NCBI GenBank assembly: GCA_015488275.1
Contig: WFOD01000033.1
Coordinates: forward strand, 1 to 39,230
Direction of reading: 5' to 3'
Source of the DNA: Deltaproteobacteria bacterium
GTDB taxonomy: Bacteria; Desulfobacterota; Desulfobulbia; Desulfobulbales; S012-135
Length of the DNA: 39,230 nt
How positions within the stretch are numbered: the first letter of the stretch is position 1; each line of letters starts with the position of its first letter. Both the position numbers and the translations under genes were made by a program. Shown piece by piece: positions 1-39,230 of the stretch. Below the pieces are notes generated by a model. The model was given only the letters and a program-made list of their open reading frames with translations, was not told where the DNA came from and did not search any database.

Positions 1-1700
1 ATGTTGGTGTCGGCGCCGGTCATTGCGGCGAGCTGTTGCACATGGTCGGCCAGTTGGCGGGCCATTTGGTGCATGCTGGCGGAGGAAGATGCCACCTCGT
101 CGGCGTTGTGCGCGGTTTGCTGGGTCACCTTGTCGATCTGCGCCACGGCGATGGTGATCTGCTCCACGCTTTTGGTCTGTTCAGCCGAGGCTGAAGCGAT
201 TTCCGCGATCAGGGCCCCCGCTTTGTCGATCAGGTCGGCCAGGGCCAGGAACTCCTCGTTCGCCTCAGTGGCCATGTCGCTTCCCGCCGTTACCTTGGCG
301 GCCGTGGACTCGATGAGCTGGGCCGTCTCCTTGGCCGCCTCGGCCGAGCGGGCGGCGAGATTGCGCACCTCGTCGGCCACCACGGCGAAGCCGGCCCCGG
401 CCTCGCCGGCCCTGGCTGCCTCCACCGCTGCGTTCAGGGCCAGCAAGTTGGTCTGAAAGGCGATTTCGTCGATGGTCTTGATGATGCGCGAGGTCGCCTC
501 GCTCGCCTCGCGGATCTCCTCCATCGCCCGGCTCTGGTTGGCCACCACTTCCTTGGCCCGCTCCGCCCGGCCGCGGGCCTCCTGCATCAGGGTGTCGCCC
601 TCCTGGGAATTGTCCGCCGTGGTCCGCACCATTGAGGCGATCTCTTCCAGCGACGCCGAAGTCTGCTCAATAGAGGCGGCTTGCGAGCCAGCCCCGTCAG
701 AGAGTTGCTGGCTTGACTCCATGAGCGTGGTGGCGTTGCTTGTGATGCCGGCGGCCACTTGGGCAAGGCCCTGGCTCGCCTGGGTCACCGGGCCGGTGAT
801 CGACCGCACCAGCCACCAGAGGACGCCGATGCCCAACACCACGGCCACGGCGATACCCAGCAACGTGGCGGTGCGCAGCGCCTTAAGGGCGCTGTACGCC
901 ACCTCTTCGGGCATGCCAATGACCAAATCCCAGCCGAGCGAGTCAAAGGGGGTGTTGGCCGTTACCCATCCCTGGAGGGAGCCGTTGGCGAGGAATTTGG
1001 CCGTGTCGGCGTTCAGGGAGGCGCTGTGGGCCAGGATCGTGCCCGCCGAGTCGCGGATGACCATGGCGATCTGATTCTTGGCCGCCATCTCCATATGGTG
1101 TTGGATCAGCGAGCCGATCGGCTGGTAGAGCCATAGCAGGCCCTCGGTGGCGCCGTCCACCACCACCGGGGCGGTGGAGAGGAGGACGAGGCCGTCCTCG
1201 CCGCTGATCCTGGTTTGGTGCAGCACACGTTTTTTCTGGCCGCGGCTGGCCAGGGCGGCGCTCGCCCTCTTGGCGTCAAAGGGGTGGAACTGCATGGTCC
1301 GCTCGCCGTTGGCGATCTCAAGCAAGGGGGTGCCGGCGGCATCCGAGAGCTGCAGGATCGTGTAGCGCGGCTTGGCTTGGACAAAACGCTGGAAGAACGC
1401 CTCCAAGGCGCCTTCGGCGTCGGTCATCCCATCGCTGTCTTCAAAGATCTTGGCGGTGAAGTAGTCCTCGAACGCCTTGTGGGCCAAGAGCACCGGCATG
1501 TCGCCTTCGGTCTCCTCGAGGATCGTCCTGATCGTGTTGCTCTGCATCCGGGCCGAGGATGCGAGTTGGCGCTGGACGTTGGCCTCCAGGTCGTCGGTGA
1601 CCAGCCACTGTCCCACTCCTCCTTGCAGCAGGAGGAGAAAGATGAGCAGGGCCCCGATGAACAGAAAGATCCGGGAGCCGATGGTGAGTTCCTTGCGCAT
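1..1700 (-). CDS. Methyl-accepting chemotaxis protein, C-terminus runs off the left edge
   Basis: Reverse-strand reading from ATG at 1700: [28 protein letters not shown]..., TM, periplasmic sensor region, second TM, then MCP hairpin motif [47 protein letters not shown]. Open to position 1, so not in the ORF track. Confidence 0.93.
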
Positions 1701-1741
1701 GGCGACACCCTGAGAGGTAAGGGCTGTGTGGGGGCGTTTGG

Positions 1742-2620
1742 CTACTTCAGGCCAAACTGGGCCTTTTTGGCCGCCCACAGGGAGGTCAGCGCCTTGCCCT
1801 CGGCCAGGTTCACCGTTCCTTGGGCCGAGATGATCGCTTGGCCCTCGTCGCTGAGGATGAAGTCGAGCACCTTTTTCGCTTCGGCAGGCGCGTTTTTGTT
1901 GGTGGCGATGTACAGGGGGCGGAAGAGGGGGTACTTGCCCGCCGCGATGTTCTCTTTCGTCGGCGCCACGCCGTCCAGCTTGAGAAATTTGACGTTGCGC
2001 TTGCGCGCTGAGCTGATGCCGTCAAGCCCCATGGCCATAGCCGTCTTTTCCACCTTTTTTTCCAGCGGGCCGGTGGATTTCACCTTGAGTGAGCGGGCCT
2101 TGAACTCGTAGTTGGCATCGTTGAAGATGAGCAGGCGGGCCATGTAGCCCACGCCGGAGATCTTGCCCTGCCGGGTCACGAGCACGATGCGTTTGTCCGG
2201 GCCGCCAAGATCCTTCCAGTTGACGATCTCGCCGTCGTAGATCTTCTTCAGGTCGGCGAGGCTGATGTTGTCAACCGGATTGGCGGGGTTGACGATGACC
2301 ACAATGGCGTCCCACGCCACCTGGGTGAGCACGGCGTCTTTTTCCGCCGGGTGCTTGTTGCCCGTGGCGTCAAAGAGCCAGTGCCGGCAGGTGCCGCCCA
2401 TGTCTGAGGTGCCAGCGGCCGCGGACCGGATACCCTTGGTGGCGCCGCCGCCGGAAAGGGCGATCTTTGTGCCCGTTTTTGCCTCATAGGCCTTGGCGAT
2501 CTCGCTCATGAAGGCCTTCTTGGTGATGCCGCAGCCGGTCCAGGTCACCTCGCCGGCCAGGGCGGAAACGGTCAGGACGCACGTTGCAGCGATGGCGAGT
2601 AACAAACTGGTGATCCGCAT
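1742..2620 (-). CDS. PstS-like phosphate-type periplasmic substrate-binding protein
   Basis: Signal peptide; [57 protein letters not shown], typical of the PBP_like/PstS family. No permease or ATPase genes adjacent. Confidence 0.85.
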
Positions 2621-2914
2621 GTCTCCCCTCCTTTGCCTCTTTTGATGGACGTGGTTGATGTTGTGGGGCGTCGGCTCGGTGCTGGCCGATTTTTTGTTCG
2701 GTATTCCACCGTTAGGAAGTGCGCTTCAGGATTCGTTATGTCACTATGTGGTATTTCTGTGGCTTTACGCATATTATCGTATCATCTTCTGCCCGGTGGC
2801 TGGCAAGAAAAAAATATCAGAGGCGGCAAAAAATCCGGCGCACCCTGTTGCCGCAAGAGGCGGAGGAGAGGAAGAAAGGCGTCTCTCTTCTCGGGGGTGA
2901 CTCTCTCCTTCGAG

Positions 2915-2943
2915 TTGACGCCATATTGAAAGTTGTTTATTGT
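2915..2943 (+). promoter_or_regulatory. Putative sigma70 promoter for tRNA-Leu
   Basis: TTGACG - 17 bp - TATTGT, with the -10 ending about 11 nt before the tRNA 5' end. Confidence 0.55.
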
Positions 2944-2954
2944 TGCAGGTTCAG

Positions 2955-3038
2955 GCGAGAGTGGCGGAATTGGCAGACGCACTGGACTTAGGATCCAGCG
3001 CCTTGGGCGTGGGGGTTCGACTCCCCCCTCTCGCACCA
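2955..3038 (+). tRNA. tRNA-Leu (anticodon TAG), CCA encoded
   Basis: Acceptor GCGAGAG/CTCTCGC, anticodon stem-loop CTGGA-CTTAGGA-TCCAG, long variable arm, GGTTCGACTCC T-arm, ACCA end. Confidence 0.95.
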
Positions 3039-3151
3039 CGGTAAGGGTTTGAGAGAGCGTTGGCAAAGGTCCCCGCCGGTCGCTGGCCGCCGGGGCCGTT
3101 GATTTTTTCGCGCATTACCCATTTTGTTCATCACGTCAAGGAAGGAAGATC

Positions 3152-4555
3152 ATGCAAGTGAATGTGGAAGAGGTCGCCGGCCTCACAAAAAAACTCGTCG
3201 TCACCCTGCCGGCCGACATGGTGGAGGCCCGGCTGGACGCGGCATACGACAAGCTGAAAAAAGAGGTGCGGATCAAGGGATTCCGCCGCGGCCGGGTGCC
3301 GCGGCCGGTGCTGGAGAAAACCTTCCGGCCGCAGGTGGAGGCCGAGGTGGCCGAGGAGTTGGTGAAAGAGACCTACTTTGACGCCCTGGAAAAGACCGAC
3401 CTCGAGCCTGTGGTCCACCCGCAGGTGGAGGCCCACCGCTTTCAAGACGACGGCTCTTTCTGCTACGAGGCCAAGGTGGACGTGCGGCCCGAGTTCGAAC
3501 TGGCCGACTATGCCGGCATCACCGTCCAACTGCCAGAGGTGGCGGTGAGCGAGGAGGAAGTGGAAGAGCGTTTGGCGTCCCTCCGGCGGCAGCACGCGCC
3601 GCTGCGCACCGTGGAGGACCGGCCGGTGGCCGAGGGCGATATCGTGCTCATCGACTTCACCGCTGTTGACGAGGAGGGCAAGACCATCGAGCAGGTGCGC
3701 GGCTCAGACGTGTCGGTGGAGGTGGGCAGCGGCCAGATGGGTGAAGAGTTCGAGGCCGCGCTTGTGGGGCTGGAAAAGGGTAAGCCCGCCGAGCGGACGA
3801 TCAGCTTTTCCCCAGGCTTCGCCAACCAGTTTCTGGCGGGCAAGACCGTTACCTTCTCCATCACGGTCAAGGATATAAAGGAGCGGCTTTTGCCAGAGCT
3901 GGACGATGAGTTCGCCGCCGACGTGGACGAGAAGTTCTCTTCCATCGCCGATCTGCGGCAGCATATCCGCCAACAGATCATTGAAGAGAAGACAAAGGCC
4001 CAGGAGGGCGATCTCGCCGACAAGATCATGGCCGAACTCTTGGCGCGGCACGACTTTCCGGTTCCCGAGCGGCTGGTGGTGTATGAGGCCGAAATGATGG
4101 TCAAGCAGTTGGAGCAACGGCTGCTGGCCCAGGGGGTATCCATCGAGGCCGCTGGCCTGGACCGCGACAAGCTGGCGGCCAATTACCGGGAGCCGGCGGA
4201 AAAGCGGGTGCGCGGCGATTTCATTCTCAAGAAAATAGCAGAGAAGGAAGAGATCAAACTGTCCGAAGAGGATATCGAGGCAGGCTTTGAGCGGGTGGCC
4301 CGTGAGTACAACATGGACGTCAACGAGGTGAAACAGTATTTCCGCGCCCGGGAAGACGCCTTGCCGTTCATGCACGAGTTGCTCAACGAAAAGATCCTGG
4401 ATTTCCTGCGGCAAAAGGTCACGGTTGAGCGGGTGGCGCCGGCAGAGGCGCGTGAGGGCGAACAGGAGCCGGCCGATGCCGCCGCTGCCGAGGGAGCGGC
4501 GGCTGGCGGGGAGGCAAAGGACGAGGCGGCGGCAGCCGCGAACAGCGAGGCGTGA
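3152..4555 (+). CDS. tig: Trigger factor, with an Ala/Glu-rich C-terminal tail
   Basis: MQVNVEEVAGLTKKLVVTLPADMVEARLDAAYDKLKKEVRIKGFRRGRVPRPVLEK signature; located directly before clpP. Confidence 0.96.
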   Translation: MQVNVEEVAGLTKKLVVTLPADMVEARLDAAYDKLKKEVRIKGFRRGRVPRPVLEKTFRPQVEAEVAEELVKETYFDALEKTDLEPVVHPQVEAHRFQDDGSFCYEAKVDVRPEFELADYAGITVQLPEVAVSEEEVEERLASLRRQHAPLRTVEDRPVAEGDIVLIDFTAVDEEGKTIEQVRGSDVSVEVGSGQMGEEFEAALVGLEKGKPAERTISFSPGFANQFLAGKTVTFSITVKDIKERLLPELDDEFAADVDEKFSSIADLRQHIRQQIIEEKTKAQEGDLADKIMAELLARHDFPVPERLVVYEAEMMVKQLEQRLLAQGVSIEAAGLDRDKLAANYREPAEKRVRGDFILKKIAEKEEIKLSEEDIEAGFERVAREYNMDVNEVKQYFRAREDALPFMHELLNEKILDFLRQKVTVERVAPAEAREGEQEPADAAAAEGAAAGGEAKDEAAAAANSEA

Positions 4556-4558
4556 GCC

Positions 4559-5161
4559 ATGAACCTGATACCAATGGTCGTGGAGCAGAGTCCGCGGGGC
4601 GAACGCGCCTACGACATCTACTCCCGCTTGCTCAAGGAACGGATCGTCTTTCTCGGCACGCCGGTGAACGATGCGGTGGCCAACGTGGTCATCGCCCAAC
4701 TCCTCTTTCTTGAGGCCGAGGATCCGGACAAGGACATCACCTTCTACATCAACTCGCCGGGCGGTTCGGTCACCGCCGGCCTGGCGATCTACGACACCAT
4801 GCAGTACGTGCGCTGCGACATCGCCACCCTGTGCATGGGCCAGGCGGCGTCGATGGGCGCGGTCCTGCTCGCCGCCGGGGCCAAGGGCAAGCGCTACGCC
4901 CTGCCGCACAGCCGCATCCTCATCCATCAGCCGATGGGCGGCTTCCAGGGCCAGGCCACGGATATCGATATCCACGCCCGGGAGATCCTGCGGATGCGTG
5001 AAGAGCTCAACGCCATTCTCGCCGACCATACGGGCCAGGAGATCGGCCGCATCCAAGCCGACACGGAACGCGATTTTTTCATGGGTGCCGAGGAGGCCCG
5101 CGCGTATGGTATCATTGATAAGGTGTTGGTGCAGCGCGATCCCGTCTCTGAGGAGGAGTGA
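4559..5161 (+). CDS. clpP: ATP-dependent Clp protease proteolytic subunit
   Basis: [33 protein letters not shown]; active-site [14 protein letters not shown] and [11 protein letters not shown]. Confidence 0.98.
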
Positions 5162-5163
5162 AT

Positions 5164-6402
5164 ATGGGCGACCATGAGATCTGCTGCTCGTTCTGCGGCA
5201 AGAGCCAGGAAGACGTCAAAAAGCTCATCGCCGGACCGGCGGTCTATATCTGCGACGAGTGTATCGTCCTGTGCGAGGATATCCTGCGCGAGGACCGGGA
5301 GAAGGAGCTGGAGGCCGAGCGGCGGGAAGGCACCCTCAAGCCGGCGGACATTAAGCGTCATCTTGACGAGTACGTCATTGGCCAGGAGCGGGCCAAAAAG
5401 GTGCTTTCCGTTGCGGTGCACAACCACTACAAGCGGATCGAGTCGTCCCTGCGCGGCGACGACGACGTGGAGGTGCAGAAAAGCAATATCATCCTCATCG
5501 GCCCCACGGGCAGCGGCAAGACCCTCATGGCCCAGACCCTGGCCCGTATCCTCAAGGTGCCCTTCGCCATTGCCGACGCCACCACCTTGACCGAGGCGGG
5601 CTATGTGGGCGAGGATGTGGAGAATATCCTTGTGAGCCTGTTGCAGGCCGCAGACTACGACGTGGACCAGGCCAGCCGCGGCATCGTGTATATCGACGAG
5701 ATCGACAAGATCGCCCGCAAGGCCGACTCCGCCTCCATTACCCGCGACGTGTCGGGCGAAGGCGTGCAGCAGGCCCTGTTGAAGATCATCGAGGGCACGG
5801 TGGCCAACGTGCCGCCCAAGGGTGGCCGCAAGCATCCGCAGCAGGAGTACGTGCGGCTTGACACCACCAATATCCTGTTCATCTGCGGCGGCGCCTTTGT
5901 CGGTCTCGACGCGGTGATCAAGCGCCGCACCGGCACCAAGTCGATGGGGTTTGGCGCCAAGGTGGTGAGCAAGATCGACAAGAAGATGGGCGAGATCCTC
6001 GCCGAGGTGGAGCCGGAGGACCTGCTGTCCTTTGGCCTCATTCCCGAGTTGGTGGGCCGCCTACCGGTGATCGCCACGATGGACGAGCTGGAGGAGGACG
6101 ACCTCGTCCGCATCCTGCGCGAACCGAAGAACGCGCTCACCAAACAGTACGAAAAGCTGTTCGCCTACGACGACATCCGCCTGCGCTTCACCGAGGGCGC
6201 GTTGCGGGCCATTGCCCGCGAGGCCATGCGGCGCAAGGCCGGCGCCCGCGGGTTGCGCTCGGTGATGGAGAAGGCGATGCTCGATATCATGTTCGACCTG
6301 CCGAGCTCCGAGAACGTGGCCGAGTGTGTGATCAGCGAGCAGGTGATCGTCGGGGGAGAACCGCCGGTGATTCTCTACAAGAACGATAAAAAGAGCGCCT
6401 GA
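5164..6402 (+). CDS. clpX: ATP-dependent protease ATPase subunit ClpX
   Basis: N-terminal zinc finger [26 protein letters not shown]; Walker A GPTGSGKT. The ORF also opens at GTG 5158, overlapping the clpP stop. Confidence 0.97.
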
Positions 6403-6406
6403 GCCT

Positions 6407-8806
<2,400 letters not shown>

Positions 8807-8903
8807 GGAGCCAGGGGGGCGCAGGGTCTCCGGCAGTAATTCTCTGGAACGCCTCGCCCCGCGACCGCTTATGCCAGAAGGGGCTTGCGGGACGAAAAAG
8901 GTG

Positions 8904-8932
8904 TTGACGGAAGGACCGCTTCTTGGTAAGTA
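8904..8932 (+). promoter_or_regulatory. Putative sigma70 promoter for the tRNA-Val/tRNA-Asp unit
   Basis: TTGACG - 17 bp - TAAGTA, followed by a perfect 7-bp hairpin GCGTCCC-gcctgt-GGGACGC (8937-8956) before tRNA-Val. Confidence 0.45.
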
Positions 8933-8990
8933 GAGCGCGTCCCGCCTGTGGGACGCCGGGAGCCCGTACCTGCACGGGCCGCCAAAGGCG

Positions 8991-9066
8991 GGGCGGATAG
9001 CTCAGCTGGGAGAGCATCGGCCTTACAAGCCGGGGGTCACAGGTTCGAGCCCTGTTCCGCCCACCA
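8991..9066 (+). tRNA. tRNA-Val (anticodon TAC)
   Basis: GGGCGGA/TCCGCCC acceptor, TAGCTCAGCTGGGAGAGC D-arm, CTTACAA anticodon loop, ACAGGTTCGAGCCCTGT T-arm, ACCA. Confidence 0.97.
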
Positions 9067-9108
9067 CCGTTTCCCCCAGGGGTTTCGAAACCCCTCTTAC
9101 ATATTTGC

Positions 9109-9186
9109 GGGGTCGTAGTTCAGTTTGGTTAGAACGCCGGCCTGTCACGCCGGAGGTCGCGAGTTCGAGTCTCGTCGGCCCCGCCA
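9109..9186 (+). tRNA. tRNA-Asp (anticodon GTC)
   Basis: GGGGTCG/CGGCCCC acceptor, GCCGG-CCTGTCA-CGCCGG anticodon arm, GCGAGTTCGAGTCTCGT T-arm, GCCA. Confidence 0.97.
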
Positions 9187-9198
9187 GAGGTGCAGAAA

Positions 9199-9236
9199 AC
9201 GCCCAACGCCATCTTCAGGCGCTGGGCGTTTTCTTT
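9199..9236 (+). terminator. Intrinsic terminator after the tRNA unit
   Basis: AACGCCCAACGCC-atcttca-GGCGCTGGGCGTTTTCTTTT: 13-bp stem (one G-T type mismatch) followed by a T-rich tract. Confidence 0.85.
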
Positions 9237-9267
9237 TCAGGAAAGGTGGATGTCCTCTCAAAGCTGT

Positions 9268-9295
9268 TTGTTTCCTTCAGCTTTTTCCCTATAAT
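9268..9295 (+). promoter_or_regulatory. Putative sigma70 promoter upstream of the exopolysaccharide-like operon
   Basis: TTGTTT - 16 bp - TATAAT in an AT-rich pocket after the tRNA terminator. Confidence 0.5.
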
Positions 9296-9337
9296 AAACG
9301 AGAACTACTCGTGCAGTAACCGAGGTTTATTCGTACA

Positions 9338-9367
9338 CTAACAGTCCGTTTTTCAACGGGCTGCTAA
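9338..9367 (+). repeat. Copy A: 22-bp solo hairpin of the MITE-like family with 4-bp direct repeats CTAA
   Basis: CTAA-CAGTCCGTTTTTCAACGGGCTG-CTAA. Confidence 0.85.
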
Positions 9368-9452
9368 AAGAGATCCACTCGCACCCTCGGGAATCGCGGT
9401 GGGAAGTCTTCTGGAGGCTAACACCGGCCGGGGGCAACGTTGTTTTGAGGTC

Positions 9453-11690
9453 ATGCCCTTGCCCGCAAGCCGCCTGCGATCCTCTACGTCTTGCTTTGTC
9501 TGGCTGCTTTGTTCCGTGGGCGTGGCCGTGCTTCTTTGTTCTGCCCCCGCCTTGCCCGCCCCTGGCTACCAGCCGGATCTCTCCTTGTCGCTCACTCCCA
9601 GGTTCGAGGGGGCTCGCTCCAACCAAGCGGGAACTCCCGCCTCCACTGCTCTGTCCCCCAGCGGGCAAGACTCATTTCTCCTTGCGCCCGGCGCATCCGA
9701 CGGTCCCCTGGAGCCGGACAGTGGGTGGTGGGAGCGGATGGAGGCCTTCCGTAGCCAGGTGCGGAGCCTGCTCCGGCGGGAACGGTTCGTGCTCGAACGG
9801 GCCGGCGGCCGGTACGGTCTCCTCGGCGCCCTGTTCGCCTTCGAGTGCGCGAGCCCCAGGCCAGATCTTCGGCGGCGTGAGTCCTTGGCCGCGCAGGAAG
9901 CTTTCCAACTGGCTGACATTGGCCTTGCAATGGAGGCTGGGGTTGAGGACGCTTCCGGCCGGGCGGTGGATGACGGCCTCAGTGCGTGGGCCGGCCTGTC
10001 GTGGGATCTTCTGAACCGCGGCTTGCGGGAGAACCGCAGCCGGGCGGAGAGGTTACGGCTGCGCCGTGCCGTGGATGCGCTCAAGGCTCAGGGGCGCCGG
10101 AACGTGGAGTTGTACGAGTGCCGGGATGACGCCTTGCTCCGGCACTTTCTCCTCTTACGGCGCCAAGAGCTCGACCGGCGGCAGGAGATCCTGCAGCAGT
10201 TCCGGGCGTTCGTCCGCCAGGCCTATTTCACTGGAGAGGAGCTCCTCGATCCTCTCTTGCGGATCGAAGGGGCCCTCTATGCGGTCAAGTCCCGTTTGAC
10301 GGACACCGAACTGCTCGTGGACCGTCTTCCCGTTTTGCCTGGAGCGGGAGAGAGCGAGCCGCCGTTGTTGGCCCTCGACATCGATCAGCTCCAGCGGGCG
10401 GCCGCGGCCCGGAGCCGTGACGCCTTGCTCTCCCGGCTCCAGGAGCGCATCGTCGATCTGGAGTACGATGCGCTCGACGATGTTACCCTCCGGCTGTACG
10501 CCAGGGCCGGGATCGATGCGGACAACGGTGATGAGCACATGGTTGACGACCGGGTGGCCGTCGGGCTCCGCTTTCGCGCGCCTATCACCTGGAGGAACTA
10601 CGATCAGATGCGGCTGGCGGCGAAACGTACCCTTGCCGCCAAGGCCGCGCTGGAGCGGCAGCGCCGGGTCCTTGAGATGACCCGGCGGGTGCACGCCTAT
10701 CGCGAGAAACTCCAGGACGCCTTTCGTCTGCTCCATACCCGGCAAGTGATTGCCGAGCGGCTGCGGCGCTCGCTGTTGCTGCTGGAAGAGAACCGGACGG
10801 GCCGCGCGAACCTGCGCGTGCTTCGCGATATGCTCCAACAGTTGGACGAATACTATGACAACCGCGCCGAGACCCTGGCGGTGAAGGAGGCCCTATACCG
10901 GCGGTTGCTCTTGCTCTTCACTGATCTTGGGATCACACCGGAACCCCGTTTCTTCCGCGCCGCCAACAGTGGCCTCCCCTACGCCCGCGCCCGCCTGGGC
11001 CATCGGGGCGTCTATCTCTGGAGTTCAGCGATCAACAAGTTGGAGCCGGAGGATATCGTCTGGTTCTGCGTCACCAAGAGTATTGATCGCGTTTTTGTCT
11101 CCCTGGGCCGCCGGACGGATGACGAGCGGCTGGCGGCGCTGCTCAAGCGTTGCCGGGAGCAAGGGATCCAGGTGGTGCCGATGGCCAGCAATACCGCCTG
11201 GATCGAGCCGGCTTCCAGACCCGCCATCCAACGTTTTTTCGACCGGTTGCCGCCGGAGACCAAGCTTGTGCACCTGGATATCGAGCCGCAGACCAGGCCC
11301 GATTTCCGGCAACGGCGGCAGGAGTATCACCGGCGCTACGTGGCGATGCTCGCCTGGATCGCCGAACATAAACCTGCGGGCGTCGCTGTGGATATCGCCG
11401 CGCCGGTTTGGTGGAGCGCTGAAGAGGTGGCGGCCGTGGCGCCGTATGCCGATTCCTTGACGGTGATGGCCTATGGCACGAGGGACGCCGAACGGCTGCG
11501 GCAGCGCCTCGCGTCCTTTGCCGCCGTGGAGCCCCGGCGGATAGCCGTGGCCCTTCGGCCTACCGACTTTCAAGACGAAGCCGAGCTCGAAAGATTCGTT
11601 GACCGGTTGGTGGCCATTAGCCCGTACCGCCGCTTCCTCTTTCATGATTTCGCTCGCTATCTCTCGCTCATTGGAGCCTCCATGCCATGA
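9453..11690 (+). CDS. TolC-like outer-membrane channel protein fused to a C-terminal glycoside-hydrolase-like TIM barrel
   Basis: Signal peptide; long alpha-helical/coiled-coil region with TolC-type features (LTPRFEG..., VAVGLRFRAPITWRNYDQMRLAAKRTLAAKAALERQRR). The C-terminal ~230 aa contain VHLDIEPQ and YADSLTVMAYG, resembling GH18-type barrels. The ORF opens at GTG 9399; ATG 9453 precedes the signal peptide. Confidence 0.75.
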   Translation: MPLPASRLRSSTSCFVWLLCSVGVAVLLCSAPALPAPGYQPDLSLSLTPRFEGARSNQAGTPASTALSPSGQDSFLLAPGASDGPLEPDSGWWERMEAFRSQVRSLLRRERFVLERAGGRYGLLGALFAFECASPRPDLRRRESLAAQEAFQLADIGLAMEAGVEDASGRAVDDGLSAWAGLSWDLLNRGLRENRSRAERLRLRRAVDALKAQGRRNVELYECRDDALLRHFLLLRRQELDRRQEILQQFRAFVRQAYFTGEELLDPLLRIEGALYAVKSRLTDTELLVDRLPVLPGAGESEPPLLALDIDQLQRAAAARSRDALLSRLQERIVDLEYDALDDVTLRLYARAGIDADNGDEHMVDDRVAVGLRFRAPITWRNYDQMRLAAKRTLAAKAALERQRRVLEMTRRVHAYREKLQDAFRLLHTRQVIAERLRRSLLLLEENRTGRANLRVLRDMLQQLDEYYDNRAETLAVKEALYRRLLLLFTDLGITPEPRFFRAANSGLPYARARLGHRGVYLWSSAINKLEPEDIVWFCVTKSIDRVFVSLGRRTDDERLAALLKRCREQGIQVVPMASNTAWIEPASRPAIQRFFDRLPPETKLVHLDIEPQTRPDFRQRRQEYHRRYVAMLAWIAEHKPAGVAVDIAAPVWWSAEEVAAVAPYADSLTVMAYGTRDAERLRQRLASFAAVEPRRIAVALRPTDFQDEAELERFVDRLVAISPYRRFLFHDFARYLSLIGASMP

Positions 11691-12934
11691 AGATCCACAA
11701 TCGCCACAGCCACTTCACCACCGTGCCCGAGGCGCCGACGCCAAAACGGCGGCGGTTTTCGGTCTCCCGCGCCCTTTATCTTCTATTTCTCACCAGTATC
11801 CTGTTGTATCTCTTGTTTCTTGCGGGCAGGGCGGCCCTTTTCCTTTCTGCCCGTGGCTATGTGATGGTGGAGGGAGACCGGCTGCTTCAGGCCGAGGTCG
11901 CCGGCCGGGTCATCGAAATCGCGGCCCAACGGGATGACATGGTGCGCAAGGGGCAAGTGCTCGTCCGGTTACGGCCTGCGGCCGGCGGAAGAGCCGATCT
12001 CACGCCTTCCACCTCCTTGTTGCGCGAGCGTCTCCGAGCCCGGCGAGAGCTTGAGCTGGCCAAGAGCGAGCTTGCGAGCGTCCGGCGGGAGCTGCGGGCC
12101 TCTCAAGGGCTCTCCGTAGACCGCCTGCTTGCCGGCAAGAGTGTTGCGGTGCTGCCCGATGCGCTCGAACGCGCCCGCCTTGATTATTTGCAGCGGCAGG
12201 CGCGGTTGGCGGCCGCCGAGGAGGCATTGCGCCAGTGGGAGGATGCTGCGTCGGCGGCTGGGGCGAAAGCGCGGCGCCGCCGGGTGTACGAACTCGAAGC
12301 CTTGCCTGTGACGGCGCGTTCGGCCCCGGCCAGCGGTACGTGGCAACGCTTGACGGTCGAGGTTGAAGCCAATCGCAACCTTCTTGCCGTCCAGCGCCAG
12401 CGGATCGTCCGGCTCCTTGACGAGCATCGTCGTCGGCTGGCGGGCGAGGTGCAACGTCTCAAGGCCGAGCTCGCGGCCAGGTCCACTTATCTCCGTGGGG
12501 TGCAAGAGATCGTCACAGGAGGTGAGAGCGCCGGAGGCCAAGGTGGCCGTATCTTGCTGATAACAGCGCCGACTGACGGGAGGTTGGAGGAAGTTTTTGT
12601 CACGCCGGATATGGTGATCGAGCGTGGCCGTTCGCTCGTCCTTCTGCGGCCCGCCAACACACGGGTGCGGATCGACGCCTTTTTCAAACTCTCAGCCCTG
12701 GATAGGTTGGAGGAGGGGAAGAGGGCTTGGATTCGCTTTCCGGATGGAAGCAGGGGCAAAGGCGTGGTGCAGCGGGTCCTGTCCACGGCCCGCACCGTGC
12801 CTCGTCCCGAGTACAAGGATTATATGCCGCTTTGGGTGCGGAGCGACGTGGTGATCGTGCCTGAGAACGCGGCCGAGGCGGCCCACTGGCGGCGCTACGA
12901 ACAGATGGATGTCAAGGTGAGGATACGACGGTGA
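11687..12934 (+). CDS. HlyD-family periplasmic adaptor (membrane fusion protein)
   Basis: N-terminal TM; biotinyl-lipoyl-like halves (EVAGRVIEIAAQRDDMVRKGQVLVRLRP; ITAPTDGRLEEVFVTPDMVIERGRSLVLL) flanking a coiled coil. ATGA overlap with the upstream gene. Confidence 0.85.
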   Translation: MKIHNRHSHFTTVPEAPTPKRRRFSVSRALYLLFLTSILLYLLFLAGRAALFLSARGYVMVEGDRLLQAEVAGRVIEIAAQRDDMVRKGQVLVRLRPAAGGRADLTPSTSLLRERLRARRELELAKSELASVRRELRASQGLSVDRLLAGKSVAVLPDALERARLDYLQRQARLAAAEEALRQWEDAASAAGAKARRRRVYELEALPVTARSAPASGTWQRLTVEVEANRNLLAVQRQRIVRLLDEHRRRLAGEVQRLKAELAARSTYLRGVQEIVTGGESAGGQGGRILLITAPTDGRLEEVFVTPDMVIERGRSLVLLRPANTRVRIDAFFKLSALDRLEEGKRAWIRFPDGSRGKGVVQRVLSTARTVPRPEYKDYMPLWVRSDVVIVPENAAEAAHWRRYEQMDVKVRIRR

Positions 12935-14331
12935 AGTCTTGGGTGGTGGTGACAGAAAACGGCGATCATGGAGTCGCTGCCCACTTCGGCGGGCAGGCCC
13001 TGGCCCTTGCCCAGCTCGATATGTTGGAGCCTGCCCCCGGCCTGGTGATCGTAGCGCTCGGGCTCGACGAGCAGGGGGTGCTCGCCCTGTGCCGCGGCAT
13101 TCGCATGCGGCCGGAGCCACGCTGCTATCTTGCCCCCATCGTGGCCGTTGACCGCTATCTCCCGCAGCGGCCCGAGCTGGCCTCCACGGTGGACCTCCTC
13201 CTGGAATCTCCGCTCTCTTCTGCTGCCACCCAGACCGAGATCGAACGGGTCGCGGACCCTATCCTCCACGCGATCGACGGGCTTCCAGAGGTTGGTCGCG
13301 ACGCCAATGTCGGGGCCAAGGTTCTCCGTTATCTTTGGAGCCGCAACCTGGAACTCGTGCCGCAGCCAAGCAGCGGGAACGTGCGGGGCTACGTCTATCC
13401 GCCGGTGGAGCCGTTTTTCGACCGGAGCGACGAGTCGGCCTTTCAGGTGCTCGATTTCCTGGAGGCCGAGCACCTGGTGCGTGGCGAGTTCGTCGATCAC
13501 GTGCACCTGTGCCATTTTTGCGGCAGCGCCTTTCTCAACTTTGTGGAAACCTGTCCGCAGTGCGAGGGGAAGGATCTGGAACGTGACGATCTCGTCCATC
13601 ATTTCCCCTGCGGTTATATGGGCAATAGCCGAGAGTTCGGCGGAGACGGCCGCGATAAGATCTGCCCCAAGTGCGGCGAGCGGCTTCGGGGACTCGGTAC
13701 GGATTACGACAAGCCCTCCCTCGTCTATTCCTGCCGCTCCTGCCGGCACGTGTTCCAGGAGCCGGAGATCGCCACCCTTTGCTACAACTGCCGTCGGCCC
13801 GGCCGCCCCGAGGACCTGGTCGAGCGGGACGTGAAACGCTACGCGCTTACCGCCCTGGGAGAGCACAGCGCGGTCCACGGTCTCGACGCTCTCTTTCACC
13901 GTCTCTTGGATGAACGCCTCCACTTGGTGGACATGGAGACCTTCAAGCTCTTTCTCCAGGTGGAAGCGGCGCGTATCCGCCGCTACAAGATCTCGACTTC
14001 GACCGTCGCCCTGTTGGAACTCCCTGGCCTGCAGCATCTGTACGCCCGGTTCGGCAGCCGCGCCCGGGAGGTTTTTGGAGAGTTCGCCTCCATTCTCAAA
14101 GGGGTGCTGCGCATGACCGACATTGTCGCCTCGCTCAGCGATACGGCCTTTTTGATCCTGCTGGTCGAGACGCCGAGTGAAGGGGCCGAGGTGGCCATGC
14201 GGCGGCTTCGGGAAGAGGCCGGGCGAGTCTTTGCCGACGAGGCCGAGGTGGCCGCCACCCTGCGGACCAAAATCGTGCCGGTGGATCCTGAAGCGGACCC
14301 TGAATCCTGCATTGAGGCCCTTCTCGCCTGA
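12931..14331 (+). CDS. Zinc-ribbon (TackOD1-like) protein with C-terminal degenerate GGDEF domain
   Basis: CHFCGS..CPQC / FPCGYMG / KICPKCGERLRGLGTDYDKPSLVYSCRSCRHVFQEPEIATLCYNC. C-terminal GGDEF-like fold with RMTD-IVASL-SDTAF in place of RxxD-x5-GGDEF. GTG start overlapping the hlyD-like stop. Confidence 0.75.
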   Translation: MKSWVVVTENGDHGVAAHFGGQALALAQLDMLEPAPGLVIVALGLDEQGVLALCRGIRMRPEPRCYLAPIVAVDRYLPQRPELASTVDLLLESPLSSAATQTEIERVADPILHAIDGLPEVGRDANVGAKVLRYLWSRNLELVPQPSSGNVRGYVYPPVEPFFDRSDESAFQVLDFLEAEHLVRGEFVDHVHLCHFCGSAFLNFVETCPQCEGKDLERDDLVHHFPCGYMGNSREFGGDGRDKICPKCGERLRGLGTDYDKPSLVYSCRSCRHVFQEPEIATLCYNCRRPGRPEDLVERDVKRYALTALGEHSAVHGLDALFHRLLDERLHLVDMETFKLFLQVEAARIRRYKISTSTVALLELPGLQHLYARFGSRAREVFGEFASILKGVLRMTDIVASLSDTAFLILLVETPSEGAEVAMRRLREEAGRVFADEAEVAATLRTKIVPVDPEADPESCIEALLA

Positions 14332-14339
14332 GGAGTGTC

Positions 14340-15671
14340 ATGGAGCTGCTCCACGAGCTGTTCGCCGAGGTCGTGTTTTTCTTCCAAGAGCGCTCCTGGC
14401 AGCAGCTTGTTGTTTTTTTTTGGTATTTCATCATTTTCGACTTCACGCGCTACGTGCTCATGGATATCGTCTTCGTGCCGTGGTACCTCTGGCGGCGGCG
14501 CAGACAGCGGCCGCTCAGGGCGTTGGCCCGGCGCCGGTTGTTTCGCGATCGCCCGCTCGTCTCTGTCCTGGTGCCGGGCAAAAACGAAGGACGCCATTTG
14601 CCGCTCCTGGCCGAATCCCTTCAGACCCAGACCTATCCCCACATTGAACTTATCGTGGTGGACGACGGATCGGATGACGACACGCCCGAGATCTGCCGCC
14701 GGCTCCAAAGGGAAGGCTTGATCGATAAGTTCTTCCGGAACTCGCAGCGGGGCGGGAAAGCGTCCGCCGCCAACCTTGGCCTGCGGTACGCCCAGGGAAA
14801 GTATATTGTCCATCTCGACGCCGACTCTCATCTGCGGCCCGACTCCATCGAGCAAATTCTCATCCCTTTTTTTCTTGATGAGCGCACCGGCGCAGTTGGG
14901 GGCGACATTCGGGTCGCCAACGTGATGGACTCCCTGGCGACCACCCTTCAGGCCATCGACTACGTCAAGTCGATTTCCACCGGTCGGGTGATCTACTCCA
15001 TGCTTGGCATCCTGCGGATCGTCTCCGGCGCCTATGGCGCCTTCAGGACCGATATCCTACGCCGGATCGGGGGATGGGACGTGGGGCCGGGACTGGATGG
15101 CGACATTACCTTGCGGATCCGTAAACTCGGCTTTCGGATCGTGCACGAGGCAGAGGCCGTTTGCTATACTAACGTACCGGATTCATTTAAAAAACTTGCA
15201 CGGCAACGGTACCGTTGGGACCGTTCACTGGTCCGGTTTAGGATCCGGAAACACAGAGATCTCTTTGATTGGAGTAATGCGCATTTTGATATGCTTAATT
15301 TTTTAACGGTTGTTGATAATGTTTTTTTTAATTTTGTTCTTAATATAAAATGGTGGGTATATGTCGTACAGATATTATTTTTTTATCATGAATTTGTTCG
15401 TGTTGTTCTTCCTGTTAACTACATGATATATTTCTTGGCGAATGTCGTCGAGTTCAGCTTGGCGATGATTTTGTTTGGTAACACTTTACGCCGCTCGGAC
15501 AAGCTTCTGTTTCTTTATCTTCCTCTCGTTCCGCTCTATGTTGGGGTCTACCTTCGTTTTGTGCGCACCTTCGCTCATCTTATGGAGCTTTTTTTTCGGG
15601 CTTCCTATTACGATCCCTGGAATCCCTGGAAGGTCTCCAGGGTGAGAAAAGTGGAAGATGAGCTACGGTGA
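14340..15671 (+). CDS. Membrane family-2 glycosyltransferase (PgaC/cellulose-synthase-like)
   Basis: VSVLVPGKNEGRHLPLLAESL, VVDDGSDDDTPEI, HLDADSHL, processive-type QRYRW motif, multiple C-terminal TM segments. Confidence 0.9.
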   Translation: MELLHELFAEVVFFFQERSWQQLVVFFWYFIIFDFTRYVLMDIVFVPWYLWRRRRQRPLRALARRRLFRDRPLVSVLVPGKNEGRHLPLLAESLQTQTYPHIELIVVDDGSDDDTPEICRRLQREGLIDKFFRNSQRGGKASAANLGLRYAQGKYIVHLDADSHLRPDSIEQILIPFFLDERTGAVGGDIRVANVMDSLATTLQAIDYVKSISTGRVIYSMLGILRIVSGAYGAFRTDILRRIGGWDVGPGLDGDITLRIRKLGFRIVHEAEAVCYTNVPDSFKKLARQRYRWDRSLVRFRIRKHRDLFDWSNAHFDMLNFLTVVDNVFFNFVLNIKWWVYVVQILFFYHEFVRVVLPVNYMIYFLANVVEFSLAMILFGNTLRRSDKLLFLYLPLVPLYVGVYLRFVRTFAHLMELFFRASYYDPWNPWKVSRVRKVEDELR

Positions 15672-17231
15672 ATGCCTGTCGTTCCGTTGGGCTCCGGTCT
15701 CCGTGGCCGTGGGCGGCGGCGGTTGCAACGCCTGAAAGGTGTATCGGGCCGTGGCCTTGTGGGCGGCGGTGAGGGCCGCCTGCGACCAGGGGTGGAGAGA
15801 GTCGTCCGTCTCACCCCAGAAGATACGGACCAACTCGTCGGCGCGCAACCGGTCGCCCGTGGTGGCCGGGACAAAGGCCTCCTCCTCCCCTTCGTCGGTC
15901 CGGCGCAAGAGGCCGGCGGCGTGCAGCCGCTCGACCACGGAACGCACCTCTTGGCTGTTGACGCCCAGCCGCTCCTCAAGGAGGGATTGGGTGACGGTGC
16001 GGCGGTCGGCGAAGGCGGCGAGCGCCTCTGTCATCACCTGGATGGCGGTGTCGAGGATACGGACAGGGGAGAGGTGCGGCGCCGTAAGCCGGTAGTGATA
16101 GGTGCGCCAGGTCTGGCAGGCAAAGGCCACCTCGGCGCCGGCCAAAAACACCAGCCAGCCAGAATAAATCCAGAGCAGGAAGAGGGGCAGGCTGGCGAAG
16201 GAGCCGTAGATCGCGTTGTAACGGGCCACGCCGATCTGCAGCGAGACGTAGAGCCCCTGGAGGAGCAGCCAGCCGCCCCCGCCCGCCAGGCCGCCGATGA
16301 CGGCGGGAAAGAGGCGCACGCGAGTGTTGGGCAGGAAGCGGTACATGATGGTGAAGGTGCCGGCTACCAGCAAGAGCGGCAGGAGGGTGAGCAGCAGGTG
16401 TTGGAGCCAGGCCAGGGGCAGGATCTGTTGCAGGCGGCCGAGAAGGACCGGGGTCTTGAGGGTGGTTTCCGTGGCCAGGGCCAGGTTGACGGCCAGGGGC
16501 AGGAGCACGGTGAGGGCCAGGTAGTCGATGACCTTGCGGCCCAGGGGCCGGGTGCTGGCCGACTGCCAGATGGCGTTCATCGCCCGTTCGATATTGCCGA
16601 GCAGGGAAAGGACGGTGAAGAGCAGACCGGCGATGCCAAAGGCGCCAAGGGTGGCGAAGTTGGTGCGGTCCACGTAGTCGAAGACCGTGTCTGCCGCTTG
16701 CCGGAGGTGATCGGTGAGCGAGGCGCCGTTCTCGCGGGCGGCCGGTTGCTGTTGGTCTGCGCCCGGAGCGGCCCCGCCCGCAGAGGCGGGCGGCGGCAGG
16801 GCGACGGTATCGGGCGCGGGCAGGGCCCGGCCGGTTTCCTCCATCTGTTCGATGAAGCGGTAGGCGGCCTGCCGCATCTGATCCCCGGCGCCGAGTCCTT
16901 TGAGCACCGCGGTGCCGAGCGCCAGGGTGGGGACAAGGGAGAGGACCGCGGTGAAGGTGAGGGCGCTGGCCCGCAGAGTCAGGCGATCGCGCCTGCTCTC
17001 CCGGATGGTGATGAGCCAAATCCGGCACAGGGCATGGGCTAGCCGGCGCCAGCCCTGTTCGTTGTCGGCGAGTGGCCGCCAGAGCCAGGCGATGAATCGG
17101 GTGCGGCGGTCAGCAATGGTGCGCTGCCAGTGGGTCAGGGAAAGCATAGCCTTGTGCCAAAGCGAAAAGATTTGCAGTAAGGGGGCGATGCCTTGCAAAT
17201 CCTGGGCATGGAGGTAGAATGCCGGCTCCAT
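15663..17231 (-). CDS. YihY/BrkB-family (UPF0761) inner-membrane protein
   Basis: RDRLTLRASALTFTAVLSLVPTLALGTAVLKGLG; MYRFLPNTRVRLFPAVIGGLAGGGGWLLLQGLYVSLQIGVARYNAIYGSFASLPLFLLWIYSGWLVFLAGAEVAFA. The actual start may be internal. Confidence 0.9.
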   Translation of the reverse strand: MEPAFYLHAQDLQGIAPLLQIFSLWHKAMLSLTHWQRTIADRRTRFIAWLWRPLADNEQGWRRLAHALCRIWLITIRESRRDRLTLRASALTFTAVLSLVPTLALGTAVLKGLGAGDQMRQAAYRFIEQMEETGRALPAPDTVALPPPASAGGAAPGADQQQPAARENGASLTDHLRQAADTVFDYVDRTNFATLGAFGIAGLLFTVLSLLGNIERAMNAIWQSASTRPLGRKVIDYLALTVLLPLAVNLALATETTLKTPVLLGRLQQILPLAWLQHLLLTLLPLLLVAGTFTIMYRFLPNTRVRLFPAVIGGLAGGGGWLLLQGLYVSLQIGVARYNAIYGSFASLPLFLLWIYSGWLVFLAGAEVAFACQTWRTYHYRLTAPHLSPVRILDTAIQVMTEALAAFADRRTVTQSLLEERLGVNSQEVRSVVERLHAAGLLRRTDEGEEEAFVPATTGDRLRADELVRIFWGETDDSLHPWSQAALTAAHKATARYTFQALQPPPPTATETGAQRNDRHSP

Positions 17232-17760
17232 GCCCGACGAACCGCCCGATACCGCCGCCTTGCGCGAGGCGATCTGCGCCCAGGCCGAGACCCTTACCGT
17301 CTCCGCCCGGGAGATCGTCCGCCATTTTCAGGTACTCAGAAGCGCTCGCGCCCCGCGGTTGATGATGGACGCGCCCGGCCTGTTCTATCCCGATCTCGAT
17401 CTGTACGTGATCTCCAAGGCCGGTGCCCACCGGGGCCATGCGGTGTTGTATACCATGATCGCTCCCCTCTTGCCCACGGGGCGGTTTCCGGCCTACGGGT
17501 TTGTCCTCTATCCAGAGAGCTATGTCCGTTCCTGCCTCGATCGCCTGTTGCGCAAGACCGTGCGGCCGGTCTGCGCGGAGATGCGCGTCTCTTTGGAAAA
17601 CGTGTTCAACAAAAAATACCATCCTGGGGAATCTCTAACCGATGGACCGGTGCTCCGGTCCCTGATCGCCCTCTTACGCGCGGATCTCGGTCTTAGCAGC
17701 CCGTTGAAAAATGGGCTGTGTGCGGCACAGGGACGTGCCGCCGAATTCCGCCGGCTCTGA
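17230..17760 (+). CDS. Conserved-type hypothetical protein; last ~21 residues are encoded by repeat copy B
   Basis: ORF with no assigned family; its C-terminus SPLKNGLCAAQGRAAEFRRL* is translated from the mobile repeat. Confidence 0.6.
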   Translation: MPDEPPDTAALREAICAQAETLTVSAREIVRHFQVLRSARAPRLMMDAPGLFYPDLDLYVISKAGAHRGHAVLYTMIAPLLPTGRFPAYGFVLYPESYVRSCLDRLLRKTVRPVCAEMRVSLENVFNKKYHPGESLTDGPVLRSLIALLRADLGLSSPLKNGLCAAQGRAAEFRRL

Positions 17761-17852
17761 AAGAGCCAAGGAATTCGTGAGGTTGGCCGGAACTCGGTTT
17801 TGGCCAACCGTGGTAGAAAAAGTCAGGGATGACTTTTTCGACGGGCTGTTAG
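17693..17852 (+). repeat. Copy B: full-length 152-bp MITE-like palindromic element with TTAG direct repeats
   Basis: TTAG-CAGCCCGTTGAAAAA...TTTTTCGACGGGCTG-TTAG: terminal inverted repeats enclosing a series of hairpins. Confidence 0.9.
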
Positions 17853-19771
17853 CTGCCCGCTACTGACCTCCATTGGGTGTAGAGCGCTTCGAGATCCCGG
17901 CAGAAGCCGGCCTCGTCGCGCAGGGGGGAGTTCTCGAACCGTTGGCGCAGGGCGGGCGTGTCCTGACGCACAGCGCTGACCGCCTGCGCCAGGCGGCGGA
18001 CAATGGCCCGGTATTCTTCCTGATCATGGGCGATCCACTGCGTCTGTCCGACAGCGGTCAATAGCGAGGCGCCCACTCGGCCGGCGTGGCAAGCGTCCGC
18101 CAGGGTGACCACGGGCGTGCCCATCCACAGGGCCTCGCAGGTTGTGGTCGTGCCGTTGTACGGAAAGGTGTCCAGGGCGATGTCGATTTCCCGGTAAAAG
18201 GCAAGATGGTCCGCCGCCCGCGGCCGGAAGCCGGTGAGCCGCACCCGTTGCCCGGCGTTTGTTACCCCCCGGCTGGCAAAGGCGTTGAGGGTCGCGGCGC
18301 GCACCCCTGGATCGTCCAGGGAGCGGTTCTTGAGCAGCAGGCGGCTGTCGGGCAACTCGCGGAGGAGTGTTGCCCAGCAGTCGAGCACCGTATCGGTGAT
18401 CTTGGCGATGGTGCTGCAGGAGCCAAGAACCGCCGGCCCTGAGAGGGTTTTGCGCGCATCGATGTCGGCTGGCGGCCGAAAGCAGAGAAAGGCGCGGTCC
18501 ATCCGGGCCGGCGTTTCGCTCATGCGGCTGGGGAGATGGGGCGGATCGGCCGTGATGTCGGTGATGCGGTAGTCAACGGTTGGCAGGCCCGTGGTATCCG
18601 GATAGCCAAGCCAGGTGGCCTGGACAGGGGCTGCCCGCCGGGCCAGGAGGGCGAGGCGGTTGCCTTGGGTATGGCCGGCGAGATCGACGAGGATATCGAT
18701 GCGGTCGGCGGCGATCAGGCGGGCGGCGCTTTCGTCGTCCAGGCCGGCAATGGTGCGGAAGCCGTTTGCCAGGGAAGCGAGACGGGCGGTGATGCTGTCA
18801 TGGTGGTGCGTGGTGGCGTAACAAAACACGGCAAACCGCCGGCGATCGTGATGTTCCAGCACTGGTTCGAGGAACGAGGCCACGGGATGGCGGCGCAGGT
18901 CGCCGGACAGATAGCCGACGCGGATACGGGCGTCGTGTCTGGCGCCTGCGGGAGGGTGGCCGTTTGCCAGGGTGGTTCTTCCGGCCTTTGCCATGAGGGC
19001 GGCGCCAAAGCGCTGGTGTTCGGTGAACAGGGATTCTGGATCATCGCACTGGTAGTGCAGGGCCAGGAGCAGATTGCTGTGGAGCCAGGTGCCTGGGCCG
19101 CCCAGGGCGACAGCCTGTTGGTAGGCGGCCACGGCCTCGGACAACCGGCGGCTGTCGCGCAAGACGTTTCCCAGGTTGTTCAAGATGCGTGGGTCAGAGG
19201 GTGCCAAGGAGCGCGCTTTCTCGAGGGTCGCCCGGGCGGCGGTGAGCTCGCCGTTCAGGTGCTGGGCCGTGGCGAGCCCGAGAAGGAATCCCGGGTCTGC
19301 CGGCTCCCGCCGCACCGCCTGGCGGTGAGCGGCGAGCGCGCCAGGATAGTCCCCCATATCTCGCAAGAGGTTGCCCAAGTGATGGTGGGCCATTGCCTGG
19401 TCCGGCGCCAGGCGCACGGCCTGTTCGTAGCAACGGCGGGCGGCGGGCAAGTCGCCGGCCTGCCGGTGGAGGTTGCCGAGGTTGATCCAGGCTGCTGTCT
19501 GCTTTGGGGCCAAACGGAGAATGGCCTCCAACTGGCGGCGGGCCTCGTCGGGCTTGCCGCACCGCCGGTAGGCCACGGCCAGGTTGTTCCGGGCCTCCAC
19601 GTCCTCGGGCCGCCGGCGCACCAATTCCCGGAGGCAGCGGACGGCTGCGGGCCAGCGCTGCTGGCGGAGATGGGTCAGGGCCTCCTGTTGCAACCGTTGC
19701 TCCCTTTCTCCCTTGGAGGTGGATGCGGCCCTTTGCTGCCGGCGCTGCTTGCGGAAGCGGCGGAGGCGCAT
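17849..19771 (-). CDS. TPR-repeat GT41 (O-GlcNAc transferase/SPINDLY-like) glycosyltransferase
   Basis: N-terminal TPR repeats; RIRVGYLSGDLRRHPVASFLEPVLEHHDRRRF, DILVDLAGHTQGNRLALLARRAAPVQATWLGYPDTTGLPTVDYRITD, IALDTFPYNGTTTTCEALWMGTPVVTL. Confidence 0.93.
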   Translation of the reverse strand: MRLRRFRKQRRQQRAASTSKGEREQRLQQEALTHLRQQRWPAAVRCLRELVRRRPEDVEARNNLAVAYRRCGKPDEARRQLEAILRLAPKQTAAWINLGNLHRQAGDLPAARRCYEQAVRLAPDQAMAHHHLGNLLRDMGDYPGALAAHRQAVRREPADPGFLLGLATAQHLNGELTAARATLEKARSLAPSDPRILNNLGNVLRDSRRLSEAVAAYQQAVALGGPGTWLHSNLLLALHYQCDDPESLFTEHQRFGAALMAKAGRTTLANGHPPAGARHDARIRVGYLSGDLRRHPVASFLEPVLEHHDRRRFAVFCYATTHHHDSITARLASLANGFRTIAGLDDESAARLIAADRIDILVDLAGHTQGNRLALLARRAAPVQATWLGYPDTTGLPTVDYRITDITADPPHLPSRMSETPARMDRAFLCFRPPADIDARKTLSGPAVLGSCSTIAKITDTVLDCWATLLRELPDSRLLLKNRSLDDPGVRAATLNAFASRGVTNAGQRVRLTGFRPRAADHLAFYREIDIALDTFPYNGTTTTCEALWMGTPVVTLADACHAGRVGASLLTAVGQTQWIAHDQEEYRAIVRRLAQAVSAVRQDTPALRQRFENSPLRDEAGFCRDLEALYTQWRSVAGS

Positions 19772-19774
19772 CGT

Positions 19775-19981
19775 TCACACCTCTTCCAACTGGATCTCCT
19801 CCGCGTCCACCCCCAAGCGGGCGGCAAGATGCTGGGCCAGGTCGGCAAAGCTGGAGAAGCGGTCGGCGGCAGAGACGAGAAAGGTGTAATCAGCACCGCT
19901 TTCATGCCGGAGTTCCACCACCTGGAAGGTGTCGCCAGTGGGGCTGTACTCGCAGATGACCGAGAAGCGTATCTCTTCCAT
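19775..19981 (-). CDS. Small (68 aa) hypothetical protein upstream of the GT41 gene
   Basis: Compact ORF with RBS-compatible spacing 4 bp from the next gene: MEEIRFSVICEYSPTGDTFQVVELRHESGADYTFLV... Confidence 0.6.
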   Translation of the reverse strand: MEEIRFSVICEYSPTGDTFQVVELRHESGADYTFLVSAADRFSSFADLAQHLAARLGVDAEEIQLEEV

Positions 19982-20009
19982 TGGGAGCGCGCCAGGGGGG
20001 AGTAGGTGG

Positions 20010-20336
20010 TCAGCGGCTGGCCTTGCCCGCCGGCGGGGCGCAGAGCTGTACTACCTTTGGCGCGGGACGGGAGAGGCAATCCACGAGACGGCGCTGTTCA
20101 GCCGGAGACACCCGTGCGCCGTAACGCGCCATGTTTTTGAGCGTCCGCTTCCACCGGCGTTTGCTCTTTTTGCCGAGTTGCTGGCAGACCCGGGTAAGGT
20201 AGTGGCAGGACTCGCAGCGCTCGGTGAGCAGTTGGGCGCAGTCTGGGGGCGGCGACAGGGATTGGGCGGCGGCAAGGGTGGAGAGGCCCAACAAAAGGAG
20301 AGGGAGGCAGGAAAGACAGACCAGATGACGGAACAT
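20010..20336 (-). CDS. Small secreted monoheme c-type cytochrome-like protein
   Basis: Signal peptide MFRHLVCLSCLPLLLLGLSTLAAAQS; single CxxCH (CESCH). ATG at 20336 is preceded by GAGAGGACC; the longer ORF start at 20408 is less likely. Confidence 0.65.
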   Translation of the reverse strand: MFRHLVCLSCLPLLLLGLSTLAAAQSLSPPPDCAQLLTERCESCHYLTRVCQQLGKKSKRRWKRTLKNMARYGARVSPAEQRRLVDCLSRPAPKVVQLCAPPAGKASR

Positions 20337-20474
20337 GACAGGTCCTCTCTTGATCGGTAACAATGGACAGCGCCGAATTGCTGGGGTATGGTGGGCCGCA
20401 GCCGGCAAGGCCGTAACTGGTCACGGGGGCTTTCCGACAGGCGGCCGGCAGGCGCGGCTGGACGCGAAACGATT

Positions 20475-21035
20475 ATGCGTAACTCTACCAAAAAAGCGGT
20501 GGGTGGCAAACCGGAAATCGTTCTTCTTGCGGCGATGGCGCGCAATCGGGTCATTGGCCGTCGGGGGACGATTCCCTGGCGCCTGCCGCGCGACCTGGCC
20601 CGCTTCCGGCAACGGACGATGGGGGGCGTGGTGATCATGGGGCGCCGCACCTGGCAGTCTATCGGCCGGCCCTTGCCCGGCAGGCGGGTCGTGGTCCTCA
20701 GCCGCGATCCGGGATTTGCTCCCCGGCTGCCAGGGGTGACGGTGGCCAGGGGGCTCCAGCAGGCCATCGCCCGGCATGGCCAGGAGCCGGCGCTGTTTAT
20801 CGCTGGCGGCGAGGGGGTGTACCGCGAGAGTTTGCCGCTGGCCGACCGGGTGGAGCTGTCGGTCCTCGACCGGGCGGTGGAGGGCGATACCTGGTTCCCG
20901 CCACTGCCGGCCGGGCGTTTTGTCCTTGAAAGGAGTGAACGGATCGAGGACGTGGAGCCTTTCACCTTGCGCGTGTACGTGCGGCGGCCGGAACAAGGTC
21001 CTGACGCGCGACTGGAGCCAGAAGAGGGAGAGTGA
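20475..21035 (+). CDS. folA: Dihydrofolate reductase
   Basis: IVLLAAMARNRVIGRRGTIPWRLPRDLARFRQRTMGGVVIMGRRTWQSIGRPLPGRRVVVLSRD; FIAGGEGVYRESL. Confidence 0.93.
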   Translation: MRNSTKKAVGGKPEIVLLAAMARNRVIGRRGTIPWRLPRDLARFRQRTMGGVVIMGRRTWQSIGRPLPGRRVVVLSRDPGFAPRLPGVTVARGLQQAIARHGQEPALFIAGGEGVYRESLPLADRVELSVLDRAVEGDTWFPPLPAGRFVLERSERIEDVEPFTLRVYVRRPEQGPDARLEPEEGE

Positions 21036-21802
21036 TGCGCCCAGAGCTTTCGCCCCGCGGTTTTGTCCACGGATTTCTCGCCCCTTGGCGGGCGGCGGCC
21101 TTTCTCCGCAAGCATAAGGGGTTGGTCCGTTATATTGCCATCCCCTTGACGATCAACATCGGTATCTTTTCCGCCACCGCGTGGATGGGTTTGCAGTTTT
21201 TCGACCGGATCGTGGCCCGCTATCTCCCGGCTGGCGACGCCTGGTACTGGGCCCTGCTTTCCTGGCTCGTGTGGCTCGCCGCCCTGCTCGTCGTCGCCTT
21301 GCTGGTGTTTTTTTCCTTTACCGTGATCGGCAACCTGATCGCCTCGCCGTTCAACGACCTGCTCTCCGAACAAACCGAGGCGTTGGTCCGGGGGCGCGCG
21401 GCCAGCGACGACACGCCGTTCTCCCTTGCCGTCTTCGTGCGCCAGGGACTGCGGACCATGGCCGAGGAGGGAAAGAAGATGGCGGTGTTCGTCGTTGGCA
21501 TGCTCCTCCTCCTTTTGCTCCACCTCCTGCCAGGCATTGGCGTGCTCCTCTATCCACCGCTCTCCTTTCTCTGGACAGTGTTTTTTCTTGTTGTGGAGTA
21601 CACCGGCTATGTTTTTGCCCGTAAGGGGCTGGCCTTTGCCGATCAACGGCGGTTCATCGCTGGCCGGGCCGCCACCATGTTCGGCTTTGGCTGCGGGGTG
21701 TTGTGCCTGCTCGCCATTCCCCTGCTGCAGCTCTTCTGCATCCCGCTGGCCGTGGTGGGCGCGACCCTGCTTTGGTGCGAAGCGCAGACCGATACCCCGT
21801 AG
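21032..21802 (+). CDS. EI24/CysZ-family membrane protein
   Basis: FVHGFLAPWRAAAFLRKHKGLVRYIAIPLTINIGIF plus several TM helices; LLPGIGVLLYPPLSFLWTVFFLVVEYTGYVFARKGLAFADQRRFI. Confidence 0.8.
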   Translation: MMRPELSPRGFVHGFLAPWRAAAFLRKHKGLVRYIAIPLTINIGIFSATAWMGLQFFDRIVARYLPAGDAWYWALLSWLVWLAALLVVALLVFFSFTVIGNLIASPFNDLLSEQTEALVRGRAASDDTPFSLAVFVRQGLRTMAEEGKKMAVFVVGMLLLLLLHLLPGIGVLLYPPLSFLWTVFFLVVEYTGYVFARKGLAFADQRRFIAGRAATMFGFGCGVLCLLAIPLLQLFCIPLAVVGATLLWCEAQTDTP

Positions 21803-21910
21803 CAGGTTACAGGGCACCCCATCTGCGGCGTCATCGGCCAGCTCGCGTAGCTTCCAAGGCGGCGCGTGCCTCTTTCCTGCATCCGGGGCGCTTGCAGCCA
21901 GTATATCTGG

Positions 21911-21986
21911 TCCGTGAGATTGGCCGAAATGTGCGTTTTGGCCGACCGGTGGCCGAAAAAGCCAGGACGGCTTTTTCGGCGGGCTG
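21911..21986 (+). repeat. Copy C: degenerate partial copy of the MITE-like element (right half)
   Basis: TCCGTGAGATTGGCCGAAATGTGCGTTTTGGCCGACCGGTGGCCGAAAAAGCCAGGACGGCTTTTTCGGCGGGCTG aligns with the right half of copy B. Confidence 0.7.
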
Positions 21987-22155
21987 GCAGGGAAAGGGGC
22001 TTGGGCGTCAGTAGGAGCGCCGCCCGGATGGTTGCCGGCCGCGGCGGCCGGGGAGACCGCCGCGGCCGACCCCATGTCCGGGGGAGGAGAACATGCCGAC
22101 CTGCCTGCCGGGCCGACCCGCTGCTGTCTCCCGGCCGGCTGATCGCCATGACCTG

Positions 22156-22938
22156 TTACTGGTGTTTGCGGATGACGAGGCGCCAGGCGCCGTCGGGCAG
22201 TTGCCGGCGCTCGAGGATCGCGTGCCCTTCTTTTTCCACTGACTGGGGCACGTTTCTGATCGGCGGCCCGTCGTCGAGCACCACCTCGAGGTGCTGCCCC
22301 GGCTCGATGGCGGCCAGCGCCACCTTGACTTTGACCAGGTTCATTGGGCAGCCAACGCCGTGCAGATCAATGGCGCGGTGGATGGTCGCGGCCGTCTTGT
22401 CCTCTTGTGCCGGAGCGCCTGACATGGAGGAGGAGCCGCCGGGGAGGCTTGCGCCCTCCACCACGAGATCCAATTCGGTCACCGTTTGCTTGCGGATGCG
22501 AAAGGCGCGCACCGGTTTCTCTTCTCCTGGAAGCAGGGTAACGATGAGGTAAAGAAGGTCGGGATCGTGCGCCAGGCGGATATCTTCTGGCGACGGCCGG
22601 GCTGGGGAGGCCGGATGGCTGTGGTACACGCCGGCCAGGCGCAAGCCCTGCGACCGGATCGCCTTGACCACGGCGAACTGTTCGGCCGGATCCAGGGTGT
22701 AATGGTCTTCGGCCTTGTCTGCGTTGGTCATGGGAAAGGCGGCGCAGATACGGCCCTCGGCATCCTTGGCCAGGTAGCCGCACGCCTCGATGGGCGCCTC
22801 CCGTTGGGCGTGGGCGGCCATTTCTGCGTAAGCTTCCTGGGTGAGGCGCACGGGATCGCCGCCAGAATTTTCCTGCGCAACAGTTGCGGAGGATGGGGCC
22901 GGTCGGGGTATGGAGGGGACGGTTTGTGCGGTGTGCAT
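22156..22938 (-). CDS. JAMM/Mec+ metalloprotease fused to a TusA-like sulfur-transfer domain
   Basis: EACGYL...VYHSHPASPARPSPEDIRLA (HxH-x7-SxxD JAMM motif); C-terminal DLHGVGCPMNLVKVKVALAAIEPGQHLEVVLDDGPPIRNVPQSVEKEGH (TusA CP motif). Confidence 0.88.
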   Translation of the reverse strand: MHTAQTVPSIPRPAPSSATVAQENSGGDPVRLTQEAYAEMAAHAQREAPIEACGYLAKDAEGRICAAFPMTNADKAEDHYTLDPAEQFAVVKAIRSQGLRLAGVYHSHPASPARPSPEDIRLAHDPDLLYLIVTLLPGEEKPVRAFRIRKQTVTELDLVVEGASLPGGSSSMSGAPAQEDKTAATIHRAIDLHGVGCPMNLVKVKVALAAIEPGQHLEVVLDDGPPIRNVPQSVEKEGHAILERRQLPDGAWRLVIRKHQ

Positions 22939-22971
22939 GGCGTTCTCCAGGATGTGGATGTGCGGTCGCGC

Positions 22972-23775
22972 TCAGGCGGCGCAGAGGATCGGGCCGCAGT
23001 CGGTCACCTCGGTGATACTCGGCTCCTTACCGCAAACCGGACAGTTGTCTTGCCGTTGGAGCGGTGTGCTTCGAAAACGCATGGCCAGGGCGTCGAAGGA
23101 GAGCAGCCGGTTGGTGAGCAACTCCCCGGCCCCGGTGAGGAACTTGAGTGCCTCGGCGGCTTGGATGGTGCCGAGCATCCCGGCCACAGCGCCCAGCACG
23201 CCGGCCTGGGAGCAGGAGGGCACAGCGTCCGGTGGCGGCGGCTCCCGGAAGACGCACCGGTAACACGCGCTCTTGCCTGGCAGCACGGTCATCGTCTGGC
23301 CGGTGAAACGCAGGATGCCGCCGTGGGAAAACGGCACGCCTTCGAGCAGACAGGCGTCGTTGACCAGGAATTTGGTGGGAAAGTTGTCCGCACCGTCGAT
23401 CACAAAATCGTACTGGCGCACCAACTGGCGCACGTTGCTGGCGTCAAGAAAGCAGTGGTGTGTAGTGACCTGGACTTCAGGGTTGATCGCCCGCATGGCG
23501 CGAGCCGCTGACTCCACCTTGGGCTGGCCGATGTCTGCGGTGGTGTGGGCGATCTGCCGCTGCAAGTTGGAGCGGTCCACGGTGTCGTTGTCCACGATCC
23601 CCACCACGCCGACGCCGGCCGCGGCCAGATAGAGGGCCACCGGCGATCCGAGACCGCCGGCCCCAACCACCAGCACCCGCCCATCCATGAGCCGTTCCTG
23701 GCCCTCAACGCCCACTTCGGCGAGAAGGATGTGGCGGCTGTACCGTTCAAGCTGCTCTTCGGTGAACTCTCTCAT
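22972..23775 (-). CDS. ThiF/MoeB/HesA-family E1-like adenylyltransferase
   Basis: ERYSRHILLAEVGVEGQERLMDGRVLVVGAGGLGSPVALYLAAAGVGVVGIVDNDTVDRSNLQRQIAH. Confidence 0.93.
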   Translation of the reverse strand: MREFTEEQLERYSRHILLAEVGVEGQERLMDGRVLVVGAGGLGSPVALYLAAAGVGVVGIVDNDTVDRSNLQRQIAHTTADIGQPKVESAARAMRAINPEVQVTTHHCFLDASNVRQLVRQYDFVIDGADNFPTKFLVNDACLLEGVPFSHGGILRFTGQTMTVLPGKSACYRCVFREPPPPDAVPSCSQAGVLGAVAGMLGTIQAAEALKFLTGAGELLTNRLLSFDALAMRFRSTPLQRQDNCPVCGKEPSITEVTDCGPILCAA

Positions 23776-24008
23776 TGTTGTCTGCCTCCTGTCAGCCGGT
23801 CGGCGCCGCCGCCCATGAAGTAGAGAAAGTCCACTTCGTCCTGGTCCGCGATAACCGTGTCGTTGTACTTGGCGCTGTAGATGATCGTGCCATTGAGTTG
23901 CACGGAGACCATCTCCGGGGCCTCCACCTTTTGGCTGCGGAGCAGTTCGGTGACGGTCAGCCGTTCGACGGGGAATTCGGCGGGTTCGCCGTTGAGGGTG
24001 ATGCGCAT
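23772..24008 (-). CDS. ThiS/MoaD-family sulfur-carrier protein with C-terminal extension
   Basis: MRITLNGEPAEFPVERLTVTELLRSQKVEAPEMVSVQLNGTII...DEVDFLYFMGGGADRLTGGRQQ; overlaps the ThiF-like start by 4 bp (ATGA). Confidence 0.85.
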   Translation of the reverse strand: MRITLNGEPAEFPVERLTVTELLRSQKVEAPEMVSVQLNGTIIYSAKYNDTVIADQDEVDFLYFMGGGADRLTGGRQQ

Positions 24009-24025
24009 GGTATGCCTCCTGGTGT

Positions 24026-24070
24026 GTATGATTTTCTATTCCTTAATCCCGATCAAGTTAGTATGATTTT
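24026..24070 (-). promoter_or_regulatory. Candidate Rrf2-type operator/promoter of the sulfur-carrier operon
   Basis: Near-perfect dyad TTGATC-GG-GATTAA (minus strand; + 24043-24056) bracketed by two identical 10-mers GTATGATTTT at 24026-24035 and 24061-24070. Confidence 0.45.
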
Positions 24071-24096
24071 AAAGGACGGCTGAACGTTTGTCAAGC

Positions 24097-24124
24097 AAAA
24101 AAAATGGCCCCGGAAAAGGGGGCC
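24097..24124 (-). terminator. Intrinsic terminator of the Rrf2 gene
   Basis: Minus strand GGCCCC-CTTTTCC-GGGGCC-A-TTTTTTTT. Confidence 0.8.
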
Positions 24125-24222
24125 GTGAGAAGCAGGCAGGCAGGAGGGTGGAGAGCGGGGGCAGATCTTCCTTGTATCCAGCCGTGGATGGAAACGGTCG
24201 GAAGGTTTTTCGGCGTGAAGTG

Positions 24223-24642
24223 CTAAATATGGAAGATGAGGGAGCGGGCCAGACGGTGCTGCCGTTCGGCCAACTCGGCGAGGGAGATGGAAAAGACTTG
24301 GCGGAGGGCGGCTTCCGCCTCCTCGAACAAGGCGGTGACCGCTTCCGGCACCGTGGCGCCGTTATCGCCCGCCAGGGCAAGACCGCCCTCCAGGGCTTCT
24401 AACGCCTCGAGGACGGAAATCTTGGCTGGCGGCCGGGCCAGACGATAGCCGCCGTGTTTGCCGCGCACGCTTTGCACCAGTTCGGTGCTGGTGAGGCGGA
24501 CGAGAATCTGTTCGAGATATTTTGGCGGGATGCCATGATGGTTGGCGATTTCTTTTGCCTGCACCAAGCCTTGCTCATAGCCTGTGGCCAGGGAGAGCAA
24601 GGCGGCGAGGCCGTAGCGCGATCTGGTGTTGAGGGTGAGCAT
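24223..24642 (-). CDS. Rrf2-family transcriptional regulator lacking cysteines
   Basis: MLTLNTRSRYGLAALLSLATGYEQGLVQAKEIANHHGIPPKYLEQILVRLTSTELVQSVRGKHGGYRLARPPAKISVLEALEALEG. Internal ATG at 24642 preferred over the ORF start at 24726. Confidence 0.88.
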   Translation of the reverse strand: MLTLNTRSRYGLAALLSLATGYEQGLVQAKEIANHHGIPPKYLEQILVRLTSTELVQSVRGKHGGYRLARPPAKISVLEALEALEGGLALAGDNGATVPEAVTALFEEAEAALRQVFSISLAELAERQHRLARSLIFHI

Positions 24643-24833
24643 GGCCCGGTTGTACCCTAGGGGAGTCGGCTGGTCAAGGGGGATTCTGGCCGCGGCCGGG
24701 ACTGGCGCAACAGGAAAAAAACACATTTTGATTTTCCTGGTTCGCTATAATTGGGAAAACATCGAAGAGGCTCCAGAGAGTTGCCGGATTCCTGCAAGTG
24801 TCATTTGCGGTGCAAAAGGTACGAAAGATACTG

Positions 24834-27800
24834 ATGAGCGTTTTCCTGTCGCCCAGGACGCGGAAGGGCGGTTGGCTCGCGCGCGGCGGTCGGGCAGGCG
24901 GCTTCGTGCCGATCTTCCTGCTGTTGTTGCTCCTGCCCACGGCCGCGCTCCGGGTCCAAGCCCAAGGGGAAGCGCCGCAGCCGGGAGACCGTTCCGTGAT
25001 CCGCCTGGCGGCTCCTGCCCTTGACGAGGAGGAGCGGCGTTTTCTCCAAGAGCATCCTGTCATCCGTATCGGCGTCGATCCTGACTATCCCCCTTTTGAC
25101 CGTCTCGCCGCTGACGGGCGCTACGAAGGCATGGGCGCGGACTATTGCCGCCTGGTGGCCGAGCGGTTGGGCGTGCGGTTCAAGGTGGTCCAGGGGCTCG
25201 ACTGGCAGGGCGCGCTTGCCGGGATTCGCGCCGGCGAGGTGGACATGATCCCTGTCATAACGCCGACGCCAGAGCGGCGGGAGTACCTGCTCTTCACCCA
25301 GAGCTATCTCCATTATCCTCTTGTTATCGTCACCAGGAAGGGCGCTTCTCCGGTGACAGGGCTTCACGACTTCATAGGCCGCCGTCTGGGGGTGGTGCGC
25401 GGCTACGCCACGGCCGAGGTCTTGCGGGAGCGCTTTCCCCAGATCGAGCCCTACGAGGTCCCCAACGTGCTGGCCGGCTTGCTGGCCGTGTCCACCGGCC
25501 AAGTGGGAGGTTTTCTCACCGACCTGGCGGTCGCCCTTTATCTGGCCGAGGAACATGCGATCACCAATGTAAAGCCCGCCGCGCCGGCCGGCATCCGGCA
25601 GCCGGGTTTCAGCATGGGGGTGCGGCGGGACTGGCCGCTTCTGGTCTCCATTCTCGACAAGGCCTTGGCCTCCATTTCTCCTGAGGAGCATCGGCGGATC
25701 CGCCAGCGCTGGCTGGGGGATGAGGAGGTCATCGACAAGATGGAGCAGGAGGTCTTGCGCCTCTCCGCAGAGGAGGAGCGGTGGCTGCAAGAGCATCCCA
25801 CGCTCCGGCTCGGGGTGGATCCCGCGTGGCCGCCGTTTGAGTTCTTCGACCAGGCCGGGGTGTACAGCGGCATCGCCGCTGATTACGTCGCCGCCCTTTC
25901 CGACCGGTTGGGCGTGCGCATGACGCCTGTTCCTGGACTTTCGTGGAGCGAAGTGCTGGAGCGGGCCGCCAAGCGGGAGATCGACCTCTTGCCCTGCATC
26001 ACCAGGACCCCGGCCCGTAGCCGTTACCTCCTTTTCACCCGTCCGTATCTCGATCTGCCGATGATCATTGTTACCCGCAGCGATTATCCGTTGGTCAGCG
26101 GCATCAGCGATTTTGCCGACGGCCGGCTCGCCGTGGTGCGGAATTATGTCAGCCATGAACTGCTCCAGCGCGACTATCCCCAAAAAAGGCTTCTTTTGCT
26201 GGAGTCCATTGACGCCGGGCTCGAGGCGGTGGTCGAAGGCCGGGCGGACGGCTTCATCGGTAACATCGCGGCGGTCTCCTACGCCACCGAGCGTTTAGGG
26301 ATGAACGGTCTCAAGGTGGCGGCCGCCACGCCCTATCGTTTTACCTTGGCGATGGCGGTGCGAGACGATTGGCCTGAGTTGGTGGCGATACTTGACCGGG
26401 CCCTGGCCGCCATCCCTAAGGAAGAAAAAGAGCGTTTTTACCAAACCTGGACCAGGGTGCGCGTGGAGCGACGCGTGGATTGGCGGGCCATGCGCCGGAT
26501 CGCCCTGGCCATCGGCGGTGTGGCCCTGCTGCTCATCGGCGCAAGCCTCTACTGGACCAGGCGGTTGGCGGCAGAGGTGAGGGTCCGGCGGCGGGCCGAA
26601 GCCGAACTGCTCAAGCTCACGCGGGCGGTGGAGTTTTCACCCGCCTCGGTGGTGATCACCGATCGCCAGGGCACAATCGAATACGTGAACCCCGCCTTTA
26701 CCGAGGTCACCGGCTACGCCCCCGGCGAGGTGCTCGGGCAAACCCCCAGAATCCTCAAATCGGGACGGCAGGACGAGGCGTTCTACGCCGATCTATGGCA
26801 GACCATCCTCGCTGGCCGGGTATGGCGCGGCGATTTCTGCAACCGCAAGAAGGATGGCAGCGAGTTTTGGGAGTCGGCGGCCATAGCGCCCATTATCGAC
26901 GAGTCTGGCGCGATCACCCACTTTGTGGCCGTCAAGGAGGACATCACCGAACGCAAGCGGGCGGAGGACGAACTGGCCAAGGCCAAGGAGCGGGCCGAGG
27001 CCGCCACCCGCGCCAAGAGTGAGTTCCTTGCCAACATGAGCCATGAGATCCGCACGCCGATGAACGCTATCCTCGGCATGTGTCACCTCTGCTTGCAGAC
27101 CATGCTCTCCGACCGGCAGCGGGACTATTTGGAAAAAATCGAGTTTTCGGCCCGTTCGCTTTTGCGCATCCTCGACGATATCCTTGATTTCTCAAAGATC
27201 GAGGCCGGCAAACTCTCGATGGAGCAAACTGAGTTCCTTCTTGCTGATGTCCTCTCCAACCTGCTCACCATGACCGCCTCGCAGGCCGAGGACAAGGGGC
27301 TTGAGTTTCTCGTCCGTCAGGATCCCGAGGTGCCCGAAGGCCTGGTCGGCGATCCCTTGCGCCTGACCCAGGTGCTGCTCAACCTGGTCAACAACGCCAT
27401 CAAGTTCACCGATCAGGGCGAGGTTGAGCTGGCCATCAGCGCCGAAGAGGTGGGCTCGTCCCAGGCCGTGCTCCGTTTCACGGTGCGCGATACCGGTATC
27501 GGCCTGTCCCCTGCGGAGCAGGAGCGGATCTTTGGCGCCTTTACCCAGGCCGACTCCTCCATCAGCCGGCGCTATGGCGGCACGGGCCTGGGGCTGGTGA
27601 TCTGCCGCCGGCTGGTGCAGATGATGGGGGGGGAGCTGTCGTTGCGCAGCGCCCCGGGACAGGGGGCCACCTTTAGCTTTACCGCGGTCTTTGGCCGGCA
27701 TGACCGGACAAAACGCAGGAGCACGGTGCCTGCTGGCCTGGCCGGAATGCGGGTTCTGGTGGTGGACGACAACGAGTCGGCCCGGCTCACCCTTGCCGAC

Positions 27801-29402
27801 ATGCTGCGCCGCATGGGCTTTGAGGTCCATCTTGCGGCGTCGGGTGGGGAGTGTCTGGCAGAGGTGATGCGGGCGGTGGAGGGCGAGGCGCCCTATGACC
27901 TCCTCTTGCTGGACTACCGCTTGGGAGATGGGGACGGCATTGCGGTTGCCCGACAGCTTCGGGAAAAGGTGGTCGAGGGCCGGCGGCCGCAGATCGTCAT
28001 GATCACTGCCTACGGCGGCGACGATGTGCGGGCCGCGGCCGCCGCTGTTGGCATCCACGCCTTTCTCGCCAAACCGGTGACGCCTTCGTCCTTGCTCGAC
28101 GCCATAGTCACTTCTCTCTGCCGCACAGAGCCTGACGCCGAGGTGTGCGCCTCCCTGGGGCCACGGTCCCAAGCCGTCCTGGCGCCAGGGTTGCGTGGCC
28201 GGCGGGTGTTGGTGGCCGAGGACAACGAGATCAACCGGCAAGTGGCGTCAGAGCTCCTTGCCTCGTGGGGGATGGAGGTGGAATGCGCGGCTGACGGCCG
28301 CGAGGCGGTGCGGTTGGCCTGCAAGCAGCGGTTCGATCTGGCGCTCATGGATATCCAGATGCCCGGAATGGACGGCCTTGCCGCCACCCGCCGCATCCGG
28401 GAGCAAGGCGGCCGTCTCGCCAGGATGCCCATCGTGGCCATGACGGCCCATGCAACCGAAGAGGCCAGGAGGCAATGCCTGGCCGCCGGGATGGACGCCC
28501 ATGTGGTCAAGCCCCTTGATCCGGATGGTTTGCAAGCGGTGTTGCTTGCACTGCTTGGCAACTCTAGCAGTCCGTCGAAAAAGCCATCCCTGGCTTTTTC
28601 GACTACGGTTGGCCAAAGCAGAGCTTCGGCCAACCTTACGAATTCCTTGGCTCTTTCAGAGCCGGTGGAATTCGGCGGCACGTCCCTGTGCCGCACACAG
28701 CCCGTTTTTCAACGGGCTGCTAGGGAGAAGGAGGCCGAGGAGAAGGCCGTTTTGCTCGATTCTGGGGCCGCCTTGCGGCGCTTGGCGGGTAATAGGCGGC
28801 TGTATCATCGTCTCCTTGCCGAGTTTGCGCGGGAACAGCGGGATGCTCCGCATAGGATACGCGCCGCCCTGGCGGCGGAGCGGGAGCGGGCCCGGCGGTT
28901 GGCCCACACCCTGAAGGGGGTGAGCGGCAATATCGGCGCAATGGCGGTGCACCTTCAGGCAAAAAAGGTGGAGGCGGCCATTGTCGAGGAGAACGATAGC
29001 GCTCTCGATCAGGCCCTGCGCGTCTTGCAGGAGATGCTGGCCGCGACCACAGCCGAGATTGCGCGTTATTCGGGAGCGGAAGCGGTGGCGGATCGCCCGG
29101 CAGAGACGGGGCAGGGCGGGGAGGAGGCCGGCGGCCTGCTGCAGGAGCTTGCGCGCCTCCAGCGGCTGGTCGAACTCCATGATCTGGAGGCGGAAGAGAC
29201 CTTTTTGCGCTTGGAGCCCCAGATGCAAAGACATTGCGCAAGCGAGTGCCAACGGCTGCGCCAGGCCCTTGCCCAGCTCGACTTTGCCGCCGCTGAGGCG
29301 ATCCTCAGGGAGATCGTTCTCCGCCAAACGGCGGAGGAAGCCAATCATCACCATCAGGAAGAAGAGGACATGTCCCATGAGCCAGCGGATTCTCATCGTT
29401 GA
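24834..29402 (+). CDS. BvgS-like hybrid sensor histidine kinase: 2x SBP_bac_3, TM, PAS, HisKA, HATPase_c, REC, REC, HPt
   Basis: Two tandem periplasmic binding domains ([16 protein letters not shown]..., [16 protein letters not shown]...), [77 protein letters not shown]. Confidence 0.94.
   Translation: [1522 protein letters not shown]
28564..28723 (-). repeat. Copy D: full-length 152-bp MITE-like element inside the hybrid kinase coding sequence, CTAG direct repeats
   Basis: CTAG-CAGTCCGTCGAAAAA...TTTTTCAACGGGCTG-CTAG; inverse orientation relative to copy B, ~12 mismatches over 152 aligned bp by eye, no indels. Confidence 0.93.
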
Positions 29403-30468
29403 CGATTCCTCCAGTGATCTCAAGATGCTTGCCAACGTTCTGCGGGACGAGTTTGCGGTGAGCCTGGCCTCCAGCGGCCGTGAGGCCCTGGAACTGGCCG
29501 TGCGGGAGCCGCCGGATCTCTTGCTGCTGGACATTCTCATGCCAGACATGGACGGCTTTGCCGTGCTCGACGCCTGGCTGGCCCAGGAGGTGACCCGCGG
29601 TATTCCAGTGATCTTCCTCACCGTGCTCGAGGCCGTGGAGGACAAGATTCGCGGCCTGGCGGCCGGCGCGGTGGACTATATCACCAAACCCTTCGAACCC
29701 CTGGAGGTCAAGGCCAGGGTGCGGGTGCACCTCGCCTTGCGGCGGGCCTTAAGGCAGCTTGAGGAGCAGAACGAGGAGTTGCGCCGCGCGGCGCGGTTGC
29801 GCGAAGAGGTGGAGGCCATTGCCCGGCACGATCTGAAAAATCCCTTGCACACCATTCTCTGCGCCACGGATCTTGTGCCCCTGCACGGCCCCCTCACCCC
29901 GGAGCAGCGGGAAGACCTGGCCACCGTGCAGCGGGCCGCGGTCACCATTCTCGATATCATCAACCGGTATTTTGATCTCTTCCGCATCGAGCACGGCCTG
30001 TACCGCTTTGAGCCGGTGGAGGTGGATCTCGTGGCCGTGGCCAGACGGGTGGTTAAGGACATCAATGGCCTGTTCCAGCAAAAGGGGCTTCGTATCGACT
30101 TGCGTTTCCGCGACGCTCCCCTTGCCGAGGACGACCGGCTTTTTGTGCGGGGTGAAGAAACCCTTTGTTATTCGCTTCTGGCCAACCTGGTGAAAAACGC
30201 AATGGAGGCCTCTCCCCCCAACGCCTTGATTCTCATCGCTTTTGATGAAGAAGAGGGACGTCCCACGGTGCGCATCACCAACGAAGGCGAGGTGCCCGAG
30301 GAGATGCGGCCTCGCTTTTTCGCCAAGTTCGCCACGGCCGGCAAGGAGCATGGCACCGGCCTGGGCACCTATTCCGCCCGCCGGATCGCCGAACTGCTGG
30401 GAGGTTCGGTGGAACTGCTGACCGATGTGCCCGGCCGGACAACGGTTCGCGTCCAGCTCTGCAAATGA
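29377..30468 (+). CDS. Response regulator receiver-histidine kinase hybrid
   Basis: MSQRILIVDDSSSDLKMLANVLRDEF...DLLLLDILMPDMDGF; IARHDLKNPLHTIL; LVKNAMEAS; HGTGLGTYSARRIAELLGG. Overlaps the upstream kinase by 26 bp. Confidence 0.9.
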   Translation: MSQRILIVDDSSSDLKMLANVLRDEFAVSLASSGREALELAVREPPDLLLLDILMPDMDGFAVLDAWLAQEVTRGIPVIFLTVLEAVEDKIRGLAAGAVDYITKPFEPLEVKARVRVHLALRRALRQLEEQNEELRRAARLREEVEAIARHDLKNPLHTILCATDLVPLHGPLTPEQREDLATVQRAAVTILDIINRYFDLFRIEHGLYRFEPVEVDLVAVARRVVKDINGLFQQKGLRIDLRFRDAPLAEDDRLFVRGEETLCYSLLANLVKNAMEASPPNALILIAFDEEEGRPTVRITNEGEVPEEMRPRFFAKFATAGKEHGTGLGTYSARRIAELLGGSVELLTDVPGRTTVRVQLCK

Positions 30469-30490
30469 GCGGGGCAGGGGCGCGCGGACG

Positions 30491-30540
30491 CGCGGCACGT
30501 CCCTGTGCCGCATCCAGCCCGTTTTGCAACGGGCTGTTAA
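30491..30540 (-). repeat. Copy E: partial MITE-like element (two hairpins) abutting the PilX-like stop codon
   Basis: GCGGCACGTCCCTGTGCCGC-ATC-CAGCCCGTTTTGCAACGGGCTG-TTAA, matching one end of copies B and D. Confidence 0.8.
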
Positions 30541-31961
30541 TAACGGGTGGGCGTGCCGGCGTTGAAGTTGAACCGGATCGCGAGATCCTGGACTTCGGAT
30601 TTGCTGAAGGCGGTGCCGCCAAGGGCGTGGAGGCCGATTTCGTCTGGCAGGCGGGTGGAGAAGTTCTCCGAAGTCAGGCTGGTGTCCACGATGCAGGAGC
30701 AGTCGCCGGCCGCTGAGCAGTCGTTCGCGGAATCGCAGCCGCTCCACTGGACGAGGGAGAAGTCGGAATAGTCCCAACTGATGGTCCCGTAGCTGTAGCT
30801 CGTATCGGCGTAATAGGCGGTGATGAGGTTCTCCCGCACCCCTGGGCTCTGGTATTGCTCCTGGACCCGGATGATGAGGGAGGTCGGATTGTCGAAATCG
30901 CTGCCGAGCAGCAGGGCGCTTGGCGCTGGGATCATCTCGAGCACGGTCTTGACCCCAGCCTCCTGTTTCCAGAGCATGAGATACTGGGCGCCGCTGCTGA
31001 AGCTCACCGGATCGCCGTCCCGATCGACAAAGGAGGGCAGCGTCCCCCCTGAGCCCACGTCCACCAGGGAATATCCGTAAAACTCGTCGTTCGATGGATC
31101 GGTGTCGTGATCGGTATCGAGACGGAAGGAGATGCCGGTCACCACGTCGTCGGCGGTCAGGTTGAACTTGGCCTGGATTTCGTAGGTGAGGAGGTTGTCG
31201 CTGTGGAGCCAGACATCAAGGAGGTCGGGCAACGAGGAGGATGAGTTGTTCCAGTCGAAGCTCACGGTCACCGGCGTGCTTCCTTTCATGAGCAAGGTGT
31301 CGCCGCTGACCTGCGGCGAGCCGGTGGTGTTCCAGTCGTCGGGATCGAGTTGGCTCGATCCCGGGCTCGCGGTGGTAAAGGGGATCGGCGTGCCGCTCGC
31401 TCCGCCGGGCGGCCGGTAGACGTTGATTTCGTAGATTACCGCCCGGCTGGCGCTGGCCGTGGTATCGCCCGTGCTGGTCAAGGTGTAGAGATAATCGCTG
31501 TAGGTGAGGTCAAGGGTGAAGGTCGAGCCGTCGGCAAGGGTGAAGGTTTGGTCGTCCAGGCTTGCCACCAGGGCGGTCCGCTGGGCGTCCGTGGGGGGAG
31601 AGCCGCCGCCGTATTCGAGATCGACGATCTGCTTGATGGCGTACCGGCCTCCGGCCTCGGCAAGATAGTAGGCGCGGATGAAGTCGGTGGAGCCGGTCTG
31701 GAGCACCAAGGAGCTTGTGGAAAACAGGCTCATGGCCGCGCCCAGGGTGGCGACCACGGTGAGGCCGATGACGAGCACCACGAGGACCGAGCCGGATTGG
31801 TCCCGCAGGTGGCGGCCTCTGCCGCCAGACGCGGGGCCGTGATGGCCGAACAAAGGACCCGGAGGCGAATTCACCGACGGGATCGGCGCGCCACATGCTG
31901 GCTGGAGGGGGTCAGTGGATGTTGCGGGGCCGGATACGGGCTGTAAAGGTCGCTTGTTCAT
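30537..31961 (-). CDS. PilX-like type IV pilus minor component
   Basis: DQSGSVLVVLVIGLTVVATLGAAMSLFSTSSLVLQTGSTDFIRAYYLAEAGGRYAIKQI (PilX N-terminal type); large low-similarity C-terminal domain. ATG 31961 overlaps the upstream gene by 50 bp. Confidence 0.7.
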   Translation of the reverse strand: MNKRPLQPVSGPATSTDPLQPACGAPIPSVNSPPGPLFGHHGPASGGRGRHLRDQSGSVLVVLVIGLTVVATLGAAMSLFSTSSLVLQTGSTDFIRAYYLAEAGGRYAIKQIVDLEYGGGSPPTDAQRTALVASLDDQTFTLADGSTFTLDLTYSDYLYTLTSTGDTTASASRAVIYEINVYRPPGGASGTPIPFTTASPGSSQLDPDDWNTTGSPQVSGDTLLMKGSTPVTVSFDWNNSSSSLPDLLDVWLHSDNLLTYEIQAKFNLTADDVVTGISFRLDTDHDTDPSNDEFYGYSLVDVGSGGTLPSFVDRDGDPVSFSSGAQYLMLWKQEAGVKTVLEMIPAPSALLLGSDFDNPTSLIIRVQEQYQSPGVRENLITAYYADTSYSYGTISWDYSDFSLVQWSGCDSANDCSAAGDCSCIVDTSLTSENFSTRLPDEIGLHALGGTAFSKSEVQDLAIRFNFNAGTPTRY

Positions 31962-32469
31962 TGTCTGCCGCCTGGACGCTGAGGCTGATGGCGATGATCT
32001 TGGAGGTGGTGGTCCATGTGGAAGAGGGAGTGGAATCGTTGTAGCTGTCGTAGTAGGAAAGCGTGAAGTTGGTGACCTGGTCGAGGAGAATGTCCTGGGT
32101 GCTCCCATCGTCCATGATCAGGGTCGAGCCGTTCAAGGAGACTTGGTAGCTTTTGGGCTGCGGCGAGGCTGGCGTGCCGTGCAGGGAGGTGAAGTTGATC
32201 GACGTGGCGGTGCCGCTCGTCACCGTGCTGATGTTCAGCCCTTCCTTGATGAGCCGCAAAAGGGCGATTTGCGCCTTGCCCACGGCTTCGGAGTTGGCCC
32301 GGGCGAAGACAAAGCCGCGCGTGACCTCCTGGATGGCGGACACGCTCACCACGGCGGCGATTCCCACCACGATCAGGACGAGGATCACTTCCAACAGGGT
32401 GAAGCCAGCCGTTGTGTCCGTGGCGGCGGCAGGCCGACAGGCTCGTATGTTGGCAGGACAAGACGGCAT
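31912..32469 (-). CDS. Prepilin-type N-cleavage minor pilin (PulG/PilW-like)
   Basis: TAGFTLLEVILVLIVVGIAAVVSVSAIQEVTRGFVFARANSEAVGKAQIALLRLIKEG. Confidence 0.8.
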   Translation of the reverse strand: MPSCPANIRACRPAAATDTTAGFTLLEVILVLIVVGIAAVVSVSAIQEVTRGFVFARANSEAVGKAQIALLRLIKEGLNISTVTSGTATSINFTSLHGTPASPQPKSYQVSLNGSTLIMDDGSTQDILLDQVTNFTLSYYDSYNDSTPSSTWTTTSKIIAISLSVQAADNEQATFTARIRPRNIH

Positions 32470-32474
32470 GGCGG

Positions 32475-32909
32475 TCAGCGGTCTGTGAAGATGGAGGTGA
32501 CACGCACGCCGCTGGCGTCCGCGATGGTCACCTTGAGGATCTCGGTGGTTGATGAACTCTGTTCGGTATTGCTGGCGTTGAATTGGATGAAACCGTTGGC
32601 CAGCACGCTATAGACTCCGTAGTCGTTGTTCTGGTCCGTGCCGGCAAGGCCGATGGCGTTTCGGAAGGCCGTCAGGTCCACGGTGGTGTTGTTGTCCCAC
32701 GCCGTGTTGCGCCGCTCTTCATAGTCGGCGGTGATATGCTCCATTACCTTATAGATGGAGAGGGTGTCTTGAAATTGTTCGATGGGGCGTATGCCGTGCA
32801 CCATCGAAGTGGTGAGATACGGCGCCAGGGTGACGGCCAGGATCGCGCCCAGGATCAGGACGATCACGGCCTCCAGCAGGGTGAATCCGTTGTCGCGCAA
32901 GCCTCTCAT
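32475..32909 (-). CDS. Prepilin-type minor pilin
   Basis: MRGLRDNGFTLLEAVIVLILGAILAVTLAPYL class III signal peptide. Confidence 0.8.
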   Translation of the reverse strand: MRGLRDNGFTLLEAVIVLILGAILAVTLAPYLTTSMVHGIRPIEQFQDTLSIYKVMEHITADYEERRNTAWDNNTTVDLTAFRNAIGLAGTDQNNDYGVYSVLANGFIQFNASNTEQSSSTTEILKVTIADASGVRVTSIFTDR

Positions 32910-33370
32910 GGGATGAAGCCCGTTTTGCGGGTCACGGTGATGGTGCGGCTGTTGGCGCCGTCTGAGATGGAGATGGAGATGGTGGTTGGGCCGGGGCTGC
33001 CCCAGCTATCAAAGGTCACGGCGGTGATCGATGAAGGGTTGACCGAAAGGGTGAGGCCAGAGGCCAGGTTCATGGTGGGAGAGTCGGTCCCCGGCAGGTT
33101 GATGGCCGCAGTGGTGCCGCCTGTTTGCAGGGTATAACTGGTGCTTCCCAGGCCGATGCCCCACGTGTTGGTGTCGTTCATCGCCCGTACTTGGGCGAAC
33201 CGCAGATGGCTTTTCATGAGAGCCGTTGCCGCCGCCACCTTGGTGTCCGCCGTGCCGCCGGCAAAGGTGGCCACCGCGGCGACGATGGCGAGCAGGATGA
33301 GCACGGCGATAATCTCGATGAGGGTGAAGCCGTTCTGCCGCGAAGTGGGGGGTAAGCGGGATGCGTTCAT
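32906..33370 (-). CDS. GspH/FimT-like minor pilin
   Basis: QNGFTLIEIIAVLILLAIVAAVATFAGG...ALMKSHLRFAQVRAMNDTNTWGIGL. A -10-like TATACT at 33401-33396 suggests translation from ATG 33370 rather than 33388. Confidence 0.82.
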   Translation of the reverse strand: MNASRLPPTSRQNGFTLIEIIAVLILLAIVAAVATFAGGTADTKVAAATALMKSHLRFAQVRAMNDTNTWGIGLGSTSYTLQTGGTTAAINLPGTDSPTMNLASGLTLSVNPSSITAVTFDSWGSPGPTTISISISDGANSRTITVTRKTGFIP

Positions 33371-33408
33371 GCCTTTTTCCCGTTTCATTCTTTATAGTAT
33401 AGCATAGA

Positions 33409-33428
33409 TTTTTTTGTGTTTTTTTGTG
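33409..33428 (+). repeat. Two perfect 10-bp tandem repeats TTTTTTTGTG
   Basis: Read directly at 33409-33418 and 33419-33428, upstream of the minor pilin operon. Confidence 0.9.
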
Positions 33429-33458
33429 AATTGCTTGGGTATTGGGCTGGAATTTTCT

Positions 33459-33494
33459 ATAATAAAAGTCAGGCGAATAATAAAAGTCAGGCGA
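33459..33494 (+). repeat. Perfect 18-bp tandem duplication ATAATAAAAGTCAGGCGA x2
   Basis: Read directly at 33459-33476 and 33477-33494 in the divergent pilin intergenic region. Confidence 0.95.
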
Positions 33495-33582
33495 AACAGG
33501 ATCGTGCTTACGCCCTGGCGCGCCCAGGGCGGCTGGTCGAACTTCCGATGATCACTAACTGTTAACGAGGAGGCTCTTGGCA

Positions 33583-33996
33583 ATGACGAACGCTCGCAAC
33601 ATCGCCCGTAATCAGCAAGGTTTCACCCTCATCGAGATCATCGCCGTGCTCATCCTGCTCGGCATTCTGGCCGCAGTGGCGGTGCCCAAGTTCATGGGCA
33701 TGCAGAGCGACGCCCAGGCCAAGGCCATTGACGGCGCGCTGGCCGCTGGCGTCTCCAACGCCACGATGGCCTACAGCAAGTTCCTGCTCACCAACGGCTC
33801 GGCGCCCACCAGTATCAGCTCCAACGCCTGGTCGGATGGCTCCAACACCCAGGCGATCGAAACCGACCTCGGCGACTTCACCGCCTCCTACAGCTACAAT
33901 ACGACCACCAAGGAGGTCACCGTCACCCTCTCCGCCGGGCCTTCTTGGTTCAGCGGTTACAGCGGGAGCAAATCGAAAACGTTCACCATCCAGTAA
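33583..33996 (+). CDS. Type IV/MSHA-like major pilin candidate 1
   Basis: NQQGFTLIEIIAVLILLGILAAVAVPKFMGMQSDAQAKAIDGALAAGVSNATMAYSKFL; RBS GAGGAGG upstream of ATG 33583. Confidence 0.9.
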   Translation: MTNARNIARNQQGFTLIEIIAVLILLGILAAVAVPKFMGMQSDAQAKAIDGALAAGVSNATMAYSKFLLTNGSAPTSISSNAWSDGSNTQAIETDLGDFTASYSYNTTTKEVTVTLSAGPSWFSGYSGSKSKTFTIQ

Positions 33997-34024
33997 GCCA
34001 TCCTAACTAGGGCGGCAAGCTGGC

Positions 34025-34066
34025 AAGAACGGCCCGGCCCGGAGCAAGGGGGCTGGGCCGTTCTTT
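34025..34066 (+). terminator. Intrinsic terminator between the two pilin genes
   Basis: AAGAACGGCCCGGCC...GGCTGGGCCGTTCTTT, ~15-bp stem with one mismatch. Confidence 0.75.
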
Positions 34067-34118
34067 GTCGCAGGCGCTCCGGCGAAAGCGCCGTTTTTTC
34101 CAGAAGGGGAGGATAGGC

Positions 34119-34508
34119 GTGCGGAACGGACGGGGCTTCACGCTGGTCGAGGTGATCGCCGTGCTCGTGCTCCTCGCCGTGCTCGCCGCCGTTGCCGTTC
34201 CCCGCTTCGTCTCGTTGCAGGAGGAGTCCCGCCAGGGGACGGTCAACGTGGCCCTTGCCGCCGGCATCTCCAACCTTCTTCTCGCCCACGCCCGCTTTCT
34301 TCAGCAGTACGGCGCCACGCCCACGGCCATTACCGGCGAGGCGTGGAGCGACGGCGTGCACACCCAGGCGATCGAAACCGATCTTGGTGATTTCACCGCT
34401 TCCTATGCCTTGGCGCCGGACAACACCGTCACCGTGACCATCGTGGCCGGGCCAAGCTGGTTCGCCGCCTTTGGCGGCACCACGGCAAAGAGCGTCCAGA
34501 TGCCGTAA
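34119..34508 (+). CDS. Type IV/MSHA-like pilin paralogue 2 (GTG start)
   Basis: VRNGRGFTLVEVIAVLVLLAVLAAVAVPRFVSLQEESRQGTVNVALAAGISNLLLAHARFL; shares AWSDG-x-(N/H)TQAIETDLGDFTASY and AGPSWF with pilin 1. Confidence 0.87.
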   Translation: MRNGRGFTLVEVIAVLVLLAVLAAVAVPRFVSLQEESRQGTVNVALAAGISNLLLAHARFLQQYGATPTAITGEAWSDGVHTQAIETDLGDFTASYALAPDNTVTVTIVAGPSWFAAFGGTTAKSVQMP

Positions 34509-34534
34509 CAGCCCGTTTTCCAACGGGCTGCTAG
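34505..34534 (+). repeat. Copy F: 22-bp solo hairpin of the MITE-like family bridging two convergent stop codons
   Basis: G(TAA)-CAGCCCGTTTTCCAACGGGCTG-(CTA)G: pilin stop TAA on the left, MshG-like stop TAG (complement) on the right. Confidence 0.88.
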
Positions 34535-35751
34535 CCTTGGGCCATCTGGGTGAGGTTCCACATGGGAAGGAAGATGGCCAGGGCGAAAAAGCCCACCACG
34601 CCGGTGAGGCCGGCGATGAGGATGGGCGCGATGGCCTCGGACAGGTTCTTGATCGCGTGCTCCACCTCGTCGTCGTAGTGGCGCGCCACCTCGCGCAGCA
34701 TCTCCTCCAGCGAGCCGGATTCCTCGCCAATGGCGATCATGTTGACCACCATCGGCGGGAAGGACGTGGACTCCCGCAGCGGGGTGGCGATGCCGTGCCC
34801 TTCTTCCATGTGGTGTTTGATCCTGTTGAATTCAGCGGTGATGGCCGCGTTGCCGATGGCCTCGGAGATCACGTTGATCGCCTCGATGATCGGGATGCCG
34901 CTAGCCAGCAGGATCGCCAGGATGCTGGAGAAGCGCGACATGGCCGTCTTGAGGAACAGGGGCCCGACGATGGGCAGGCGTAACAGGAGCCGGTCGCGAA
35001 CAAGGCGGCCCGTTTCGCTTCGCAAGGCAAGGCCGAGGAGCAGGGTGACGAGCGTGAGCCCGGCCAGCAGCCACGGCCATTGATGGGCCAAGAGATTGTA
35101 GAGCAGCAGGCAGATCTTGGTGGGCAAGGGGAGTTCGAGATTCGCCTTCTCAAAGATGGTGACAAACTTGGGGATCACAAAGGTCAGGAGGAAGAAAAAA
35201 GCGCCGCCCAGGGCGAGAATGACCATCTTTGGATAGGTTAGCGCTGACTTGACGTCTTCCTTGACCTTGTGTTCGTGTTCGATGATAAAGGTCAGGCGCT
35301 CGAGGATCTCGGGCAGCGAGCCGGAGATCTCGCCGGCGGCGATCATGTTGCAGTAGAGGGGGGAAAAGATGCGGGGATGCTTGGCGAACGCCTTGGCCAA
35401 GGATTCGCCGCGGTTGACGTCTTCATTGATCTGGACAATGGCCTGGCGGAGCACCGGGCTTTCGGTTTGCTCCTTGAGCACTTCCAAGGTGCGGGTGATC
35501 GGCAGGCCGGCCCGCAGGAGCGTGTTCACCTGTTTGGTGAACATGAGCAGATCCGGGAGTTTGACCCGCTGGAGACCAGCGAAAAAGGAGAGGCCGTCGG
35601 CCTGTTTTTTGGCGGCGACCTTTTTGACCTCGGTGGGAATGTTGCCCTGGTGGGCGATGAGCATCTGAGCCGCTTCGGCCGAATCGGCCTCCAGCGTGCC
35701 GTTGATGCTCTTTCCTTCCGGCGAGATGGCCTTGTAGGCGAACTGGGGCAT
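34531..35751 (-). CDS. Type II secretion/type IV pilus inner-membrane platform protein (PilC/GspF/MshG-like)
   Basis: MPQFAYKAISPEGKSINGTLEADSAEAAQMLIAHQGNIPTEV; MFTKQVNTLLRAGLPI; GEISGSLPEILERL; VVNMIAIGEESGSLEEML. Confidence 0.95.
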   Translation of the reverse strand: MPQFAYKAISPEGKSINGTLEADSAEAAQMLIAHQGNIPTEVKKVAAKKQADGLSFFAGLQRVKLPDLLMFTKQVNTLLRAGLPITRTLEVLKEQTESPVLRQAIVQINEDVNRGESLAKAFAKHPRIFSPLYCNMIAAGEISGSLPEILERLTFIIEHEHKVKEDVKSALTYPKMVILALGGAFFFLLTFVIPKFVTIFEKANLELPLPTKICLLLYNLLAHQWPWLLAGLTLVTLLLGLALRSETGRLVRDRLLLRLPIVGPLFLKTAMSRFSSILAILLASGIPIIEAINVISEAIGNAAITAEFNRIKHHMEEGHGIATPLRESTSFPPMVVNMIAIGEESGSLEEMLREVARHYDDEVEHAIKNLSEAIAPILIAGLTGVVGFFALAIFLPMWNLTQMAQG

Positions 35752-35757
35752 GACCTT

Positions 35758-37452
35758 TTAGACGAGTACGGTGTCGGCCGCTTCTTCAAAAGTGGTGATG
35801 CCTGCGGCGATCTTGGCCGCGGCCACGTCCTTGAGCAGTTTGAGTTTGCCGGCCTCGTGCAGGCGCTGGGCCATGTCTGTGGCCGAGAGGCCTTGGGTGA
35901 TCATCTCCCGCACCTCGTCGTCCACCACCAGCAGTTCGTAGAGACCGATACGGCCGCGGTAGCCAGAGTTGTTGCATAAGGAGCAGCGGCCAATGGTGCG
36001 GTAGCGGGCGTTGGGAAAGCGGTCGGTGCCCCAGAACTTGATCAGTTCGGCGGGCGGGGCAAACTCTTGGGCGCAGCTGTCGCACAGCCGCCGCAAAAGT
36101 CGTTGGGCGCAGACGCCCAGCAGCGAGGCTGAGAGCAAAAACGGCTCGATGCCCATGTTTTGCAGCCGGGTCACCGTGCTAGTGGAGTCGTTGGTGTGCA
36201 GGGTGGAGAGTACCAGGTGGCCGGTGAGCGCCGCCTGGATGGCGATGTTGGCCGTTTCCTTGTCGCGGATCTCGCCCACCATGATCACGTTGGGGTCCTG
36301 GCGGAGGATGGAGCGCAGGCCAGAGGCAAAGGTCATGCCCGCCTTGACGTTGAGCTGCACCTGGCGCACTCCCTCCATCCGGTATTCCACCGGGTCCTCC
36401 AGGGTGATGACGTTGATCTCCGGGTTGTTGACTTTGTTGAGGATGGCGTACAGGCTGCTTGACTTGCCCGATCCGGTGGGCCCCACGCACAGGAGCATAC
36501 CGTAGGGTTGGCGGGCCAGGCGCAAGAGCTTGTCGTAGTCGTCATCCTCGAGTCCCAGCTTTTCCAGGGGCAGGGCGCCAGCGCTCACGTACAGCAGGCG
36601 CATGACCACGTTTTCGCCATAGATCGTTGGCAGGGTCGAGACACGGACGCTGATTTCCTGCTGGTCCACCGTGATATTGAACCGGCCGTCCTGGGGGATC
36701 ATCGTGTTGGCGATGTCCATGTTGGCCATGATCTTGAGCCGCGAGACGATGCCGGTCATGGTGGAGCGGGGTGGAGGCGGCATCTCGTGCAGTTTGCCGT
36801 CGATACGGAACCGGAGCTGGATGCGGGTCTTTTCCGGGCTGATGTGGATATCGCTCGCCCGTTGCATCACCGCCTGCCGCAGGATCGAGTTCACCAGCCG
36901 CACCACGGGCGCGGCGTCGGCCATGTCCTGCAGCGTGCCGATGGACTCGGTTTCCTCTTCGTCGCTTGAGACCTCTAACTCGCCGTCAAGGTCGTCGAGC
37001 ACCTCGCCGACCTCGGAGCGGATGCCGTAAATACCGTTGAGCAACAGGGTGAATTCTCCCTTGGAGCAGATGTACGGCTCCACCTCGAGGCCGGTGGCCC
37101 GCTCGATCTCGTCGAGCACCTGGAGGTCCATCGGATCGACCATTGCCACCTTGAGGGTGAATTCGTCCCGCGCCAAGGGCGCTACTTGCCGCTTGGTGGC
37201 CAGTTCCTGGGGAATCAACTCGGCCAGACGGGGATCCACCGTCTGCCGCTCGAAGTTCAATTTGGGGATCTGTAGCTGCCGGCTCAAGAGGTCGATGATC
37301 GCCTCTTCCTTGACAATGCCCCGGCTGACGAGAAAGTCGCCCAGGCGCATGCCTGAGCGGCGCTGCTCGGCCAGCAGTTCTGGCAGGCGGGCTTCATCGA
37401 TGAGGCCGGCCTCGATGAGCATCTCCCCTAGGCGTTTGCGGACCCGTTTCAT
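35758..37452 (-). CDS. Pilus assembly ATPase (PilB/GspE/MshE-like) with MshEN N-domain
   Basis: KRLGEMLIEAGLIDEARLPELLAEQRRSGMRLGDFLVSRGIV; Walker A GPTGSGKSSSLYAIL; CxxC zinc site CDSC...CSLC. Confidence 0.95.
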   Translation of the reverse strand: MKRVRKRLGEMLIEAGLIDEARLPELLAEQRRSGMRLGDFLVSRGIVKEEAIIDLLSRQLQIPKLNFERQTVDPRLAELIPQELATKRQVAPLARDEFTLKVAMVDPMDLQVLDEIERATGLEVEPYICSKGEFTLLLNGIYGIRSEVGEVLDDLDGELEVSSDEEETESIGTLQDMADAAPVVRLVNSILRQAVMQRASDIHISPEKTRIQLRFRIDGKLHEMPPPPRSTMTGIVSRLKIMANMDIANTMIPQDGRFNITVDQQEISVRVSTLPTIYGENVVMRLLYVSAGALPLEKLGLEDDDYDKLLRLARQPYGMLLCVGPTGSGKSSSLYAILNKVNNPEINVITLEDPVEYRMEGVRQVQLNVKAGMTFASGLRSILRQDPNVIMVGEIRDKETANIAIQAALTGHLVLSTLHTNDSTSTVTRLQNMGIEPFLLSASLLGVCAQRLLRRLCDSCAQEFAPPAELIKFWGTDRFPNARYRTIGRCSLCNNSGYRGRIGLYELLVVDDEVREMITQGLSATDMAQRLHEAGKLKLLKDVAAAKIAAGITTFEEAADTVLV

Positions 37453-39041
37453 GGTTGCGTCGGTGCCGGCGCGTCGCTGGCCGGCTGGGGGGTGCTGAGG
37501 ACGTGGGGGGTGATGAAGATCAATACCTCCTCGAAGCCCGAGGAGTTGGCGTCGTTGCGGAACAGGCGGCCGAGAAGCGGCAGGTTCTGCAAGCCCGGCA
37601 CGCCGGTCTTGCCGCGGGAGGTGCGCTCCTTGGACAGGCCGGCGATGACCACCGTGGCCCCGTCCTCCACCAGCAGTTGGGTATGGGCCTGCTTTTTGAT
37701 GATCGTCGGGTTGCCGCCCACCGACTGGGTGAAGTCCACTTCATCCTTTTTGGCCTCCAGGTCGAGCTTGATGAGCGAATCGGCGATCACGTGGGGGGTG
37801 ACGGTGAGTTTCAGCGTGGCCTCTTTATATTCGATCTTCACCGTGTTGTCTTCAATGGTCTGAAAGGGGATGTCCCGGCCGCTTTCGATCACCGCCTCGT
37901 TGTTGTCCAGGGTGACGATGGACGGCTGGGAGAGGATGTTGATCTTGCCCTCTTTTTGCAGGGCGGAGAGCTGCATGTCGAGGATGTCGCCGCTGTTGTT
38001 GAACAGCAAAAAACCAAAGCTCGCCGGTTCGAAGTTGCCGATCGCCTGGGCGGGCAGATCAACGCCAAAGCCTTGCGTGCCTATGCCGGTGCGGTTTTGT
38101 CCCCTGGTGCCGGCCTGGTAGGTGGTGCGGCCAGTGGTCTGGTCTGTGACACCGGCTACACCGCCGGGGGTCAGGGCCAGGGTGCGGTCGGCGGCCAGAC
38201 TCTCCTGCCAGAAGCCGCCCCACTGGATGCCGAGTTCGCGCGCCGTGTCCTGCGAGGTCTCCACGATATGGGCCTCGATGAGGATCTGCGGAGTCGGCCG
38301 GTCCAGCTCGGCGATCAGGGCGGCCATACTGGCCAGGTTGTCTTCGGTCTCGGTGACGATCAGCGAGCGGGAATGCTGGTTCACGGTGATCGATCCCCGC
38401 TCCTTGCCGTCTTCGTCCTTGCTGAGCATGGGTTTGAGCGACTCGGCGATGCCAGCGGGATCGGCGTATTCGATGGGAAAGACGCGGGTGCGCAGCGGCG
38501 CCGCCTCGATCTTCTGTTGTTCGAGGTCTTGGCGTTCGACTTCCCGCTTGACGTCTTCCATTGTCAGAACGCGCAAGAGTTGGCCGTCGCGGCGCAGCAC
38601 CAGGCCATAGGCGTCGATCAGGCCGCTGAACACCACGTCCCACGGCATGTTTTCGATATGGAGGTTGACCGTGCCGCCAACACTCGGGCTGATGAGAATA
38701 TTCTGGCCGGCCATCCGGCCCAGGGCGCGGAGCACGGTGGGCAGGGCGTCGTCCACAAAGCGGACCGAGATTTTCTGGGAGGGCAGGTCCTGCCTGGCGC
38801 TGGGTGCCGCGGGTTGCGCTTTTTGGGAAGAGGCGGGCAGGCGCGCACCCTTTGCCGCGCCAATCTCGCTACCGGTGTGTTCCGGCTGGTCTGTCTTTTT
38901 CTGTTTCTGCTGCGGGGCGGCGGGGATGACCGGTCGGGAGCGCTCGGCCCGCGCCTGCCACTCTTCGAACATCCCGGGCGTTGGTTGCGTGTTCGCCTGG
39001 CATCCCAAGAGAAGGAGAGCGGCGAAGGCGGCCAGCGGCAT
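37449..39041 (-). CDS. Secretin (PilQ/MshL-like), lipoprotein
   Basis: MPLAAFAALLLLGCQANTQPTP lipobox start at 39041; ISVRFVDDALPTVLRALGRMAGQNILISPSVGGTVNLHIENMPWDVVFSGLIDAYGL; VVIAGLSKERTSRGKTGVPGLQNLPLLGRLF. Confidence 0.93.
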   Translation of the reverse strand: MPLAAFAALLLLGCQANTQPTPGMFEEWQARAERSRPVIPAAPQQKQKKTDQPEHTGSEIGAAKGARLPASSQKAQPAAPSARQDLPSQKISVRFVDDALPTVLRALGRMAGQNILISPSVGGTVNLHIENMPWDVVFSGLIDAYGLVLRRDGQLLRVLTMEDVKREVERQDLEQQKIEAAPLRTRVFPIEYADPAGIAESLKPMLSKDEDGKERGSITVNQHSRSLIVTETEDNLASMAALIAELDRPTPQILIEAHIVETSQDTARELGIQWGGFWQESLAADRTLALTPGGVAGVTDQTTGRTTYQAGTRGQNRTGIGTQGFGVDLPAQAIGNFEPASFGFLLFNNSGDILDMQLSALQKEGKINILSQPSIVTLDNNEAVIESGRDIPFQTIEDNTVKIEYKEATLKLTVTPHVIADSLIKLDLEAKKDEVDFTQSVGGNPTIIKKQAHTQLLVEDGATVVIAGLSKERTSRGKTGVPGLQNLPLLGRLFRNDANSSGFEEVLIFITPHVLSTPQPASDAPAPTQP

Positions 39042-39157
39042 GGCCGTCCGCAACCAGGGAAAACGGCGTGGCGCGGGACGCGCGCGCCCCTGTCTTGCTT
39101 TGCGTCCACGGCCCGCCAGGGCGGCGGGCCGAACCGGGCCGTGTCCAAGGAAGGCCC

Positions 39158-39230
39158 GAAAAGGAGCCAAGAAATTCGTGAGGTTGGCCGAAACTTTGTG
39201 TTGGCCAACCGTGGTCGAAAAAGCCAGGGA
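39158..39230 (+). repeat. Copy G: partial MITE-like element, truncated by the window edge
   Basis: GAAAAGGAGCCAAGAAATTCGTGAGGTTGGCCGAAACTTTGTGTTGGCCAACCGTGGTCGAAAAAGCCAGGGA aligns with the middle/right part of copy B. Confidence 0.8.

Follow-up and report, generated by a model that had tools for sequence, protein, structure and literature searches.

What does a GGDEF domain do once its catalytic motif is gone, when the gene that carries it lies beside a polysaccharide synthase? The question is raised by a gene at position 12931 of a window of 39,230 nucleotides, the whole stretch of DNA analysed here, from a Deltaproteobacteria bacterium (contig WFOD01000033.1). Our answer, to which we give a probability of roughly 0.78, is that the product is a dead GGDEF protein turned c-di-GMP receptor, a regulatory subunit that gates the GT2 synthase of a four-gene exopolysaccharide system. 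The parts of the gene that bear on this are as follows.

12931 to 14331, plus strand: protein with receiver-like, TackOD1 and degenerate GGDEF regions, the proposed c-di-GMP receptor (466 aa, GTG start)
12931 to 13305, plus strand: receiver-like (beta-alpha)5 N-terminal region, residues 1-125 (strand-helix order in the AlphaFold2 model)
13306 to 13848, plus strand: TackOD1 zinc-binding domain PF18551, residues 126-306 (Pfam E 1e-49)
13906 to 14328, plus strand: degenerate GGDEF domain, residues 326-466 (PF00990, Foldseek and DgcR profile)
13981 to 13983, plus strand: R351, probable secondary I-site arginine, near WspR R198 / PleD R313 (conservation and hand alignment)
14110 to 14121, plus strand: primary I-site RxxD, R394-M-T-D397 (sequence, conservation and DgcR register)
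14137 to 14151, plus strand: SDTAF in place of GG(D/E)EF, S403-F407 (sequence; GG(D/E)EF is absent from homologues)
14203 to 14205, plus strand: R425, third primary I-site arginine, the PelD R402 / PleD R390 equivalent (conservation and DgcR alignment)

The AlphaFold2 model of the protein, built with 71 homologues as input, has a mean pLDDT of 91.2 and a pTM of 0.80, and a segment scan found no hydrophobic or membrane segment. Residues 1-125 have no receiver match in Pfam, therefore we only infer that this region is receiver-like. The original prediction concerned the GGDEF domain and overlooked the TackOD1 domain in front of it. Membership of the TackOD1 profile is supported by the match itself and by its CxxC set: in an alignment of 71 sequences the cysteines C194, C197, C208, C211, C227, C245, C248, C268, C284 and C287 are invariant and C271 is nearly so. 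This domain was named from archaeal response regulators and has been noted in some bacteria, and its function has been called obscure (PMC5847659). The GGDEF assignment of the C-terminus is based on several lines of evidence. PF00990 matches residues 337-429 with an E-value of 1.4e-5, which is over the Pfam cut-off, a profile match to DgcR (6zxm) reaches 5e-14, and Foldseek matches the C-terminus of the model to solved GGDEF domains, e.g. that of DosC with a TM-score of 0.73 over the target. Further matches include 3ign, GcbC and others crystallised with c-di-GMP. The best 50 Foldseek matches of the protein are mostly GGDEF domains of active cyclases; PelD is absent from these 50.

The reading of the motif itself holds up. 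Codon 394 begins at 14110 and codon 407 finishes at 14151, and the residues R394-F407 are RMTD-IVASL-SDTAF, as had been proposed. The RxxD (R394/D397) stands at the exact I-site spacing from the GG(D/E)EF position, five residues before S403, and the catalytic motif at that position is indeed lost. SDTAF has neither glycine of the motif, and the acidic metal and catalytic residues are missing too. A hand alignment to PleD places P365 at the metal position D329 and R379 at the guanine-binding D344. In the profile alignment to DgcR, R394 and D397 fall on the arginine and aspartate that were changed to alanine in the I-site mutants 6zxb and 6zxc, and R425 falls on the arginine of the DgcR ‘DRVRE’ segment; residue counting also places R425 at the position of PleD R390 and PelD R402. 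The hand mapping of R351 to WspR and PleD makes it a probable secondary I-site arginine, and is the least secure of these assignments.

A bare RxxD is weak evidence for a receptor, because ordinary cyclases carry it too. Of 10 cyclases fetched from the host genome 9 were readable, and all 9 have an RxxD five residues before GG(D/E)EF. We have therefore rejected the argument from the motif in a single sequence. RxxD is the ancestral state among the cyclases of this genome, and a GGDEF domain that has decayed could simply have inherited it. What goes beyond this expectation is its retention across homologues that, judging by their alignment, have completely lost GG(D/E)EF.

In a first alignment of 16 sequences, R394 and D397 were among just 25 invariant columns. 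Scanning 84,980 species genomes then contributed 80 further loci, later searches added more, and 110 sequences were aligned in total. Judged by their record titles, they come from Desulfobacterota, Gamma- and Betaproteobacteria, Mariprofundaceae, Nitrospirota, Gemmatimonadota, Caldisericota, WOR-3, Omnitrophota and Bacteroidota/Balneolota; no homologues were found in viral contigs. GG(D/E)EF is absent from all 110, and the five residues in its place differ freely among homologues (NESVF, NESMF, SEQDL, PHREI etc.). A few members of the family have unusual settings. Four loci, L044-L046 (G046, G045 and G049) and L047 (G184), encode a TackOD1-GGDEF protein with R351, R394, D397 and R425 and without an adjoining GT2 operon; the neighbours include a CYTH protein in L046 and a DAHP synthase in L047. 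These proteins are possible stand-alone receptors. One Bacteroidota genome (G917, locus L148) has two TackOD1-GGDEF genes, approximately 15 kb apart and on opposite strands.

In order to relate the site to the messenger, PF00990 proteins were counted in operon-bearing genomes. Every non-Bacteroidota genome among them has PF00990 matches, from 2 to 79. The host genome has 18 at E <= 1e-5, and in one Omnitrophota MAG the match is weak (E 4.6e-15). The 51 Bacteroidota/Balneolota sequences are from genomes without GGDEF at threshold, one of which has a single weak match (2.4e-7), and EAL is absent from the 18 cyclase-less Bacteroidota/Balneolota genomes tested. The comparison is thus between 59 sequences from cyclase-bearing genomes and 51 from cyclase-less ones. 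The original prediction had staked itself in advance on the conservation of RxxD, and where c-di-GMP exists the homologues do keep it, with R394 and D397 present in 59 of 59. R351 is likewise found in 100% of these 59 sequences, R425 in 98% and T414 in 93%. Among the 51 cyclase-less sequences the corresponding values are 35% (R394), 96% (D397), 2% (R351), 4% (R425) and 16% (T414). The quartet R351/R394/D397/R425 is complete in 58/59 of the first set vs 0/51 of the second, while both sets retain the zinc cysteines and almost all of the other strongly conserved positions. L177 joins the decaying positions at a cut of 90% with three nested sequences, described below, held out. The cyclase-less sequences that keep R394 are mostly from Crocinitomicaceae; they have lost R351 and R425 (mostly to Q351 and E425), so the pocket differs in these proteins. 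Since D397 is retained in 96% of the cyclase-less sequences it is at least partly structural, and the 35% that retain R394 imply that this residue may have another role as well. Of the roughly 7 columns that are strongly conserved within the GGDEF domain, 4 decay in Bacteroidota, and a general relaxation of the domain in this group would give a partly similar pattern.

Does this pattern merely follow ancestry? A tree was built from the N-terminal and TackOD1 regions only. In this tree three sequences from cyclase-bearing genomes, from Nitrospirae (L076), Desulfuromonadales (L075) and WOR-3 (L086), are nested in the Bacteroidota clade (54 rows, SH-aLRT 98). These three share the signature of that clade at 22/24 residues, yet they keep R351, R394, R425 and T414; L177 they do not keep. 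As the nested members retain the arginines, the site tracks the presence of c-di-GMP and not ancestry. No fewer than 8 changes of R394 are needed on the tree, and wherever the residue is missing the genome is cyclase-less. With just 1-2 independent contrasts, formal phylogenetic significance cannot be claimed. A survey for Bacteroidota that have both the operon and cyclases covered 7 further genomes, all without GGDEF, and a search for cyclase-less Omnitrophota with the operon, as an independent contrast, gave one relative with the gene and none that was usable.

The genes around the receptor candidate point to a machine that makes and exports a polysaccharide. Its three partners in the window are the following.

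9399 to 11690, plus strand: TolC-like outer-membrane channel fused to a C-terminal GH18-like TIM barrel, 763 aa (AlphaFold2 and Foldseek)
11687 to 12934, plus strand: HlyD-type periplasmic adaptor, 415 aa (HlyD_3 PF13437, E 9.5e-9; one hydrophobic helix, residues 24-56)
14340 to 15671, plus strand: GT2 polysaccharide synthase, PgaC-like, 443 aa (PF00535, 6.5e-27; QRYRW motif and membrane segments)

The channel protein has no covering family in Pfam or NCBIfam, though its relatives have OEP matches in Pfam. In its AlphaFold2 model (pLDDT 82.6) a TolC-type protomer is followed by a TIM barrel. Foldseek assigns the model to the TolC/OprM family (1.6e-11) and matches the barrel to GH18 ENGases/chitinases and to the C-terminal domain of PgaB (4e-5 to 6e-4); a D627-x-E629 pair and M690/Y692 are invariant among relatives. 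At least 40 genomes with the operon conserve this apparent fusion of TolC and GH18 in a single polypeptide. The best NCBIfam match of the GT2 is PgaC_IcaA (1.8e-44). The score of 152 bits is far below the 422-bit cut-off of this curated equivalog, so the GT2 is not taken as a PgaC/IcaA (PNAG synthase) member. From the GT2 whose nearest relatives are PgaC/IcaA, together with the GH18/PgaB-like barrel and its D627-x-E629 pair, a polymer containing N-acetylhexosamine would be the most likely product of the operon. The claim that the synthase is without a PilZ domain is borne out, as none was found in the four operon proteins of the window or in the relatives scanned.

The arrangement is conserved. 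The four-gene operon was found in at least eight phyla, the GT2 synthase is the next gene downstream of the TackOD1-GGDEF gene (within 300 bases) in 91 of 97 loci, and the adaptor and channel genes lie upstream in most. For example, Thiodiazotropha-type symbionts (L048) and Crocinitomix (L094) have the same four genes in the order seen in the window. A promoter and terminator scan gave nothing beyond chance. Just upstream of the operon, at 8991-9186, are genes for tRNA-Val(tac) and tRNA-Asp(gtc); tRNA genes are a common place for horizontally acquired genes. Downstream, a 176-aa reading frame at 17230-17760 (plus strand) has no Pfam or NCBIfam match and is perhaps not a gene, and approximately 2 kb from the operon, at 17849-19771 (minus strand), is a TPR protein with a GT41 (O-GlcNAc-transferase-like) domain. 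Further along the window are a prokaryotic JAB domain fused to a TusA sulfurtransferase domain (22156-22938, minus strand), an adjoining reading frame that by eye resembles ThiF/MoeB (22972-23775, minus strand), and a hybrid histidine kinase of 1534 aa with two SBP_bac_3 sensor domains, a PAS domain, two receivers and an Hpt domain (24798-29402, plus strand).

How does this compare with the receptors and systems already described? The protein had been called PelD-like, after the Pel polysaccharide protein of Pseudomonas aeruginosa and Bacillus cereus, which stands as an analogy of mechanism and falls as a statement of membership. Both proteins have a degenerate GGDEF domain, are encoded in an exopolysaccharide synthase operon without PilZ, and have an RxxD followed by a third arginine some 31-35 residues on (R367/D370/R402 in PelD, R394/D397/R425 here). 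In PelD, the substitutions R367A, D370A and R402A each abolish c-di-GMP binding and pellicle formation (PMC2170427). The equivalent residues of Bacillus cereus PelD behave alike, and the intact domain binds with a KD of about 103 nM (PMC7112168). Ordinary PleD-like cyclases conserve the R402 equivalent far less well (PMC2170427), which makes the near-fixation of R425 a PelD-like, receptor-like feature. PelD, in contrast, has four membrane helices and a GAF domain and is part of the pel operon, whereas the protein studied here is soluble, is receiver-like with a zinc-binding TackOD1 domain, and belongs to an operon of outer-membrane channel, HlyD and GT2 genes. No GAF domain matched in Pfam at E<=1, and PelD membership is rejected on domain content and on the neighbours (channel/glycosidase, HlyD and GT2, not pel).

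BcsE, which regulates cellulose secretion in E. coli, is a second relevant case. It is a degenerate receiver-GGDEF tandem that binds c-di-GMP through R415/D418 (PMC7439463) and is, like the candidate, a cytosolic partner of a GT2 synthase. The shared features in our protein are the degenerate GGDEF domain and its I-site; a receiver-like fold is predicted from the order of secondary structures in the model. Unlike our protein, BcsE has a RecA-like domain at its N-terminus, and its partners are BcsRQF and a PilZ-bearing synthase; in our protein TackOD1 separates the receiver-like and GGDEF regions, and no PilZ was found. The BcsE family gave no match in Pfam or NCBIfam, bcs genes are not adjacent, and membership is rejected on domain content. 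The archaeal TackOD1 proteins share the Cys-rich PF18551 domain, which there is also found behind a receiver; the archaeal architectures listed differ in having no GGDEF (PMC5847659). The PgaABCD (PNAG) system is similar in its c-di-GMP control, which is proposed for the present system, in a GT2 nearest to PgaC/IcaA and in a TIM barrel glycosidase like the C-terminal domain of PgaB. It differs in that here a TolC-like channel and HlyD adaptor replace PgaA, PgaD is missing, and the proposed receptor is a separate protein. In the open-access literature searched we found no account of a bacterial TackOD1-GGDEF fusion or of this operon.

Several other explanations deserve consideration. The domain might have kept diguanylate cyclase activity despite its unusual active site, and there is some precedent, in that some degenerate motifs such as AGDEF are active (PMC3974145). 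Given that SDTAF lacks the glycines and acidic residues, that the PleD positions D329 and D344 are P365 and R379, and that no homologue has GG(D/E)EF at five freely varying positions, we regard this as extremely improbable and reject it. Alternatively, RxxD and R425 may be vestiges or structural residues of a scaffold that assembles the synthase complex without binding c-di-GMP. The high conservation of D397 even without cyclases, the commonness of RxxD in ordinary GGDEF domains, and the persistence of the operon and zinc domain in c-di-GMP-free Bacteroidota, which implies a c-di-GMP-independent role for the protein, all agree with such a scaffold. If these were vestiges, though, three arginines would not have remained at 98-100% in at least eight phyla while GG(D/E)EF and the positions around it were scrambled, and structural residues would not vanish only where c-di-GMP is missing and be kept by the nested cyclase-bearing members. 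We consider this explanation unlikely. There are also parallels elsewhere: in Campylobacter without active cyclases the degenerate GGDEF proteins have degenerate I-sites (PMC9239204), and in c-di-GMP-free streptococci PelD lacks the GGDEF domain altogether (PMC7112168).

The site could also bind a different nucleotide or an anion, which would explain why R394 survives in about a third of the cyclase-less sequences, mainly Crocinitomicaceae. The full quartet occurs in none of those sequences, which makes this improbable. A more delicate matter is what a bound ligand would do. The protein could hold c-di-GMP as a local store or delivery factor, or could control assembly, and not gate the GT2 directly. 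This idea overlaps with our own, as it is a sub-case of receptor function. Delivery of c-di-GMP by BcsE to the PilZ domain of BcsA is a published hypothesis (PMC7439463, PMC8461298), and the domain logic here is similar, with a degenerate receiver followed by a degenerate GGDEF domain. The side group L044-L046, which keeps the site without a GT2 neighbour, counts against our main reading. On the other hand, no PilZ or other second c-di-GMP site that could act as recipient was found in the operon, and we treat storage, delivery or assembly control as a tentative alternative.

The reading that we prefer remains a receptor that gates the synthase. A retained I-site next to a synthase, lost in relatives without the messenger, suggests a c-di-GMP switch of polysaccharide export. 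In such a switch, c-di-GMP made by other cyclases of the cell would be held in the former inhibitory site by R394, D397 and R425. It would probably bind there as an intercalated dimer, assisted by R351. The bound form may then alter the contact of the cytosolic TackOD1-GGDEF protein with the adjacent membrane GT2, and thereby turn polymer synthesis on. The polymer, presumably HexNAc-containing, would exit via the HlyD adaptor and the TolC-like channel, where the GH18-like barrel may trim it. The TackOD1 zinc domain is probably a scaffold or the surface that contacts the synthase. In Bacteroidota, which are without c-di-GMP, the operon has been kept while the binding site has decayed. There the protein must act without c-di-GMP, and is therefore also a structural part of the machine.

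More broadly, we lean towards the view that this is a widespread and apparently undescribed exopolysaccharide system, in which the TackOD1-GGDEF protein gates the synthase in users of c-di-GMP and the ligand site has been erased in Bacteroidota. Because the site is kept or lost according to the capacity for c-di-GMP, the family is a clean comparison for the gain and loss of a second-messenger input on a secretion machine. If our interpretation is correct, natural regulated and unregulated versions of the system would separate the regulatory part of the receptor from the essential machinery. The PelD/BcsE class of dead-GGDEF receptors would gain a third architecture, and the TackOD1 zinc domain its first testable bacterial role. 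Our interpretation would also point to a synthase-dependent polysaccharide system that Bacteroidota share with marine, sulfur-cycling and symbiotic bacteria.
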